A stretch of 64,000 bases of DNA from positions 2,046,001-2,110,000 of the forward strand of contig NZ_LT906465.1 in assembly GCF_900187185.1 (NCBI RefSeq), read 5' to 3'. Shown one piece after another: positions 1-64,000 of the stretch. The stretch comes from Chryseobacterium taklimakanense. GTDB lineage: Bacteria > Bacteroidota > Bacteroidia > Flavobacteriales > Weeksellaceae. Position 1 is the stretch's first letter. The number at the start of each line of letters is the position of its first letter. The notes beneath the pieces are model-generated. The model was not told where the DNA came from. It did no database searches and saw only the letters and a list, made by a program, of their open reading frames with translations. The position numbers and the translations under genes were made by a program.

Positions 1-1103
1 TAGATGTATGAAACGATTGCTGTGAATTCTTTTTTAGTCGGAATTTGGTTTGCGAGAATCTGATCAAAATTATTGAGTTCCTGCTGATTCCAAAACATAA
101 ATGCAAAGCTTTGATGACCGTTTCTGCCGGCACGTCCAATTTCCTGGTAATAATTCTCGATGGAAGCGGAAGGTGAAAAATGAATTACAAACCTTACATT
201 ATCTTTATCGATGCCCATTCCGAAAGCATTTGTGGAGACCAAAACATTACTTTGCGAGTTGATCCATTTTTTCTGTTTGGCCATCTTTTCTTTTGGAGAA
301 ATTCCGGCATGGAAAAAATCAACATTGCTGATTCCTTTGGAGCTTAAAAAATAAGTCAGTTCTTCAGCTTCTTTTCTGGTCCGGGTGTAAATGATTCCTG
401 ATTTTTGATTAAGCCTTAGGATATCATATATCCGTTGATATTTATCTGAAATTTCTTCAATGACAATATTGAGGTTGTTCCGCCGGAAACTTTTCTGAAA
501 CACATTTGGGTTTTTTAATCCAAGTTTGCTTTGAATTTCGGTAAGAACTTTAAGTGTTGCTGTTGCAGTAAGTGCAAGGCACGGCACATCTTTAAACTGT
601 TCCTTGAAAGTTTTGATATTTTGGTAACTTGGACGGAAGTCCTGTCCCCATTCTGATATACAGTGTGCCTCATCCACTGCTATGAAAGAAATTTCAACTT
701 CTTCAATATTTTGCAAAAACTGAGCGTTTGCCAGCCTTTCTGGAGATACATACAGAAGTTTTGTCAAGCCGTCCTTGCAATTATTGAATATGGTTTCTGC
801 TTCTGCTTCTTCCAGTTCAGAGGAAAGAAACTCAGCCTCAATTCCCCTTTTTTTCAGCTGGCTGACCTGATCCCGCATTAAAGCAACCAAAGGCGAAATT
901 ACAATACACGTACCCTGTTGAATGAGGGCAGGTAACTGATAGCAGAGGGATTTTCCAGCTCCCGTTGGAAGCAGAGCTAAAGTGTCTTTACAGGAAATTA
1001 TTGAATTAATGATATCCTCCTGGCTGTCACGAAAAGAATCGTACCCCCAAAAATATTTCAGGGTTTCATATTTCAATTTTTCAAATTCTTTCGTGGATAT
1101 CAT
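1..1103 (-). CDS. recQ: ATP-dependent DNA helicase RecQ (5' part; runs off the window)
   Basis: Superfamily 2 3'-5' DNA helicase for recombination and replication-fork repair. The minus-strand frame is open from an ATG at 1103 to the window edge (about 367 codons), so the C-terminal part is outside. Visible in order: Walker A LLPTGAGKS, the DEAH box in VDEAHCISEWGQDFR, motif III LTATAT, then the second RecA-like domain with FGMGIDK and IGRAGR. The aromatic-rich loop just after DEAH (CISEWGQDFR) is a RecQ hallmark. The Zn-binding and winged-helix/HRDC regions are not in view. It is read away from the ompA pair, which has its own terminator between the genes. Confidence 0.93.
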   Translation of the reverse strand, partial: MISTKEFEKLKYETLKYFWGYDSFRDSQEDIINSIISCKDTLALLPTGAGKSLCYQLPALIQQGTCIVISPLVALMRDQVSQLKKRGIEAEFLSSELEEAEAETIFNNCKDGLTKLLYVSPERLANAQFLQNIEEVEISFIAVDEAHCISEWGQDFRPSYQNIKTFKEQFKDVPCLALTATATLKVLTEIQSKLGLKNPNVFQKSFRRNNLNIVIEEISDKYQRIYDILRLNQKSGIIYTRTRKEAEELTYFLSSKGISNVDFFHAGISPKEKMAKQKKWINSQSNVLVSTNAFGMGIDKDNVRFVIHFSPSASIENYYQEIGRAGRNGHQSFAFMFWNQQELNNFDQILANQIPTKKEFTAIVSYI

Positions 1104-1118
1104 AAAGTAAAAATAACA

Positions 1119-1140
1119 AAAAAGCCACGCACTGCGTGAC
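1119..1140 (-). terminator. Terminator of the ompA pair
   Basis: A GC-rich hairpin (CACGC, 3-base loop, GCGTG at 1126-1138) is followed on the minus strand by a T run (the A run 1119-1123). It lies between the ompA stop at 1167 and the recQ start at 1103, both read leftwards. Confidence 0.65.
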
Positions 1141-1166
1141 TTTTCTTATATAAATAATTTATTGAA

Positions 1167-2606
1167 TTATCTTGCTTCGAAGTAAACTCTTCTGTTAGCT
1201 CTGTTCTTCCATTCAGGACATTTAGTAGCAGGATCACACTCTGGATATTTAAGGTCTTTTTCACCTCTACCTACAGCGTTTAATTTAGAACCTTCTACAC
1301 CATTCTGGATTAGATAATTCTTAACATTGTTAGCTCTTCTTTGAGACAGGTTCATGTTATAAGCGTCGGAAGCTCTGGTATCAGTACCACCAACTACGTT
1401 ATAAGATCCTCCTGAAGAATTGATATAGTTTGCAGCGTTGTTAAGGATTGGAGTGTTAGAAGGTAAAATTCTGTCTGAATCCAAGTCAAACTCAATGCCT
1501 TCAAGTACTCTTGTGTTATCATTTACAAGACCTTGTCCTGTAGGGCAGCCGTTGTTTTCAACCGGTCCCGGAACAGTAACACACTTATCGTAAAGGTCGA
1601 TCACGCCGTCAAGGTCAGTATCAAGAGCTACACCAGCACCGTCAACTCTTGCTCCTGCAGGAGTATCAAGTTGTCTGTCCCAATCGTCGCAAACACCGTC
1701 ATTATCTCCGTCACCTTTCTTACAAACTTCGATATCCTGATTTCTTTGCTCAAGAACGTCAAGTTTATAGTAGATTTCCTGTAGTGGGTCATGCCACATT
1801 AGGTGAGACTGGTGTTTTCCAAGTTTTAATGAAAGACCTAGAGTTGCATTGAAGAAGTTATCAGAAATCTGGTCTTCTCTCAGGTTGTAACCAGTTTGTC
1901 CTGCACCTGCACCATCAAACTCATCATCACCAGTTACTACATACATTAATCTACCTTCAAGATCTAATCTTCTGCTGATTTGATATTTTAGACCGGCACC
2001 AGCCTGTCCGAAAAGTGAAGTAAGTTTGAATGGCTTTACCTCAGTCATTAATCTTTGTCCGCCTAGATCTTCAAGATAAGCTCTGTAGGCCAAAGTACCG
2101 ATACCGGCATATCCGTGAAGAGCCCATCTGTATGGTGATTTGTTGTCAACTCTTCTTAAAAGGTTTGAGAAATTGATGTCTCCTAAAAGTGAAATCGCGT
2201 CATACTGAGTTCTTGCACCTGGCTGTCCAGCAGCTGTAGCGTTGTCAGTTTTAGTGTTAAACCAACCCTGTCTTGTTTCACCTCTGTCGTACTGAAGATT
2301 TAAACCAAAAGCGTGAGTGATAGCTTTATCTACACTGAAGTAAGCTGAATAACCAAATACGTTGGTGCCGTTACCATTTTTTAAAGATGTTAAATCAGCA
2401 GATTGTACTAATGGTACACCAGCACCAAAGGAAACTGCCCAGTCATTAAATCTTTTTGACTCTTGTGTGAACGGACTTACATTTGCAGAACCAGATGAAA
2501 AAGTATTTGGATACTCACCTGTAGAAGTTACTGCAATTGAATCTTGCGCGAATGCAGCTGTTGGTAAAACCAACGCCAGCGCGATACTTGCTAAATTTAG
2601 TTTCAT
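1167..2606 (-). CDS. OmpA-family outer membrane protein (copy 1)
   Basis: Outer membrane beta-barrel tied to peptidoglycan. A signal peptide with AFAQ cleavage region covers residues 1-20. Residues about 50-265 form the barrel, with alternating aromatic and polar stretches. Calcium-binding thrombospondin type-3 repeats follow (GDGDNDGVCDDWD, DTDLDGVIDLYD) at about 300-345. The C-terminal OmpA domain (about 365-479) has the TDTRASDAYN...LSQRRA segment, whose Asp and Arg bind the diaminopimelate of peptidoglycan. The 479 aa length fits the Bacteroidetes group. It follows a paralogue by 30 bases on the same strand. The two are very similar from the type-3 repeats to the C-terminus and differ more in the barrel, which fits tandem duplication. 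Confidence 0.93.
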   Translation of the reverse strand: MKLNLASIALALVLPTAAFAQDSIAVTSTGEYPNTFSSGSANVSPFTQESKRFNDWAVSFGAGVPLVQSADLTSLKNGNGTNVFGYSAYFSVDKAITHAFGLNLQYDRGETRQGWFNTKTDNATAAGQPGARTQYDAISLLGDINFSNLLRRVDNKSPYRWALHGYAGIGTLAYRAYLEDLGGQRLMTEVKPFKLTSLFGQAGAGLKYQISRRLDLEGRLMYVVTGDDEFDGAGAGQTGYNLREDQISDNFFNATLGLSLKLGKHQSHLMWHDPLQEIYYKLDVLEQRNQDIEVCKKGDGDNDGVCDDWDRQLDTPAGARVDGAGVALDTDLDGVIDLYDKCVTVPGPVENNGCPTGQGLVNDNTRVLEGIEFDLDSDRILPSNTPILNNAANYINSSGGSYNVVGGTDTRASDAYNMNLSQRRANNVKNYLIQNGVEGSKLNAVGRGEKDLKYPECDPATKCPEWKNRANRRVYFEAR

Positions 2607-2636
2607 AAAATTTTATTTTAAGTTAATAAATGATTT

Positions 2637-4115
2637 TTATTTTTGCTGGAAGTAAACTCTTCTGTTTGCCTCATTTTTCCATTCTGGACATTTAGTGGCA
2701 GGGTTACATTCCGGATATTTCAAATCAGACTCTCCTCGACCTTCTGCAATAAGCATACCAGAAGGCACTCCTTTGCCAACTAAATATTTTACAACGGCGT
2801 TAGCTCTTCGTTGTGAGAGGTTTAGATTGTAAGCTTCAGTTCCTCTCGTATCAGTAGCTCCAATAACTAGAAACTGGCTGTTTTGGTCTAAAGTTTTTAT
2901 AACATCAGCAGCATGATCCAATTTATCAAAAGACTGTGGCCTGATGATATCTTTATCTAAAGCAAACTCTATACCTTCAAAATCCTTGTTTATTTCATCA
3001 ATTGCAACGCTAAGAGCAGGAGCTGTTGGGCAGCCGTTATTTTCTGCAGGTCCAGGGACTGTTACACATTTGTCATATAAATCTATGATGCCATCCAGAT
3101 CCATATCCAAAGCTACACCAGCTCCGTCAACGCGGGCACCTGCCGGAGTATCGAGTTGTCTGTCCCAATCATCACATACACCGTCATTATCGGCGTCACC
3201 TTTTTCACAAACAACCAGGTCTTGCGCGTTACTTTCAAGGACGCTTGTTCTATAATACGCTTCCTGCAGTGGATCATGCCATGCTAAGTGCGATATGTGC
3301 TTACCAAGTTTTACCGAAAAACCAAGGTTCACGGTCCACATATTATCTGAGTAAGTATCGTTTATTAAATTATATTGCGGTGCGCCGCTTCTTGTCCAGC
3401 CTCCGCCGTCAAATTCTTCGTCACCACTCATGATGTACATTGTGCGGGCTTCGATATCCAGTCTTCTCGAAATTTTATATTTCAACCCTAAACCGGCTTG
3501 GTAGAAAAAAGATGCAATGCCAAGCTTTTGATCAATTTCGACAGGGATTCTGGTTTGCTTCCCTTGTGAGTTGGTAAACCATCTGGAAGAATCTGCGTCA
3601 ATGAGTAAGGTATTATATCCTTGGAAACCTATTCCGGCATACCCATGAAGAGCCCATCTGTAAGGCGAATGATTGTCAGTCCTTCTTAAAATATTTGAAA
3701 AGTTAAGGTCTCCGAGTAAAGCAATTTGATTATATTTTGTCCATGCATCTGCAACACCGGCTCTTTGTCCGGCTGCACCGGGAAGCTGGCCTCTCTGGTT
3801 GGTTTTTCCCATTTGGTATTGCAGAAGCAAACCGAAAGTGTGGGAAATCTGTTTGTCAAGGCTTACGTAAGCATTCCAACCCCAGTTAAGCTCTTTATTA
3901 TAATAAGATGTAAGATCGGCATTTGACATAAAAGCTGCGCCACCACCAAAAGATATAGCCCAGTCATTGAATTTTCTCGAAGAATTATCAAATACATTTA
4001 CATTTGCTGATCCTGATGTAAAAGTATTCGGATACTGATCTGTTGATACAGCCACGCTGTCTTGCGAATATACTGCGATAGGCAGAGTGCACGCTAATAA
4101 TAAACTTAATTTCAT
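2637..4115 (-). CDS. OmpA-family outer membrane protein (copy 2)
   Basis: Paralogue of the downstream gene: signal peptide (MKLSLLLACTLPIAVYSQ), barrel region, type-3 repeats (GDADNDGVCDDWD, DMDLDGIIDLYD) and a C-terminal OmpA peptidoglycan-binding domain with TDTRGTEAYN and LSQRRA. I chose the ATG at 4115 because it gives a clean signal peptide; the length is then 492 aa. The open frame actually continues upstream without a stop through the whole folK gene to 4544. A protein started there would bury the signal peptide at residue 144 and should not be exported. The short A-rich stretch before 4115 may hold its translation signal. Role is inferred as outer membrane integrity or anchoring. Confidence 0.9.
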   Translation of the reverse strand: MKLSLLLACTLPIAVYSQDSVAVSTDQYPNTFTSGSANVNVFDNSSRKFNDWAISFGGGAAFMSNADLTSYYNKELNWGWNAYVSLDKQISHTFGLLLQYQMGKTNQRGQLPGAAGQRAGVADAWTKYNQIALLGDLNFSNILRRTDNHSPYRWALHGYAGIGFQGYNTLLIDADSSRWFTNSQGKQTRIPVEIDQKLGIASFFYQAGLGLKYKISRRLDIEARTMYIMSGDEEFDGGGWTRSGAPQYNLINDTYSDNMWTVNLGFSVKLGKHISHLAWHDPLQEAYYRTSVLESNAQDLVVCEKGDADNDGVCDDWDRQLDTPAGARVDGAGVALDMDLDGIIDLYDKCVTVPGPAENNGCPTAPALSVAIDEINKDFEGIEFALDKDIIRPQSFDKLDHAADVIKTLDQNSQFLVIGATDTRGTEAYNLNLSQRRANAVVKYLVGKGVPSGMLIAEGRGESDLKYPECNPATKCPEWKNEANRRVYFQQK

Positions 4116-4544
4116 ATTTGTGTGTTTAAAATTTAAATTTTCAAGTATCTTTTTTGAAAATTCTCTTTCATTTAAATGTTTTAAATGAGGAATTTCCAAA
4201 GTGCCGGATTTAAACTTCAAACCAGAATACCTTACAATATCGATATCTATAATTCTGTCGCTAAACCCTCCAAGACTTTTTGAATCTTTATCTCTGCCCA
4301 AATCCCTCTCAATTTTTTTTATTGTTTCCAATAATTTTATAGGAGAAAGTTGAGTTTTTAATATTAGTGCAAAATTATAAAAATTATGAAAACTCGCAAA
4401 TTCCACGGGTTCTGATTCTAAAAATTCACTTTTTATTAATATTTTTCCAACTTTATTTTCCAAGTGGGAAATTGCGGTGAGTATATTCTTTTTTTTGTCA
4501 CCAAGATTACTTCCAAGTAACAAAACCACTTCATGCTGCGACAT
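4116..4544 (-). CDS. folK: HPPK, 6-hydroxymethyl-7,8-dihydropterin pyrophosphokinase (no own stop codon)
   Basis: Folate synthesis enzyme that transfers pyrophosphate from ATP to 6-hydroxymethyl-7,8-dihydropterin. Typical family motifs are present: the N-terminal LLLGSNLGDKKKN, then SEPVEF, and the signature RIIDIDIVRY with its Mg-binding Asp pair, then IPHLKHLNEREF near the end. About 143 residues reach the usual HPPK length, but no stop codon follows. The frame runs straight into the ATG of the OmpA gene at 4115, giving a 635-codon open frame. Either folK is translated as a fusion, or a small indel in the AT-rich run just before 4115 removed the stop, or the sequence has an error there. The start is 31 bases from divergent sppA. 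Confidence 0.85.
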
Positions 4545-4575
4545 ATTGTTTTATTTATTTTAATTATATAAAATT

Positions 4576-6330
4576 ATGAAAAGTTTTTTTAGGAATGTTT
4601 TAGCAAATATCGTTGCTATATTGTTGTTATGTGCATTCTGTTTCTTCTTTTTCATTTTCATGATGCTGCTGGGAAGCCTTAGCGAAAGCAAACCGACTGT
4701 GAAAAAGAATTCTGTCCTTACTCTGAATTTGAAAACTGATATCATAGACAGCCCGACTGAAGACCAGGGCGGGTTTATGCTCTTCGAAAAAAATGCTCCA
4801 AAAAAAGTTCTTCTTTATGATGCTTTAGAAGCCATCAAAAAAGCTAAAACCGATGATAAAATTAAAGGAATCAGTATTGAAACTGACTTTATAAATGCAG
4901 GGATTACCCAAATCGACGATGTACGTGCAGCTTTGGAGGACTTTAAGAAAAGCGGCAAGTTTGTTTATGCTTACGGAAATGTAGTTTCGCAGCCGGCATA
5001 TTATCTTGGTTCGGTCGCAGATAAATATTTCCTGAATCCTGCAGGTGGCATCGAATTAAAAGGCATGTCCACGGAAGTTATGTTTTTTAAGGATTTCACG
5101 GAAAAATACGGAATCGGGATGGAAGTGATCAGGCACGGAAAGTTTAAGGCAGCGGTAGAACCGTTTTTAAGAAACGACATATCGCCAGAAAATAAGGAAC
5201 AGCTTTCTACGATGCTGAATGATATCTGGAAAAATACCTCATCTAAAATCTATACTTCAAGGAAAATTGATTCCGCACAGTTCAAACTGGTTGTCGACAG
5301 TCTTTACGCATTAATTCCTGAAAATACCGTTAAGTATAAACTGGCAGACAAGCTTATGCAGAAAACTGAATATGAAAACATGCTGAAAGCCAAACTGAAT
5401 GTGAAAGAAGATAAAGACCTGAATAAGGTTTCCTTCAGTAAATATATCAAAACATTTAAAGAAGAAAAGCCTGCGAAAAATCAGGTGGCCGTACTATACG
5501 CCAGCGGAGCAATATATAATGGTGACGGTACGGATGAAATCTACGCACAGGACTTCGTGAAACATATTAAAGATTTGCAGGGTGATAATGATGTGAAGGC
5601 CGTTGTCTTCAGAATCAACTCTCCCGGTGGAAGTGCCAATGCTTCTGATGAAATACTTTTTGAACTGAAGCAGCTTAAAAAGAAAAAACCTCTGATCGTT
5701 TCTTTTGGGGATTATGCAGCCTCAGGAGGCTATTATATCGCTATGGCAGCGGATAAGATCTACTCTGAACCTAATACGCTCACGGGTTCTATCGGAGTGT
5801 TTGGGATGGTTCCGAATTATGAAAAACTTGCCAATAAAAACGGCGTACGCTCGGATATTGTGCAAACTAACGAAAATTCAAGATATTATTCGCCGATGCA
5901 CGGTTTGTCGGAAGGCGGCAGAACCATGATTACTAAAAGTATTGAAGGCACTTACAAGCGTTTCGTACACTGGATTACTGAAAACCGGAAAAAATCTTTT
6001 GAAGAAATTGATGCGATCGGTGGCGGTAGAGTATGGTCTGGAACCCGAGCGAAACAGCTTGGACTGGTTGATGAACTAGGGACCCTGAACGACGCCGTAG
6101 CATTCGCTGCGAAGAAAGCCAACCTTAAAGACTACAGCGTAAAAGGTTATCCAAAGAAAGTATCGCCTTTCGAAGCGTTCTTTAAGGACATGGAAGAAGA
6201 TGAAATTTCAGCGAGAATGATCAAAAATAAGATTGGTACGGAAAACTACAGGATTTATGAAAGCCTTACCAATCCCAAAATTCAAAATTCCATAATGATG
6301 GAAACACCTTTCAGGTTACAGTTTAAATAA
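4576..6330 (+). CDS. sppA: Signal peptide peptidase SppA (67K type)
   Basis: Inner-membrane serine protease that degrades cleaved signal peptides. One N-terminal membrane segment (about 10-34) is followed by two tandem ClpP-like S49 domains, as in the long E. coli form; 584 aa fits. The catalytic lysine is probably Lys191 in GKFKAAVEPF of the first domain. The nucleophile is Ser383 in AASGGYY of the second, preceded by the oxyanion segment INSPGGS. It is divergent from folK with only 31 bases between starts and ends at a strong terminator shared with the convergent gene. Confidence 0.95.
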   Translation: MKSFFRNVLANIVAILLLCAFCFFFFIFMMLLGSLSESKPTVKKNSVLTLNLKTDIIDSPTEDQGGFMLFEKNAPKKVLLYDALEAIKKAKTDDKIKGISIETDFINAGITQIDDVRAALEDFKKSGKFVYAYGNVVSQPAYYLGSVADKYFLNPAGGIELKGMSTEVMFFKDFTEKYGIGMEVIRHGKFKAAVEPFLRNDISPENKEQLSTMLNDIWKNTSSKIYTSRKIDSAQFKLVVDSLYALIPENTVKYKLADKLMQKTEYENMLKAKLNVKEDKDLNKVSFSKYIKTFKEEKPAKNQVAVLYASGAIYNGDGTDEIYAQDFVKHIKDLQGDNDVKAVVFRINSPGGSANASDEILFELKQLKKKKPLIVSFGDYAASGGYYIAMAADKIYSEPNTLTGSIGVFGMVPNYEKLANKNGVRSDIVQTNENSRYYSPMHGLSEGGRTMITKSIEGTYKRFVHWITENRKKSFEEIDAIGGGRVWSGTRAKQLGLVDELGTLNDAVAFAAKKANLKDYSVKGYPKKVSPFEAFFKDMEEDEISARMIKNKIGTENYRIYESLTNPKIQNSIMMETPFRLQFK

Positions 6331-6340
6331 AAAATAAAAA

Positions 6341-6375
6341 AAACCGATTTGAAATTTCCAAATCGGTTTTTTTAT
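6341..6375. terminator. Bidirectional terminator between sppA and the GlsB-like gene
   Basis: A perfect 11-bp stem (6341-6351 with 6359-6369, AAACCGATTTG and its complement) has a 7-base loop. A runs lie on the left and T runs on the right, so it can end transcripts from both convergent genes. Confidence 0.85.
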
Positions 6376-6389
6376 AAAGTTAAATAAAA

Positions 6390-6644
6390 TTAGCCCCGTC
6401 TGGTAGCCATTCCGTAGATCCAGAGAACGATTAGTGCGCCACCAATTGCCAGCAGCATACTTTTGATGTCAAAAGAATTAACATCTCCCCAGCCTAAAGC
6501 AGATCCGATGAATCCGCCTACGAAAGCACCAACGATGCCTAAAATAATTGTCATTAACCAACCCATTGCCTGGTTACCCGGCATGATGAATTTTGCAAGT
6601 GCTCCTGCAATCAGACCAAATAAGATCCAAGTTAGAATACCCAT
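6390..6644 (-). CDS. GlsB/YeaQ/YmgE-family small membrane protein
   Basis: An 84-residue very hydrophobic protein with three predicted membrane segments (about 2-20, 27-50, 60-80). Glycine-rich patterns typical of the transglycosylase-associated/YeaQ family are present: GLIAGALAKFIMPG, GIVGAFVGGFIGSALGWG. Members are stress-induced inner-membrane proteins of unknown mechanism; no enzyme activity can be claimed. It stands alone, convergent with sppA. Confidence 0.9.
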   Translation of the reverse strand: MGILTWILFGLIAGALAKFIMPGNQAMGWLMTIILGIVGAFVGGFIGSALGWGDVNSFDIKSMLLAIGGALIVLWIYGMATRRG

Positions 6645-6768
6645 AGTTTAAAATTTTAATTGTTAATATTACTGAATTTGGTTGAGCTAAAATTACACCA
6701 AAAAATTCTACAATATCCCGGATGTTGAAAAATTATAACAATTAAAAGAAATTATAAAAACAACTATT

Positions 6769-7722
6769 TTATCTCCTTTTGAAAAAGGAATCTACGAATT
6801 CTTCGCCGTTAAAGAGCTGTAAATCATGCATTTTTTCGCCGACGCCGATATACTTTACCGGGATTTGAAACTGGTCTGAAATTCCGATGACCACGCCGCC
6901 TTTCGCGGTGCCGTCCAGTTTGGTAACCGCCAGGGCATTGACTTCTGTTGCCGCTGTGAACTGTTTGGCCTGCTCAAACGCGTTCTGACCTGTGGAACCA
7001 TCCAAAACCAAAAGTATTTCGTGCGGAGCATCAGGAATAACCTTCTGCATCACTCTTTTTATTTTTGAAAGCTCGTTCATCAGATTTACTTTGTTGTGAA
7101 GCCGCCCTGCAGTATCTATAATTACGACATCAGCGTTTTGGGCAACGGCGCTTTGTACCGTATCAAATGCCACAGAAGCCGGATCGGAACCCATGCCCTG
7201 TTTTACGATCGGTACGCCAACTCGTTCGCTCCAGATGGTAAGCTGATCCACTGCCGCTGCCCGGAAGGTGTCTGCGGCACCAAGAACCACACTTTTGCCT
7301 TCAGATTTGAACTGATGTGCTAATTTCCCGATGGTGGTGGTTTTCCCTACACCATTGACGCCGACAACCATAATAACATATGGTTTTTTCGAAGTGTCGA
7401 TATTTCCTGAGCCGGCGTGCGGGTTTTCAAGCAGCAGACCTTTGATCTCCTCACGGAGGATTTTATCGAGCTCGTCTGTACCAACGTATTTGTCGCGGGC
7501 AACTCTGTCTTCTATTCTCTCAATGATTTTGATCGTTGTGGCAGCGCCGACGTCTGAAGCAATCAGTACCTCTTCAAGGTCATCCAGAACGTCGTCATCA
7601 ACCTTGCTTTTGCCCACTACGGCTTTTGAGATTTTTTCAAAAAAACCCTGGCTGGATTTTTCCAGGCCTTGGTCCAGCGTTTCTTTTTCTTCTTTGTTGA
7701 ATATTTTTTTAAACCAACTCAT
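6769..7722 (-). CDS. ftsY: Signal recognition particle receptor FtsY
   Basis: SRP receptor GTPase that docks ribosome-SRP complexes at the membrane. It has the NG domain only (317 aa), without the long acidic N-terminal extension of E. coli FtsY, which is usual in this phylum. Visible: helical N domain (about 1-100), G1 GVNGVGKTTT, DTFRAAAVDQL, G3 DTAGR, G4 TKLDGTAKGG, and the C-terminal GVGEKMHDLQLF typical of FtsY rather than Ffh. It follows the rpmB-rpmG-DUF4295 operon on the same strand, but a terminator lies between. Confidence 0.97.
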   Translation of the reverse strand: MSWFKKIFNKEEKETLDQGLEKSSQGFFEKISKAVVGKSKVDDDVLDDLEEVLIASDVGAATTIKIIERIEDRVARDKYVGTDELDKILREEIKGLLLENPHAGSGNIDTSKKPYVIMVVGVNGVGKTTTIGKLAHQFKSEGKSVVLGAADTFRAAAVDQLTIWSERVGVPIVKQGMGSDPASVAFDTVQSAVAQNADVVIIDTAGRLHNKVNLMNELSKIKRVMQKVIPDAPHEILLVLDGSTGQNAFEQAKQFTAATEVNALAVTKLDGTAKGGVVIGISDQFQIPVKYIGVGEKMHDLQLFNGEEFVDSFFKRR

Positions 7723-7787
7723 CGTTTTGTATCAAGTTTATGGTTTTAGGTTTCCTCATCGTGTTTTTTTGGTCTTCTTTCGCAAAA

Positions 7788-7843
7788 GGGATGGCAGCGG
7801 TTATCCTTTTTTGCTGTGCAAAAAAGATATGAGCGGACAGCCC
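7788..7843 (-). repeat. GC-rich intergenic repeat, copy A
   Basis: On the minus strand two related half-sites (GGGCTGTCCGCTCATATC at 7826-7843 and GGATAACCGCTGCCATCCC at 7788-7806) flank a T6/A6 hairpin. The same plan recurs near 8.8 and 13.9 kb. It sits between the DUF4295 terminator and ftsY, in sequence visibly richer in G+C than its surroundings. Confidence 0.6.
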
Positions 7844-7909
7844 GGTCCCCCGCGGCTGGCGATGCAGTGAGGGGATTTGCCCAAAAGCCTCACAAATATA
7901 GAATAAAAA

Positions 7910-7937
7910 AAACTACTCAAAAAAAATCGAGTAGTTT
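7910..7937 (-). terminator. Terminator of the rpmB-rpmG-DUF4295 operon
   Basis: A 9-bp stem AAACTACTC (7910-7918) pairs with GAGTAGTTT (7929-7937) around a 10-base loop. An A run at 7904-7910 is the T tail on the minus strand. Confidence 0.75.
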
Positions 7938-7958
7938 GTATATCGTGTCGTGTTATGA

Positions 7959-8111
7959 TTATTTCTTTAGGAAAGCATCTACATCGTCAGCGTTCATTAC
8001 TTTTTCTTCGAAAATGTAAGCACCTGTTTTTGGTGATTTTACCATTTTCACTACTTTGGTCAATTTTTTAGATGAACCGTCTTTTAGTGTTGCTACTACT
8101 TTCTTTGCCAT
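7959..8111 (-). CDS. DUF4295 family small protein
   Basis: A 50-residue basic protein starting MAKKVVATLKDGSSKK and ending in DVDAFLKK. It is the third gene after L28 and L33, a conserved arrangement in Bacteroidetes, and belongs to the DUF4295 family. Its size, basic charge and operon place suggest a ribosome-associated protein, but no function is known. It starts 22 bases after the rpmG stop. Confidence 0.88.
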   Translation of the reverse strand: MAKKVVATLKDGSSKKLTKVVKMVKSPKTGAYIFEEKVMNADDVDAFLKK

Positions 8112-8133
8112 TGTAAAATACTTTTATAAGTGA

Positions 8134-8316
8134 TTACTTGATTTCTTTGTGTACGGTGTACTTCTTAAGAACCGGATTGTACTTTTTAAGCTCCAGTCTT
8201 TCAGTAGTGTTCTTTTTGTTTTTGGTGGAAATATATCTGCTCATTCCTGGCATACCACTTTCCTTGTGCTCTGTGCACTCAAGGATTACCTGAACTCTGT
8301 TACCTTTTTTTGCCAT
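8134..8316 (-). CDS. rpmG: 50S ribosomal protein L33
   Basis: A 60-residue basic ribosomal protein of the L33 family ([18 protein letters not shown], then [19 protein letters not shown]). Only one cysteine is left, so it is the zinc-free form. It sits between rpmB (8 bases upstream) and the DUF4295 gene and is expressed with them. Confidence 0.96.
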
Positions 8317-8324
8317 TGCTGTAA

Positions 8325-8561
8325 TTATTTAATAAATCCGTTTCTTTTTCCTCTTTCAACTGCCTCCTCGATCCCAACTCTGTTGATGATCCTCAATCCG
8401 TGTGCAGAAACTTTCAAAGTGATGTTTTCTTCTGTTTCCGGAAGGTAAAATTTCTTCTCTAGTAAGTTAATTTCAAAACGGCGCTTCGTTTTGTTATTAG
8501 CGTGAGAAACGTTGTTACCAACCATTGCACGCTTTCCTGTTATTTGGCAAATTCTTGACAT
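8325..8561 (-). CDS. rpmB: 50S ribosomal protein L28
   Basis: A 78-residue L28 protein with the family start [20 protein letters not shown] and the basic [13 protein letters not shown] segment. First gene of the rpmB-rpmG-DUF4295 operon. A TAnnTTTG-type element (8601-8608 on the minus strand) lies about 40 bases before the start. Confidence 0.97.
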
Positions 8562-8600
8562 ATCTCGATGTTCTTTTTACAACTTAATTATTTGAGTGTG

Positions 8601-8631
8601 CAAAATTAGAATTTTTTTTCTACTTAGGCAA
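8601..8631 (-). promoter_or_regulatory. Promoter of rpmB operon
   Basis: Minus-strand TAATTTTG (8601-8608) fits the Bacteroidetes -7 element. A TTG (8629-8631) lies 20 bases upstream at the -33 position. The match is by eye. Confidence 0.5.
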
Positions 8632-8740
8632 GTGTTTTGCAAATTATTTTTCATTTGGTTACAGGATGCCTGGCGAAGATGCGAAGTTTACAAGGTTTCT
8701 GAAAATCAAAACAATATCATTTATTCCCCAGTCACTTTAT

Positions 8741-8860
8741 TGGGGCGTGCCCCTCGCCGAAGCATTCCCGCCTCCCGGGTCGCGCTTTCCGCTCATACTC
8801 CTCACGCCACCGCTATTGCCAAGGCGTGTTGCGGGGTAACCGCTCCAATCGCTCACGCAG
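8741..8860 (+). repeat. GC-rich intergenic repeat, copy B
   Basis: Most of the 333-base gap between rpmB and the lnt stop is this element. It opens with the palindrome GGGGCGTGCCCC (8742-8753). It has half-site CGCTTTCCGCTCATACTC (about 8783-8800), an internal CACGCC/GGCGTG hairpin (8803-8808 with 8823-8828), and half-site GGGGTAACCGCTCCAATC followed by GCTCACGC. It has the same plan as the copies at 7.8 and 13.9 kb. No gene is seen in the gap. Confidence 0.65.
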
Positions 8861-8894
8861 TTCTGCAGCATAAGGAGCATAATGCATCAGCCAT

Positions 8895-10532
8895 TTATTT
8901 TTTCCGGTTTTGGATTTTCTTGATTAAAGTATACACTATGAGGAATCCTAATACAAAAATCGAAATCCTGGTCAAAAGGTCACCCGTTCTCACATAAAAC
9001 GTTTGACCCTCATAAAGGTTAATTTTCGCGAAAAGCGCCGTGCGGTCTCCGTACAAAGTATCACCTTCTATATCGCCTTTGGCATTGATGTGTGCCGAAA
9101 TGCCGCTGTTGGCAGACCTTGCGATTTCTCTGCGGGTTTCTATTGCACGCAGTCTTGCGTAGGAGAGCAGCTGCTTATGTCCCTGCGTAACGCCCCACCA
9201 GCTGTCATTGGTCATAATGGCGAGGAAGTTGGCACCGTTTTTCACATATTCGGTGGTGAATTCGCCATAAACGCTTTCGTAGCAGATGATTGGCGCCAGT
9301 TTTCCTTTGTTGAAAGGATTTGTAAAGACCTTCCGCGTGTCATCAATCCCAAGTGACGCCACAGTTCCGCCAAAATTCAGCATGGCGTCGCCGAGGATGG
9401 GTTTCAGCGTGTTCATATAAGGAAATATTTCCACGCCGGGAACCAGTTTTCCTTTGTGGTAAACTTCTACTTTTTGGTGCGGAATAATCTGTACCGCGGA
9501 ATTATAGCTTTCTACCCAAGATCCCTGTGAAGTTTGGTAAGCATTCTTCGGAATATTGCCGTCGGTAAAGAATTTGTGTGACGAGATCCCCGTGGCAAAA
9601 ACGGAGCCCGGTTTTGTGGAAAGGAAATTTTTAATCGTATTTAAAAGCGGGCTCTGCGCAAAACCAGTTTCAGAAATAGATCCGCTTCCCGGAACCGAAG
9701 TCTCCGGACCGATGTAGTAATCGACTTTTATATTTTTATCCTGGGGAGAATTTTTTTCAGCGAGTTCCAGAAGCTCGGTCAGGATCTGCAGGCTGTCTTT
9801 CTGATATTTTTCGTTGTAAGGATCGAGTTCTGGCTGTAGCAAAAGAACATTGACCTGCCCGATTGGTTTTTCGTTGAAAGAATTGTATTTAATGAGGGAA
9901 ATCAGCATTGGTAGAACAATTCCTAAAACCAGGACCGATGAGTTCCTGATTAATTCTTTTCTTTTCCTTCCGGCCTCCCAAGTCCTTAAAGTGTAGAAAG
10001 CGAATACATTTACCAATAAAATCCAGAAACTTCCACCGGTTGCACCGAACGTGTCGTACCACTGAATCAGCTTTGGATATTCAGAAAAAACATTTCCGAG
10101 GTTGAGCCACGGCCAGGTAAACTCCCACGAAAGGTGAATTTTTTCAAATGCCATCCAGGCCGCAACCAAAAAGGTGAGTCCCCAATAGGTTCCCTGAATT
10201 TTTTTATACCAGTGATACGCCAGAAAAACCAACGAATAAAGCAATGAGTTTGCTAAAACCGGCAACACAACCGCCGGAATGGAGTTGGTGCCGTCCGGAT
10301 TTTTGGAGCCGTAAAGCCAGCCGGTTGTTACGATGTTCCAAATCATAAAAACGAGATAGGCCAGTCCAAAAACGGCTAAAGATTTCCGCTTAATATTTGA
10401 GAACTTGGTAATTTCGTGTTCTGCCACCAGTAACGGAACCAACGCAAAGAATATAAAAAAAGGAACTCCGTAAGTTGGCCACGAAACCGAAAGCAAAACC
10501 GCCGAAAGCAGCGCAAGAATAAGATATTTCAT
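8895..10532 (-). CDS. lnt: Apolipoprotein N-acyltransferase
   Basis: Adds the third acyl chain to the N-terminal cysteine of lipoproteins in the inner membrane. There are several N-terminal membrane segments (residues 1-220), then the nitrilase-like domain. The Glu-Lys-Cys triad is visible: Glu277 in IGPETSVPG, Lys360 in YHKGKLVPG, and Cys417 in PIICYESVYGEF. A last membrane segment lies near 520-540. The length of 545 aa is normal. The LVPFGE motif of proteobacteria reads LVPGVE here. The gene is monocistronic, with a GC-rich repeat just past its stop. Confidence 0.95.
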   Translation of the reverse strand: MKYLILALLSAVLLSVSWPTYGVPFFIFFALVPLLVAEHEITKFSNIKRKSLAVFGLAYLVFMIWNIVTTGWLYGSKNPDGTNSIPAVVLPVLANSLLYSLVFLAYHWYKKIQGTYWGLTFLVAAWMAFEKIHLSWEFTWPWLNLGNVFSEYPKLIQWYDTFGATGGSFWILLVNVFAFYTLRTWEAGRKRKELIRNSSVLVLGIVLPMLISLIKYNSFNEKPIGQVNVLLLQPELDPYNEKYQKDSLQILTELLELAEKNSPQDKNIKVDYYIGPETSVPGSGSISETGFAQSPLLNTIKNFLSTKPGSVFATGISSHKFFTDGNIPKNAYQTSQGSWVESYNSAVQIIPHQKVEVYHKGKLVPGVEIFPYMNTLKPILGDAMLNFGGTVASLGIDDTRKVFTNPFNKGKLAPIICYESVYGEFTTEYVKNGANFLAIMTNDSWWGVTQGHKQLLSYARLRAIETRREIARSANSGISAHINAKGDIEGDTLYGDRTALFAKINLYEGQTFYVRTGDLLTRISIFVLGFLIVYTLIKKIQNRKK

Positions 10533-10584
10533 CTTAGAAATTTAACGTACAAATTTAAGGTTTTAAAATCAGTCCGTCAATTAA

Positions 10585-11388
10585 TTAACCGTTAAGTTCT
10601 TTGGCCCGGTTTTCTGCGGAAAGAATGCCCTTTTTCAGCGTTTCTTTCAGCGCATTTTCGTCAAAGGTTTTGAGGGCTGCTTCCGTTGTTCCACCTTTTG
10701 AAGCCACGTCTTTAATCAGTTCTTCCAAAGATTTATCGGAATTATTGATTAAATGATAAGCGCCCAACATCGTCTGTTTTACAAATAATTTGGAAAGATT
10801 TTCCTCGATTCCCATTTCCACGCCGGCTTTTATCATGGCGTCGATAATATAATAAAAATAGGCAGGACCGCTTCCAGACAGTGCGGTAACACCGTCCAAC
10901 AAATTTTCGTCTTGTAAATAAACCGAACGTCCGGTGGAATTCAACAGTCTTTCAATTTGAATGAGTTGGTTGAATGAAATTCCTTCTGCAGCTGTATAGC
11001 CTGTAATTCCCATCCCTAAAAGTGTTGGAGAATTTGGCATGGAACGCACCACGAATTGATGATGTAAAGCTTTCTGAATTTTTTCGATGGAAATTCCTGC
11101 CATAATCGACAACACCAATGAATTTTCTGAAATTTTGAATGGTAAATTTTCGGCAACGAAAGAAAAATCCTGGGGTTTTACAGCAACGATGATTAAATCG
11201 GCATCTAATTCCTTGATTTCACCAAACGACGAAATTTGAGAACCCGGAAATTCATCCAGAATTTTTGCTTTTTTTTGCTGATTTCTTGTGATTAAGTGGA
11301 GATTTTGAGGTTTGATGAGCTCATATTTCAAAAAAGATTTTGAAAATGATATGCCCATATTTCCCGCTCCTAATACTGCGATTTTCAT
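10585..11388 (-). CDS. proC: Pyrroline-5-carboxylate reductase
   Basis: Last step of proline synthesis, reducing 1-pyrroline-5-carboxylate with NAD(P)H. The Rossmann motif VLGAGNMG is at residues 5-12. The C-terminal signature region (ALSGSGPAYFYYIIDAM and ASKGGTTEAAL) is clear. I start at the ATG at 11388 (267 aa, matching the 269 aa E. coli enzyme). The frame stays open to 11454, but that extension reads through a repeat array and puts 22 unrelated residues before the dinucleotide fold. Confidence 0.95.
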   Translation of the reverse strand: MKIAVLGAGNMGISFSKSFLKYELIKPQNLHLITRNQQKKAKILDEFPGSQISSFGEIKELDADLIIVAVKPQDFSFVAENLPFKISENSLVLSIMAGISIEKIQKALHHQFVVRSMPNSPTLLGMGITGYTAAEGISFNQLIQIERLLNSTGRSVYLQDENLLDGVTALSGSGPAYFYYIIDAMIKAGVEMGIEENLSKLFVKQTMLGAYHLINNSDKSLEELIKDVASKGGTTEAALKTFDENALKETLKKGILSAENRAKELNG

Positions 11389-11394
11389 ATTTTT

Positions 11395-11478
11395 GAGTGT
11401 GAAGTCCGAGTGTGAAGTCCGAATAAAATAAGAAAGAATAAAACAGATTATCAACTTCCGACCTCAATATTCCGACTT
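11395..11478. repeat. Inverted short-repeat arrays filling the murB-proC gap
   Basis: Two tandem 13-mers GAGTGTGAAGTCC (11395-11420) face an inverted, degenerate arm of the same theme (ACTTCCGACCTC then TTCCGAC, about 11453-11477). The pair fills the 90 bases between the proC start and the murB stop. Confidence 0.6.
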
Positions 11479-12516
11479 TTAAATAATATTCACTTCCCTT
11501 TCCAGTTCAATTCCAAACTTTTCCTTTACCGAATTGATAATTTCCGTGGAAAAATCAAAAATTTCCTTTCCGGAAGCGTTTCCGGTGGCGTTGATGATGA
11601 CCAACGACTGCAATTTATGAGAAGCAACGTTGCCAATCTGCCTCCCTTTCCAGCCACATTGTTCAATCAACCAACCGGCAGGAACTTTTACCATTTCTCC
11701 GGTTGGATAAAAATGAATATCGGGGAACTTTTGTTGAAGTTTATCAAAATGTGATTTCGGAATCGTAGGGTTTTTGAAAAAACTCCCAGCATTTCCGGTC
11801 ACTTTTGGATCCGGTAATTTGCTTTGACGAATCGCAATCACCGCATTAGAAACATCCTTAATCGTTGGATTTTGAATATCCATTTTTTCAAGCTCGTCTT
11901 TAATGGCGCCGTAATCGGTTTTTATTTTATGTTTTTTCGTGGTGAGCGCGAAAGTCACTTCCAGAATTACATATTTCCCTTTACCTTCCTGCTTGAAGAT
12001 GGAATCGCGGTATCCGAAGCGGCATTGCTCTTTGTCAAAATTTTCAATTTCTAAAGATTCCAGATCCAAAACTTTGCACCCGACAAATGTATCCTTGATT
12101 TCTGTTCCGTACGCGCCGATATTCTGCATCGGCGAAGTGCCGACATTCCCCGGAATCAGGGAAAGGTTTTCAAGTCCGCCGTAATTTTTGTCCAGGCAGT
12201 ACAGTACGAACCGATGCCAGTTTTCGCCAGCCTTTGCAGTAACTAAAACCTCATCTTCACTCATCATTTCTTCGGAGATGCCCTTCAGGTTTAGTTTGAT
12301 TACCAAACCGTCAAAATCTTTGGTCAGCAAAATGTTGCTTCCGCCACCTAAAAACAGGAGCGGCAATTTCTGAGGATTTTCACGGTGCAGATTTTTATAT
12401 TGATTCAAAACCGCTAAAAGTTCTTCTTCATTATTTGCAAGAGCAAAATATTTGGCGTTGGCTTCTACGCCGAATGTATTGAACGGTTTCAGTGAAACAT
12501 TTTCCTGGATAGTCAT
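11479..12516 (-). CDS. murB: UDP-N-acetylenolpyruvoylglucosamine reductase
   Basis: Peptidoglycan precursor synthesis: NADPH/FAD reduction of UDP-GlcNAc-enolpyruvate to UDP-MurNAc. The FAD-binding loop GGGSNILL (about 58-65) and SLIPGNVGTSPMQNIGAYG (about 121-140) are present. The C-terminal domain has AGSFFKNP, holding the proton-donor serine. The length of 345 aa and the C-terminal extension match the type I (E. coli) enzyme. murA lies 2 kb away on the same strand but in a different transcript. Confidence 0.96.
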   Translation of the reverse strand: MTIQENVSLKPFNTFGVEANAKYFALANNEEELLAVLNQYKNLHRENPQKLPLLFLGGGSNILLTKDFDGLVIKLNLKGISEEMMSEDEVLVTAKAGENWHRFVLYCLDKNYGGLENLSLIPGNVGTSPMQNIGAYGTEIKDTFVGCKVLDLESLEIENFDKEQCRFGYRDSIFKQEGKGKYVILEVTFALTTKKHKIKTDYGAIKDELEKMDIQNPTIKDVSNAVIAIRQSKLPDPKVTGNAGSFFKNPTIPKSHFDKLQQKFPDIHFYPTGEMVKVPAGWLIEQCGWKGRQIGNVASHKLQSLVIINATGNASGKEIFDFSTEIINSVKEKFGIELEREVNII

Positions 12517-12540
12517 AGAACAATTTCTTACGCAAATTTA

Positions 12541-12583
12541 AAACAAAAAGCCACGAATGCACTATTTTCCGTGAATTCGTGGC
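12541..12583 (-). terminator. Terminator after the class I aminotransferase
   Basis: A 9-bp stem GCCACGAAT (12550-12558) pairs with ATTCGTGGC (12575-12583). The A-rich run 12541-12549 is the T tail on the minus strand. It lies between the aminotransferase stop (12604) and the murB start (12516). Confidence 0.75.
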
Positions 12584-12603
12584 AAATAATTCTTTTAAGA
12601 AAA

Positions 12604-13809
12604 TTATAAATTAAATTCCAATTTATATTTCTGCAGTGCATCATTCAGGATCTCCACGCTGCGTCTTAAATCATCTTCTTTCAAAACATAGGCAATACGC
12701 ACCTGTTTTTTGCCCAGTTCCGGATTGCTGTAGAAGCCGCTCATCGGCGCTACCATAACCGTTTCATTGTTGTGGGAATAATGCTCAAGCAGCCACTGCG
12801 CAAACTTATCAGAATCGTCAATCGGGAGCTCAACACCGCAGTAGAAAGCGCCTTTCGGTTTCGGACAAATCACGCCCGGAATTCCGTTCAGCAAATCCAC
12901 CAAAAGATTTCTGCGTTTTGTGTATTCTTCGCGCACGCTGCGGATGTATTCCGCGTCGTTGTCGTGGGCCGCGGTGGCTGCAATCTGTCCCAAAAGAACC
13001 GGAGAAAGCCTTGCCTGCGCAAAAAGTATAGCTGCATTTCTGATTGGTTCCGAACGGGTGATCATGCAGCCGATTCTGGCACCGCACATCGAATATCTTT
13101 TGGATTCTGAGTCAATTACGATCGCGTGGTCTTTCAGTTCCGGGAATTCCAAAATCGAGTGCTGCTGCTTTCCGTCGTAAACATATTCACGGTAAACCTC
13201 GTCAGAAATGATGACGATATCGTGCTTCAGAGCAATTTCAGCCAGTTTCTGAAGCTCTTCTTTCGTGTAAAGATAACCCGTTGGATTGCCGGGATTACAG
13301 ATGATGATTGCTTTGGTTTTATCGGTAATTTTCTTTTCAAATTCCTCCATCGGCGGCAGGGCAAAACCTGTATCGATTGTGGACGGAACCGCAACTACGT
13401 TTACATTAAAGGTGCTGGTGAATCCATTGTAATTCGCGTAATAAGGCTCCGGGATAATCACTTCATCACCATCATCGCAAAGTGTGGAAATTGCGAAATT
13501 CAAAGCTTCCGAACCGCCGTTGGTAACGATGAAATTATCCGGCGTAAGATCCGTAAAACCCAGAGAGTGGTAATAAAGCTGCAGCGCCTTTCTGTATTCA
13601 ATATTTCCTTCAGAAAGCGCGTACTCCAGCACCTTCAGATCGATATTTCGGATGGCGTTCAACGCTGTTTCAGGGGTTTCAATATCCGGCTGGCCAATAT
13701 TGAGGTGGTAAACTTTTATTCCCTTTTGCTTCGCCTGCAGCGCGTACGGAACCAACTTTCGAACCGGTGAAGCCGGCATACTCTGTGCTCTTTCTGATAT
13801 TTTTGGCAT
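12604..13809 (-). CDS. Class I/II pyridoxal-phosphate aminotransferase
   Basis: PLP-dependent transaminase of fold type I, AspC-like. Visible: substrate-domain start YHLNIGQPDIETP (about 35-47), NGGSEALNF (PLP phosphate), IIICNPGNPTGYLY with the PLP-contacting Asn, ISDEVYREYVYD with Asp and Tyr, and the Schiff-base lysine in SESKRYSMCGARIG (about 240). The C-terminal RIAYV carries the substrate-carboxylate Arg. At 401 aa it matches aspartate/tyrosine-type aminotransferases; the exact amino acid cannot be told. Confidence 0.9.
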   Translation of the reverse strand: MPKISERAQSMPASPVRKLVPYALQAKQKGIKVYHLNIGQPDIETPETALNAIRNIDLKVLEYALSEGNIEYRKALQLYYHSLGFTDLTPDNFIVTNGGSEALNFAISTLCDDGDEVIIPEPYYANYNGFTSTFNVNVVAVPSTIDTGFALPPMEEFEKKITDKTKAIIICNPGNPTGYLYTKEELQKLAEIALKHDIVIISDEVYREYVYDGKQQHSILEFPELKDHAIVIDSESKRYSMCGARIGCMITRSEPIRNAAILFAQARLSPVLLGQIAATAAHDNDAEYIRSVREEYTKRRNLLVDLLNGIPGVICPKPKGAFYCGVELPIDDSDKFAQWLLEHYSHNNETVMVAPMSGFYSNPELGKKQVRIAYVLKEDDLRRSVEILNDALQKYKLEFNL

Positions 13810-13883
13810 TTTACTTTTTATTTTTTCCCAAAAATAAGAAAATTTTCAGGAGCAAAACGGTTTTTCATATTTTGAACTTCCGG

Positions 13884-13952
13884 GCCGGCTTTCCGCTCCA
13901 ATCTTTTTGTTTTTCAGTAAAAAACAAAAAGGATTTCCGCTGCACTCCGGGC
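13884..13952 (+). repeat. GC-rich intergenic repeat, copy C
   Basis: In the 247-base gap before the DUF1801 gene, half-site CCGGCTTTCCGCTCCAATC (13884-13903) and half-site GGATTTCCGCTGCACTCC (13931-13948) flank a T-rich/A-rich hairpin (TTTTTGTTTTT against AAAAACAAAAA). It has the same plan as copies A and B. Nothing else is seen in this gap. Confidence 0.65.
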
Positions 13953-14056
13953 TATAAACCTCGTTTCGGTTATTCGTACAAGGATTTTTTAATTCCAAAA
14001 AAAATAATCAATCACTTAAACAAAGTTTTTCATTAATTTAGATAAAAAGTTAGCCC

Positions 14057-14524
14057 ATGAAAACAGAAGCCGAAAACGTAAAAGATTACCTCGAAAAAGT
14101 TCCTGAAGAACGCAGGGAGGCCATTAAAAAACTCTACCAAACCATTTCACAAAACCTGCCGGAAGGCTTTGCTGAAGGTATAAGCAACGGAATGATGGGT
14201 TGGGTTGTGCCGCTTGATATTTACCCGGCTGGTTATCACTGCACTCCGGGGAAACCACTGCCGTTTTTGGGGATGGCATCGCAGAAAAATTCTATCAACC
14301 TGTATCACATGGGAATTTATGCAAAGCCCGAACTTCACGACTGGTTTGTGGCAGAATTTCCGAAACATTCCAAAAAGAAACTGGATATGGGAAAATCCTG
14401 TATCCGCTTCAAAAAACCTGAAGACATTCCGTATGAATTAATAGGTGAGCTGGCGAAAAAAATGACTTCAGAAGAGTGGGTGAACCTCTATGAAAGCCAG
14501 TACAAAAGCAAGCTGAAGAAGTGA
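14057..14524 (+). CDS. DUF1801 (YdhG-like) domain protein
   Basis: A 155-residue soluble protein of the DUF1801/YdhG family, alpha-beta fold. The N-terminal helix segment (NVKDYLEKVPEERREAIKKL) and the core FLGMASQKNSINLYHMG are typical. The C-terminal CIRFKKPEDIPYELIGELA closes the domain. Members are small proteins of unknown function, some related to iron-chaperone-like folds. It is on its own strand between two minus-strand genes. Confidence 0.85.
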   Translation: MKTEAENVKDYLEKVPEERREAIKKLYQTISQNLPEGFAEGISNGMMGWVVPLDIYPAGYHCTPGKPLPFLGMASQKNSINLYHMGIYAKPELHDWFVAEFPKHSKKKLDMGKSCIRFKKPEDIPYELIGELAKKMTSEEWVNLYESQYKSKLKK

Positions 14525-14621
14525 TATCCGGAAAATAACAAGGCGGCGGAAGCATTTTTATTATGGCGATTCCTGCGGATAGAATATTTTAAGGAATGTG
14601 TAAGACAGTAAACGAATTATT

Positions 14622-14648
14622 AAAAAAAAAGAGCAGTGAAAACTGCCC
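14622..14648 (-). terminator. Terminator of the DUF4290-murA operon
   Basis: A 7-bp stem (14631-14637 with 14642-14648, one wobble pair) and a 4-base loop. The nine-A run 14622-14630 is the T tail on the minus strand, just past the murA stop. Confidence 0.75.
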
Positions 14649-14663
14649 TTGATTTATTGTGGA

Positions 14664-15971
14664 TTATATTCTTTCAATATCCGCACCCAATGCTTTCAGT
14701 CTTCCGTCGATATTCTCATAACCACGGTCGATCTGCTCAATATTGTGAATAACAGATTTTCCTTCTGCCGAAAGTGCCGCGATCAGAAGCGCATTACCTG
14801 CTCTGATGTCCGGCGATATCATCGTGGTTCCGCGTAGCGGTGATTCCTGATTTAAGCCGACAACCGTAGCGCGGTGTGGGTCGCACAAAATAATCTGGGC
14901 GCCCATATCAATCAGTTTATCTACGAAAAACAGGCGGCTTTCAAACATTTTCTGGTGTATCAGTACCGTTCCTTTTGCCTGTGTTGCCACTACCAAAACG
15001 ATGGACAGCAAATCCGGCGTGAATCCCGGCCATGGCGCATCTGAAACGGTTAAAATGGAACCGTCAATAAATTTCTGAATCTTATAATGTTCCTGTGCCG
15101 GAATAAAAATGTCGTCACCGCTCTGATCCAGTTGGATCCCCAGTTTTCTGAAAGTGTTTGGAATCACGCCAAGGTTGTTCCAGCTTACATTTTTGATGGT
15201 GATTTCAGATTTCGTCATGGCAGCAAGGCCAATCCATGAACCGATTTCCACCATATCCGGCAGCATCGTGTGTTCTGTTCCGTGAAGATGGCTTACCCCT
15301 TCAATCGTCAGTAAGTTTGAGCCAATTCCAGTAATCCGTGCGCCCATTCTGTTGAGCATTTTGCAAAGCTGTTGCAAATACGGTTCGCAGGCGGCATTGT
15401 AAATCCTTGTTTTTCCCTTTGCTAAAACTGCTGCCATCACGACGTTTGCAGTTCCGGTAACGGAGGCTTCTTCAAGTAAAATAAATTTACCGTGCAGCTC
15501 TTTGGCTTTTAAGGAATAAAAATATTCATTCTCATCATAATGGAATTCTGCACCCAGTTCTACGAATCCCTGGAAGTGCGTATCCAGACGTCTTCTGCCG
15601 ATTTTGTCGCCGCCGGGAGTGGGCATATAGGCTTCGCCAAAACGTGCAAGCATCGGCCCCAAAATCATGATGGAGCCTCTCAGTTTTGCTCCGTCTTTCT
15701 TGAATTCCGGTGATTTTATATAATTGAAATTGATGTCATCCGCCTTGAAGGTATAATCGCCGTGGCCGTTTTTGGTAACCTTAACGCCGAAATCGCCAAG
15801 GATTTCAATCAGACGGTTTACATCATGGATATCGGGAATGTTTTTTATCCTTACTTCTTCATCCGTAAGCAGCACGGCACACAGGATTTGCAATGCTTCA
15901 TTTTTTGCCCCCTGTGGAGTAATTTCTCCGTGAAGCTGTTTCCCTCCTCTGATCTGAAATGTTCCGCTCAT
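14664..15971 (-). CDS. murA: UDP-N-acetylglucosamine 1-carboxyvinyltransferase
   Basis: First committed step of peptidoglycan synthesis: transfer of enolpyruvate from PEP to UDP-GlcNAc. Inside-out alpha/beta barrel of the EPSP synthase family, 435 aa. The N-terminal GAKNEALQIL (about 21-30) carries the catalytic Lys and Asn. The loop that holds the fosfomycin-target cysteine in E. coli (GGCAIGARPVD) reads GGDKIGRRRLD here, so the residue is Asp122; a Cys-to-Asp change is known in naturally fosfomycin-resistant MurA. The start ATG overlaps the DUF4290 stop (TAATG), so the two are translationally coupled. Confidence 0.96.
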   Translation of the reverse strand: MSGTFQIRGGKQLHGEITPQGAKNEALQILCAVLLTDEEVRIKNIPDIHDVNRLIEILGDFGVKVTKNGHGDYTFKADDINFNYIKSPEFKKDGAKLRGSIMILGPMLARFGEAYMPTPGGDKIGRRRLDTHFQGFVELGAEFHYDENEYFYSLKAKELHGKFILLEEASVTGTANVVMAAVLAKGKTRIYNAACEPYLQQLCKMLNRMGARITGIGSNLLTIEGVSHLHGTEHTMLPDMVEIGSWIGLAAMTKSEITIKNVSWNNLGVIPNTFRKLGIQLDQSGDDIFIPAQEHYKIQKFIDGSILTVSDAPWPGFTPDLLSIVLVVATQAKGTVLIHQKMFESRLFFVDKLIDMGAQIILCDPHRATVVGLNQESPLRGTTMISPDIRAGNALLIAALSAEGKSVIHNIEQIDRGYENIDGRLKALGADIERI

Positions 15972-16612
15972 TACTTTCTTCTGTTTTTATTCTGGTGGTT
16001 CCTCTGTCTGTTTTTGGTGTTCTGATTTTGGTTTTTCTGGTTTTTGTTACGGTTGTTTCCGGAGTGGTAGATTTTGCTTTTCTCCAGAGAGTCAATTCCG
16101 GTAAGGTCCAGGCGGTCTTCAGAAAGCTCTTTTAAATGGCGGAAAATAACATCGTCCGTCACGTGTTCCTTATTATATATGTTGTAGGATTTTTTCATGT
16201 TGTTGGCAATCACCTCGATCAGTGCGCCTTTTTCCTCGCCGTCTTCCTGCTGTATAGCGAGCTCGATCAGCTGCAGGATGCTTTTACCATAAAACTTGAA
16301 ATCACCCTGAAGTTTTGGGTATTCCATCCTTTTAGGTTTTTCTGCAAGTTCTTCTTTTGTGGGGAAAGGGTAGGGCGAATCTACATCCAGATCGTAATCT
16401 GCAAGGATAAACAGATGGTCCCAGAGTTTGTGTTTGTAATTTTCTTCGTCGCGGAGCTGGGGGTTTCTTTGCCCCATAAAATCTACAATCGCGTGGCACA
16501 TCTCGTTGCGTTCCTCTTTTGTAGGAAGTTCTTTGCATCGCTCAACAAGTTGCTGAATGATGCGGCCGTATTCCGGCATATGCAGTTGGGTTCTGTCTGT
16601 ATTATATTCCAT
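15971..16612 (-). CDS. DUF4290 family protein
   Basis: A 213-residue soluble protein of the Bacteroidetes-specific DUF4290 family, almost always next to murA. The N-terminal MEYNTDRTQLHMPEYGR and the helical middle part (residues 20-170) are conserved. The C-terminal tail (about 185-213) is very rich in Asn, Lys, Arg and Gln and is probably disordered. It overlaps the murA start by one base. Function unknown; the coupling suggests a role in wall-precursor synthesis, which is inference. Confidence 0.88.
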   Translation of the reverse strand: MEYNTDRTQLHMPEYGRIIQQLVERCKELPTKEERNEMCHAIVDFMGQRNPQLRDEENYKHKLWDHLFILADYDLDVDSPYPFPTKEELAEKPKRMEYPKLQGDFKFYGKSILQLIELAIQQEDGEEKGALIEVIANNMKKSYNIYNKEHVTDDVIFRHLKELSEDRLDLTGIDSLEKSKIYHSGNNRNKNQKNQNQNTKNRQRNHQNKNRRK

Positions 16613-16648
16613 AGCTGCAAATATAGGAAATTGAGGATTAGGCTTTTT

Positions 16649-17059
16649 TTAATCAAGGAATTTTTTCCTTTCCTCCTCAGTTGGCACAAAGCATTTTTTA
16701 GGAGCCAGTTTCGTTCTGTTTTCAGAAATTTTATCGTAAATCTTGTCTGAGAGAAAGCGGGGAAATATGTTGAGATGGGCCATCAGTGCATATTGTCCGC
16801 CGATGATTTTGGCAATTTGTGCAATGGCTTCTGACTTGGTGAGATAAAATGAGCCGGGCTTCCATAAGTAAATGGTGTTAAATTCATCACGCCTTAACTC
16901 TCGTTCCCATAAAAACTTCTGGCCGAAATTCCCCTGCAGTGGTGCGAATAAAAATTTGTCCTTATAATCGTGTTTTAAAATCCACTGTACCCAGTAATTG
17001 CAGAAACCGCAATCACCGTCATAAAGTACGTAATATTTACAGTCGTCAGTTTCTGTCAT
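16649..17059 (-). CDS. DCC1-like thiol-disulfide oxidoreductase (DUF393)
   Basis: A 136-residue thioredoxin-like protein of the DUF393 family. The family motif DGDCGFC is at about residues 15-21 with its two cysteines, followed by WVQWILKHD. Substrate unknown. It overlaps the upstream haem-binding gene by four bases (ATGA), so the two form a translationally coupled pair that may act together in redox chemistry. Confidence 0.88.
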   Translation of the reverse strand: MTETDDCKYYVLYDGDCGFCNYWVQWILKHDYKDKFLFAPLQGNFGQKFLWERELRRDEFNTIYLWKPGSFYLTKSEAIAQIAKIIGGQYALMAHLNIFPRFLSDKIYDKISENRTKLAPKKCFVPTEEERKKFLD

Positions 17060-17538
17060 TTTTTTTCACCTTCTGGGGCTAAATTATGCTCCATTCTGAT
17101 GTCGGCTTCAATTTTTCTGAAATAATCTACTACTGCTTTCCTTTCTTCATTGGTCAGTTTTGCTTCTGGATGGGCAAGGAGGTACGACTCCATCGGCATT
17201 TCGCCGCTTTCCACCATTTCTACGGCTTCGTGAAGTTTGTGTGCCTGTCTTTTGGGTTCGTAAGTCGCAAAAGTTGAAAAATTAAGTTTTATTCTTCCTT
17301 CGTCGATATGGTCTTTCAACCACCATGCAACAGGTTGGAGGTTGGTGTACCAGGGATATTTCGTTTCGTTGCTGTGGCAGTCGTAGCAGGACGCGCGGAT
17401 CTTGCCGGCGATATTTTCGGGTGTATTTTTTATGGTGAGGAAATCCATCCCTTTATTTACAGGCGGGTTGGTTTTATCGATCCTGAAAAACTGTAGGATG
17501 ATGAAAAGTACCAGCAGGGCAACTAGGATTTTTTTCAT
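17056..17538 (-). CDS. Haem-binding domain protein (single CxxCH)
   Basis: A 160-residue periplasmic c-type haem protein. An N-terminal membrane segment (about 3-18, uncleaved anchor or signal) is followed by the haem motif CYDCHSNETKYPWY at about residues 51-64 and the helical C-terminal part. It matches the haem-binding domain family of Bacteroidetes and is translationally coupled to the DCC1-like gene. Partner and electron acceptor are unknown. Confidence 0.88.
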   Translation of the reverse strand: MKKILVALLVLFIILQFFRIDKTNPPVNKGMDFLTIKNTPENIAGKIRASCYDCHSNETKYPWYTNLQPVAWWLKDHIDEGRIKLNFSTFATYEPKRQAHKLHEAVEMVESGEMPMESYLLAHPEAKLTNEERKAVVDYFRKIEADIRMEHNLAPEGEKK

Positions 17539-17599
17539 AATTAAATATTTAGAGTGTGAATTTACAAATTTCTGTCAGAATTTTAAAAAATCAAATTCC

Positions 17600-17607
17600 T
17601 ATCTTTG
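17600..17607 (+). promoter_or_regulatory. Promoter -7 element of der
   Basis: TATCTTTG fits the Bacteroidetes TAnnTTTG -7 element. It lies 107 bases before the der start and gives a leader of about 100 nt. The -33 box is not clear. Confidence 0.5.
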
Positions 17608-17713
17608 CAAAAATTTTTGGGCTCGGAAAGTCCGGGTAACCCATTCTTAATTAAAGGATTCCGTCAGATATAGAAGTGTTTTGCCGCTCTGTCTGGAATC
17701 AAAGAAAAAATTT

Positions 17714-19024
17714 ATGAGCAATATTGTCGCCATCGTTGGACGCCCCAACGTAGGAAAATCCACACTTTTCAACCGTTTACTTGAAAGAAGGGAGGCCATT
17801 GTAGATTCTACAGCCGGCGTCACCCGTGACCGACACTACGGAAAATCCGACTGGAACGGTGTAGATTTCACCGTCATCGATACAGGCGGTTACGAAGTCA
17901 ATACAGAAGATATTTTTCAGGAAGAAATTTCAAAGCAGGTGCAGTTGGCCATCGATGAAGCCACATCGATTATTTTTATGATGAATGTGGAAGAAGGCCT
18001 TACCGATACCGACCGGGAGATTTACGAAATGCTGCGCCGAAGCGGAAAACCAACGTATATAGTGGTCAACAAAGTGGATTCTGCAAAAGAAGAACTGGCG
18101 GCCACAGAATTCTATTCCTTAGGAATTGAAAAATATTACACTTTATCGTCCGCAACAGGTTCCGGAACCGGAGAACTGCTTGATGATATTGTCAAAGATT
18201 TCCCTACTAAAGATTACAAAGATCCATTTGAAGGCTTGCCCAAAATTACCATCGCCGGAAGGCCTAATGTCGGGAAGTCGACATTAACCAATGCGCTTTT
18301 AGACAATGAGAGAAATATCGTGACCGATATTGCAGGTACAACGAGAGATTCCATTGAGACGCTTTATAACAAATTCGGGCATGAGTTTGTGCTGGTAGAT
18401 ACCGCCGGAATGAGAAGGAAATCCAAGGTTAATGAGGATTTGGAGTTTTATTCCGTCATGCGTTCCGTCCGTGCGATTGAAAATTCGGATGTGGTCATTA
18501 TAATGGTGGATGCAACACAGGGCTGGGAATCTCAGGATATGAACATCTTTGGGATAGCACAGAAAAACCGCAAGGGCATCGTGATTTTGGTGAACAAGTG
18601 GGACCTTATCGAAGACAAGCAAACCAATACGATGCGTGATTTCGAAGCAGCCATTAAAAACAAAATCGGGCAGTTTACGGATATTCCGGTGCTGTTTGTT
18701 TCGGCTTTAACCAAGCAAAGAATCCTCAAAGCCGTAGATACCGCGATGGAAGTGTACGAAAACCGTAAAAAGAAAATCAAAACGTCACAACTGAACGAGG
18801 TGATGCTGCCGATTTTTGAAAACAATCCGCCACCTGCACTGAAAGGAAAATACATCAAGATCAAATACTGCGTACAGTTAGGAACGCCGAGTCCGCAATT
18901 TGTATTTTTCTGTAACCTTCCGCAATACGTGAAAGAACCTTACAAGCGCTTTACCGAAAACCAACTGCGTAAAAACTTTGGCTTTACCGGAGTTCCGATT
19001 GAGGTTTATTTCAGGCAGAAGTGA
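17714..19024 (+). CDS. der: Ribosome biogenesis GTPase Der (EngA)
   Basis: Double-GTPase needed for 50S subunit maturation. The two G domains each have a P-loop GRPNVGKST (about residues 8 and 181), DTGG/DTAGM and NKVD/NKWD. They are followed by the KH-like C-terminal domain ending [12 protein letters not shown] chose the ATG at 17714 because the protein then begins [11 protein letters not shown], as the family does; the frame is open upstream to a TTG at 17681. The stop codon TGA (19022-19024) is also the first three bases of an 8-bp repeat array. Confidence 0.97.
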
Positions 19025-19077
19025 TGTGGTGATTTGGTGATGTGATGATGTGATGATTTGATGATGCGATGATATGC
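19022..19077 (+). repeat. Left arm: seven 8-bp units TGATNYGR-like
   Basis: Seven units in exact 8-base register: TGATGTGG, TGATTTGG, TGATGTGA, TGATGTGA, TGATTTGA, TGATGCGA, TGATATGC. The first unit supplies the stop codon of der. The array faces an inverted array of the same unit after the four-helix-bundle gene. Confidence 0.9.
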
Positions 19078-19129
19078 TTTTGGGATGGATTGCTTTAGAG
19101 ATTTTATTAAATTTGATGAAAATTAGTTT

Positions 19130-19477
19130 GTGGAAAATAAAAATGAAATCTTAGATTTGGGAATTCGATTTTCTTTGAAAATCATTGAATTTACAGAATT
19201 ATTGGAAAGTCAGCGCAAATTTGTCATTGCGAATCAACTGTTAAAATGTGGAACTTCGATCGGAGCAAATATTTTCGAAGCGCAGTCAGCTGAAAGCAGG
19301 AACGATTTCCTTCACAAACTGAAAATATCGGATAAAGAGGCTAAAGAAACAGAATATTGGTTATTGTTGTGCGAATTAGCACAGTCATATCCTTTTGATC
19401 CGGAACTTAAAGCGATGCTCACAAGTATTCAAAAATTACTGTCAAAAATAATATCTTCTTCAAAACGAAACACCTGA
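19130..19477 (+). CDS. Four-helix bundle protein (S23/bAvd-like)
   Basis: A 115-residue all-helical protein. Family features are present: N-terminal FSLKIIEFTELL, VIANQLLKCGTSIGANIFEAQSA in the middle (about 38-60), then KLKISDKEAKETEYWLLL (about 69-86). This is the four-helix bundle family first seen as the 23S rRNA intervening-sequence protein and related to the Avd accessory protein of diversity-generating retroelements. The start is a GTG at 19130; no ATG lies near. It is enclosed between inverted 8-bp arrays that overlap the flanking der stop and upp start codons, so the gene and arrays look like one inserted unit. Confidence 0.9.
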   Translation: MENKNEILDLGIRFSLKIIEFTELLESQRKFVIANQLLKCGTSIGANIFEAQSAESRNDFLHKLKISDKEAKETEYWLLLCELAQSYPFDPELKAMLTSIQKLLSKIISSSKRNT

Positions 19478-19483
19478 TAGCCA

Positions 19484-19571
19484 ATCATCACATCATCACA
19501 TCACCACATCATCCCATCACCACATTAACCCATCACCGCATCAACACATTATCACATCATCACATCATCAT
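19484..19571 (-). repeat. Right arm: eleven 8-bp units, inverse of the left arm
   Basis: Eleven 8-base units starting ATCATCAC, ATCATCAC, ATCACCAC, ATCATCCC and ending ATCATCAT, the reverse complement of the left-arm theme (GTGATGAT). The last unit overlaps the ATG of upp (19570-19572). Confidence 0.9.
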
Positions 19572-20220
19572 GGTAACAATTCTTTCCGACCAGTTTTCCC
19601 TTGTCAATTCCTGGATCAACGATTTAAGAAACGTTGAGGTGCAAACCGACCGAATGAAATTCCGCAGAAATATGGAACGCATCGGGGAAATTGCCGCTTT
19701 CGAGATTTCCAAAGGTCTGGAACAGAAAGAACTCGAAATTACCACGCCTTTGGATAAAATCAAAGCGAGGGAGATTGCAGTTCAGCCCGTAATTACTACC
19801 ATTTTACGCGCAGGAGTTCCTTTGTTTCAGGGAATTTTAAATTATTTTGATAAAGCCGACTGCGGTTTCGTTGCCGCCTACAGAAAGCACGACGCTAACG
19901 ATTATTTCTCCATAAAGCAGGATTATCTTACCTGCCCGAATATCGACGGAAGACCTTTAATCGTCGCGGATCCCATGCTGGCGACAGGAGCAAGTTTGAT
20001 CGAAGCGCTGAAAGATCTGTTAAACCACGGAAAACCCACGCAGTTACATATCGTGGCAGCCATTGCGTCCAGAATTGGCGTAGAAACCGTTCAAAATGCC
20101 TATCCCGAGGCCAAGATTTGGATTGGTGCGCTGGATGAAAACCTGACTGCCAAAGGTTATATTACACCCGGGCTTGGCGATGCAGGCGATTTGAGTTACG
20201 GGGAGAAACTTCAAAGATAA
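19570..20220 (+). CDS. upp: Uracil phosphoribosyltransferase
   Basis: Pyrimidine salvage: uracil plus PRPP to UMP. The 216-residue type I PRTase has the PRPP-binding motif VADPMLATGASLIEAL (about 136-151). The C-terminal segment GYITPGLGDAGD (about 197-208) recognises uracil. The start ATG is built on the last unit of the upstream repeat array, so any change in the array length or its end would touch the translation start. Confidence 0.96.
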   Translation: MVTILSDQFSLVNSWINDLRNVEVQTDRMKFRRNMERIGEIAAFEISKGLEQKELEITTPLDKIKAREIAVQPVITTILRAGVPLFQGILNYFDKADCGFVAAYRKHDANDYFSIKQDYLTCPNIDGRPLIVADPMLATGASLIEALKDLLNHGKPTQLHIVAAIASRIGVETVQNAYPEAKIWIGALDENLTAKGYITPGLGDAGDLSYGEKLQR

Positions 20221-20224
20221 TCTG

Positions 20225-20374
20225 ATGAGAAATATTTTAGCCCTAATTCTTGCTCTTTTGGGAATTTATATGATGTATTTAGGGGTTAGTGCCGGCATTC
20301 AGCCGCCAACAGTAACTGGCATTGGTTTTATCCTAATTGCAGTGAAGTTTTTGATGAAAAACTCTAAACTTTAA
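20225..20374 (+). CDS. Small hydrophobic protein, 49 aa
   Basis: A short ORF that starts 4 bases after the upp stop. It encodes 49 residues with two probable membrane segments (about 3-22 and 31-43) joined by a GIQPPTVTG turn, and ends KNSKL. It overlaps the comF stop on the other strand by four bases. Close spacing to upp and the clean membrane pattern support a real gene, but no family is recognised. Confidence 0.6.
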   Translation: MRNILALILALLGIYMMYLGVSAGIQPPTVTGIGFILIAVKFLMKNSKL

Positions 20375-21021
20375 TCCACAGCCATTACCAGAACGCTCAC
20401 CTTATTATTTCCTTCTTTCAAAATTTCCCACGCCACAGAACTCATCGTATTTCCGGTGGTGAAAACATCATCAATAAGCAAAACGTGTTGATTTTGAACT
20501 GGTTTTGAAATTGAAAAAAGTTTTTCCGTTGCCGAACGGTGTGCTTTGTCCTTCAGTGCCTGCGCTTTTTTATAGAAATTTCTTTTGATTAAAGTGTGAT
20601 CGTACGGAATTTCAAAATGTTCTGAAAGTGTTTCCGTAAACAGATGCAGCTGATTATACCCGCGCTCTTTCAGCTTCTTCGGATGCAGCGGAACAGACAC
20701 CAATAAATCAGGCTTTTCATTTTTAAAATCAAGACGTTTTGCTGTCCATTCTGCCAGAATTTTCCCAACTTTTTCACGGCTTTTATATTTCAGATCATGC
20801 ACAATTTTTCGGGAAAGGCTTTCCTCCCCAAACTGCATCAATGCATAAGCATTTTCAACAGGGAAAAGTAATCTGCACCGCTTTTCCAGTTCATTTTCTT
20901 CTCCAAAAATATGGTGGGTGAAATGAATCTGATCCGTGCACGCTTCACAAACCAAATTTTCCGCATCAATAATGCTGTTGCAGTTCAGGCACCGGTTCGG
21001 AAAAAGAAAATCCAGAAACAT
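20371..21021 (-). CDS. ComF family phosphoribosyltransferase-like protein
   Basis: A 216-residue ComF-type protein, linked to DNA uptake in competent bacteria. The N-terminal zinc finger has two CxxC pairs (CLNCN and CEAC, residues about 11-32). The PRTase domain has the motif LLIDDVFTTGNTM (about 180-192) and the SVPLHPKKLKERGYNQ segment (about 109-124). In Bacteroidetes it is widespread; a role in uptake is inferred from the family. Confidence 0.92.
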   Translation of the reverse strand: MFLDFLFPNRCLNCNSIIDAENLVCEACTDQIHFTHHIFGEENELEKRCRLLFPVENAYALMQFGEESLSRKIVHDLKYKSREKVGKILAEWTAKRLDFKNEKPDLLVSVPLHPKKLKERGYNQLHLFTETLSEHFEIPYDHTLIKRNFYKKAQALKDKAHRSATEKLFSISKPVQNQHVLLIDDVFTTGNTMSSVAWEILKEGNNKVSVLVMAVD

Positions 21022-21067
21022 ATATTAAAAATAATCAAATCTGTGAAAACCCGTGAAATCTGCGGGA

Positions 21068-22537
21068 TTAAATAAACTCCTTCCTGATTTTCCCGATCGC
21101 CATTTTCATAGCTTCATTAAACTGCTCTTTCTCCAATCGCACCGGCGGCGCCATACGCACTTCGCAATCAATAATGCTGCACGATTCGCAGGTTACGCCC
21201 ACGTTTATGGTTTTCACACTGTCACTTTTCGCAAAATTTATTTTCTTTAAAGAGTTGGCATTCAATAATATTCCGATACAGTAGCTTCTGTTCGTGCCGT
21301 CAGAAAATGGATTTTTTTCCGAGGTCGAGATCACGAGATAGCTCAAACCGCTGTCTTTGTAGTGCGAAATTTGGGCTTCAGTGACCTGTTCATTTCCTTT
21401 TAAATTGATTAGATTTTTTATCGCAATCCATCTTCGGCAATAATGTTCATTGGTTGCGTTCGCGTGAGGCGCCTGCTGCTGGTTGAGGTGCAACTCCTTT
21501 AAAATCTGAACTTTATCAGATTTTTTCTTTTTGGTAAAACAAAGATAAAATAAGTCTTTAGTGCCAAAATCCTGCGGCAGAATATTGGTCAGACGATAAT
21601 AAAAAGTCTCGGGAGAATTGGTGAATTCATTAATCAGCTTTTCGAAGATTTTCGGTTGCCACTCCGGATTCTGGAAGAATTCTCCGATTTTTTGGGAGAG
21701 ATCTTCCCGACGGATCAGGAGGCTTCCCGCGAAATAGGAAGAGTAGAAGTTATTCATCAGTTCTTCAAAGCTGATAAAATCGAGCCAGGAATAGGTATTC
21801 GGTCGCGGCGATAAATTCAGGATGTTGTAGCCGATTTCTTTCGCTAAAATGAAATTTTTCTGGTCTTCATCCAAAAGAGTATTCAATAGTAGCGACTTAT
21901 TTTCAGGGATATAAAGTGAACGCAGTTTCCCGGTTGCGCCGTAAGTTTCAAAGTCAACAGTATTGATTTCGTACCCGAATTCATTGATTAGAATTTTTTC
22001 TAGCTCGTTGGAATTTGGTTTTTTTGAGAGAGTGTTCGCCGAAAAACATTCCTTTGCATTCGCTTCAATATCCGGAAAATAATTATCATAAAGTTCCTGG
22101 AAACTACGAACTACCGCAAAATAAAAACGCTCTTTTCCTAAGTTATAATTCTGCGAAATTTCAATAATGGTATTGATGAATGCTGTTACTTTTTTTGGCG
22201 ATTCGCTGATGATGTTGATGAGCGTATTGCGGTTGATGCCAAAAAGTTCCAGGGGAATTTCTTTGAAGAAATCAGACTTCAGTATTTCCGAAATTGGCGA
22301 CAGGCTTTTGTCGAGTTTTGTAGAAACCAGATCATCAAATTTACATTCCAGAATTTCTGAAAGTTGCAGAATTTTGTCGTGTTTCGGGTATTTCTTGCCG
22401 TTTTCGATCTCGTTCAGGTAAGATTTCGAAACGCCGGTCCTGTTCGCCAAATCCTGCAGGGACCAGTTTTTCTTTTGGCGCTGCTGCTTTAGTTTCAGTC
22501 CGAAAACGGTCTTTATATAGTCACTTTCTGTGGTCAT
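21068..22537 (-). CDS. XRE/ScfR-type regulator (RamB-like), ImmA/IrrE-related
   Basis: A 489-residue transcription factor. An N-terminal XRE helix-turn-helix (about 11-68, WSLQDLANRTGVSKSYLNEIENG) is followed by an IrrE/ImmA-related domain (about 150-330). A C-terminal short-chain fatty acyl regulator domain carries the CESCSIIDCEVR cysteine motif (about 445-456). The HExxH zinc motif of active ImmA proteases is not seen, so it is probably a sensor, not a protease. Relatives such as RamB control acetate and glyoxylate genes. It is divergent from aceB, with paired inverted repeats in the gap, so it likely regulates aceB-aceA and itself. Confidence 0.88.
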   Translation of the reverse strand: MTTESDYIKTVFGLKLKQQRQKKNWSLQDLANRTGVSKSYLNEIENGKKYPKHDKILQLSEILECKFDDLVSTKLDKSLSPISEILKSDFFKEIPLELFGINRNTLINIISESPKKVTAFINTIIEISQNYNLGKERFYFAVVRSFQELYDNYFPDIEANAKECFSANTLSKKPNSNELEKILINEFGYEINTVDFETYGATGKLRSLYIPENKSLLLNTLLDEDQKNFILAKEIGYNILNLSPRPNTYSWLDFISFEELMNNFYSSYFAGSLLIRREDLSQKIGEFFQNPEWQPKIFEKLINEFTNSPETFYYRLTNILPQDFGTKDLFYLCFTKKKKSDKVQILKELHLNQQQAPHANATNEHYCRRWIAIKNLINLKGNEQVTEAQISHYKDSGLSYLVISTSEKNPFSDGTNRSYCIGILLNANSLKKINFAKSDSVKTINVGVTCESCSIIDCEVRMAPPVRLEKEQFNEAMKMAIGKIRKEFI

Positions 22538-22705
22538 TTTCGTCTTTTTAAAAGGATGTCATGATTAACGAAACATAGTGCAGTGAGGAATCTTTTTAGT
22601 TGAGATTCGTTACACTTCATTCAGAATGATAAATAAATTAAATCAATTTAAAATCATTCTAAACAGCACCAAAAATCCCGATGGATACAAATGTAATAAA
22701 ATGAA

Positions 22706-22754
22706 AGCGATTATTCGCATAATAAAATTTTAAAATAATTAGCGAACGTTCGCT
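22706..22754. promoter_or_regulatory. Two operator-like inverted repeats between regulator and aceB
   Basis: A perfect 14-bp palindrome AGCGAACGTTCGCT (22741-22754) and an inverted repeat AGCGATTATTCGCA (22706-22719) share AGCGA/TTCGC half-sites, with starts 35 bases apart. The downstream one sits where the -33 region of the aceB promoter should be. The rest of the 274-base gap holds no gene. Confidence 0.6.
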
Positions 22755-22774
22755 GATAGTGAAAATATTTTTTG

Positions 22775-22782
22775 TAGGTTTG
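22775..22782 (+). promoter_or_regulatory. aceB promoter -7 element
   Basis: TAGGTTTG matches TAnnTTTG and lies 30 bases before the aceB ATG. The palindrome at 22741-22754 overlaps the expected -33 position. Confidence 0.55.
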
Positions 22783-22811
22783 TAACATCAAATAACAGAT
22801 ACAATAAAGAT

Positions 22812-24389
22812 ATGGAAACACAAACGCAAATGAAAGTTCTTGCAAATGAGCAGTTTCAGGATATTTTCTCGCCGGAATTGGTCAATTTCCTCACTGAACT
22901 TCATCAAAAATTTAACGGAAGGCGCCTTGAGCTTCTAACCGCAAGAAAAGCCAAACAGAATGAATTTGATCTGGGGAAACTGCCTTCTTTTCCGAAGGAG
23001 ACCGAAGAAATCCGAAACGGTGATTGGGTTTGTAATCCTTTGCCGAAGGATCTTTTAGACAGACGCGTCGAGATTACGGGGCCGGTTGACAGAAAAATGG
23101 TCATCAACGCCCTGAACTCCGGCTCATCAACTTTTATGGCAGATTTTGAGGATTCCAATGCCCCGACCTGGCAAAACTGTATGGAAGGGCAAATCAATCT
23201 TTCAGATGCCGTCAACAAAACCATTTCATTTGAAAACAAAGCCGGCAAAAAATATCAGCTTGGTGAAAAGACTGCGGTGCTATTGGTTCGTCCGCGCGGG
23301 CTTCATCTTGATGAGAAACACATTGAATTTGATGGTGAAACGGCTTCCGGATCGCTCACCGATTTTGGAATTTTCTTTTTCCGAAATGCCAAAAAACTGG
23401 TTGAAAACGGCAGCGGACCTTATTTCTATCTCCCGAAACTGGAGCATTATGAGGAAGCGAGATGGTGGAATGATGTCTTTGTTTTTGCCCAGGAATATGT
23501 AGGTATTCAGCAGGGAACGGTCAAGGCGACGGTGCTTATCGAGACGATAACTGCTTCTTTTCAGTTGGATGAAATTCTTTATGAATTGAAAGAACACAGC
23601 GCTGGCCTCAATTGCGGTCGTTGGGATTATATCTTTTCCTACATCAAAAAATTCAGAAACCTGCCCGAATTTTTAGTTCCTGACCGTGATCAGGTGACGA
23701 TGACTTCGCCGTTTATGAGTGCGTATTCCAAAAGGGTTATCCAGGTTTGCCACAAACGCGGCGTTCATGCGATGGGAGGAATGGCAGCCCAAATTCCGGT
23801 GAAAAATAATGAAGAGGAAAACGAAACAGCCTACGCAAAAGTGCGTGCCGACAAAGAACGCGAGGTGAAAAACGGCCATGACGGAACGTGGGTTGCACAT
23901 CCGGGACTGGTTCCTGTAGCGAAGGAGATTTTTGATGAATTTATGCCGACACCTAACCAAATTGATAAAAAACACAATGACTATCATATATCTGAAGCCG
24001 ATTTGCTGGAAATTCCGAAAGGAACAATCACCGAAAATGGCGTAAGAAAAAACATCAACGTGGGGATTCTTTATATCGAATCATGGCTGATGGGAACCGG
24101 AGCCGCTGCACTTTATAACTTGATGGAAGACGCTGCAACCGCAGAGATTTCTAGGACACAGGTTTGGCAGTGGCTTAAAAACCGGGCAAAACTGGACGAC
24201 GGCAGAACTTTAACTCCGGAAATGGTATTGGACTGGGAAAAAGAAGAGCTGGAAAATATCAAAGATTATGTTGGCGAAGAACGTTACGCCAGCGGAAAAT
24301 TTGAGCTCGCAACGGAACTTTTCAATGATTTGGTGCTCAATGAAAACTTCGATGAATTCCTTACTCTGAAAGCTTATCAGTACTTGTAA
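22812..24389 (+). CDS. aceB: Malate synthase A
   Basis: Second enzyme of the glyoxylate shunt: glyoxylate plus acetyl-CoA to malate. A 525-residue isoform A protein. Conserved segments include TFMADFEDSNAPTW (about 112-125), LLVRPRGLHLDEKH, ATVLIETITASFQL with an acidic residue of the Mg site, and GLNCGRWDYIFSYIKKF (about 265-281). The C-terminal NVGILYIESWLMGTGAAALYN region closes the active site. It is 171 bases upstream of aceA on the same strand, so the shunt genes are paired; a 7-bp repeat array lies between them. Confidence 0.96.
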   Translation: METQTQMKVLANEQFQDIFSPELVNFLTELHQKFNGRRLELLTARKAKQNEFDLGKLPSFPKETEEIRNGDWVCNPLPKDLLDRRVEITGPVDRKMVINALNSGSSTFMADFEDSNAPTWQNCMEGQINLSDAVNKTISFENKAGKKYQLGEKTAVLLVRPRGLHLDEKHIEFDGETASGSLTDFGIFFFRNAKKLVENGSGPYFYLPKLEHYEEARWWNDVFVFAQEYVGIQQGTVKATVLIETITASFQLDEILYELKEHSAGLNCGRWDYIFSYIKKFRNLPEFLVPDRDQVTMTSPFMSAYSKRVIQVCHKRGVHAMGGMAAQIPVKNNEEENETAYAKVRADKEREVKNGHDGTWVAHPGLVPVAKEIFDEFMPTPNQIDKKHNDYHISEADLLEIPKGTITENGVRKNINVGILYIESWLMGTGAAALYNLMEDAATAEISRTQVWQWLKNRAKLDDGRTLTPEMVLDWEKEELENIKDYVGEERYASGKFELATELFNDLVLNENFDEFLTLKAYQYL

Positions 24390-24396
24390 AATGCAG

Positions 24397-24466
24397 AATG
24401 TACAATGTACAATGTATAAAGTACAATGTATAAAGTACAATGTATAAAGTACAATGTAATATGTAC
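24397..24466 (+). repeat. Ten 7-bp units between aceB and aceA
   Basis: An array in exact 7-base register: AATGTAC twice, then AATGTAT/AAAGTAC three times, ending AATGTAA, TATGTAC. Units contain near-palindromic GTACAATGTAC, so the array can fold. It begins 8 bases after the aceB stop. Confidence 0.85.
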
Positions 24467-24559
24467 AGCCTAATTAAAAGCAATTTTATTCAAAACCCAA
24501 GAGCATAATAAAATATTTAAACAATACAAAAAAGAAAAATAAATAAATTCAGAAATATT

Positions 24560-25846
24560 ATGAAAAATCAGGAACAGATCCAGCAACTGGAAAAAGAGTG
24601 GTTAGAAAGCCCGAGATGGAAAGGTGTTAAAAGGCCATATACCGCAGAAGATGTGCTAAAACTTCGCGGCAGCTACAAACTCGATTACACCATCGCAAAA
24701 CTAATGTCGGAAAAACTTTGGGAAAAACTGAACACCCAGGATTTCGTGGCGGGACTTGGTGCTTTGACGGGAAATCAGGCGGTGCAGGAAGTAGATGCAG
24801 GTCTCGAGGCAATCTATCTTTCGGGATGGCAAGTTGCAGCCGATGCCAATTTATCAGGTGAAATGTATCCCGACCAGTCGCTTTATCCGGCGAATTCTGT
24901 ACCTTCTGTGGTAAAAAGAATTAACAATGCACTTTTGAGAGCGGACCAAATTCAGTCGGTAAATAATGTGGATGAGGTGAACAGAAAAAATTACCTCGTA
25001 CCAATCGTTGCCGATGCAGAAGCCGGATTTGGTGGAAATTTGAACGCTTTTGAACTGATGAAACAAATGATCGAAGCCGGTGCGGCCGGAGTTCACTTCG
25101 AAGACCAGCTTTCTTCAGCTAAAAAATGCGGGCATTTGGGCGGAAAAGTTTTAGTTCCCACTCAGGAAGCGATCAACAAACTGATTGCGGCCCGTTTGGC
25201 GGCCGATGTTTGTGGCGTGCCGACGGTTTTGGTGGCAAGAACCGACGCTGATGCTGCAGATTTGCTGACTTCTGATATCGACGAAAGAGACCATAAATTC
25301 ATCAAAGGTGAAAGAACTTCCGAAGGTTTTTATTATGTGAACAACGGTGTAGAGCAGGGTATCGACAGAGGTTTGTCCTACGCGCCTTATGCAGATTTGA
25401 TCTGGATGGAAACCTCTAATCCTGATCTGGATTACGCAAGAAAATTCGCTGAAGGAATCCACGCTAAATTCCCCGGGAAAATGCTGGCGTATAACTGTTC
25501 ACCGTCTTTTAATTGGGCAGCGAAGCTATCTGTTGCTGAAATGGAAACGTTCCGTGAAGAGCTGGCGAAAATGGGCTACAAATTCCAGTTCATCACTTTA
25601 GCAGGTTTCCATGCGCTGAACACTTCGATGTTCGAACTGGCTTCGGCTTACAAAGAAAGAGGAATGGCAGGATACAGCGAACTGCAGGAGAGAGAATTCG
25701 CACTGCAGGCCAAAGGTTTCCGCGCCGTGAAACACCAAAGCTTCGTAGGAACCGGATATTTTGATACCGTTCAAACCGTGGTTACTGCGGGCAACGCATC
25801 TACTACTGCTTTGGCGGGATCTACGGAAGAGGAGCAGTTTCATTAA
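24560..25846 (+). CDS. aceA: Isocitrate lyase
   Basis: First enzyme of the glyoxylate shunt: isocitrate to succinate plus glyoxylate. The 428-residue protein has the signature [10 protein letters not shown] with the catalytic Cys190, the Mg site region [12 protein letters not shown] (about 148-159), [11 protein letters not shown], and SPSFNW near 315. Length matches bacterial AceA (434 in E. coli). It follows aceB and is probably under the divergent ScfR-type regulator. Confidence 0.97.
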
Positions 25847-25916
25847 TAAACAGTAAAACTAAAAGTTAAACTGGCTTTAAATCATTTATTCTCCATATTT
25901 TTAATTTTGTTGTTTG

Positions 25917-25958
25917 AAAAAGGGTCTTTCCGGATTTTCGGAAGGGCTTTTTGTTTTT
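25917..25958 (+). terminator. Terminator after aceA
   Basis: An imperfect hairpin (CTTTCCG, short loop, CGGAAGGG) is followed by two T runs. It lies 70 bases past the aceA stop. Confidence 0.6.
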
Positions 25959-26017
25959 TAAAACTATAAAATCCGATCGCGAAAACTTCCCCTCAAAATT
26001 CATCTCTCAACTTTCGC

Positions 26018-26025
26018 TATCTTTG
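26018..26025 (+). promoter_or_regulatory. queD promoter, almost leaderless
   Basis: TATCTTTG matches the -7 element. Its last base is only 4 bases before the queD ATG at 26030, so the transcript should begin at or right beside the start codon. Confidence 0.55.
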
Positions 26026-26029
26026 CAGC

Positions 26030-26473
26030 ATGATAAGGATTACCAAAATTTTCACTTTCGAAACTGCCCATGTTCTGTACAATTACGACGGAAAGTGTAA
26101 GAATATGCACGGCCATTCCTACAAACTTTTTGTAACGGTAAAGGGCAAGCCAATCGATGATCTTAACAACCCGAAAAACGGAATGGTGGTGGATTTTGGC
26201 GATATCAAGAAAATTGTGAAAGAGGAAGTCGTGGATGTGTGGGATCACGCAGTGCTGATCAATGCGCTGTCGCCCCACAAAGAACTGGGTGAAGATCTGG
26301 AACGTAAAGGCCATAAAGTCATTTACTGCAACTATCAGCCGACCTGCGAAAATATGCTTTATGACATTGCTGAAAAAATTAAAAAACATCTGACGCAACA
26401 TGTTCAACTGGCTTATCTGAAAATGCACGAAACTGAAAACTCTTATGGTGAATGGTTTGCCGAAGAAAATTAA
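26030..26473 (+). CDS. queD: 6-pyruvoyl-tetrahydropterin / 6-carboxytetrahydropterin synthase family
   Basis: A 147-residue T-fold enzyme of the PTPS/QueD family, making 6-carboxytetrahydropterin for queuosine. Zn ligands are His16-type FETAHVL and the CKNMHGHSY pair (about 24-31). The catalytic segment is DVWDHAVLIN, and PTCENMLYDIA is the substrate-binding ENP-like motif with the Glu. The CxxxHGH cysteine is present, which fits QueD. Other queuosine genes are not in view, so the QueD call rests on the motif. Confidence 0.9.
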   Translation: MIRITKIFTFETAHVLYNYDGKCKNMHGHSYKLFVTVKGKPIDDLNNPKNGMVVDFGDIKKIVKEEVVDVWDHAVLINALSPHKELGEDLERKGHKVIYCNYQPTCENMLYDIAEKIKKHLTQHVQLAYLKMHETENSYGEWFAEEN

Positions 26474-26515
26474 TTTGAAAATGTGCTAATTTGGGAATTT
26501 GAAAATTCCGAATCT

Positions 26516-26545
26516 GTCATTGCGAACGAAGTGAAGATTCTCTCA
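26516..26545 (+). repeat. Fragment of a dispersed repeat in the lpxH leader
   Basis: The sequence TGTCATTGCGAACGAAGTG with AAGATTCTCTC after it resembles the common GTCATTGCGA...GAAGCAATC repeat of Bacteroidetes chromosomes (recalled from general knowledge, not checked). AATTTG-rich short units precede it from 26473. It ends at the lpxH start codon. Confidence 0.45.
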
Positions 26546-27316
26546 ATGAAAAAAATTGAATTACTACCCAAAAAAAAAGTTTACTTCGCATCCGACCAAC
26601 ATTTCGGTGCACCCAATATTGCTGAAAGCAAAAAACGTGAAGAAAAATTCATCCGCTGGCTCGATGAAATTAAAAAGGATGCACAGGTTTTGTGTCTGAT
26701 GGGCGACCTGTTCGATTTTTGGCACGAATGGAACCACGTGATTCCGAAAGGTTACGTCCGGGTTTTGGGTAAACTTGCCGAACTGAAAGACTCGGGAATT
26801 GAACTTTATATGTTTGTGGGTAACCACGATCTGTGGATGAAAAATTATTTTGAAGATGAGATTGGCTGCACTGTTTTTTTCGAAAAGCAATATTTTGAAA
26901 TTTCAGGAAAACAGTTTCTTTTGGCGCACGGCGACGGGCTTGGACCCGGCGATCACGGTTACAAGCGAATGAAAAAACTCTTTACCAATCCTCTCGCACA
27001 ATGGGCGTTCAAATGGCTTCATCCCGATATTGCAATGAAAGTAGCCATTTACTTCTCTCAAAAGAATAAAATGATTTCCGGCGAAGAAGACAAAGAGTTT
27101 TTGGGCGAGGACAAGGAATTCCTCATCATTTATTCCAAAGAAAAACTTAAAAATGAGAAAATAGATTATTTCGTTTACGGTCACCGCCATTTGCCGATGG
27201 TGCTGGATTTGAAATCGGGTGAAAACCTTGCGAAATACATCAACCTTGGCGACTGGATTTCGTATTTTACCTATGGAGAATTCCAAACGGACTTTGAACT
27301 GAAAAGTTTTAAATAA
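26546..27316 (+). CDS. lpxH: UDP-2,3-diacylglucosamine diphosphatase
   Basis: Lipid A synthesis: cleaves UDP-2,3-diacylglucosamine to lipid X and UMP. Calcineurin-like metallophosphoesterase with all metal-binding blocks: FASDQHFGAPN (about 13-23), MGDLFDFWHEW (about 52-62), VGNHDLW, AHGDGLGPGDHGYK and YGHRHLP. I use the ATG at 26546 (256 aa). The frame opens at 26483, but that stretch is repeat-like and gives residues with no family match. It is followed 4 bases later by the acyltransferase gene, so they are probably one transcript. Confidence 0.9.
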   Translation: MKKIELLPKKKVYFASDQHFGAPNIAESKKREEKFIRWLDEIKKDAQVLCLMGDLFDFWHEWNHVIPKGYVRVLGKLAELKDSGIELYMFVGNHDLWMKNYFEDEIGCTVFFEKQYFEISGKQFLLAHGDGLGPGDHGYKRMKKLFTNPLAQWAFKWLHPDIAMKVAIYFSQKNKMISGEEDKEFLGEDKEFLIIYSKEKLKNEKIDYFVYGHRHLPMVLDLKSGENLAKYINLGDWISYFTYGEFQTDFELKSFK

Positions 27317-27320
27317 TATT

Positions 27321-28349
27321 GTGTTTAATAATATTTTTAATATTAAATCTGAAGTGGATTTCCAGGAAGCCGCCCTGGAAACCTTCCGCTATCAGTACGA
27401 AAACGTGGAGGTTTACAGAAGATTTGTTAACTTTCTGAAAATCAGTCCGGATGAAGTAAAGGAGGTTGAAAATATACCTTTTTTGCCGATTGAGATGTTT
27501 AAAAATCAATTGGTTATAGATGGAAATTTCAAAACAGAACGTTATTTTCAAAGTTCAGGAACCACCCAGATGCTGAACGGGTCAAAGCATTTTATTGCGA
27601 ATTTTGGATTGTACGAAGAAAGCATTTATCGCAGTTTTGAACAGTTTATCGGAAAACCTGAAGATTACATTTTCCTCGGCCTGCTTCCGAATTATTCTGA
27701 AAATCCACATTCATCACTGATTTATATGGTGGATTATCTGATGAAAAAATCGGGGAAACCTGAAAACGGCTATTTTCTTTACAATCACGCTGAACTTTTG
27801 GAACTATTAAAAACTTTGAAGGGTCAGAAAGTCATCCTTTTCGGGGTTTCCTTCGCGCTTTTAGATTTTCTGGATTTCTGTCAGGCAGAATTTTCCAAAA
27901 CATCGCATTCACCGCTTCACGTCTTCACCGATTCAATCAAAATAATCGAAACCGGCGGAATGAAAGGCAGAAAAGAAGAAATAACGAAAGATGAACTGCT
28001 GACGATTTTAAAAAACGGTTACGGAACGGAACAGATTTTTTCAGAATATTCTATGACGGAACTGCTTTCACAGGCGTATTCTCTTGGTGAAAATATATAT
28101 GAAACTCCAAACTGGATGCGGGTGTTAATCAGAAGTACCGAAGATCCATTTTCTTATGTAAAAGACGGCAGAAACGGCGCCATCAACATCATCGACCTTG
28201 CCAACCGCCATTCCTGTTCCTTTATCGCTACCCAGGATTTGGGTTCGGTTCGAGAACTGGAGACAAAAAAAAGTATTCATCCGGCATTTTCGGTCGCCGG
28301 GAGAATTGACCATTCTGACATCCGCGGCTGCAGCTTGCTAATTTCTTAA
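27321..28349 (+). CDS. LuxE/PaaK-type acyl-activating protein
   Basis: A 342-residue member of the ANL superfamily related to the acyl-protein synthetase LuxE. The phosphate-binding loop QSSGTTQMLNGS is at about residues 74-85, and EYSMTELLSQAYS at about 240-252 matches the adenylate-forming YSMTE region. The GTG start at 27321 is four bases after lpxH. Members activate carboxylic acids; the substrate is unknown here. Position after lpxH hints at lipid or envelope chemistry, which is inference. Confidence 0.82.
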   Translation: MFNNIFNIKSEVDFQEAALETFRYQYENVEVYRRFVNFLKISPDEVKEVENIPFLPIEMFKNQLVIDGNFKTERYFQSSGTTQMLNGSKHFIANFGLYEESIYRSFEQFIGKPEDYIFLGLLPNYSENPHSSLIYMVDYLMKKSGKPENGYFLYNHAELLELLKTLKGQKVILFGVSFALLDFLDFCQAEFSKTSHSPLHVFTDSIKIIETGGMKGRKEEITKDELLTILKNGYGTEQIFSEYSMTELLSQAYSLGENIYETPNWMRVLIRSTEDPFSYVKDGRNGAINIIDLANRHSCSFIATQDLGSVRELETKKSIHPAFSVAGRIDHSDIRGCSLLIS

Positions 28350-28361
28350 ATTTGAAAACCT

Positions 28362-28904
28362 ATGCTGAAGGCAGAAGAACTTGTTTACAATTACATCCAC
28401 GCCAATCATGATTTCAGCGAGGATATTGTGCTTACCAACTATTTCCATGCGGACTGGGAAGCGGATATATTGGTTATTGACCAGCATGGTTTCAGCCACG
28501 AAATCGAAGTTAAGCTTTCAAAAAGCGATTTTAAAAACGATTTCAAAAAATCATTGATCCACGCACACACCGGGGAAAAATTCCTGAAGCACGACAAAAT
28601 ATGCTGTGGTGATTATGTTTGCAACCATTTCAGTTTCCTGCTACCGATGGGCATGATTCCGCAAGAAAATATTCCCGATCACTGCGGAATTATTGAGTTT
28701 TATCACGATGCAGACAACTGGGAGACGCATTTTTTCCACGTTCGAAAACCCAGGAAAATTCACGAAGACTGTTACTGGAACCTTGTAGATAAAGATCTGT
28801 TCATAAGAAAACTTTCGCAGAATTTCGTCTCCAGAAAATTCGAAATGAAAGGCAGAGCTGAAGAGTTTATTTTTAGAAATCCTTTTGAAATCAGGAAAAA
28901 ATAA
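28362..28904 (+). CDS. PD-(D/E)XK nuclease-like protein (MmcB-like)
   Basis: A 180-residue protein with a likely nuclease core: EADILVID (about 33-40) then HEIEVKLS (about 46-53), matching the D...ExK catalytic pattern of PD-(D/E)XK enzymes and MmcB-like DNA-repair proteins. Several Cys and His (CCGDYVCNHF, about 86-95) could bind metal. It follows the LuxE-like gene by 12 bases. The nuclease assignment rests on the motif only. Confidence 0.6.
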   Translation: MLKAEELVYNYIHANHDFSEDIVLTNYFHADWEADILVIDQHGFSHEIEVKLSKSDFKNDFKKSLIHAHTGEKFLKHDKICCGDYVCNHFSFLLPMGMIPQENIPDHCGIIEFYHDADNWETHFFHVRKPRKIHEDCYWNLVDKDLFIRKLSQNFVSRKFEMKGRAEEFIFRNPFEIRKK

Positions 28905-29011
28905 AGTCGGTAAAAGAGATTTTACTTCGCATGCCTAAATACAAAACTTGGATCCAATTTTCCGGGGTATTCATCAGAATTAAAATCTTTTGATTTTTAA
29001 TCAATTACTTG

Positions 29012-29042
29012 TTTGTCGTTTCAAAAATAATTTATACTTTTG
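29012..29042 (+). promoter_or_regulatory. Promoter of the rplK operon
   Basis: TTTG (29012-29015), 19 bases, TACTTTTG (29035-29042): an exact fit to the Bacteroidetes promoter. The leader of about 95 nt to rplK may hold the L1-binding control site. The gap from 28905 holds no gene; secE, nusG and tRNA-Trp, which often precede rplK, are not here. Confidence 0.75.
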
Positions 29043-29139
29043 CAACCTCAAATATCAGATTGTGAGGTGAGATAAACAATCTGGTATGAATAAATAATGC
29101 TTCCAAACTCATTAATTATTCAATTTTTAAAACAAAAAA

Positions 29140-29583
29140 ATGGCTAAAAAAGTCTTTAAAATGGTAAAACTTCAGGTGAAGGGTGGCGCTGCTAACCCCT
29201 CTCCACCAGTAGGTCCTGCATTGGGTTCTGCCGGTGTGAACATCATGGAGTTTTGTAAGCAATTTAACGGAAGAACTCAGGACAAGCCGGGACAGGTTTT
29301 ACCAGTAGTAATTACGGTGTACGAAGACAAATCTTTTGAATTCGTAATTAAAACCCCTCCTGCTGCAATCCAGCTTTTGGATGCTGCTAAACTGAAAGGT
29401 GGTTCTGGGGAGCCTAACCGTAACAAAGTAGGTGCTGTATCATGGGATCAGGTTAAAATAATTGCTGAAGATAAAATGGCAGATCTTAACTGCTTTACTC
29501 TAGATTCAGCTATGACTATGGTTGCAGGTACTGCAAGATCTATGGGCATCCGTGTAACCGGACAAAAACCAACTAACGCTTAA
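29140..29583 (+). CDS. rplK: 50S ribosomal protein L11
   Basis: A 147-residue L11 that forms the GTPase-associated centre with 23S rRNA. It has the N-terminal domain with the flexible proline helix region [23 protein letters not shown] (about 21-43) and the RNA-binding C-terminal domain ending TARSMGIRV. First gene of the rplK-rplA-rplJ-rplL run, 11 bases before rplA. Confidence 0.98.
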
Positions 29584-29594
29584 AACTTACTGAT

Positions 29595-30287
29595 ATGGCA
29601 AAATTGACGAAGAAACAAAAAGAAGCTTTAAGCAAAGTAGAAAAGGGAAGAGTTTATAACCTGGAAGAAGGTTCTGCTCTTGTAAAAGAAGTGAACACTG
29701 CAAAATTCGACGCTTCTGTAGATATCGCTGTAAGACTTGGTGTAGACCCAAGAAAAGCTAACCAGATGGTAAGAGGTGTTGTATCCCTTCCGCACGGTAC
29801 AGGTAAGGACGTGAAGGTTCTTGCATTGGTTACGCCGGATAAGGAAGCTGAAGCGAAAGAAGCAGGTGCAGATTATGTAGGATTGGATGAATATCTTGAT
29901 AAAATTAAAAACGGTTGGACAGATGTTGACGTGATTGTTACCATGCCTGCTGTTATGGGTAAATTAGGTCCTTTAGGTAGAGTGCTGGGTCCAAGAGGTT
30001 TGATGCCGAATCCAAAATCAGGTACTGTAACTATGGAAATAGGTAAAGCAGTTTCTGAAGTGAAATCAGGTAAAATTGATTTCAAAGTAGATAAATACGG
30101 AATTGTACACGCAGCAATCGGTAAAGTATCTTTTGACGCAGTAAAAATCAAGGAAAACGCAACTGAGCTGTTACACACACTTCAGAAGCTGAAGCCAACG
30201 GCAGCAAAAGGTGTTTACGTGAAGTCAATCTATTTGTCTTCTACAATGAGCCCGGGTATTGCAATTGATGCTAAATCTGTTAACTAA
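29595..30287 (+). CDS. rplA: 50S ribosomal protein L1
   Basis: A 230-residue L1, stalk protein and usual translational repressor of the L11 operon. The signature [17 protein letters not shown] (about 131-147) and the C-terminal [18 protein letters not shown] are standard. It lies 17 bases before rplJ. Confidence 0.98.
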
Positions 30288-30304
30288 ACTAAATCCTTAA
30301 GACA

Positions 30305-30919
30305 ATGACTAAAGAAAATAAAGTTGTAGCAATACAAGAGATTAAAGATTTGCTTCAGGATGCAAAAGTAGTTTACGTAGCAGATCTTGAAGGTTTGAAC
30401 GCTGCCAGATCATCAGATTTCAGAAGGCAGGCTTTCAAAAACAATATCACTGTAAAAGTTGTTAAAAATACGTTGCTTCAAAAAGCGATGGAACAGATAG
30501 AAGGTGTAGATTTCTCTGAAATGTACGGCACCTTTAAAGGAAACTCCGCTTTAATGATTGCAGAAACTGCCAATGCACCTGCAAAACTTATCAAAGATTT
30601 CCGTAAAAAAGAAGAAAAACCATCGTTGAAATCTGCCTTCGTACAGGAAACTTTCTACCTTGGAGACAACAATCTTGAAACGCTTGCCAACATCAAGTCT
30701 AAAGAAGAGATGCTTGGAGAGATCATCGGATTGCTTCAGTCGCCGATCCAGAGATTGGTTTCTGCTTTGCAGAACAAGCCTGAAACGGTAGAAGCTAAAG
30801 CTGAGGAAGCTGCACCAGCAGCGGAAAAAGCTGCAGCACCTGCAGAAGAAGCAAAAACTGAAGAAGCTCCGGCTTCCGAAGAACCAAAAGCAGAAGGAGA
30901 AGCTCCGGCTGCAGAATAA
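30305..30919 (+). CDS. rplJ: 50S ribosomal protein L10
   Basis: A 204-residue L10 that anchors L7/L12 dimers to the ribosome. The N-terminal globular domain (residues 1-130) is standard. The C-terminus carries a long Ala/Glu/Pro/Lys tail (about 160-204, repeated EEAAPAAEKAAAPAEE-like units) beyond the L12-binding helix, making it longer than the 165 aa E. coli protein; such tails occur in Bacteroidetes. Confidence 0.97.
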   Translation: MTKENKVVAIQEIKDLLQDAKVVYVADLEGLNAARSSDFRRQAFKNNITVKVVKNTLLQKAMEQIEGVDFSEMYGTFKGNSALMIAETANAPAKLIKDFRKKEEKPSLKSAFVQETFYLGDNNLETLANIKSKEEMLGEIIGLLQSPIQRLVSALQNKPETVEAKAEEAAPAAEKAAAPAEEAKTEEAPASEEPKAEGEAPAAE

Positions 30920-30965
30920 TTACACTCAAAAAAATATCATAATCAACAATTAAAAACATTTTAAA

Positions 30966-31337
30966 ATGTCAGATTTAAAAAATTTAGCTGAAACGCTAGT
31001 AAACCTAACAGTAAAAGACGTAAACGAATTAGCTACCATCCTTAAAGAAGAGTACGGAATTGAGCCGGCTGCTGCTGCAGTAGTAGTATCTGGTGGTGCA
31101 GGTGGTGGAGAAGCTGCTGAAGAAAAAACTGAATTCGACGTAATTCTTAAATCAGCAGGTGCTTCTAAATTGGCTGTAGTTAAATTGGTAAAAGATTTAA
31201 CAGGTGTTGGTCTTAAAGAAGCAAAAGATATGGTAGACGGTGCTCCAGCTCCAATCAAGCAGGGAGTTCCTAAAGACGAAGCAGAAGCTCTTAAGAAACA
31301 ACTTGAAGAAGCTGGTGCTGAAGTAGAATTGAAGTAA
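30966..31337 (+). CDS. rplL: 50S ribosomal protein L7/L12
   Basis: A 123-residue L7/L12 stalk protein. N-terminal dimerisation domain (1-35), Ala/Gly hinge ([19 protein letters not shown], about 36-54) and the C-terminal factor-binding domain with [23 protein letters not shown] (about 70-92). Last gene of the operon, followed by a terminator 20 bases on. Confidence 0.98.
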
Positions 31338-31357
31338 TTTTTTACTAAATATTTTTA

Positions 31358-31388
31358 AAGGCTGTCTTTATTGACGGCCTTTTTTTTA
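31358..31388 (+). terminator. Terminator of the rplKAJL operon
   Basis: A 9-bp stem AAGGCTGTC (31358-31366) pairs with GACGGCCTT (31373-31381), one G-T pair, followed by eight T. It separates the ribosomal operon from the island and so from rpoBC. Confidence 0.85.
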
Positions 31389-31849
31389 TCCGCCGCGCTG
31401 CGCTCCCGATGCTGTTCGGCATAGGATTTAATAATGAACGCTTGCATCACCTACGCCTGTTTCTCTGAAATAATTTTATTTTATAATTTGAAGAAATCGC
31501 ATATCTTTGTTCCACGCAATAGATTAGTTTTCAGTTGATAAATGGTGATCAAGCACACTGCCGATCAAGCTGATATTTTTGGAATACTTTTTTGTAATGG
31601 AAGTGGTTTTTGATAAATTCTAAACCAATGTCACTGGTTACCGAACAATTTTTTATTAAAGGCAACATTGAGGTTTTTAACTGTTCGGTGCTAATCTTAT
31701 GTTTAGATAAGAGGGTGGCAAAATGACAAAAAAATAACTATGTCAAAACTGCTCATAATCTTGCAGATAAACTGTTGAAATATATAAAACACAATAGAAT
31801 GAAGAATAACAATTATTCATGTTACCTTTTAGGGGATTTAAAAGCTCTG
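31389..31849 (+). other. Gap before the secreted-protein island; no gene seen
   Basis: About 460 bases without a convincing ORF. It has a possible -7 element TATCTTTG (31502-31509) and an 8-bp inverted repeat ACCGAACA (31640-31647) / TGTTCGGT (31682-31689) with 34 bases between. The first 50 bases are GC-rich and resemble broken intergenic repeat sequence. Confidence 0.4.
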
Positions 31850-31884
31850 ATGACAAAAAAGCTTAAAACACCTTATCGGTCATC

Positions 31885-34737
31885 TTGACATTATTTTTAT
31901 CCAGTCCTTTGCATGCGCAGACACAGTGCGCCACTTCTGCATGGCTTGGTGGTTATTATGGTCCGGAAGGCAATTGTTCTACCGCTTACGACGGTAGTGC
32001 AAACCTGACTGAGGCGGGCTTTAGAAATTACCTGACATTTGGCACGATGACCGCCGGCCCGGGATTAACATCTCTTGCCAGAACATGTGCTAACACCAAT
32101 AACTATTTTACACTGAACGGGACTACAGCCGCAACCTTTGGCACCGGCGATTATATGTATTTCAATCTCACTCTGTCAGCCAACAGTCCTGTTTTCAGAT
32201 TGAATCAAATCTATGTTACGCAAATAGTGGGCTCATTCAACCTGCGCGTAGCGGTGTACGATGTAGCTGCAAATTCAGAAACTATTGTATTAAACAATTC
32301 CACGGTGAATGTGGGTAACGGTTCAAGGGCAGAAATTACCGCAGGTACCCCTTACGATCTTCAGCCAGGTAAGACCTATCAGATAAGATTTTATGGATAC
32401 AACAGCAGTACCAGTGTTGCGATAGATAACCCGGCCATCTTTGCCATGCCCATTGCAACGCTCAGTTCTAATACGTACACCATTTGCAGCAGTACTACGC
32501 CTGTTACAACTTTGAATTCGCTGGTGACAAGCCCGCTGACTTTTACTAATAATATTTCTTTAAGATGGTTTAAAGGATCAACTTACCAGGCAGCAGGATC
32601 CACTCTTTCCCCCGGAACCTATACACCGTATTACTATAACAGTGCTTCAAACTGTTACTATGCGGCCGGTCCAGCTGTTACAGTCTCAAATTCACCAGTG
32701 TACAGTGCTGCGGCACCAATCCTTACAGGAAATCAGACTGTATTCCAGGTGGCTTGTGGTGCAAATCCGGCAACCATTACTTTACCTTCCACTGCAACCA
32801 ATGCGCCTACTGGCGGAACGCTCGTATGGGTGAGTTCGCCGACTTCAACTACACCAATTTCTTCACCGGTTTCGGCAGGAACTTATTATGCGAGGTTCCG
32901 GAATGCTGCCGGCGACTGTTATTCAACTGCTTATACAACCGTAAACGTGATCAATGAGCTTTGCGTTACGCCACCGTCTGCTATAACTGTATACACTGGA
33001 TCGTCTGTCAGCCGCGATCTGGCCGCAGCGATAAATCCTAAAGGAGGGACTCCGTCTTACACTTACACTGCTGCTACCACCGGGTGTACTGCACCAACGG
33101 GAGCAGTGGGAACTATCAGTAATCCCACTATGGCAGGATCTTTAGTAAGTTATACGGCACCAAGCACACCTGGATTGTATTATTACTGTGTAACCGTGTG
33201 TGATGCGGCAGCCTCACCACTGAGACAGTGTAAAACCGTAACAGTTCCCGTAAATGTGGTAAATACCCCAGTATTCCCATGTGTGAATTCCGCTTACATA
33301 AGCCGTTTTGATTCGGTGAACAACAATACCAGAATTGTAAAATTGGACTACACTCCTACCGGCGTGACTTTAACGCTAATTGGAACCAGCCCAGTCCATC
33401 TTAACTCAATTGCCTACAATACTGTTGATTCAAAGATGTATGGTGTGGATACCCGCGGATATTTAATGGTGGTTAACAATTCAGCCACAAATACCATTAC
33501 CGATGTAAATTCTTCACCAATAACTGGATTGCCGGCTACATCTACCAATTATTGGGATTATAATGTGGGTGGATTTTACAATGGAGATTTGTATGTACAG
33601 GCGGTTAATACAAACAGTACTCTTTACAGGATTAATATCAGTACGAATACTGCCACCGCTGTCACATTAAGCGGCACAGTTGGGGGTGGCTTAGATCTTG
33701 GAGACATGACATATAGTCCTGTGCTGAATGCTTTTGTAGGCTTTGATAACAATACGAAAAAAATGGTGACAATAAATCCCACAACGGGTGCCGTAAATTA
33801 TGCCGCCTTTGTTAACTCAGTGATTGGAGAGATGGGTGCTGTTTTTTCGGCTGTTGGAGCAGACAATACGGCATATATTTATGGTCTTGATGGTACAACA
33901 AATATTTTTTATCAGTTTGATCTTACCGCAGGGCCCAATTACGGCCGGGCTTTCCAGGTTTACGATGACACGTTCCCAGCCATCACAGAATACGACGGAG
34001 CGCACTGCCCAACATCATCGCTGACGTTCCCGGTAGATCTTTCTGTAACGAAAACTGCGGGAAGTTCAACGTACGTTCAAGGCCAGACCGTCACGTTCAC
34101 AGTTACCGTCGAAAACCACCATCCATTAATTGCTGTAAACAATGTTGCAGTAACTGATAACATACCTGTCGGGCTTAGCAACGTTACCTTTTACGCAGTA
34201 CCCACTCCAGGGGCTATAACTTCTGTATCCACAAACAGTACATCGCCTTCCTCAGGAAATATTGCTGATAAGGCGTATATTCCGCCAGGAGGAAAAATTG
34301 TGTACCATATTACTGCCACAGCCACTTCTTCGCAACCTATTACGAATACTGCAAGTATTGCTATTCCTTCAAATTTTACTGACGCAAATATCAATACTAA
34401 CATTTCAAGTGTTACTATAACTGCAGCCGTGTGCTACAAACCTGCTGAGGTTTCGGGTGTATCCTATGAAACCATGCATGGTATTACAGCCTTTAAAAGG
34501 GCTGGTGCATTTGCTCCGAACAACTGGCCGATGGTAAGAAGAGGAGCTTATACAGCTCTTGAGGCAAAGACGAAAGGCTTTGTGGTTAACAGGCTTACAA
34601 CAGCACAATTAAACAAAATCGTGTCTGATGGAAAGGCAGTTGAAGGAATGGCAGCTTACGATGTAACGGTGAACTGCTTCAAGATTTATGACGGAACGGC
34701 TTTCAAGTGCTATACGAAACCTTCCTGTGACCAGTAA
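31885..34737 (+). CDS. Large secreted DUF11-domain protein, N-terminus probably frameshifted
   Basis: A 950-codon open frame for an extracellular protein. A secretion signal remnant (FLSSPLHAQ) is at the start. Then come Ig-like modules (about 190-450), a DUF6923-like propeller-type region (about 470-715, KMVTINPTTGAVNY), a DUF11 module (about 718-850, VDLSVTKTAGS...YVQGQTVTFTVTVEN) and a C-terminal module VNRLTTAQLNKI...GMAAYDVTVNCFKIYDGTAFKCY. The only start in frame is TTG at 31885, giving a hydrophobic core too short for a signal peptide. An ATG at 31850 (MTKKLKTPYRSS) is in another frame and stops at 31886, so a one-base change probably broke the original start. No usual type IX sorting tail is seen. 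Confidence 0.75.
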   Translation: MTLFLSSPLHAQTQCATSAWLGGYYGPEGNCSTAYDGSANLTEAGFRNYLTFGTMTAGPGLTSLARTCANTNNYFTLNGTTAATFGTGDYMYFNLTLSANSPVFRLNQIYVTQIVGSFNLRVAVYDVAANSETIVLNNSTVNVGNGSRAEITAGTPYDLQPGKTYQIRFYGYNSSTSVAIDNPAIFAMPIATLSSNTYTICSSTTPVTTLNSLVTSPLTFTNNISLRWFKGSTYQAAGSTLSPGTYTPYYYNSASNCYYAAGPAVTVSNSPVYSAAAPILTGNQTVFQVACGANPATITLPSTATNAPTGGTLVWVSSPTSTTPISSPVSAGTYYARFRNAAGDCYSTAYTTVNVINELCVTPPSAITVYTGSSVSRDLAAAINPKGGTPSYTYTAATTGCTAPTGAVGTISNPTMAGSLVSYTAPSTPGLYYYCVTVCDAAASPLRQCKTVTVPVNVVNTPVFPCVNSAYISRFDSVNNNTRIVKLDYTPTGVTLTLIGTSPVHLNSIAYNTVDSKMYGVDTRGYLMVVNNSATNTITDVNSSPITGLPATSTNYWDYNVGGFYNGDLYVQAVNTNSTLYRINISTNTATAVTLSGTVGGGLDLGDMTYSPVLNAFVGFDNNTKKMVTINPTTGAVNYAAFVNSVIGEMGAVFSAVGADNTAYIYGLDGTTNIFYQFDLTAGPNYGRAFQVYDDTFPAITEYDGAHCPTSSLTFPVDLSVTKTAGSSTYVQGQTVTFTVTVENHHPLIAVNNVAVTDNIPVGLSNVTFYAVPTPGAITSVSTNSTSPSSGNIADKAYIPPGGKIVYHITATATSSQPITNTASIAIPSNFTDANINTNISSVTITAAVCYKPAEVSGVSYETMHGITAFKRAGAFAPNNWPMVRRGAYTALEAKTKGFVVNRLTTAQLNKIVSDGKAVEGMAAYDVTVNCFKIYDGTAFKCYTKPSCDQ

Positions 34738-34768
34738 CCTAATGAAATGACCAAAACAGAGAAAAAAT

Positions 34769-34775
34769 GAAAACT
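34769..34775 (+). repeat. Target site duplication of the IS, left copy
   Basis: GAAAACT directly before the left inverted repeat; the same 7 bases follow the right end at 35759-35765. The ATG at 34767-34769 belongs to the interrupted gene. Confidence 0.9.
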
Positions 34776-35758
34776 ACCTGTTGTGCATTTAGCACAAATT
34801 AACTTTTAGTTTATTTAAACTTCTTTTAAACACGAAGAAATTCAGGTATTGAATCATTGTGAAAGAAGTTATTTTTGACACTATTCTTGTCGCAAGACCT
34901 TGAAAGGTTTTTGCAAAGTTCGTGTTTATGGTGAACTGTCCGCACAGTTGCGAGATATTGGTTTCAATTCTCTTTCTTATTTTTGATTTCGTCCTTGAAA
35001 ACTCCACAAAACCATGTTGATTCCTGCGCATAGGAACCGAAAGGTTAATCTTGGAGAAATTGAATAAATCCACTTGCAATTCTTTGCTGATATATCCTCT
35101 GTCTCCGATTAATAAACAATTTTGAAAATTTTCTTTAATATCGAAAAGATAATTTACATCGTGGACATTTGCGGGCGAAAAATCAAAAGAGTGAAAGATT
35201 CCATTCTTATCACAAACTGCATGTAGTTTATAGCCAAAATATCTTGACTTCTGCGCCGCACAATATCCAAATGCAGGTTTGATTTCATCCGTAGAGCAAA
35301 TTGCGGAACGATTTGCCCTGCTTATTTTACATATTTCAATGGGTGTTGAATCCACAATGAAGACGTCGGTAAAGTCTGCAAACTTTCCGCTCAGAGTTTC
35401 CCGAATTTTCTCAATGTAAGGGAAAAGTTTTCTTTTCCTTCTGTTATATACGCTTCTTTCTATCTTTTCGTCCAAACCAGTTCCCGAAATACACCTAAAC
35501 AACTGTAGTTCAGAGTTAATCGACATGTATTCTGCGGTAATATTAAGTGCCACAAGTTCCAAGTCGGACATTTTTGGAAGTCTGATTTGCTTCTTAGTGG
35601 TGATATGGTTGCAGGTTTTTGTCAATTCTTTTAAAATAATTTCGTAGTTTTGAATGAGATTGTTCATGTATTTAATGGCTTGGTAACCAATTAAATATAC
35701 GATTTTTTAATCAAATGAACAATCTTTTTTCTTTTTAATTTCTAAATGCACAACAGGT
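34776..35758 (-). mobile_element. IS982-family insertion sequence, complete (983 bp)
   Basis: A complete element bounded by perfect 17-bp inverted repeats: ACCTGTTGTGCATTTAG (34776-34792) and its complement (35742-35758). It is flanked by 7-bp target duplications GAAAACT. It holds one intact transposase on the minus strand. Perfect ends, matching duplications and an unbroken transposase point to a recent insertion. It sits at codon 3 of a secreted-protein gene. Confidence 0.95.
34789..35667 (-). CDS. IS982-family transposase
   Basis: A 292-residue DDE transposase. Catalytic blocks: VFIVDSTPIEIC (about 102-113), then KLHAVCDKNGIFHSF and the second Asp in LIGDRGYISKEL (about 193-204), and the Glu region in SKIRKRIETNISQLCGQF (about 228-245), typical of IS982. 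The gene starts 75 bases from the right end and its stop lies inside the left inverted-repeat region. It looks active, with no stop or frameshift. Confidence 0.95.
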   Translation of the reverse strand: MNNLIQNYEIILKELTKTCNHITTKKQIRLPKMSDLELVALNITAEYMSINSELQLFRCISGTGLDEKIERSVYNRRKRKLFPYIEKIRETLSGKFADFTDVFIVDSTPIEICKISRANRSAICSTDEIKPAFGYCAAQKSRYFGYKLHAVCDKNGIFHSFDFSPANVHDVNYLFDIKENFQNCLLIGDRGYISKELQVDLFNFSKINLSVPMRRNQHGFVEFSRTKSKIRKRIETNISQLCGQFTINTNFAKTFQGLATRIVSKITSFTMIQYLNFFVFKRSLNKLKVNLC

Positions 35759-36344
35759 GAAAACTATATTTTCAGCACTATGTATCCTGGCCTTCGCGGC
35801 GGCTGATGCGCAGGTAGCGATAGGAGCGGGAGCAGTACCCACCAACAACTATGTGAGCATCGAATTCGGTACTGCGGCTCCAGCGGAGCCAAAAGGCATA
35901 CTTTTGCCAAGGGTAGACTCGGAGGCAGCGGTAAGCTCTGCGGTTGTAGGCACCTTTATTTTTGATGTGGCAACACAGAAGATTAAGTTAGGAACCACTT
36001 CAACACCATCAACTGCCTCAACTCCGGGAACTACACACAGTGCATGGTTCGACTACAGCAGCTTTGCGACTACTCCGTCTACGCAATTTGGCAATCCTGC
36101 GGGTTATACAGACGCGACAGACGCGACAGTGATAGTTGGAGCCAACAGCACGACAGCCAACGGCATCCTGATATTGGAGACCCCCAATGCAGATACGGCC
36201 CCAAAGGCGATGGTGTTGCCGAGGGTAAATGCCTATACGGATATAGTGAACCCTTCCCCTGGAATGATTGTGTACGTAAAAACCAACAAGAGGTTCGCTG
36301 TCTACAACGGTAGCCAGTGGTCCTTTTGGGAACCTGCGAACTGA
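35757..36344 (+). CDS. Secreted hypothetical protein, start codon rebuilt by IS insertion
   Basis: A 195-residue exported protein with signal peptide (FSALCILAFAAADAQ). It has two copies of a Bacteroidetes surface motif: GILLPRVDSEAAV...GTFIFDVATQKIKL (about 46-78) and MVLPRVNAYTDIV...GMIVYVKTNKRFAVYNGSQW (about 151-188). Originally it began ATG AAA ACT at 34767, 30 bases after the DUF11 gene. The IS982 element entered after codon 3, and the duplicated GAAAACT together with the last two bases (GT) of the IS recreate GTG AAA ACT in frame, so the whole protein can still be made from a GTG. No function known. Confidence 0.85.
   Translation: MKTIFSALCILAFAAADAQVAIGAGAVPTNNYVSIEFGTAAPAEPKGILLPRVDSEAAVSSAVVGTFIFDVATQKIKLGTTSTPSTASTPGTTHSAWFDYSSFATTPSTQFGNPAGYTDATDATVIVGANSTTANGILILETPNADTAPKAMVLPRVNAYTDIVNPSPGMIVYVKTNKRFAVYNGSQWSFWEPAN
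35759..35765 (+). repeat. Target site duplication of the IS, right copy
   Basis: GAAAACT immediately after the right inverted repeat, identical to 34769-34775. It supplies the last base of the GTG start and codons 2-3 of the downstream gene. Confidence 0.9.
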
Positions 36345-36399
36345 TACAGTTATCAAAGTATTGTAATAGAAACAAAGAAACACCTCCAAAGGTAATGCT

Positions 36400-36428
36400 G
36401 GTCGGAAGATTTTCTTCCGGCCTTTTTT
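36400..36428 (+). terminator. Terminator ending the island
   Basis: A 9-bp stem GGTCGGAAG (36400-36408) pairs with CTTCCGGCC (36414-36422), with a 5-base loop and six T. It isolates the island from rpoB. Confidence 0.85.
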
Positions 36429-36666
36429 ATTTTTAATGGTAATTTCTGGTTATTATTTTTGGCAGCTGAAAGCTATATCACTCTGCAAATCTGCTAGGTT
36501 TTTAGGAAGTTTTCGACATAAGAAAAAACCGGTATTTATACGTTTACTACGGAGACGATTCAGACTCAACGAGTGAAGAGCAATTAAAACTCCAAGTTCA
36601 GGAAAGAGATGTTTTTGACTTACTTAAAATTTTCACATTTTTTAACGCACCTTTCATATGTATATT

Positions 36667-36698
36667 TTTGCATTTTACGTAAAGATGGTGTATCTTTG
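36667..36698 (+). promoter_or_regulatory. Promoter of rpoBC
   Basis: TTTG (36667-36670), 20 bases, TATCTTTG (36691-36698). It gives rpoB its own promoter with a leader of about 345 nt. The rest of the 36429-37048 gap has no gene, only the short repeat arms at 36886-36988. Confidence 0.65.
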
Positions 36699-36885
36699 CA
36701 CTCCCTTTGGCGCTAATAATTGTTTGTAAATCTGTAAAATAATGAATATCAACTCTTTCGGATTGATCGGAAGAGGTTTCGTGTTTTATACCTGTACAGC
36801 ATTTTTTTTCGCCTGAGGAAAACCGAAAAATATTTTGCACTACTCCGTGAAAAGATATACCGGCGTTGCAGTTAGAAAGAGTTTC

Positions 36886-36988
36886 AGAGCCCAGAGCCCA
36901 GAGCCAAGATTTGATACGGAAGAATTTCTGATAGCGCCAAATATCTTCAACTTCCTTCATCTCGAATCTCGAATCTCAGATCTCAGTC
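36886..36988. repeat. Inverted 7-bp arrays in the rpoB leader
   Basis: Left arm AGAGCCC, AGAGCCC, AGAGCCA, AGATTTG (36886-36913). Right arm CTCGAAT, CTCGAAT, CTCAGAT, CTCAGTC (36961-36988), whose complement gives GAG-led 7-mers like the left arm. A 47-base spacer lies between. Confidence 0.7.
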
Positions 36989-37048
36989 CTTTCTGATATT
37001 TTTTAAACAACAAAATATTTTTTAACCCAACATCTTTTTTATTACTTT

Positions 37049-40000
37049 ATGAGTAAATCTAAAGCAACAAAAAGCACTTCTGAATTTGCAGCAAAGGAAA
37101 GAGTGAACTTTTCTTCGGCAAAAGGGCGTGTAGCGGCTCCGGATTTCCTGGATGTGCAACTGGCATCCTTCAAGGAATTTTTCCAGCTCGATACTCTTCC
37201 TGAAAACAGAGTGAACGAAGGCCTTTACAAGACCTTCCAGGAAAACTTTCCGATCACCGACTCCAGAAACCAGTTCGTACTGGAATTCCTGGATTATTTG
37301 GTAGACTCGCCGCGTTACTCCATTGATGAGTGTGTGGAAAGAGGCTTAACGTACTCCGTTCCACTGAAAGCGAGACTGAAACTTTACTGTACAGACCCTG
37401 AACACGAGGATTTCCAAACGGTAATCCAGGATGTTTACTTGGGGCCGGTTCCGTATATGACGCCTTCCGGGTCGTTCATTATCAACGGGGCTGAACGTGT
37501 AATCGTAACCCAGTTGCACAGGTCGCCGGGTGTATTCTTCGGTCAGACTTACCACGCAAACGGTACCAAACTTTACTATTCCAGAATTATCCCTTTCAAA
37601 GGATCTTGGATGGAATTTACTACGGACATCAACAACGTCATGTATGCGTACATTGACCGTAAAAAGAAGTTACCTCTAACAACGCTTTTAAGAGCCATCG
37701 GCTACGAATCCGATAAGGATATCCTTCAGATTTTCGACCTTGCAGAAGAAGTGAAAGTTTCCAAGGCATCTCTGAAAAAAGTAGAGGGAAGAACTTTGGC
37801 GGCGAGAGTTTTGAACACCTGGTTCGAAGATTTCGTGGACGAAGATACAGGTGAAGTGGTTTCTATCGAAAGAAACGAAATCATCCTTGAAAGAGAAACC
37901 GTTCTTGAAAAAGAACACATCGATATTATTCTGGATGCCGGTGTTAAGTCAATCTTGATTCACAAAGAAAATTCAAACGAATTCTCTATCATTCAGAATA
38001 CATTACAGAAAGACCCTACAAACTCTGAAAAAGAGGCTGTAGAGTACATCTACCGTCAGTTGCGTAACGCAGATCCACCTGATGAGGAAACGGCAAGAGG
38101 AATCATTGAAAAACTGTTCTTCTCAGAGCAGCGTTATTCTTTAGGTGAGGTAGGGCGTTACCGTCTGAATAAAAAATTAGGTTTAAATATTCCTGAAACG
38201 ACTGAAGTCCTTACCAAAGACGACATCATCGCCATCGTGCGCCACCTGATCGAGTTGGCAAATTCAAAAGCGGAAGTTGATGATATCGACCACCTTTCCA
38301 ACAGAAGAATCAAGACTGTTGGCGAGCAGTTGGCAGGTCAGTTCGGTGTTGGTCTTTCCAGAATTGCAAGAACCATCCGCGAGAGAATGAACGTGCGTGA
38401 TAACGAGATTTTCACGCCGGTTGATTTGGTTAATGCTAAAACTTTAACTTCAGTAATCAACTCGTTCTTTGGTACTAACCAACTTTCTCAGTTCATGGAC
38501 CAAACGAACCCGCTTTCAGAAATCACTCACAAGAGAAGACTGTCTGCATTGGGGCCTGGCGGTCTTTCAAGAGAAAGAGCAGGTTTCGAGGTACGGGACG
38601 TTCACCATACACACTACGGAAGAATCTGTCCGATTGAAACTCCGGAAGGGCCAAACATCGGTTTGATTTCTTCTTTGGGTATCTATGCTAAAATCAACAA
38701 CTTAGGTTTCATTGAAACACCATACAGAAAAGCAGAAAACGGTAAAATTAATCTAAATGAAGAGCCAATTTACCTGAATGCTGAAGATGAAGAGGCCAAA
38801 GTGATCGCTCAGGCAAACGTTGAGATGAATGATGACGGTACGATTGCTACCGAAAGGGTAATTGCGCGTTTGGATGGTGACTATCCGGTAGTTGAACCCA
38901 ACCAGGTTGACCTTATCGACGTAGCACCGAACCAGATTTCCGGTATTTCCGCTTCTCTTATTCCGTTCCTTGAGCATGATGATGCGAACCGTGCATTGAT
39001 GGGATCCAACATGATGCGTCAGGCCGTTCCGTTATTGAAGCCTGAGGCTCCAATCGTTGGTACAGGGCTTGAAAAACAGGTCGCGAAAGACTCCAGAATT
39101 TTGATTAATGCAGAAGGTAACGGTGTTGTAGAATATGTAGATGCAGACAAAATCGTCATCAAATACGAAAGAAGCGAGGATGAAGACATCGTAAGCTTCG
39201 AATCTGCAACTAAAACTTACAATCTTACCAAGTTCAGAAAAACCAACCAAAGTACTACCATTACACTTCGCCCGAACGTAAGAGTTGGCGATAAAGTGGT
39301 TGAAGGGCAGGTGCTTTGCGACGGTTATGCTACTGAAGACGGTGAATTGGCACTGGGTAGAAACCTTGTTGTAGCGTTCATGCCTTGGAAGGGATACAAC
39401 TTCGAGGATGCGATTGTAATCAACGAAAAGGTTGTTCGTGAGGACTGGTTTACTTCCATCCACGTAGATGAATATTCACTTGAAGTTCGCGATACCAAAT
39501 TAGGTATGGAAGAACTTACTGCTGATATCCCTAACGTGTCCGAAGAGGCTACAAAAGACCTTGATGAAAACGGGATGATCCGTATTGGTGCTGAGGTGAA
39601 GCCTGGCGATATCATGATCGGTAAGATCACGCCAAAAGGTGAATCTGACCCGACGCCGGAAGAAAAACTTCTTCGTGCGATCTTCGGTGATAAAGCCGGT
39701 GATGTGAAAGATGCTTCGTTGAAAGCCGACTCTTCATTGAGAGGTGTGGTTATCGACAAGAAACTTTTTTCCAGAAACATCAAGGATAAAAAGAAAAGAG
39801 CTGAAGAAAAGCTTAAACTTGAGGAAATCGAAAACAGCTACAAAGCGAAATTCGATGATTTAAGGAATACGTTAATCGAAAAACTGAACACTTTAGTAAG
39901 CGGTAAAACTTCACAGGGGGTAAACAACGACCTGAACGAAGAAATTATCGGTAAAGGGGTGAAATTCACGCTGAAACTGCTTCAGTCTATCGACGATTAT

Positions 40001-40885
40001 GTAAACGTAAGCGGTGCCGACTGGACTGTTGATGCAGACAGAAACGACCTGATTAAGCAGTTGATCCACAACTATAAAATTAAATACAACGATATCGCCG
40101 GAGTTAAAAACCGTGAGAAATTCGCAATTTCAATCGGGGACGAACTTCCTGCAGGTATTATGAAACTGGCTAAAGTTTACATTGCTAAGAAACGTAAACT
40201 GAACGTTGGGGATAAGATGGCAGGACGTCACGGTAACAAAGGTATCGTTTCACGTATCGTTCGTGAAGAAGATATGCCGTTCCTTGAGGATGGAACCCCT
40301 GTTGATATCGTACTGAACCCGCTTGGGGTACCATCCCGTATGAACATCGGCCAGATCTACGAAACGGTTCTTGGCTGGGCAGGTAAAAAACTGGGAATGA
40401 AGTTCGCAACGCCAATCTTCGACGGTGCGTCTCTTGAGCAGATTACTGAATACACAGACCAGGCAGGTCTTCCGAAATTCGGAAACACTTATCTGTACGA
40501 CGGTGGAACCGGTGAAAGATTCACTCAGCCGGCAACGGTTGGTGTGATTTACATGCTGAAACTCGGCCACATGGTTGATGACAAGATGCACGCAAGATCA
40601 ATCGGTCCATACTCACTCATTACACAGCAGCCGCTTGGAGGTAAAGCACAGTTTGGTGGTCAGCGTTTTGGTGAGATGGAGGTTTGGGCACTTGAAGCAT
40701 TCGGTGCATCCAACATCCTGAGAGAAATCTTGACCGTTAAGTCTGATGACGTGATTGGTAGAGCGAAAACTTACGAAGCCATCGCCAAAGGTGAAGCAAT
40801 GCCGGAACCGGGAATTCCTGAATCGTTCAACGTATTGTTGCACGAGCTTCAGGGTCTTGGATTGGACGTGAGACTTGAGGAATAA
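37049..40885 (+). CDS. rpoB: DNA-directed RNA polymerase subunit beta
   Basis: A 1278-residue beta subunit, catalytic core of RNA polymerase. Standard landmarks: the rifampicin region [34 protein letters not shown] (split across about 474-507), GNVKD-type insert lacking, [15 protein letters not shown] (about 1061-1075) and the C-terminal clamp ([10 protein letters not shown]). No resistance change is seen: the serine, aspartate and histidine of the region ([15 protein letters not shown]) are wild type. It has its own promoter and a long leader because an island separates it from rplL. Confidence 0.98.
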
Positions 40886-40888
40886 TAG

Positions 40889-40947
40889 ACACGAGATACG
40901 AGACACGAGATGCAAGACCTATTAATCTTGACTCTCGGCTCTTGGTT
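40889..40947. repeat. Inverted 7-bp arrays between rpoB and rpoC
   Basis: Left arm ACACGAG, ATACGAG, ACACGAG, ATGCAAG (40889-40916). Right arm CTTGACT, CTCGGCT, CTTGGTT (40927-40947), whose complement is AACCAAG, AGCCGAG, AGTCAAG. Both arms share the unit ANNCRAG in exact 7-base register, with 10 bases between. Confidence 0.85.
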
Positions 40948-40970
40948 CTTTTAATCTTAAAAAACAAAAA

Positions 40971-43900
40971 ATGTCAAATAAAAATAAATCAAGCAGATTT
41001 AGCAAAATCACCATCGGTTTGGCTTCACCGGAATCAATCCTTCAGGAATCCAGAGGAGAAATTCTGAAGCCGGAAACCATCAACTACAGAACGCACAAGC
41101 CGGAAAGAGACGGTTTGTTCTGCGAGAAAATCTTCGGCCCTGTGAAGGATTACGAATGTGCCTGCGGTAAATACAAGCGTATCCGTTATAAAGGGATCGT
41201 GTGCGACCGTTGTGGTGTGGAAGTAACCGAGAAAAAAGTACGTCGCGAGAGAATTGGCCACATCAATCTGGTAGTTCCTATCGCGCATATCTGGTATTTC
41301 CGTTCATTGCCGAACAAAATCGGTTACCTTTTGGGCTTGCCGTCCAAAAAACTGGATATGATTATCTATTATGAAAGATATGTCGTAATTCAGCAGGGTA
41401 TGGCGAAAAAAGCCGACGGTTCCGATTTCGACGAAATGGAATTCCTTACAGAAGAAGAATATCTGGATGTTCTGGAAACACTTCCTGTGGAAAACCAGTA
41501 TCTTGACGATTCTGACCCGAACAAATTCATCGCGAAGATGGGTGCAGAAGCCGTTGAAGAATTATTAAAAAGAATCGACCTTGATGCCCTGTCTTTCGAT
41601 TTGAGACACAAGGCACACAACGAAGGTTCTAAACAAAGAAGAACAGAGGCATTGAAGCGTCTTAACGTTGTCGAAGCACTTCGTGGGGCCAACACAAGAA
41701 TGATCAACCGTCCGGAATGGATGGTGATGAGAGTTCTTCCGGTTATTCCGCCGGAATTGAGACCTCTTGTTCCGTTGGATGGGGGTCGTTTTGCAACTTC
41801 CGATTTGAATGACCTTTACAGAAGAGTAATCATCCGTAACAATCGTTTGAAGAGACTTTTGGAAATTAAAGCTCCGGAAGTAATCTTAAGAAACGAGAAG
41901 CGTATGCTTCAGGAAGCGGTAGATTCACTGTTCGATAATACAAGAAAATCATCAGCCGTAAAATCTGAATCCAACAGGCCTTTGAAATCACTTTCTGATT
42001 CACTGAAAGGTAAACAAGGTCGTTTCCGTCAGAACCTTTTGGGTAAAAGGGTTGACTACTCTGCACGTTCGGTAATTGTTGTAGGGCCAAACCTTCAACT
42101 TCACGAGTGCGGTATCCCGAAAGATATGGCTGCGGAATTGTACAAACCGTTCATCATCAGAAAATTGATTGAAAGAGGAATTGTAAAAACCGTAAAATCA
42201 GCAAAAAGAATCATCGACAGAAAAGAGCCTGTGGTGTATGATATCCTTGAAAATGTGATGAAAGGCCATCCGGTTCTTCTGAACAGGGCACCTACGCTTC
42301 ACAGATTGGGTATTCAGGCATTCCAGCCGAAAATGATCGAAGGCAAGGCAATTCAGTTGCACCCGTTGGTAACTACGGCCTTCAACGCCGACTTCGACGG
42401 TGACCAGATGGCGGTTCACTTGCCGCTTGGTCCGGAAGCAATTCTGGAAGCACAACTTTTGATGTTAGGTTCTCAAAATATTTTGAACCCGGCAAACGGT
42501 TCTCCGATTACTGTTCCTTCACAGGACATGGTTCTTGGTCTTTATTTCATGACCAAAGAAGCGTCTTCAACAGAAGATTACAAAGTAAAAGGTGAAGGTT
42601 TGGCATTCTACTCTCCGGAAGAAGCAGAAATTGCTTACGCTGAAGGAAAAGTTTCTCTGAACGCTAAAGTAAGATGCCGCTTACCTATAAAAGAAGAAGG
42701 AGAACTGGTAACCAAACTGATTGAAACTACGGTTGGTAGAATCCTCTTCAACCAAATCGTACCGAAAGAAGTTGGTTTCATCAACGAACTTTTAACTAAA
42801 AAATCATTGAGAAACGTTATCGGTAGAATTCTTGCCGATACAAACTTCCCAACTACGGTGAAGTTTCTTGATGATATGAAAGATTTAGGATATTCTAACG
42901 CTTTCAAAGGCGGTCTTTCCTTCTCATTGGGAGATATTGTAATTCCGGAAGAGAAGAAAACGATGATTGCCAACGCGGTAGAAAATGTTGACGAAATTAA
43001 GGCCAACTATAATATGGGTCTTATCACAGATACAGAACGTTACAACCAGGTAATCGACGTTTGGACGAATACCAACGCCGGTCTTACTGAAATGATCATG
43101 AGCAGAATGAAAACCGACCAGGGCGGATTCAACTCTGTGTATATGATGCTGGATTCCGGTGCGAGGGGTTCCAAAGAGCAGATTCGTCAGCTGTCCGGTA
43201 TGCGTGGTTTGATGGCGAAGCCACAGAAAGCCGGCTCTACCGGTGCTGAAATTATCGAAAACCCGATTGTAGCAAACTTTAAAGAAGGTCTTTCCATCCT
43301 TGAGTACTTTATTTCTACTCACGGTGCGCGTAAAGGTCTTGCCGATACCGCTCTTAAAACTGCCGATGCCGGTTATTTGACCAGAAGGCTTGTGGATGTT
43401 GCGCAGGATGTCATCATTACAGAAGACGACTGTGGAACTTTGAGAGGAATTGAAGTTTCTGCACTGAAGAAAAACGACGAAATCGTAGAAAGGCTTTCCG
43501 AAAGAATTTTGGGTAGAGTTTCTCTTCACGATGTATATCACCCGGAAACGGATGAACTGTTGGTTCATGCAGATGAGATCATCAACGAAGCACTGGCTAA
43601 ATCTCTTGAGACTGCCGGTATCGAAACCGTTGAGGTTCGTTCACCATTAACCTGTGAAGCTAAAAAAGGTATCTGTGCGAAATGTTACGGTAGAAACCTT
43701 GCAACAGGTAAACCAATCCATATGGGTGAAGCTGTGGGTGTTATTGCAGCACAGTCCATCGGTGAACCTGGTACACAGCTGACGCTGAGAACTTTCCATC
43801 AGGGTGGTACTGCAGGTAACGTTTCTGAAAATCCTTCCATCGTTGCTCGTAGAGACGGTATCGTGGAAATGGATGAGGTAAGAACTGTAACCTCAGAAAA

Positions 43901-45236
43901 CGAATTTGGTGAGAAACAGGAAGTTGTGGTTTCACGTTCGACAGAATTTCGTTTGGTGGCTGATAATGAGTTGAGAACACCGCTGATGGTGGCCAACATT
44001 CCTTACGGTTCAGCACTTTCTGTAAAACCTGGTGACAAAGTGAAAAAAGGCGACCTTATTGCAAAATGGGATCCTTATAACGCCGTTATCATTGCAGAAT
44101 CTGCCGGTAAAGTGAAATATGAAGACATCATCCAGGGCGTTTCATTCCAGTTGGAAATCGACGAGCAAACAGGATTCGAAGAGAAAGTAATTTCTGAATC
44201 TAGAAATAAAAAGGCCGTTCCTACATTAAGAGTGGTAGATACCAAGGGTGAAGAACTGAAAGCATACAACTTGCCGGTAGGTGCGCACTTAATGGTTAAT
44301 GACGGTGAGAAAATCAAGGCTGGTAAAGTCCTGATTAAAATACCAAGAAAATCTGCAAAAGCAGGGGATATCACAGGTGGTCTTCCGAGAGTTACCGAAT
44401 TGTTTGAGGCGAGAAACCCTTCAAACCCTGCGGTAGTAACGGAAATCGACGGTGTAGTTTCTTACGGAAAAATCAAGAGAGGTAACCGCGAGTTAATCGT
44501 AGAAGCCAAAACCGGAGAAAGAAAGATTTATTTGGTAAAACTTTCAAACCAGATTTTGGTACAGGAAAACGACTTCGTAAGAGCAGGTTCGCCGCTTTCC
44601 GACGGATCCGTTACTCCGGATGACATCCTTAAGATTAAAGGCCCAACTGCAGTGCAGGAATATTTGGTGAATGAAATTCAGGAAGTTTACCGTTTACAGG
44701 GTGTGAAAATCGATGACAAGCACTTCGAAATCATCGTAAGACAGATGATGACCAAAGTAGAAATCGTGGACGCCGGCGATACTCAGTTCCTTGAAGGTGC
44801 CCTTGAACACAAATACGATTTCCTGGAAGAAAACAACAGAATCTTCGGAATGAAGGTTGTAACCGAAGCCGGTGATTCCAAGGAATTCAAGCCAGGACAG
44901 ATGATTACAGCACGTGAACTTAGAGACGAAAACTCTAAACTGAAACGTGAAGACCTGCAATTGGTGGAGGTAAGAGAAGCACTCCCTGCTACAGCAACAC
45001 CTGTACTTCAGGGGATTACAAGAGCAGCTCTACAAACCAAGTCCTTCATGTCTGCAGCATCGTTCCAGGAAACTACAAAAGTTCTGAACGAAGCCGCTGT
45101 AGCCGGAAAAGTAGACGAACTGAACGGTCTGAAAGAAAACGTTATTGTAGGACACAGAATTCCTGCAGGAACGGGTCTTAAAGAATACCAGAATGTAATC
45201 GTAGGTTCTAAGAAAGAATTCGAAGACATCAATTAA
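40971..45236 (+). CDS. rpoC: DNA-directed RNA polymerase subunit beta'
   Basis: A 1421-residue beta' subunit. Zn1 cysteines [20 protein letters not shown] near residue 63, the Mg-binding [12 protein letters not shown] (about 464-475), bridge helix and trigger loop region [17 protein letters not shown] (about 928-944), and Zn2 cysteines [13 protein letters not shown]. It follows rpoB by 85 bases that contain the inverted 7-bp arrays, so the arrays are transcribed inside the rpoBC mRNA. Confidence 0.98.
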
Positions 45237-45243
45237 GCAATTA

Positions 45244-45318
45244 TAGATTTTAGATTATGAATTTTAAATTGAATTCATAGTCTAAAATCCTTTTAAAATC
45301 TAAAATTTATAATTTAAA
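45244..45318. repeat. Inverted AT-rich 7-bp arrays between rpoC and DUF3467
   Basis: Left arm TAGATTT, TAGATTA, TGAATTT, TAAATTG (45244-45271). Right arm ATAGTCT, AAAATCC, TTTTAAA, ATCTAAA, ATTTATA, ATTTAAA (45277-45318). The complement of the right arm has TTTAGAT, present in the left arm at 45249-45255. Low complexity makes this less certain than the rpoB-rpoC pair. Confidence 0.6.
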
Positions 45319-45331
45319 ATATTAAAAAAAC

Positions 45332-45640
45332 ATGGACAACAATCAAAATCCACAGGACGGAAACATCAACATTCAACTAAACGAAATGGTAGCAGCAGGT
45401 GTATACTGCAACCTTGCTTTGGTAAACCACTCACCATCTGAATTCGTTTTAGATTTCATCCAGCTGATGCCAGGAGTACAGCAGGCCAACGTAAGATCAA
45501 GAGTAATCTTAGCTCCGCTTCACGCGAAGAGAGTGCTTACCGCGCTTCAGCAGAACATCGCAAACTACGAGCAGCAGTTTGGCGAAATCAAAGAAGTTGA
45601 GCCTTTCGTAATTGGACAGAACAATAACGTGCAGGCTTAA
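45332..45640 (+). CDS. DUF3467 family protein
   Basis: A 102-residue soluble protein of the DUF3467 family (NIQLNEMVAAGVYCNLALVNHSPSEFVLDF, then LMPGVQQANVRSRVIL and a helical C-terminus). Found directly after rpoC in Bacteroidetes. Function unknown. It is followed by a terminator 22 bases on, so it is the last gene of the rpoBC transcript. Confidence 0.9.
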   Translation: MDNNQNPQDGNINIQLNEMVAAGVYCNLALVNHSPSEFVLDFIQLMPGVQQANVRSRVILAPLHAKRVLTALQQNIANYEQQFGEIKEVEPFVIGQNNNVQA

Positions 45641-45661
45641 TTAAAAGCCTAAAAAAAACGG

Positions 45662-45690
45662 TCCCCAGCCAATTTTGGTTGGGGATTTTT
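45662..45690 (+). terminator. Terminator of the rpoBC-DUF3467 transcript
   Basis: Stem TCCCCAGCCAA (45662-45672) with TTGGTTGGGGA (45675-45685), one G-T pair, tight loop, then a T run. Confidence 0.85.
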
Positions 45691-45750
45691 TATTGGGTTT
45701 AAATGTTTTTGCTGAAGATCGAAATTGCTTAAAATACTGCCATTTCAGAG

Positions 45751-46356
45751 TTAAAGAATCCTCAAATCAAGAATTTTCTTTTCTTCCAGAAAACCCTCGA
45801 GGAGATCATTTTCGTTGACCTTGCCCACACCTTCAGGGGTTCCGGTGAAAATGATGTCGCCCACTCTGAGGGTGAAGTACTGCGAAACAAACCTGATGAT
45901 GTCATCAAACCCAAACATCATATTTTTGGTGTTTCCGTCCTGCACTTTTTCTTTGTTTTTGAGCAATGAAAAATCCAGATTCTGCAAGTCGAATTCGTTT
46001 TTATTATAAAAATTGCTGATGACTGCCGAACCGTCAAACCCTTTCGCCAGTTCCCATGGCAACCCTTTGCTTTTCAACTCGCTTTGCAGGTCGCGCGCCG
46101 TAAAATCAATACCCAGGCCGATTTCATCATAATGTTTATGCGCATTTTCTTTTTGGATGTATTTCCCGCCTTTTGAGATTTTTAAAATTACTTCGAGCTC
46201 GTAATGCACATCTGTTGAAAATTCAGGAATGTAGAAATCATTACCTTTCAAAACTGCTGTGTCCGGTTTCATAAAAATTACCGGTTTGTCGGGAATCTCG
46301 TTACCCAGCTCCTTAGCATGTTCGCTATAGTTTCTTCCTATGCAGATCAGTTTCAT
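45751..46356 (-). CDS. Fumarylacetoacetate hydrolase family protein
   Basis: A 201-residue FAH-fold hydrolase/isomerase acting on acylpyruvates or related keto-enol acids. Family blocks: CIGRNYSEHAKELGNE (about 4-19), the metal-binding HYELEVILKISKGG (Glu pair, about 51-64), GIDFTARDLQ and GDIIFTGTPEGVGKV (about 166-180). Short single-domain form, like acylpyruvase. It starts 2 bases after the stop of the upstream gene, so it is likely cotranscribed with it. Confidence 0.92.
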   Translation of the reverse strand: MKLICIGRNYSEHAKELGNEIPDKPVIFMKPDTAVLKGNDFYIPEFSTDVHYELEVILKISKGGKYIQKENAHKHYDEIGLGIDFTARDLQSELKSKGLPWELAKGFDGSAVISNFYNKNEFDLQNLDFSLLKNKEKVQDGNTKNMMFGFDDIIRFVSQYFTLRVGDIIFTGTPEGVGKVNENDLLEGFLEEKKILDLRIL

Positions 46357-46358
46357 AT

Positions 46359-47147
46359 TTAATAATATTCTATAATTCTTGTTGAAAAGGAACTTACTTT
46401 TCCGTTTACCAATTCCGTTCTTTCGATCCAGTTATCTTTTTTATCATATTTGTATGTGAACACACTTTTATGCGTGTTGCCATTTGAAAAATGGGCAGTA
46501 CTTTCTATAATGTCACATTTCTTGTTCAAAATATTCGATGTTGTCAAATTATGAATTGTCTGTTGCTTAGGGTAGTGACATTTTCCGTAATACTCTGATT
46601 TTATTTTAACTGTATCTGTTTTTCCCTTTGAAAAAATAATTTCTGTAGATTCAATAATTCTGTATTTGCTGTCGTAAATGAATTCTCCTTTTGTTATTTC
46701 TTTTTCATTATCAATTGATAATTCAGAAACTAAATATTCTTTATTTTTTAATTTGGTGTAAGTTGACTTCTCTATAAAACTGTCAGCATCTTTTTGTATA
46801 ATCACCGTGTCGTGTGCATACTTAAATGTAGTACGGGCTTTTAGTTCTTCCATAGAAATTGGCCTGTCGAAGCGGTCATACGCAATTTTTTTAAAGGACA
46901 TATGTTTTGGCTTGTCATCATCTTTTGAGTTCAAGTACTCTATATCTGTTAAATTACCTTTTTTGTTGAAGGTAAATTTGCTGATGCGCTTATAGTTCTC
47001 TCTTCCAGTAAATTCTGCTGTTTCTGTAACTTTATAAACCCCATTTTTTAGATTTAAACGCGTGGAATCATGCCCATATTGATAGGAATATTGCGCTGAA
47101 ATGCTCAAAAATAAAAATGTAAGACAAACAAAAAGAAATTTTTTCAT
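46359..47147 (-). CDS. Exported hypothetical protein
   Basis: A 262-residue protein with a signal peptide (MKKFLFVCLTFLFLSISAQ). The rest is beta-rich with regular YDRFDRPISME/YDSKYRIIESTE/YDKKDNWIERTE segments, resembling RHS/YD-type short repeats or the MORN-like WRAP modules found in secreted Bacteroidetes proteins. I use the ATG at 47147; the frame opens at a TTG (47156) overlapping the exonuclease stop. No family is named with certainty. It sits between the exonuclease and FAH genes with almost no spacing. Confidence 0.75.
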   Translation of the reverse strand: MKKFLFVCLTFLFLSISAQYSYQYGHDSTRLNLKNGVYKVTETAEFTGRENYKRISKFTFNKKGNLTDIEYLNSKDDDKPKHMSFKKIAYDRFDRPISMEELKARTTFKYAHDTVIIQKDADSFIEKSTYTKLKNKEYLVSELSIDNEKEITKGEFIYDSKYRIIESTEIIFSKGKTDTVKIKSEYYGKCHYPKQQTIHNLTTSNILNKKCDIIESTAHFSNGNTHKSVFTYKYDKKDNWIERTELVNGKVSSFSTRIIEYY

Positions 47148-47152
47148 GATAA

Positions 47153-47917
47153 TCAAAACCGGCTTTTTAACTGAATTTTGGTTAAAACCTTCTTCGTATA
47201 AAGAGGAAAATCCGCATTCTGAATCCAGCCGTAATAGCCCAGATCCTTCTGAAATACGTCCTTCACGCGGTGGCCTTTGTATTTACCGAAAGTAAAAACT
47301 TCTTTCTCCTCATCATCAAAAGCGATGAAACCAGCCAGATCGGCAAAACGGTTGTGGTACGAGAATTCACTCAGTCCGGCAATATCATTCGGCAGTTCAT
47401 CGTAGTGGGCAACCTGTGCATCTAAAACTTCAAAAGTAGCCAATACATCCGCCTCGGCGGAGTGGGCGTTTTCAAGCGTTTTTCCGCAGTAGAAATTATA
47501 AGCGGCGGTCAGATTTCTTGGTTCCATTTTATGGAAAATTGTTTGGGCGTCCACCAGTTTGAATTTACTCAAATCGAAATCAACCCCTGCGCGAAGAAGT
47601 TCTTCGGCCAAAAGCGGTACATCGAAACGATTTGAATTAAAACCACCTAAATCACTTCCGGAAATCATTTCCATAATTTTCGGGGCAATTTCTTTAAAGG
47701 TTGGTGCGTCTTTTACATCGTCATCAGTAATGCCGTGCACAGCTGTAGATTCTTTCGGAATATACATCTCAGGATTCACAAGCCAGGTTTTGCTTTCTCG
47801 TGACGCGTCTGGATTTACTTTCAGAATGCAGATTTCGACGATGCGGTCTTTTGCGACGTTCGTACCCGTGGTTTCAAGGTCAAATACGCAGAGCGGTTTA
47901 TGGAGTTTTAAGTTCAT
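47153..47917 (-). CDS. DnaQ-like 3'-5' exonuclease
   Basis: A 254-residue DEDD-family exonuclease. ExoI FDLETTGTNVAKDRIVEI (about 13-30) supplies Asp and Glu; HGITDDDV and FNSNRFDVPLLAEEL (ExoII) follow; HSAEADVLATFEVL (ExoIII, about 152-165) holds the His-Asp of the DEDDh type. The C-terminal part FTFGKYKGHRVKDVF (about 219-233) is an extra module seen in Bacteroidetes members. A repair or proofreading role is inferred from the family; it is not the polymerase III epsilon by context. Confidence 0.92.
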   Translation of the reverse strand: MNLKLHKPLCVFDLETTGTNVAKDRIVEICILKVNPDASRESKTWLVNPEMYIPKESTAVHGITDDDVKDAPTFKEIAPKIMEMISGSDLGGFNSNRFDVPLLAEELLRAGVDFDLSKFKLVDAQTIFHKMEPRNLTAAYNFYCGKTLENAHSAEADVLATFEVLDAQVAHYDELPNDIAGLSEFSYHNRFADLAGFIAFDDEEKEVFTFGKYKGHRVKDVFQKDLGYYGWIQNADFPLYTKKVLTKIQLKSRF

Positions 47918-47927
47918 TAATGTTTAG

Positions 47928-48003
47928 GTTTGAGATTCGAGATTTGATATTCAAGATTGAAACTGTACAAAATAATTTGAAATTTCAAACATCAAATTTC
48001 AGA
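47928..48003. repeat. Inverted 7-bp arrays between exonuclease and pssA
   Basis: Left arm GTTTGAG, ATTCGAG, ATTTGAT, ATTCAAG, ATTGAAA (47928-47962). The complement of the right arm reads ATCTGAA, ATTTGAT, GTTTGAA, ATTTCAA. Both share RTTYGAN in 7-base register. About 13 bases separate the arms. Confidence 0.75.
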
Positions 48004-48717
48004 TTACGTAATTTGTTTTTGAAAAACCAGTGATACCAAAATGTAATAAACAATCACAATCGGGATCCCCACAGTTTTAAATAGCAGTAAAATGATTATT
48101 CCGCCGGCCAGTAAGGCGATTTTCGGCATATTATCCCGAACTGTCATCGATTTGAATTTCATTGAGATCATTTTAATCGGCGAGACCAGAAGCCACGAAC
48201 TCAACAAGGTCAAAAGTACCATAAAAAGCGGCGTCGCACGTAAAAAACTGTAACTTCCGACTTCATTCAATACGTAGTATAAACCAAAAATCAGGATGGT
48301 ATTGCTCGGGGTATTTAATCCTTTAAAATAATATTTCTGGTCTTCATCAATATTGAAGATTGCCAGTCTCAGGCAAGAGAAAACGGTTATTAAAAGCCCC
48401 AGATATTTAATTTCAAAAGGCATCTGAAGACCTAAAAACTCCGTCCCGAAGGGTTGCAGCATTTTGTACATCGCCACGCCCGGCAAAAGGCCAAAACTCA
48501 CCATATCTGCCAAAGAATCCAGCTGAACACCGAGACTGGAGTTCGATTTCAGCGCCCGTGCCACAAACCCATCAAAAAAATCAAGGATTAATGAGAGGAT
48601 GATGCACAAGCCCGCAGTTTTGTAATCCCCATCGAGAAGGTGAATAACGCCGATGCTGCCCGAAAAAAGGTTCGCGAGAGTGAATATATTGGCGAGGTTG
48701 TTTCTTAAAAAAATCAT
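48004..48717 (-). CDS. pssA: CDP-diacylglycerol--serine O-phosphatidyltransferase
   Basis: Makes phosphatidylserine, precursor of phosphatidylethanolamine. The 237-residue protein has six or more membrane segments and the CDP-alcohol signature DFFDGFVARALKSNSSLGVQLDSLADMVSFG, read as DGxxAR...G...D...D (about 46-76). The ATG overlaps the stop of the upstream flippase-like gene by 4 bases. Serine is the expected alcohol from the family match; other alcohols cannot be fully excluded. Confidence 0.9.
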   Translation of the reverse strand: MIFLRNNLANIFTLANLFSGSIGVIHLLDGDYKTAGLCIILSLILDFFDGFVARALKSNSSLGVQLDSLADMVSFGLLPGVAMYKMLQPFGTEFLGLQMPFEIKYLGLLITVFSCLRLAIFNIDEDQKYYFKGLNTPSNTILIFGLYYVLNEVGSYSFLRATPLFMVLLTLLSSWLLVSPIKMISMKFKSMTVRDNMPKIALLAGGIIILLLFKTVGIPIVIVYYILVSLVFQKQIT

Positions 48718-49577
48718 AGCGGGTCAGTAGTTTTCAAATTTAATGTTCTTATCTGAAAGAAAAGTCCCAAAAGTGAAAAAAAAGCAGTAATTACCGTGAA
48801 AAGCAGCGACGCGGATACTGAATAAGCCGGATTGAAATCAAAATATTTGGCCGCCTGAAAGAAAAGCATTTCGCGGACACCAATGCCGGCAAAAGATATC
48901 AAACTGAGAATGGAGCTCGCCAGAAAGAGCAGCGAATAATGCACAAATCCGTTTTCTACACCGATACTTTTAAGTAAAAAAATAAAACAAAAAATTTGTA
49001 AAGCCTGTACTATAAGGGAGAATCCCAACCCTTTCAAATAAATTTTTTTAAAGTCCCGGAACATTTTAGCTGTTAAAAAATATCCGGCAACCAATCCCAA
49101 AATGCTAAGTCCCAGCACATGAAATTTGAATTCCGGCAATGATATGAGGCTTAACATACAAATGATTATACAAATGGCAATAAGCCCGCTCAGCCGGTCA
49201 TTGAAAAGTGATGAAGTAAGTTTTCGCGAACTCCAGCCGAATTTTTTGTTGAGGAGGTAAATTTTATATGCATCGCCGCCGATTCCGCCCGGTATAAAAA
49301 AATTATAAAACATACCCAGAAAGTAAAGTTCAAGGTTGCTCTTGAAACTCAGGTTGAAATTTGCAGCAGTAAAGTAAAGTTCCAGGCGCTTTGCAGACAC
49401 GATTTGAGAAAGCAGAAAAAGAATTGCAGCAGCAGCGAGGTAAGCAACATTTACATTTTTCCACAAAGCCGCCACCGCACTAAACGGGATTTTGGTGAAC
49501 ACAAAGTACAGCAAAACTATGCTGATCATTATTTTGCCGGCATTGAGAAGTGCTTTCCTAATCCTCGTTTTTTCCAA
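48714..49577 (-). CDS. Flippase-like integral membrane protein (UPF0104 / LPG-synthase TM family)
   Basis: About 287 residues with seven or eight membrane segments, of the family that includes the membrane domain of lysylphosphatidylglycerol synthase (GLYCOSYL/lipid flippase type). FYNFFIPGGIGGDAYKIYLL (about 93-112) is the family core. The frame opens at 49625 inside the upstream GT2 gene; I prefer the TTG at 49577, which overlaps GT2 by 20 bases and starts LEKTRIRK. This start is uncertain. A paralogue begins at 63471. It overlaps pssA and GT2, so the three form one coupled operon. Confidence 0.82.
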   Translation of the reverse strand: MEKTRIRKALLNAGKIMISIVLLYFVFTKIPFSAVAALWKNVNVAYLAAAAILFLLSQIVSAKRLELYFTAANFNLSFKSNLELYFLGMFYNFFIPGGIGGDAYKIYLLNKKFGWSSRKLTSSLFNDRLSGLIAICIIICMLSLISLPEFKFHVLGLSILGLVAGYFLTAKMFRDFKKIYLKGLGFSLIVQALQIFCFIFLLKSIGVENGFVHYSLLFLASSILSLISFAGIGVREMLFFQAAKYFDFNPAYSVSASLLFTVITAFFSLLGLFFQIRTLNLKTTDPL

Positions 49578-50511
49578 AAGTGGTAATTTTTCTGATGTTG
49601 AAAGGGCGCTTGTTCTGTGATTCAAAATAGGTCTTCATCAGCATATCCACAATGATACCCGTTGTAAAAAGCTGAATACCGATAAATACCAGAAGAACGC
49701 CGAGAATTAGCAGCGGTCTTCCGCCAATTTGCTGGCCTAAAAGTTTGATTACCAGTAAATAAATATTAATAATCATCCCGAGAGTAAAAGCCAGAAGTCC
49801 AATATTTCCGAAAAGATAAATCGGTTTCGAGAGGTATTTCTGATTAAAAAGAACCAACAGTAAGTCATTGATGACCTTGAAGGTACGGTTCATCCCATAT
49901 TTGGAAACGCCGTGCTGTCTTGGATGGTGCTTTACCGGCATTTCTGCGATTTTTGCACCGTTAAGGTGTGCCATCAGACTGATGAAACGGTGGTTTTCGC
50001 CGTATAAATTAAGGTCTTTGGCGGTATCGTTTGTAAACACTTTCAGCGCGCACCCTTGATCTGAAATATGGAGTTTTGTCGATTTTTTAATAATGAAATT
50101 GGCAATTTTTGATGGAATGGTTCTCACGGATGAGTCTTTCCTTTTCTCACGGTTGCCCACTACAAGATCATATTCGCCATCCTCCAACAGTTTTACCATC
50201 GCTGGGATATCGGACGGATCGTTCTGTAAATCGCCGTCCATTGTAATAATGTAATCGCCGGTAGCATAATCGAATCCCGCCATCATTGCAGAACTTTGGC
50301 CGTAATTTTTTTTCAGCTGGATCAGAACGACGTTTGGGTCATTCTTCTCTTTTATTTGCTGTACAGTACGGTCTTTAGAGAAATCGTCAATCAGGATCAG
50401 TTCGTACCTGTAGCCCCGCATGGCATCTTTTATTTTGTCCATCAGCAGCCCCGCGTTGCCTTCCTCATTATACATTGGGATGACGATAGAGTAGAATTTG
50501 TTGGGATTCAT
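49558..50511 (-). CDS. GT2 glycosyltransferase, polyprenyl-phosphate type
   Basis: A 317-residue family 2 glycosyltransferase. The N-terminal GT-A domain has SIVIPMYNEEGN (about 8-19), LIDDFSKDRT (about 40-49) and the DxD-like metal motif ITMDGDLQNDP (about 89-99). Two C-terminal membrane segments (about 230-300) fit the ArnC/GtrB/DPM1-type enzymes that load sugar on undecaprenyl phosphate. It is divergent from an ArnT-like transferase, which would use such a donor. Confidence 0.9.
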   Translation of the reverse strand: MNPNKFYSIVIPMYNEEGNAGLLMDKIKDAMRGYRYELILIDDFSKDRTVQQIKEKNDPNVVLIQLKKNYGQSSAMMAGFDYATGDYIITMDGDLQNDPSDIPAMVKLLEDGEYDLVVGNREKRKDSSVRTIPSKIANFIIKKSTKLHISDQGCALKVFTNDTAKDLNLYGENHRFISLMAHLNGAKIAEMPVKHHPRQHGVSKYGMNRTFKVINDLLLVLFNQKYLSKPIYLFGNIGLLAFTLGMIINIYLLVIKLLGQQIGGRPLLILGVLLVFIGIQLFTTGIIVDMLMKTYFESQNKRPFNIRKITTFGKNED

Positions 50512-50582
50512 TCGTTAGTTTTGAATTGCTAAATTTGCATTCGCAATATTTTCTGCAAAATTACTAAAAAACTATCTACCGC

Positions 50583-52211
50583 ATGGCTCAGGACACGCTG
50601 CTTAGCAACCGTCAACTGATTTTCTTATATATCGGATTTGCAATCGTTTACATCTCCGGGCTGTTTATTCCACTGATGCAGAACGATTCGGCGCAGCATG
50701 CTACAATGGCGATGAGAATGGCACTGAACAATGATTTTCTTAATATCTATAAGGGCGATAATCCTTACCTCGACAAGCCGCATATGCATTTCTGGCTTGC
50801 CGCCGTTTCGATGAAGTTGTTTGGGATTAATCCTGTTGCTTACCGCATTCCGGCACTGCTTTGCCTGGCTTTGGGTGCTTTTTCTACAAAAAAACTCGCT
50901 GAATTACTTTATGGGAATAAAAATTTAGGGCATACCGCAGCATTGATGTTTCTTTCAGCGCAAACTGTCATTCTTTCAGCTCACGATGTACGTACTGATG
51001 CGGTTTTGACGGGCTTTGTGATTTTTGCAATATGGCAGTTTGTAAAATTTATCAAAACCCAAAAATTGGTTTTCGTGGTTTTGGCAGGCTTGGGAACGGC
51101 GGTTGCATTCTCATCAAAAGGGCTGATGACACTGGTGATTATTTCTTTCAGTGTGTTTGCGTACCTGCTTTATTCCAGGGAATGGACGAGGTTTTTCAAT
51201 TTTAAAATCATTGCGGGTGCGGTTAGCTTTGCTGTTGGGGTTTCACCCATGCTTTATGCGTACCACCATCAGTTTGGTGTGGACGGTATTAAGTTTATTC
51301 TTCTTGGGCAAAGCGTGGCGAGGATGACCGGCGACGGTTTCGCGGCTACCAATTCAGATTACCTGTTCTTTTTCCATACCCTGCTTTGGGCTTTCCTGCC
51401 GTTTTCGCTGCTGTTTTATGTTGGTGTTTTCGATCGGACGAAGTTTTTTATCACTTCTAAATTCAAAAAAAAAATAGGCGCAGAGTTCCTTACTTTAGGT
51501 GCGTTTTGGATGGTGATGGTGGTTTTCAGCTTCTCAAAATTTAAGCTTCCGCATTATTTGAATGGATTAATTCCGGTGTTGGCCATTTTTACGGCTGCTT
51601 ATCTTTTTCACCTTTACAGAAACAGAGAAAACAAGAAAATCAAAATTCTCTGGATTATTCAACTGGTTGTGATTTTTACTTCAATCATCGGTTTAGGGCT
51701 TTTAATTAATTCATTTACCGGTATTCCTTATATCGGAATGTATATGCTCACTGCAGTGGTTTTTGCTCTTTTGCTTTATAGAATTTTTGGTACTGAGAAC
51801 CTTTTCAGCAAATATGCGTATGTTTCAGCGCTTTTTGCAATTGCTGTCAATCTTTTCCTCAATACTCAGTTTTATCCGGTGTTGACTCAATATCAGGGGA
51901 GCATAAAACTTGCCGAATATGTAAACAGTCATCGGCTTGCCAAGCAAAATATCTACATGCTCACGAACGATGAAGCCTGGGCTTTTGATTTTTATACCAA
52001 ACAAAATACACCTCGGATTGAACAAGTTGATCTGAAACCTGGAAATTTAGTTGTGGTTTATGATGGCGCACTGAAAGATTTTAAAAGGCCTTACGAGATT
52101 GTGAGCTCTGCAGATAATTTCCGGATCACCAAACTTTCGCTCAAATTTCTCGATCCGGCCAGGAGGCCAGGCCAACTTTCTAAAATTTATCTGATTAAAA
52201 TAAAAGGGTAA
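50583..52211 (+). CDS. ArnT-like glycosyltransferase (GT39/GT83)
   Basis: A 542-residue polytopic transferase with about 12 membrane segments and a C-terminal soluble part (about 430-542). The first periplasmic loop has the DE/DD-type catalytic region NDSAQHATMAMRMALNN (about 34-50) and GDNPYLDKPHMHFWLAA (about 58-74). This matches ArnT-like enzymes that move a sugar from undecaprenyl phosphate to lipid A or protein. The neighbouring GT2 probably makes the donor. TAAATTTG at 50530-50537 may be its -7 element. Confidence 0.9.
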   Translation: MAQDTLLSNRQLIFLYIGFAIVYISGLFIPLMQNDSAQHATMAMRMALNNDFLNIYKGDNPYLDKPHMHFWLAAVSMKLFGINPVAYRIPALLCLALGAFSTKKLAELLYGNKNLGHTAALMFLSAQTVILSAHDVRTDAVLTGFVIFAIWQFVKFIKTQKLVFVVLAGLGTAVAFSSKGLMTLVIISFSVFAYLLYSREWTRFFNFKIIAGAVSFAVGVSPMLYAYHHQFGVDGIKFILLGQSVARMTGDGFAATNSDYLFFFHTLLWAFLPFSLLFYVGVFDRTKFFITSKFKKKIGAEFLTLGAFWMVMVVFSFSKFKLPHYLNGLIPVLAIFTAAYLFHLYRNRENKKIKILWIIQLVVIFTSIIGLGLLINSFTGIPYIGMYMLTAVVFALLLYRIFGTENLFSKYAYVSALFAIAVNLFLNTQFYPVLTQYQGSIKLAEYVNSHRLAKQNIYMLTNDEAWAFDFYTKQNTPRIEQVDLKPGNLVVVYDGALKDFKRPYEIVSSADNFRITKLSLKFLDPARRPGQLSKIYLIKIKG

Positions 52212-52356
52212 GAAATTAAATGATTGTTTAATTTTTTAAAACCCTGTCACTGCGCAAATATTGCTATGAAGCAGATAATAATTTATTTGGTGTTTAACTT
52301 TTTTTAATTACTTTTATCTAATAGAAAATTATATTAATAAAATAAATTAAAATTAC

Positions 52357-52773
52357 ATGAAAAAAATGTTATTTGCTTTTATAGCACTATTTTTTGCCAC
52401 CTTCTCTTTCGCGCAAATTGAGGGAAAATGGAAAACCATTGATGACGAGACTGGTAAACCAAAATCTATCGTAGAGATTTTCAAAAAATCAGACGGTAAA
52501 TATTATGGCAGAATCTCACAGTTATTGATTAAGCCTGAAAACAACAACTGTGTAAAATGTAAAGACGACAGGAAAAACAAGCCGCTGGTTGGCCTGGAAG
52601 TCATCAGAGGGCTGAAAAAAGACGGTAACGAATTCACTGGCGGTACCATTACTAACCCGAAGGACGGAAAAACCTACAACACAGCTGTTGTAAGAAACGG
52701 TAACACGCTTGCAGTGAAAGCGATTGTTTTGGGAATTGCAGTTAAAACCCAAACCTGGCACCTGGTAAAATAA
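52357..52773 (+). CDS. DUF2147 family exported protein
   Basis: A 138-residue secreted protein with signal peptide (MKKMLFAFIALFFATFSFAQ) and a DUF2147 lipocalin-like beta-barrel: IEGKWKTIDDETGKPKSIVEIFK (about 21-43), YYGRISQLL, and CVKCKDDRKNKPLVGLEVI (about 62-80). Ligand unknown. Monocistronic, with a weak terminator after it (about 52801-52835). Confidence 0.9.
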   Translation: MKKMLFAFIALFFATFSFAQIEGKWKTIDDETGKPKSIVEIFKKSDGKYYGRISQLLIKPENNNCVKCKDDRKNKPLVGLEVIRGLKKDGNEFTGGTITNPKDGKTYNTAVVRNGNTLAVKAIVLGIAVKTQTWHLVK

Positions 52774-52800
52774 CGGTCTTTTAACAAGTCAATTAATAAA

Positions 52801-52839
52801 AAGGCAGTTCAGTAATGGGCTGCTTTTTTATTTTTTTTT
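52801..52839 (+). terminator. Possible terminator after DUF2147
   Basis: A short imperfect stem (AAGGCAG with CTGCTTTT, one bulge) is followed by T-rich sequence. Confidence 0.5.
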
Positions 52840-52900
52840 AATTAAAAATCTGCCGGTATTTTTTATTCATTAAATACTAAATCAATCAAATTAAATTCAT

Positions 52901-52908
52901 TAATTTTG
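52901..52908 (+). promoter_or_regulatory. pdhB promoter -7 element
   Basis: TAATTTTG matches TAnnTTTG and lies 24 bases before the pdhB ATG. No clear TTTG at -33. Confidence 0.45.
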
Positions 52909-52932
52909 TGGTCTTAAAAAAATTAAACAAAC

Positions 52933-53916
52933 ATGGCAGAATATACTTTTCGCGAGGTTATTGCACAGGCAATGAGCGAGGAAATGCGCAAAGACGAATC
53001 CATTTATTTAATGGGTGAGGAAGTTGCAGAATACAACGGTGCTTATAAGGCGTCCAAAGGGATGCTGGCAGAATTCGGACCGAAAAGAGTTATCGATACC
53101 CCAATTGCAGAACTTGGATTTGCAGGGATTTCGGTAGGTGCTGCGATGAACGGAAACAGGCCGATCGTGGAATTTATGACGTTCAACTTTTCTTTGGTTG
53201 GTATCGACCAGATTATCAACAATGCTGCGAAAATCCGTCAGATGAGCGGCGGGCAATGGAACTGCCCAATCGTTTTCCGTGGCCCGACGGCTTCTGCAGG
53301 TCAGCTTGGTGCAACACACTCACAGGCTTTTGAAAGTTGGTATGCCAACTGCCCGGGGCTGAAAGTTGTAGTGCCGTCCAACCCTTACGACGCAAAAGGA
53401 CTTCTGAAAACTGCAATACAGGATAATGACCCGGTAATCTTCATGGAATCTGAGCAGATGTATGGCGATAAAATGGAAATTCCTGATGAGGAATATTATA
53501 TCCCAATCGGAAAAGCCGACATCAAAAGAGAAGGTAAAGATGTGACTTTGGTTTCTTTCGGAAAAATTATGAAACTGGCGATGCAGGCTGCAGAAGATCT
53601 GGAAAAAGAAGGCATCTCCGTTGAAGTTATTGATTTGAGAACTGTTCGTCCGCTGGATTACGACACTGTTTTGGCTTCCGTAAAAAAAACCAACAGACTG
53701 GTTGTTTTGGAAGAAGCCTGGCCTTTCGCTTCTGTAGCGTCAGAAATCACTTATATGGTGCAGCAGAAGGCTTTCGATTACTTGGATGCACCGATCAAGA
53801 GAATTACAACTCCGGATGCACCGGCACCTTATTCATCTGCACTTTTCGCAGAGTGGTTCCCGAAACTGGAAAAGGTAAAAGAAGAACTTAAAAAAGCGAT
53901 GTACATCAAAGCTTAG
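52933..53916 (+). CDS. pdhB: Pyruvate dehydrogenase E1 component, beta subunit
   Basis: A 327-residue thiamine-diphosphate enzyme subunit that joins PdhA in decarboxylating pyruvate. Landmarks: YLMGEEVAEYNGAYKASKGML (about 25-45; Glu contacts ThDP), GPKRVIDTPIAELGFAGISVGAAMNG (about 49-74), GGQWNCPIVFRGP and SQAFESWYANCPGLKVVVPS. The pyruvate rather than branched-chain identity rests on this sequence style. The alpha subunit and E2 are not in the window, so the subunits are encoded apart. Confidence 0.9.
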   Translation: MAEYTFREVIAQAMSEEMRKDESIYLMGEEVAEYNGAYKASKGMLAEFGPKRVIDTPIAELGFAGISVGAAMNGNRPIVEFMTFNFSLVGIDQIINNAAKIRQMSGGQWNCPIVFRGPTASAGQLGATHSQAFESWYANCPGLKVVVPSNPYDAKGLLKTAIQDNDPVIFMESEQMYGDKMEIPDEEYYIPIGKADIKREGKDVTLVSFGKIMKLAMQAAEDLEKEGISVEVIDLRTVRPLDYDTVLASVKKTNRLVVLEEAWPFASVASEITYMVQQKAFDYLDAPIKRITTPDAPAPYSSALFAEWFPKLEKVKEELKKAMYIKA

Positions 53917-53936
53917 TTTTATTTATTATAGATAGA

Positions 53937-53960
53937 AGCTCTCGAAAGAGAGCTTTTTTA
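53937..53960 (+). terminator. Terminator after pdhB
   Basis: Stem AGCTCTC (53937-53943) with GAGAGCT (53948-53954), GAAA loop, then a T run. Confidence 0.85.
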
Positions 53961-54007
53961 TTTATAAATAATTATAATATTTCAAATAGAGAATTTTACC
54001 AATAAAC

Positions 54008-54015
54008 TATCTTTG
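54008..54015 (+). promoter_or_regulatory. kup promoter -7 element
   Basis: TATCTTTG, 18 bases before the kup ATG. The -33 box is not clear. Confidence 0.5.
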
Positions 54016-54032
54016 CGCAAATATTTTTATAA

Positions 54033-56024
54033 ATGGCAACAGATGCACCTGGTCATCATATTGATCTAAAAAAACTTTCTTTTGTAGGGATTCTTGTATC
54101 ATTGGGAATTGTTTTCGGCGATATCGGTACATCACCGCTTTATGTGATGAAAGCAATTGTGAATGCTTTCAAAGAGGGCTCTAATATGCCTTTCGATGAG
54201 TTCATTGAAGGTGCGCTTTCCTGTGTAATATGGACCCTTACTTTGCAAACCACAATCAAGTATGTGGTTATCGCACTTCGGGCCGATAACAAGGGCGAAG
54301 GCGGCATTCTGGCACTTTTTTCTCTTGTAAAAAATTTGAAGAAGCGCTGGCTTTATCTTATCGCCATCATTGGTGCATCAGCTTTGGTGGCGGATGGCGT
54401 TATTACACCGTCTTTAACGGTGATGTCAGCAATTGAAGGCCTTCAGATCTATAACCCGCATACGCCGGTGGTACTGATCACCTGCGTGATTTTGTTGGTG
54501 ATATTCTTTGTGCAGCAGTTCGGTACCAGTGTTGTTGGGAAATTTTTCGGGCCCGTGATGGTGGTTTGGTTCCTGGTTCTTGGGGCTATTGGCGGATACC
54601 ATTTAATGGGTAATTATGAGATTTTAAAAGCTTTCAATCCCTATTACGCCTATAATTTAATCACCCATTCACCCAGTGCAATTATCATTCTTGGGGCAGT
54701 TTTCCTCTGTACTACAGGGGCTGAGGCGCTTTACTCCGACCTTGGGCATTGTGGAATCAAGAATATCAGGGTAAGCTGGGTTTTTGTAAAAATTATGCTG
54801 ATTCTGAATTATTTGGGTCAGGGCGCATGGCTGCTTCAAAATCACGAAAGGGTACAGCAAGAAGGGATTAATCCGTTTTTTGGAATTATGCCTGACTGGA
54901 TGATTTTACCGGGTATAATTTTGGCAACTGCAGCTGCGATTATTGCTTCACAGGCGTTGATCACAGGCTCCTTCACCATTTTTTCAGAAGCGATGTCGCT
55001 TAATTTCTGGCCAAATCAAAAAATAGATTATCCTTCGGGTGTAAAAGGGCAGATGTACATCCCAAGAATCAACTGGGGATTGCTTTTGTTCTGCATTATC
55101 GTTGTTGTTTATTTTAAGGAATCCGGCCGAATGGAAGCTGCATACGGGCTTTCAATAACACTTACAATGCTGATGACCACTTTGCTTCTGGCGTTTTGGT
55201 TGCTCAAGAAGCGGGTAAACAGGATCTACATTCTTGGTTTTCTCCTCGTTTATCTCGCCATTGAGCTGGGCTTTTTCAGTGCAAACATCATCAAGTTCTT
55301 CGAAGGCGGATGGATCACTGTGATTCTCGGTGGATTTATCGGCGTTTGTATGTATGCTTGGTATAACGGAAGGCTGATCAAGACGAAATTCATCAATTTT
55401 GTAAAACTTTCCAAGTATGTACCGGTTATCAAAGACCTGAAGCTGGACGTGACCATACCGAAATACGCGACGAACCTGGCGTTTTTAAGCCGTGCCAAAA
55501 TGGACGACGAAGTGGAGTCCAAGATCATCTACTCTATTTTACGGAAACAGCCCAAAAGAGCGGATCATTATTTTATCCTGAATATCAGAAACCAGGAAGA
55601 TCCTTACACCTTTAAATATACGGTGGATGAAATTATGCCCGGCACGATCTTCAAAGTAAATTTCCTTCTGGGTTTTAAGGTTGACCGCCGGATCAATGAT
55701 TATTTTGATGATGTTTTGAAGGATTTAATGGCAGAGGGTATAATTCCGGCATCCAGTCCGCACCCTTCGCTGAGGGCTTACCACATACCGCCCGATTTGA
55801 AATATGTGATCATCGACAATACCTATATCAACGATAAACTTTTGACCGTAAAAGAAAAAATAACCCTGAATATCTATAATTTTGTGAAATATATTGGGAG
55901 TGACGATTTCAAATCATGGGGAGTTTCACCGCACAACGTGGTGGTGGAATCCGCACCGTTGCTCGATCAGGATATCGTTACGGAGCGAATTCAGCAGGCC
56001 GGCTTCAAAAAATATGAATCATAA
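54033..56024 (+). CDS. kup: Kup-type low-affinity potassium transporter
   Basis: A 663-residue K+/H+ symporter. Twelve or so membrane segments fill residues 14-460. Family blocks GIVFGDIGTSPLYVMKA (about 20-36), ALRADNKGEGGILALFSLV (about 80-98), GDGVITPSLTVMSAIEG-like (ADGVITPSLTVMSAIEG, about 117-133) and TGAEALYSDLGHCG (about 220-233). The cytoplasmic C-terminal domain spans about 470-663. Monocistronic. Confidence 0.95.
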   Translation: MATDAPGHHIDLKKLSFVGILVSLGIVFGDIGTSPLYVMKAIVNAFKEGSNMPFDEFIEGALSCVIWTLTLQTTIKYVVIALRADNKGEGGILALFSLVKNLKKRWLYLIAIIGASALVADGVITPSLTVMSAIEGLQIYNPHTPVVLITCVILLVIFFVQQFGTSVVGKFFGPVMVVWFLVLGAIGGYHLMGNYEILKAFNPYYAYNLITHSPSAIIILGAVFLCTTGAEALYSDLGHCGIKNIRVSWVFVKIMLILNYLGQGAWLLQNHERVQQEGINPFFGIMPDWMILPGIILATAAAIIASQALITGSFTIFSEAMSLNFWPNQKIDYPSGVKGQMYIPRINWGLLLFCIIVVVYFKESGRMEAAYGLSITLTMLMTTLLLAFWLLKKRVNRIYILGFLLVYLAIELGFFSANIIKFFEGGWITVILGGFIGVCMYAWYNGRLIKTKFINFVKLSKYVPVIKDLKLDVTIPKYATNLAFLSRAKMDDEVESKIIYSILRKQPKRADHYFILNIRNQEDPYTFKYTVDEIMPGTIFKVNFLLGFKVDRRINDYFDDVLKDLMAEGIIPASSPHPSLRAYHIPPDLKYVIIDNTYINDKLLTVKEKITLNIYNFVKYIGSDDFKSWGVSPHNVVVESAPLLDQDIVTERIQQAGFKKYES

Positions 56025-56134
56025 ACCTAAGATCCTCTCCAGCAGAGGATTTTTTCTTTTCTTTAAATTTAAAATTTAAAAAGCGATGAACGTGATACGG
56101 CAATTGATGCAGTCTCTTTGTCATTTAATTTTAA

Positions 56135-56142
56135 TAAATTTG
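56135..56142 (+). promoter_or_regulatory. Promoter -7 element of the fur-ostA pair
   Basis: TAAATTTG lies 17 bases before the ATG at 56160, inside the upstream extension of the frame. This supports the start at 56160 over the TTG at 56118. Confidence 0.5.
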
Positions 56143-56159
56143 TGAACAATTTCACTTTG

Positions 56160-56633
56160 ATGAGCGCACAACAGAAAGAAAGCAGCCATACGGTCATAAA
56201 AGAGGTTCTGAAACAGTATCTTCAGGAAAAAGGCTTCCGCAATACACCCGAACGCTATACCATCCTCGAAGAAATCTATAATATGGATCATCATTTCAAT
56301 GTGGATGACCTCTACCTGCTTATGATGCAGAAAAAATATCACGTTTCCAAAGCTACCATATACAACACCATTGAGATTTTCCTGGACGCGGGTCTCATCC
56401 GTAAGCATCAGTTTGGGGAAAAGACCTTAAGCTCATCTTCCTACGAAAAATCATACTTTGATAAACAGCACGACCATTTGGTGATCTACAAAAAAGGTTC
56501 AGACAAGGAAATTGAAGAAATCATCGAGTTCTGCGATCCACGGATTCAGGGCATCAAAGACGCTATCGAGCAGGCTTTTGGCGTAAATATTGATTCTCAT
56601 TCGCTGTACTTTTACGGAACCAAAAAAGATTAA
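56160..56633 (+). CDS. Fur-family metal-responsive regulator
   Basis: A 157-residue winged-helix repressor of the Fur/Zur/PerR family. DNA-binding part with RNTPERYTILEEIY (about 27-40), the metal and wing region DHHFNVDDLYLLM (about 43-55), VSKATIYNTIEIFLDAGLI (about 62-80), and the HDHLVIYKKGSDKEIEEI metal region (about 107-124). The CxxC pairs of E. coli Fur are missing, leaving one Cys in CDPRIQGI. The metal sensed cannot be told. Its stop overlaps the next ATG (TAATG), so it is coupled to the OstA-like gene. Confidence 0.92.
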   Translation: MSAQQKESSHTVIKEVLKQYLQEKGFRNTPERYTILEEIYNMDHHFNVDDLYLLMMQKKYHVSKATIYNTIEIFLDAGLIRKHQFGEKTLSSSSYEKSYFDKQHDHLVIYKKGSDKEIEEIIEFCDPRIQGIKDAIEQAFGVNIDSHSLYFYGTKKD

Positions 56634-58372
56634 TGAAGAACTTTTTCGTACTCTTTCTCTTCGCGGCTGCACAGATGATCCTGGCGCAGATTCCTACGCA
56701 GCCAAAAGACCCTTTGGTAAAAGATCCTTTTTTCAATGCCCAGCAGGCAGCAAATTCACAAACGGGAGAGAAAGTTCAGCACATACATTCGGACAAATTC
56801 GGTGTTGAGCCCGGCCGTTATAACGGAAACCCTTTTTTTGAGGGTAATGTTCAGTTTCAGCATCAGGGTTCAACCTTAACGGCTGATGTGGTCATTCTTT
56901 ACCGTGATCAGAATTTCATAAAAGCCATCGGAAACGTAAAACTTCAGAATGCGGACGGCTCCGTAATTACCGCCAATGAGATGGAATATGACGGAAATAC
57001 CGAGCGCGGAATAGCCCGCGGAAACGTGGTGCTAACGGATCCCAAACAGACCATAAAAACCCAGACACTCTACTACGACCGCCGGACAAACAAGGCGTAT
57101 TTCAATTCCGGAGGAACGATTACCAGCGACAACAACACCATTTATACCAATTCTGCGACCTATAATATTGCCACCAAAAGCATTGACCTTTCTGGAAGTG
57201 TAAAGATTGATAATCCCGAATATTCCGTGGAAGGCAGCCATATTGTGCACAACCAGAACACCAATACTTCTGAATTTTTCGGACCTACAAGAATTACAAA
57301 TAAAGCAAATCCGTTAAACTACGTTTACACTGAAAAAGGTACTTACAACCAGAATACTAAGGAAGTTTGGCTTTATAGAAATTCTAGGATTCACTATAAT
57401 AATAAAATTCTGACCGGGGATAAGATGTATTACAACCAGTTTACCGGTTACGGTAAAGCGGAAGGAAATGTAACACTGAATGATCCGCGCGAAAAGCGCT
57501 ACATCAAAGGGGGATTCGGTGAGATCTGGGAAAAAAAGGATTCCGCGATGATTACTGATAAGCCTTATGCGGTGAAAATCCTGGAAAAGGATTCAATTTA
57601 TTTTTCGGCCCAAAAAATTCTTGCTTACCAGAAGTTGGATTCAGCCATGCAGAAAAAAAGTTATTTAAGGGCTTTCCGCAAGGGAAGAATGTTCAAATCC
57701 AATGCGCAGGCCCGGGCTGATTCAATCAGTTTTAATGAAACCGACGGAATTCTTCACCTCGACGGAAACCCAATCCTTTGGAGCGGTGAAAAACAGGTCA
57801 CCGGCGACCGGATTGAAGCTTACTTCAATACTGTAAACCAAACTATAGATTCCCTGAAAGTTTTGGGTAATGCCTTTGCGATCAGTAAAGCCGACTCACT
57901 GAACGATAAGGACGAATTCAACCAGGTGAAAGGCCGTGTGATGACGGTATATTACGAAAATAATGAGGTGAAACTGGCGCAGGCTTTAGGAAACGCGCAA
58001 GCCATAACTTACGCGGATTCTCAGGACGAAAAAACGAATGAAATTGACCGGATTGGTGTTTTGGTTTCTACCTGCGGTACACTCGAAGCTGAATTTGAAG
58101 AAAGGAAAATCCAGATTATTTCGTGCAATATCGGTGCGAAATCCAAACTCTATCCAATGTCAAAAATTTCAAAAGAGAACCGGTTTTTTACCGATTTCAA
58201 CTGGAATACCAAAGACCGTTTACGCAAATGGCAGGATATCTTCGTAGATTCGCCAAATTATCCGGAAGAAGTTTACAAATCCGATGATACACTCTACGAC
58301 GCCGCACAGAAAGCTTTGGAAGAAGAACGTGCTAAAAATCAGCCGAAAACGCCAAAAAGAGTGAGGAAATAG
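56633..58372 (+). CDS. OstA/LptA-like periplasmic protein
   Basis: A 579-residue exported protein with a signal peptide (MKNFFVLFLFAAAQMILAQ). An N-terminal and middle OstA-like beta-jellyroll of short repeats covers about 45-480: VIKAIGNVKLQNADGSVITANEM, YNQNTKEVWLYRNSRI, GDKMYYNQFTGYGKAEGNV and similar. This is the LptA/LptD-N fold that carries LPS across the periplasm, so it is likely part of LPS export. The C-terminal 60 residues are charged and may be flexible. It is coupled to the fur-type gene. Confidence 0.85.
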   Translation: MKNFFVLFLFAAAQMILAQIPTQPKDPLVKDPFFNAQQAANSQTGEKVQHIHSDKFGVEPGRYNGNPFFEGNVQFQHQGSTLTADVVILYRDQNFIKAIGNVKLQNADGSVITANEMEYDGNTERGIARGNVVLTDPKQTIKTQTLYYDRRTNKAYFNSGGTITSDNNTIYTNSATYNIATKSIDLSGSVKIDNPEYSVEGSHIVHNQNTNTSEFFGPTRITNKANPLNYVYTEKGTYNQNTKEVWLYRNSRIHYNNKILTGDKMYYNQFTGYGKAEGNVTLNDPREKRYIKGGFGEIWEKKDSAMITDKPYAVKILEKDSIYFSAQKILAYQKLDSAMQKKSYLRAFRKGRMFKSNAQARADSISFNETDGILHLDGNPILWSGEKQVTGDRIEAYFNTVNQTIDSLKVLGNAFAISKADSLNDKDEFNQVKGRVMTVYYENNEVKLAQALGNAQAITYADSQDEKTNEIDRIGVLVSTCGTLEAEFEERKIQIISCNIGAKSKLYPMSKISKENRFFTDFNWNTKDRLRKWQDIFVDSPNYPEEVYKSDDTLYDAAQKALEEERAKNQPKTPKRVRK

Positions 58373-58449
58373 ACAGTTTTTTCTTTTTTTCACCAATTTT
58401 CCAAAAGCAAAAGACTTTTACGGTTAAAAAAAATCCCGAACTTTGCGCC

Positions 58450-59625
58450 ATGCAAAAAGAATTTTTTCAATATCAAGCCCAAACTACAAAATTTGCTGCC
58501 GGTTTCGAAATAGAAAAAGCAGAAGGAAGCTATATCTACGGTACTGATGGTAAAAAATATCTCGATTTCGTGGCTGGGGTTTCTGCCAATACATTGGGAC
58601 ATTCACATCCAAAAATTGTTTCTGCAATTAAAGAGCAGGCTGATAAATACCTCCATGTGATGGTTTACGGTGAATACGCTCAGGAAATGCCGGTGAAAAT
58701 TTGCCAGCTTTTAGCAGCAGCAACACCCGAGCCTTTGGAAGTAACCTATCTTGTAAATTCCGGCGCAGAAGCTATAGACGGGAGTTTGAAACTCGCAAAG
58801 CGATATACCGGAAGGGAAGAAATTATCTCTTTCAAAAACTCTTATCACGGCAATACACACGGCGCACTTTCGGTTTCGGGGAATGAATATCACAAACGTG
58901 AGTTCCGTCCGTTGCTGCCTTTGGTGAATTTCATTGAATTTAATTCGGAAAAAGATTTAGAAAAAATTACTGAAAAAACAGCCTGCGTCATTTTAGAAAC
59001 CATTCAGGGTGCAGCTGGGTTTTTAGTTCCCGAAAGTAATTATCTCAAAAAACTGAAATCCAGATGCGAGGAAGTGGGCGCACTTTTAATTCTTGATGAA
59101 ATTCAGCCAGGATTTGGCCGTACGGGAAAGCTGTTCGCTTTCGAACATTTCGGTATTGTTCCCGATATTCTGGTGATGGGCAAAGGTATGGGCGGTGGTG
59201 TTCCTGTTGGCGCTTTTATGAGTTCCAGGAAAATCATGGAGACACTGTCGCATTCACCGAAGCTTGGGCACATCACAACTTTCGGCGGAAACCCTCTTAT
59301 TGCGGCGGCAAGTTATGCGACTCTGAAGGAAGTCCTGGAAAGCGGACTGATGAATGAGGTGGATGAAAAGGAACAGCTCTTCCGTAAACTTCTGGTACAT
59401 CCGAAAATAAAAAACATCAACGGCCGCGGACTGATGCTCGCTGTCAATCTCGGTTCTCCGGAATACACTTTGGATGTCGCAAAACGCTGTATGGAAAAAG
59501 GCCTGATTGTCTTTTGGCAACTTTACAGAAATGAATACCTCAGAATCTCTCCGCCGCTGACAATCAACAAGTCAGAAATTGAAGAAGGCTGCAAAATCAT
59601 CCTTGAAACCCTGGATGAAGATTGA
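58450..59625 (+). CDS. Class III aminotransferase, ornithine/acetylornithine-like
   Basis: A 391-residue PLP transaminase of subgroup II (ArgD/OAT type). Visible: YLVNSGAEAIDGSLKLA (about 100-116), SYHGNTHGALSVSG (about 130-143), LILDEIQPGFGRTG (about 213-226, with the PLP Asp) and the Schiff-base lysine in VMGKGMGGGVPVGAFM (about 240-255). TTFGGNPLIAAAS follows. The amino substrate is not clear; no arg genes are near. The promoter-like CTTTG lies 6 bases before the start, so the leader is very short. Confidence 0.88.
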   Translation: MQKEFFQYQAQTTKFAAGFEIEKAEGSYIYGTDGKKYLDFVAGVSANTLGHSHPKIVSAIKEQADKYLHVMVYGEYAQEMPVKICQLLAAATPEPLEVTYLVNSGAEAIDGSLKLAKRYTGREEIISFKNSYHGNTHGALSVSGNEYHKREFRPLLPLVNFIEFNSEKDLEKITEKTACVILETIQGAAGFLVPESNYLKKLKSRCEEVGALLILDEIQPGFGRTGKLFAFEHFGIVPDILVMGKGMGGGVPVGAFMSSRKIMETLSHSPKLGHITTFGGNPLIAAASYATLKEVLESGLMNEVDEKEQLFRKLLVHPKIKNINGRGLMLAVNLGSPEYTLDVAKRCMEKGLIVFWQLYRNEYLRISPPLTINKSEIEEGCKIILETLDED

Positions 59626-59713
59626 TAAAAAACATATAAAAATCAACTTTTTTCTATTAGTGTAATATAAAATTAATTTATATATTGCGGCACATTAAGA
59701 AAAAGGATTTAGT

Positions 59714-60100
59714 ATGGCAAAACACAAGGTGCATTACGAGTTTCCGATGCATTGCCTGTCAGAAATATTGTACGAATATCTGGCTACGGCAGAGGGACTT
59801 TCGGAGTGGTTTTCGGATGACGTGGTGGAGAAAGGCGACGATTTCTACTTCAGTTGGGGCGGCGGCCCCGCAGAGAAAGCAACTCTGATCAGATATAAGC
59901 CTGAAAGTTTTGTGCGTTTCCGTTGGGAAGAGGATGAAGGAACGAAGAATTTCTTTGAAATGAGCATCGTGATTGATGAGATTACAGAAGACCTTTCTCT
60001 AAATATTACTGATTTCTGCCATCCCGGAGATGAGGAAGAAAACAGGCTCTATTGGGAAAACCTGATTGAAAACCTGCAGATCAAACTCGGAGCCGCTTAA
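59714..60100 (+). CDS. START-like (SRPBCC) domain protein
   Basis: A 128-residue soluble protein of the START-like group common in Bacteroidetes: EFPMHCLSEILYEYLATAEGLSEWFSDDV (about 8-36), FYFSWGGGPAEKATLI (about 41-56), FRWEEDEGTKNFFEMSIVI (about 66-84). It likely has a helix-grip fold that binds a small hydrophobic ligand. Function unknown. It is followed by the class IV aminotransferase-like gene 73 bases on. Confidence 0.88.
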   Translation: MAKHKVHYEFPMHCLSEILYEYLATAEGLSEWFSDDVVEKGDDFYFSWGGGPAEKATLIRYKPESFVRFRWEEDEGTKNFFEMSIVIDEITEDLSLNITDFCHPGDEEENRLYWENLIENLQIKLGAA

Positions 60101-60173
60101 ATTTTCCTTACTTAAAAAATAAACTGATGGACGAGCTTTCGTTCATTATTTTTTTATAATCATCGCAGCAACC

Positions 60174-60986
60174 ATGGCATTTGACAACATTTATACATCA
60201 GAAAATTTTGATTTGAGAAACCGCGCATTCCTTTTTGGTGATGCAGTGAAGGTTTCATTTTTCATCAAGGACTCAAAACTGATTATGGCCGAGGAATGTT
60301 ACTTTTTCCTGATGGCTTCTATGAGGAAAATGAGGATGAATATTCCGCTTTCCTACACGCTGGAATTTTTTCAGAATCTCTTCACTGAAAATGCTGTATC
60401 AAAGAGTGTTTCCAATGGAATCATAAATTTTTTGGTTTACAGAAATGCTGATGAAAAGCCGCTTCAGAAATCCGACATTTCATTTTGGTTTGATGTGGCT
60501 GAACTAAATGACGTACTTCAGATTCAGGGAGACTTTGAAATGGATCTGATTAAAGAAATCAGTGTGAATACCAATCTTTTAAGCAATATCCGTGTTCATA
60601 GCCCTGAGAATGTTTATGCTGAAATTTATGCCAAGGAAAATGATCTTGATGACGGCATTCTTTTAAACCCAAACAAAAGAATCGCCCGTTCCATCTTTGG
60701 AAATCTGCTTTTTCTGGAAGGTGATGCCATAAAAATTCCGAAACAAAGTGAAGGTGCGTACATCTCACCGTTGATGGAAAATTTTATTACGTTCGTGCAC
60801 AAGAGCAACCTTGCCAAAATCGAACAGGCAGAAATGATTGCGTTTGAGAGCCAGAAAGCCGACGAAATAATGATGATTTCTGATGAAAAGGGAATTTTCA
60901 CCGTATCAAAAATCAGAAATAAAACCTTTGGCAGCGAAAGGTTTTCTGAGATGATCCAGAAGTGGAGCGAACTTTTTGCGGAATAA
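60174..60986 (+). CDS. Class IV aminotransferase-like protein, PLP lysine not seen
   Basis: A 270-residue protein with the fold of branched-chain aminotransferase/ADC lyase: NRAFLFGDAVKVSFFI (about 14-29), FFLMASMRKMRMNIP (about 44-58) and NKRIARSIFGNLLFLEGDAIKIP (about 167-189). In the family a lysine precedes the helix before this block and forms the Schiff base. Here that stretch reads NLLSNIRVHSPENVYAEIYAKEND, with no lysine at the expected position. So it may be an inactive or repurposed relative, but alignment by eye is approximate. Confidence 0.75.
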   Translation: MAFDNIYTSENFDLRNRAFLFGDAVKVSFFIKDSKLIMAEECYFFLMASMRKMRMNIPLSYTLEFFQNLFTENAVSKSVSNGIINFLVYRNADEKPLQKSDISFWFDVAELNDVLQIQGDFEMDLIKEISVNTNLLSNIRVHSPENVYAEIYAKENDLDDGILLNPNKRIARSIFGNLLFLEGDAIKIPKQSEGAYISPLMENFITFVHKSNLAKIEQAEMIAFESQKADEIMMISDEKGIFTVSKIRNKTFGSERFSEMIQKWSELFAE

Positions 60987-61051
60987 TTTATTATTTAATT
61001 TTTTACTTCAAAATAAGGGCGGCAGTTAGATAATTTTAACCCGCTTAAGGT

Positions 61052-61600
61052 TCAGTTCATAGAAATATCCTCAGGTGCGTTTGCCCACAGCAGGAACTCG
61101 CCGCCGAGGTTTTGCATGATACTTTTCCAAAGACTTTGGTCGTTGGGTAAAGTATAATCCAGGTTATAAACTTCGACCACTGTCCACAATTTTCTGCTGA
61201 TTTCTCCTTCGAGCTGCTGTGCCGCCCAACCGGAATATCCGGAGAAAACCTTAATGTCTGAAGGGCTCAGCCTCTGTTCAAAAATCTCATTTACAATAGT
61301 CTGCACATCTTCGGTAAGATAGAATTCCTCATTGATTTCGATGAAAAATTCATTCACAGGTTTGCCTTTAACAATAAAGAAAATCTTGTCGTTTTCGACC
61401 GGTCCACCCTCGTAAACATCCACCTTAAAACCAAAAATTTCTTTCAGGCTACTGCTTACATCGCTGTTTTTTTTATTCAGAATTAATCCGAAAGCACCGT
61501 TCTCGTTATGATCTACTATCAGAACCACCGAGCGGGAAAAAATGTCGCCCGACACATCGGGTGTGGAAATTAATATTTTACCTTTGTACGAGTAATTCAT
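61052..61600 (-). CDS. YqgE/AlgH family protein
   Basis: A 182-residue protein of the UPF0301 family: KGKILISTPDVSGDIFSRSVVLIVDHNENGAFGLILNKKN (about 6-45, split), VYEGGPV and FSGYSGWAAQQLEGEI (about 123-138). I use the ATG at 61600 (MNYSYKGKIL), since residues before it to 61636 match nothing. Known relatives are linked to gene regulation, with no firm mechanism. It is divergent from pdxH with 21 bases between starts. Confidence 0.92.
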   Translation of the reverse strand: MNYSYKGKILISTPDVSGDIFSRSVVLIVDHNENGAFGLILNKKNSDVSSSLKEIFGFKVDVYEGGPVENDKIFFIVKGKPVNEFFIEINEEFYLTEDVQTIVNEIFEQRLSPSDIKVFSGYSGWAAQQLEGEISRKLWTVVEVYNLDYTLPNDQSLWKSIMQNLGGEFLLWANAPEDISMN

Positions 61601-61621
61601 ACTCAAATGTAAAAATAAATT

Positions 61622-62266
61622 ATGGAAAACCTTCATGATAAAAGGAAAGTTTACGATAAATCCCAGCTCCTTGAATGCGAAGTGAAAAAAAATCCGATCG
61701 AGCAGTTTCGCGACTGGTTTATGGAAGCTGAAGAAGCGGATGCTATATCGGAGGCCAATGCGATGGCCATCTCAACAATGGAACAGGACGGTTGCCCGAG
61801 AACGAGGATGGTGCTCCTGAAGGCTTATACCTGGGAAGGTTTTATTTTTTACACCAATTATGACAGTAGGAAAGGGATGGCCATCAAAAATAATCCCAAA
61901 GCTTGTCTTCATTTTTTCTGGCCGCCGCTCGAAAGACAAATCATCATAAAAGCAGATTTAGAAAAACTGCCGGCAAACCTCAATGACGGTTATTTTGCAC
62001 AAAGGCCGAAAGGCAGCCAGCTTGGCGCCAAGGTTTCTCCGCAGAGCAAAATTATTCCGAACCGGGAATTTTTGGAGAACAGGTTAGCGGAATTGGAGCA
62101 AGAATATAAAGAAAAGGAAGTTCCAAGGCCTGAAAACTGGGGCGGTTATTTGGCCAAACCTTATGAAATGGAATTCTGGCAGGGAAGGCCCAACCGTCTG
62201 CACGACAGGATTATTTATGAGCTGACCGGAGATTTCGACTGGAAGATCTCACGCTTAGCGCCATAA
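61622..62266 (+). CDS. pdxH: Pyridoxamine 5'-phosphate oxidase
   Basis: FMN enzyme that makes pyridoxal 5'-phosphate from PNP/PMP. The 214-residue protein has the FMN-binding RTRMVLLKAY-type block (about 60-67), FYTNYDSRKGMAIKNNPKACLHFFWPPLERQI (about 77-108, split), and the C-terminal signature FWQGRPNRLHDRI (about 189-201). It supplies cofactor to the several aminotransferases in this window. It ends at a terminator. Confidence 0.96.
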   Translation: MENLHDKRKVYDKSQLLECEVKKNPIEQFRDWFMEAEEADAISEANAMAISTMEQDGCPRTRMVLLKAYTWEGFIFYTNYDSRKGMAIKNNPKACLHFFWPPLERQIIIKADLEKLPANLNDGYFAQRPKGSQLGAKVSPQSKIIPNREFLENRLAELEQEYKEKEVPRPENWGGYLAKPYEMEFWQGRPNRLHDRIIYELTGDFDWKISRLAP

Positions 62267-62271
62267 AAAAG

Positions 62272-62306
62272 AAGCCGTCTCACAAATGGTGAAACGGCTT
62301 TTTTTG
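62272..62306. terminator. Terminator between pdxH and HU
   Basis: Stem of about 11 bp with one mismatch (AAGCCGTCTCAC with GTGAAACGGCTT), A run before and T run after, usable in both directions. Confidence 0.8.
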
Positions 62307-62410
62307 TTTTTTTTTCTCGATTTCCTGATGTGCAGTTTTTCGTCTAAACGGCTCTCAGCTACATCATTTGTTTTTGAGACATTTTCTTAAATTTTCAAAT
62401 CTTATTAAGA

Positions 62411-62701
62411 TTATTTTTTCTTAGCACCAGCTACTGCGTTAGCTAGGTCAGCACCAGCTTTGAATTTTGCAACTTTCTTAGCAGCGATTTTGATCGGCTT
62501 TTTAGTTGCAGGGTTAATTCCCTGTCTTGCAGCTCTTTCAGATACAGAGAATGTTCCAAAGCCTACCAAAGATACTTTACCGTCTTTCTTCGTTAGGGCA
62601 GACTGTACGTTAGACATAAAAGATTCTAGAGCGGCTTTAGCAGCAACTTTAGTAATTCCGGCATCCTGTGCCATTGCGTCGATTAATTCAGACTTGTTCA
62701 T
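62411..62701 (-). CDS. HU-family DNA-binding protein
   Basis: A 96-residue histone-like protein: MNKSELIDAMAQDAGITK, then VSLVGFGTFSVSERAARQGINPATKK with the IHF/HU signature (about 43-68), and a Lys/Ala C-terminus. It bends DNA and shapes the nucleoid. Single-copy or paralogous status is unknown. It is followed by a large AT-rich gap on its upstream side. Confidence 0.96.
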   Translation of the reverse strand: MNKSELIDAMAQDAGITKVAAKAALESFMSNVQSALTKKDGKVSLVGFGTFSVSERAARQGINPATKKPIKIAAKKVAKFKAGADLANAVAGAKKK

Positions 62702-63089
62702 AATTGTTTACTGTTTAAAAAGTTAGTTATTTATGGCAAATTTAATACAATTTTCAAATTGTGCAAATTTTTTTGATATATCCGGCGAAAATTGTACTGA
62801 ATTTTATGCAATAATATAAAATTGATAATCGTTTTTTTTACCAAAAATCAGCGTTACAGCATACTAAAATTATGCCAGTTGCCCGATACTATTGGGTTTT
62901 TAAATATTTGTTTAAAACAATATTGGAATTATGAATTTCGAAATATGATAGTGATTTTGCAGATAATAAATAGTATTGTTGTGTAATTCGTAAATATACT
63001 GTCTTTTTACCTTGTTTAAGTTAATTACAGGAATTTCTGTCAAGGTGTTGATATACTTATTATTTCGTGTTAAATTAAATAATTTATAA
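62702..63089. other. AT-rich gap upstream of HU and panD; no gene seen
   Basis: About 390 very AT-rich bases between two divergent starts. The only open frame (62912-63103, minus) has no family features and is rejected. It probably holds the two promoters. An imperfect palindrome around 62905-62926 (AATATTTGTTTAAAACAATATT) is the only clear symmetry. Confidence 0.5.
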
Positions 63090-63097
63090 TAAATTTG
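63090..63097 (+). promoter_or_regulatory. panD promoter, almost leaderless
   Basis: TAAATTTG ends 4 bases before the panD ATG at 63102, so the transcript should start at or beside the start codon. Confidence 0.5.
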
Positions 63098-63101
63098 CCG
63101 C

Positions 63102-63452
63102 ATGCTAATTGAAGTTTTTAAATCTAAAATTCACAGGGTTAGAGTCACAGAGTCCGACCTTAATTATATCGGGAGCATTACCATTGACGAAGATTTGCTA
63201 GATGCCGCCGGACTGGTGGTTGGTGAGCGTGTATATATTGTGAATGTAAACAACGGTGAGCGTTTTGATACCTATACGATAAAAGGCAAAAGAAAATCCG
63301 GCGAGATCTGCCTTAACGGTCCGGCCGCCAGAAAAGTGCAGAAAGGCGACATTATCATCATCATTTCATACGCCCAAATGACGCCTGAGGAAGCAAAAAC
63401 GTTCCAGCCGAAAATCATTTTCCCTGATGAAAAGACTAATTTACTAACATAA
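63102..63452 (+). CDS. panD: Aspartate 1-decarboxylase (pyruvoyl enzyme)
   Basis: Makes beta-alanine for pantothenate and CoA. The 116-residue proenzyme cuts itself between Gly24 and Ser25 (NYIGSITID) to form the pyruvoyl group. [18 protein letters not shown] (about 41-58) and the C-terminal [19 protein letters not shown] (about 69-87) are standard. It starts a transcript with the flippase-like gene 18 bases on. Confidence 0.96.
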
Positions 63453-63470
63453 AGTTTACAGTTCGTTATA

Positions 63471-64000
63471 TTGGAAAATCCAAAGAAAATTAATCCTCTG
63501 AAGACGTTTCTCACCATTGCTGTTTCGTTGGCAGTGGCTGTTTTTTTTATGTGGCTGGCTTTCCGCGGACTGGATTTTGAAAAAATAAAAGGTTACTTCG
63601 CAAAAGCAAATTACTTTTGGGTAGTTGCTGCTGCCGTTTTTGGAATTCTGGCCTACTGGTTCAGGGCGGTGCGATGGAATCTGTTGCTGGAACCGTTGGG
63701 ATACCGCATTTCAAATTCCAATTCCATGTGGACCATCTCTTTTGGCTATCTCATGAATTTAACAATACCGAGAAGCGGCGAACTGGCGCGATCTACGGCA
63801 TTGTATGGTGTAGAAAAAGTGCCGGTTGACAAATCTTTCGGGACTATTATTCTGGAACGGGTCGTCGACTTAATCTGCATGATCGGTTTTCTCGGCCTTA
63901 CACTGATTTTTAAATACAATGCCATTGCAGAATTTTACAGGTTTGCGACAGAACAGAAGGCGGGTGCGGAAAAATCTTCCTCCAACTGGATATGGCTGAT
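63471..64000 (+). CDS. Flippase-like integral membrane protein, partial (UPF0104 family)
   Basis: The frame from a TTG at 63471 runs off the window (about 176 codons seen). It starts LENPKKINPLKTFLTIAVSLAVAVFF and has several membrane segments with RAVRWNLLLEPLGY (about 65-78) and NLTIPRSGELARS (about 95-107), the core of the lysylphosphatidylglycerol-synthase membrane family. It is a paralogue of the gene at 48.7-49.6 kb. No ATG lies near the start, so the TTG is a best guess. It is 18 bases after panD and probably cotranscribed. Confidence 0.8.
   Translation, partial: MENPKKINPLKTFLTIAVSLAVAVFFMWLAFRGLDFEKIKGYFAKANYFWVVAAAVFGILAYWFRAVRWNLLLEPLGYRISNSNSMWTISFGYLMNLTIPRSGELARSTALYGVEKVPVDKSFGTIILERVVDLICMIGFLGLTLIFKYNAIAEFYRFATEQKAGAEKSSSNWIWL

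What the first reader, a model, noticed from the sequence alone, without database searches (positions are those of the whole stretch)
19022..19571. Four-helix-bundle gene wrapped in inverted 8-bp arrays that fuse into der and upp
Seven 8-bp units (TGATGTGR-like) run from the der stop codon, and eleven units of the exact complement theme end on the upp start codon. A 115-aa four-helix-bundle gene with a GTG start lies between. The arms overlap both flanking codons, and the unit register is exact on both sides. This looks like a discrete insertion, not random low complexity. Relatives of this protein serve as the Avd accessory subunit of diversity-generating retroelements and as the 23S rRNA intervening-sequence protein, so the protein could bind the repeat RNA or DNA hairpin and move or copy it. 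This mechanism is inference; no such element is known to me.
Basis: partly seen in the sequence, partly recalled or inferred. Interest (0 to 1): 0.8.

Follow-up and report, generated by a model that had tools for sequence, protein, structure and literature searches.

The report
Mobile hairpin gene with repeat arms
A tiny gene wrapped in two mirror-image arrays of 7- or 8-letter repeats looks like a one-gene mobile element found in many bacterial phyla, and it may explain two old puzzles: the inserts in bacterial ribosomal RNA genes and the unexplained heptamer repeats in cyanobacteria.

Summary
At 19022-19571 an S23/IVP four-helix-bundle gene (PF05635) lies between inverted 8-bp arrays. The same genome has ten such genes, all with complementary short-period flanks whose unit differs per locus. 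Flanks are complementary at 22 of 29 IVP loci of the bacterial family against 1 of 30 control toxin loci, and at 45 of 79 testable loci from many phyla. Where both arrays are strong, their periods agree in 53 of 54 loci. One IVP gene with 7-bp arms sits inside a 23S rRNA gene, so the classical rRNA intervening sequence looks like one address of a wider class. Nine Nostoc plasmids show filled and empty sites at the same junctions, with gene-less and internally deleted copies. IVP genes are under purifying selection. I read this as a mobile hairpin element of about half a kilobase with one gene. How it moves is not shown: a reverse transcriptase is unlikely, while IVP number tracks Y1 transposases. 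Eight paper searches found no description of this link.

The parts
17714..19024 (+). der (engA) GTPase gene, left neighbour; not part of the element
   Evidence: Pfam MMR_HSR1 and KH_dom-like
19022..19073 (+). left arm: 6.5 copies of an 8-bp unit TGATGTGA
   Evidence: TRF score 69
19074..19129 (+). spacer that continues the imperfect stem
   Evidence: RNA fold; local alignment of the two flanks runs on for about 40 bp beyond the array
19130..19477 (+). IVP/S23 four-helix-bundle gene, 115 aa, GTG start
   Evidence: PF05635 74 bits; TIGR02436 82.6 bits; AlphaFold2 pLDDT 94.5, four helices; Foldseek to 2rld E 3.6e-7 and 2gsc E 7.8e-4
19484..19570 (+). right arm: 10.9 copies of ATCATCAC, inverted complement of the left arm
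   Evidence: TRF score 104; complementarity
19570..20220 (+). upp, uracil phosphoribosyltransferase gene, right neighbour; not part of the element
   Evidence: Pfam UPRTase
24385..24465 (.). gene-less 7-bp array (TGTACAA/TGTATAA), by eye similar to the arms of IVP locus L002 in the same genome
36885..36986 (.). two gene-less 7-bp arrays (CAGAGCC and ATCTCGA) upstream of rpoB, in opposite sense by eye; their pairing was not tested
40886..40952 (.). gene-less 7-bp array followed by an inverted partner between rpoB and rpoC, by eye
   Evidence: array 40887-40918; inverted part read from the sequence, coordinates counted by me

Best explanation
The thing is a small mobile hairpin element: two inverted arms made of a 7-, 8- or 9-bp tandem unit, with one gene (IVP/S23) in the loop, about half a kilobase in all (420 and 505 bp in Nostoc, about 550 bp in the window). 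Shown: the arms can pair with each other, keep the same period on both sides, and are present or absent together with the gene at exact junctions between genes; the protein is under purifying selection; at least one gene-less copy is an internal deletion of the gene-bearing one. Inferred: the IVP protein (probably a pentamer like its solved relatives) holds the folded hairpin, as RNA or as single-stranded DNA, and helps to insert it between expressed genes of an operon; cutting and joining is done by an enzyme supplied in trans, the best candidate being a Y1 (HUH) transposase, not a reverse transcriptase. Also inferred: the arms stay complementary although their sequence drifts, because a short-period hairpin can be copied or repaired from its other arm and can re-pair one unit out of register. 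The 23S rRNA intervening sequence is then the same kind of element landed in rRNA, and many intergenic heptamer arrays are its gene-less relatives.
For: Own genome: 10 of 10 IVP loci reach or exceed the best of 200 shuffles for flank complementarity (L009 ties); 405 ORFs of the same genome (a few of them IVP genes) have median 12 and 99th percentile 26. Family (the best-scoring locus of each of 29 further genomes): 24 of 29 (250-bp flanks) or 22 of 29 (220-bp flanks) at p <= 0.01 against 1 of 30 ParE loci drawn from the same 60 genomes, Fisher 3e-9; arrays on both sides 18 of 29 against 0 of 30. Cross-phylum: 45 of 79 testable loci. Period identical in both flanks in 53 of 54 loci with strong arrays on both sides (36.7 expected from the margins). 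The arm 5' of the gene is G-rich in 73 of 83 arm-positive loci, C-rich in 5 (sign test 1.5e-16). IVP and both neighbours run the same way in 26 of 27 determinable family loci, 9 of 10 own and 49 of 66 determinable cross-phylum loci; baseline triples 180 of 327 in the own sample. Insertion: on nine Nostoc plasmids junction 2 holds an IVP element in 3, a 3-bp gap in 5 and other sequence in 1; junction 3 holds another IVP element in 1 and gaps of -1 to 4 bp in 8. The IVP-A element recurs at other sites; L296 and L090 match over 416 bp, from arm to arm, and not in their flanks; L293 is an internal-deletion copy with both arms. A gene-less armed element that sits inside an IVP gene (L176) has relatives at 94 places in 43 plasmid records, 27 of them with a place over at least 80% of the query. 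dN/dS 0.02-0.21 in pairs where dS could be estimated. der-upp: IVP with arms in the window and in L020; der-upp pairs without gene or array in 6 relatives. rRNA: L095. Y1_Tnp: 19 of 20 genomes with >= 6 IVP matches, 0 of 9 without IVP; rho 0.66, 0.54 after genome size.
Against: No transposition was observed directly, no clear target-site duplication was seen, and no catalytic activity of the IVP protein is known to me. In the window's family all 29 pairs of IVP genes at 67% identity or more share flanking genes, so most copies there are old and vertically inherited. Away from IVP genes, non-coding arrays do not differ significantly between IVP-free and IVP-rich relatives (5 in 444 kb against 11 in 640 kb; rho 0.18, p 0.44), and inverted ones were 3 against 0. 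34 of 79 cross-phylum loci fail the arm test and 7 have no array at all; 5 of 11 plasmid loci fail it, two of them (L090, L092) because the annotated ORF runs into the right arm. In L057 the two arrays are direct, not inverted, and in L085 the nearest ones are. Flanks are strictly best with their own partner in only 8 of 29 family loci. Flank complementarity alone is not special to IVP: 16 of 20 Y1 transposase loci have it too, and the highest score of all, 84, is around paaA. The link to Y1 transposases is a correlation within one bacterial family, and related genomes are not independent.
Confidence: 0.6

Rival explanations
1. IVP genes are ordinary cargo that drops into pre-existing inverted arrays between genes; the arrays are an independent feature of these genomes.
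For: Gene-less inverted arrays exist (ten candidates in the own sample), and the window's genome is rich in arrays (29 non-coding arrays in 464 kb, five of them arms of IVP loci).
Against: Empty sites show no arrays: six der-upp relatives and the Nostoc junctions with gaps of -1 to 4 bp. In the 20 relatives sampled, arrays are rare away from IVP genes (0-3 per genome sample) yet seen at 25 of 29 IVP loci on at least one side. A control small-gene family mostly lacks them (3 of 30 on either side).
Confidence: 0.15
2. A retroelement: the IVP protein works like Avd with a reverse transcriptase that copies the hairpin RNA into new sites, perhaps adding the G-rich short repeats in a telomerase-like way.
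For: Avd-like fold (Foldseek to 4dwl and 8ub7/8ub8, TM about 0.7 but E 0.07 and above); published Avd/PF05635 resemblance (PMC10053308, passages); G-rich 5' arm.
Against: No RVT_1 match in the window's genome; only 4 of 20 IVP-rich genomes have one; IVP and RVT_1 counts are uncorrelated (rho -0.07).
Confidence: 0.08
3. A domesticated RNA device: the hairpin and its protein regulate or cut the polycistronic message between the two flanking genes, and mobility is ancient only.
For: Purifying selection, junctions such as fadB-fadA, carA-carB and der-upp occupied across genera, co-directionality, strong RNA hairpin; RNase III cuts such stems in rRNA (PMC4990558, passages).
Against: Unrelated arm units and IVP subfamilies at one and the same junction (L006 against L067/L068/L070); near-identical plasmids with and without the element; an internal-deletion copy.
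Confidence: 0.12
4. The arms are moved by Y1/HUH (IS200/RAYT-like) transposases alone, as is proposed for REPINs, and the IVP gene is a passive or addictive passenger.
For: Y1-IVP correlation; Y1 genes with complementary, mostly palindromic flanks (16 of 20 at p <= 0.01) are found at the same fadB-fadA and carA-carB junctions; Nostoc gene-less copies have sharp ends and no evident target duplication.
Against: Purifying selection on IVP; the unit differs from locus to locus, so there is no fixed transposase-binding sequence; 16 of 25 Y1-free genomes still hold IVP genes.
Confidence: 0.25

Closest known systems
23S rRNA intervening sequence (IVS) with S23 ORF (Coxiella, Leptospira, Salmonella and others; PMC4990558, passages read)
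   Same: IVP/S23 ORF in the loop of a stem made by terminal inverted repeats; for Coxiella the paper reports tandem heptamers (GACAGAT) upstream of the ORF whose number varies between strains; here an Azospirillum IVS shows inverted 7-bp arms.
   Different: The window element lies between two protein genes; arms are longer arrays of 8-bp units; gene-less and deleted relatives; found at many operon junctions.
REPIN / RAYT systems (PMC3116915, passages read)
   Same: One gene between inverted repeats, dispersed gene-less inverted pairs; Y1 genes are found at some of the same junctions.
   Different: The gene is IVP, not a Y1 transposase; arms are tandem arrays without one conserved palindrome and differ from locus to locus.
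Heptamer repeats of cyanobacteria and Xanthomonas (STRR, recalled; GGGNATC, PMC4692102; TAACTGA, PMC4679880; passages read)
   Same: Short 7-bp arrays mostly between genes; PMC4692102 reports 70 and 75 inverted pairs in two Xanthomonas genomes.
   Different: PMC4692102 states that the repeats were generally not associated with mobile elements; a term search found no S23 or four helix in PMC4692102 and no 23S or four helix in PMC4679880. Here such arrays flank IVP genes.
Avd of diversity-generating retroelements
   Same: Four-helix bundle of the same fold class.
   Different: No reverse transcriptase match in the window's genome.

Membership tests
23S rRNA intervening sequence | IVP/S23 ORF | tested here: met
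   PF05635
23S rRNA intervening sequence | terminal inverted repeats that form a stem | tested here: met
23S rRNA intervening sequence | lies inside an rRNA gene | tested here: not met
   between der and upp; no Rfam match in L008; 0 rRNA matches in the 80 cross-phylum loci; met only for L095
23S rRNA intervening sequence | excision from the transcript by RNase III | not testable with these tools
   needs RNA work
REPIN/RAYT | Y1 (HUH) transposase gene in the element | tested here: not met
   the only Pfam match of the gene at E <= 0.001 is PF05635
REPIN/RAYT | arms share one conserved palindromic sequence within a genome | tested here: not met
   units differ among the ten own loci, read by eye and by TRF
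REPIN/RAYT | dispersed gene-less inverted pairs | tested here: met
Diversity-generating retroelement | reverse transcriptase | tested here: not met
   0 RVT_1 matches in the own genome
Diversity-generating retroelement | Avd-like fold | tested here: inconclusive
   Foldseek 4dwl, TM 0.69-0.73 but E 0.13-0.23
Diversity-generating retroelement | template and variable repeats | not tested
   not searched
IS/MITE | fixed terminal inverted repeat and target-site duplication | tested here: inconclusive
   no common terminal sequence across loci; no clear duplication at the Nostoc junctions by eye

The most novel reading that the evidence does not exclude
A new class of mobile element, widespread in bacteria, whose ends are defined not by sequence but by form: two inverted short-period arrays, locked to the same period and oriented G-rich arm first, around one small four-helix-bundle protein that is its own mobility factor. 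rRNA intervening sequences, cyanobacterial heptamer repeats and some Bacteroidota intergenic hairpins would all be its traces.
Probability: 0.4. Interest if true: 0.95.

Novelty: new variant of a known kind. Interest (0 to 1): 0.85.

Why it matters
It would give intergenic heptamer repeats and rRNA intervening sequences one origin and make both testable: papers seen here call the origin of IVS unclear (PMC4990558, passage) and say of TAACTGA repeats that no mechanism of transmission is evident (PMC4679880, passage). It would be a very small gene-bearing mobile element with sequence-free ends, and would give a role to a family annotated only as 'four helix bundle protein' that is present in 51 of 60 sampled genomes of this bacterial family.

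Tried and rejected
Chance low complexity: rejected by shuffles, mispairing and control genes. Reverse-transcriptase partner: disfavoured. Hypothesis that IVP-rich genomes hold more gene-less arrays: not supported (rho 0.18, p 0.44). Orientation of gene-less hairpins in the own genome: ten candidates, mixed, too few to judge. IVP similarity against arm similarity across different junctions: no trend; the same-junction figures include flanking coding sequence and were not used. Rfam scan for rRNA around the 80 cross-phylum loci: no rRNA, one tRNA. Paper searches for the link: in the listings and the passages I opened, nothing joins PF05635 genes with short-period arrays beyond the Coxiella heptamers; most subscription papers are not held, so absence is weak.

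Dropped or special rows: L168 (short flank). L010 and L011 are one split gene; L010 stood for it and was left out. L270, the one ParE locus that passes the complementarity test, was left out of the skew control because its offset differs. In one search G015 gave 2465 bases that read as N, and IVP-free G035 was not sampled. Correlations use match rows, so the own genome counts 11. The 29 family loci and 30 ParE loci are the best-scoring ones that the tool returned, not random ones.

Full report
Observation. At 19022-19571 the window holds two period-8 arrays in inverted orientation around a 115-aa ORF between der and upp. The ORF is PF05635 (23S rRNA IVP, 74 bits) and TIGR02436. AlphaFold2 gives a confident four-helix bundle (pLDDT 94.5), closest to 2rld and 2gsc, each deposited with five chains, and more remotely to Avd (4dwl, 8ub7/8ub8; E 0.07 and above). 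The arrays touch the der stop and the upp start codon, but in the matching locus of another genus (L020; protein 63% identical, mutual best among the genes compared) the left arm starts a few bases after the stop, so the overlap looks incidental.

Own genome. The window lies in a single-contig 2.76-Mb genome with eleven PF05635 rows, which I read as ten genes, one of them split. TRF shows arrays of period 7-9 on both sides in nine of the ten; at L010 it shows one side only, the other having a weak 9-bp match. Complementarity of the two flanks is at or above the best of 200 dinucleotide shuffles in 10 of 10 (L009 ties). Among 405 ORFs in the window and 20 sampled stretches (464 kb) the median is 12, the 99th percentile 26 and the top value 84, around paaA; a few of these ORFs are IVP genes themselves. 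Units differ: TGATGTGA, GTTAGTGG, AATTTGAA (8 bp); TGTACAA, AATTTTG, GATACGA, AAGAGCC, TTAATAA (7 bp); GTTATGGTG (9 bp).

Family and control. PF05635 is in 51 of 60 sampled genomes of the same bacterial family. Of the 29 further loci returned (the best match of each genome), 24 pass the complementarity test with 250-bp flanks and 22 with 220-bp flanks. ParE toxin genes, another small and scattered family, pass in 1 of 30 in the same genome set (Fisher 3e-9), and none of 30 has arrays on both sides against 18 of 29; on either side 3 of 30 against 25 of 29. L057 has direct, not inverted, arrays.

Other phyla. A plasmid search with IVP protein L002 gave 19 records, 17 of them cyanobacterial; I fetched 11. 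Flank complementarity exceeds all 200 shuffles in 6 of 11: Pseudanabaena, Nostoc edaphicum, Nostoc ATCC 53789, Calothrix brevissima, Gemmatirosa and Azospirillum. In Pseudanabaena the nearest arrays are direct and the inverted match lies farther upstream. The other five do not pass; in L090 and L092 this is because the annotated ORF runs into the right arm. In Azospirillum lipoferum 4B the IVP gene lies within LSU rRNA (RF02541, 2520.7 bits) and has 7-bp inverted arms (26 against at most 16 in shuffles). Seven show no array on either side at p <= 0.05. None of the 80 has an rRNA match.

Rules of the arms. Of 129 loci with usable flanks, 83 are arm-positive (at most 1 of 100 shuffles as good). 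The arm 5' of the gene is 29.5% G and 10.5% C; G exceeds C in 73 of 83 and the reverse holds in 5. The rest of the same flanks is skewed less (58 against 20 loci; G 2672, C 2200), and best complementary segments of 29 ParE loci give 15 against 10. Where both arrays score at least 12, the periods agree in 53 of 54 loci: 44 at 7/7, 6 at 8/8, 2 at 9/9, 1 at 10/10. Flanks are strictly best with their own partner in 9 of 10 own, 8 of 29 family, 33 of 79 contig and 5 of 11 plasmid loci, where about one per group is expected. IVP runs with both neighbours in 26 of 27 determinable family loci, 9 of 10 own loci and 49 of 66 determinable contig loci; 180 of 327 gene triples in the own sample do. The window element folds as RNA into a long hairpin (z -4.4).

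It is a unit that comes and goes. In relatives der and upp are adjacent without gene and without array in six loci tested (L014, L015, L017, L018, L021, L023); the window and L020 hold it. At the thiolase / acyl-CoA dehydrogenase junction the own genome has one IVP subfamily with TTTTGAA-like arms, three relatives have another subfamily with AGAATAA-like arms: gene and both arms differ together. On the other hand all 29 pairs of IVP genes at 67% identity or more, among 38 loci, share flanking genes, so within this family most copies are inherited in place. The strongest case for insertion is a set of nine Nostoc plasmids with one shared operon. Junction 2: IVP-A element with GGAGTCA arms in three, a 3-bp gap in five, unrelated sequence in one. 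Junction 3: IVP-B element with GGGGAAA arms in one, gaps of -1 to 4 bp in eight. Junction 1: gene-less hairpins with the same heptamers, read by eye, in five and none in four. In L176 the IVP-A gene is itself split by a gene-less armed element; L298 is by eye a second such case. A 201-bp query over the L176 insertion (with about 30 bases of IVP gene) finds 94 places in 43 plasmid records; 27 records hold at least 80% of it at one place. Three fetched copies have near-identical ends in unrelated flanks. The IVP-A element recurs at other sites: Trichormus and Scytonema share one (97% over 1.8 kb), Aulosira is another, matching L296 only from arm to arm (82% over 416 bp). L293 is an internal-deletion copy with both arms; L294 is a remnant at the Trichormus site; L295 keeps the left arm and the start of the gene, L299 the left arm and a few bases of it.

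Protein. Q36, S43, N47, E50 and E73 are invariant in 57 sequences. dN/dS is 0.02-0.21 in pairs where dS could be estimated, several of them with dS near or above 1, so the protein is used. This differs from Coxiella, where the paper suggests the ORF is expendable (PMC4990558, passages).

What moves it. RVT_1 is absent from the own genome and present in 14 of 60 relatives, 4 of the 20 with at least six IVP rows; no correlation. Y1_Tnp is present in 35 of 60; in 19 of the 20 IVP-rich genomes (the own genome's match is weak) and 0 of 9 IVP-free ones; rho 0.66 (p 7e-9), 0.54 after genome size; ParE, as a control, 0.34 and 0.22. Related genomes are not independent, so these p values are too small, and 16 of 25 Y1-free genomes have IVP genes. 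I fetched 20 Y1 loci: 15 from the upper part of the list and 5 because they lie near an IVP gene. 16 of 20 have inverted flank complementarity at p <= 0.01, by eye mostly palindromes and not tandem arrays (4 of 20 with an array on either side). Six sit at junctions that elsewhere hold IVP elements: fadB-fadA (L307, L316, L319, L320, L322) and carA-carB (L312); of these, L307 and L312 come from the 15 not chosen for nearness (gene names from the protein sequences, recalled). Five sampled Y1 proteins match the IS200/IS605 model above cut-off and the REP-associated model below its cut-off. So two unrelated one-gene hairpin elements use some of the same landing places.

Against a simple satellite picture: away from IVP genes, arrays in 20 sampled relatives are few (0-3 per sample) and do not track IVP number; inverted ones were 3 in eight IVP-free, 2 in four IVP-poor and 0 in eight IVP-rich samples.

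Reading. I commit to a mobile hairpin element with IVP as its own protein, mobilised with help in trans, most likely by a Y1-type enzyme acting on a single-stranded hairpin. Shown: unit character, arm rules, empty sites, a deletion copy, selection. Inferred: binding, the catalyst, how arms stay complementary, and whether the G-rich-first rule reflects RNA or the non-template strand.

Literature. The closest printed hint is the heptamer array in the Coxiella IVS (PMC4990558, passages). PMC4692102 (passages) counts inverted heptamer pairs in Xanthomonas and reports no general link to mobile elements; PMC4679880 (passages) sees no mechanism for transmission of TAACTGA repeats; PMC3116915 (passages) describes REPINs; PMC10053308 (passages) notes that PF05635 resembles Avd; PMC5524665 (passages) lists a four helix bundle gene between guanylate kinase and a nucleotidyltransferase gene in Flavobacterium columnare. 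Eight searches showed no paper that joins IVP genes with short-period inverted arrays. That STRR repeats have been known in cyanobacteria since about 1990 is recalled.

Noticed in passing
L044:9500-10810 (own genome about 1153500-1154810): paaA (name from its sequence, recalled) is flanked on both sides by long double arrays (AATGTAAC and TGGTAAAT types) that are inverted copies of each other, complementarity 84, the highest seen; the enclosed gene is an operon gene, not IVP.
   Followed up: partly
L040:2400-5400 (own genome about 594400-597400): Small genes separated by repeated imperfect palindromes (AACATTG...GTTATCTGC type) that look like integron gene cassettes with attC sites; label recalled, not tested.
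   Followed up: no
L041:6000-12700 (own genome about 736000-742700): A cluster of 9-bp TCTGTGTGA/CACAGATCA arrays, several copies, some inverted, with no IVP gene listed there.
   Followed up: no
L321 (own genome 1147000-1151500): The only Y1_Tnp match of the own genome (weak) has palindromic flanks (AACGCGATAAATCGCGTT) and lies about 2.5 kb from IVP locus L005.
   Followed up: partly
L307: At the fadB-fadA junction of G011 a TTAGAAG-type array, the arm unit of IVP elements at this junction elsewhere, stands next to a Y1 transposase gene with palindromic flanks: possibly a composite of both element types.
   Followed up: partly
L085: Pseudanabaena IVP gene between cas6 and cas4 genes with long AAAAGCT/AAAAGCC arrays; the nearest ones are direct, not inverted.
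   Followed up: no
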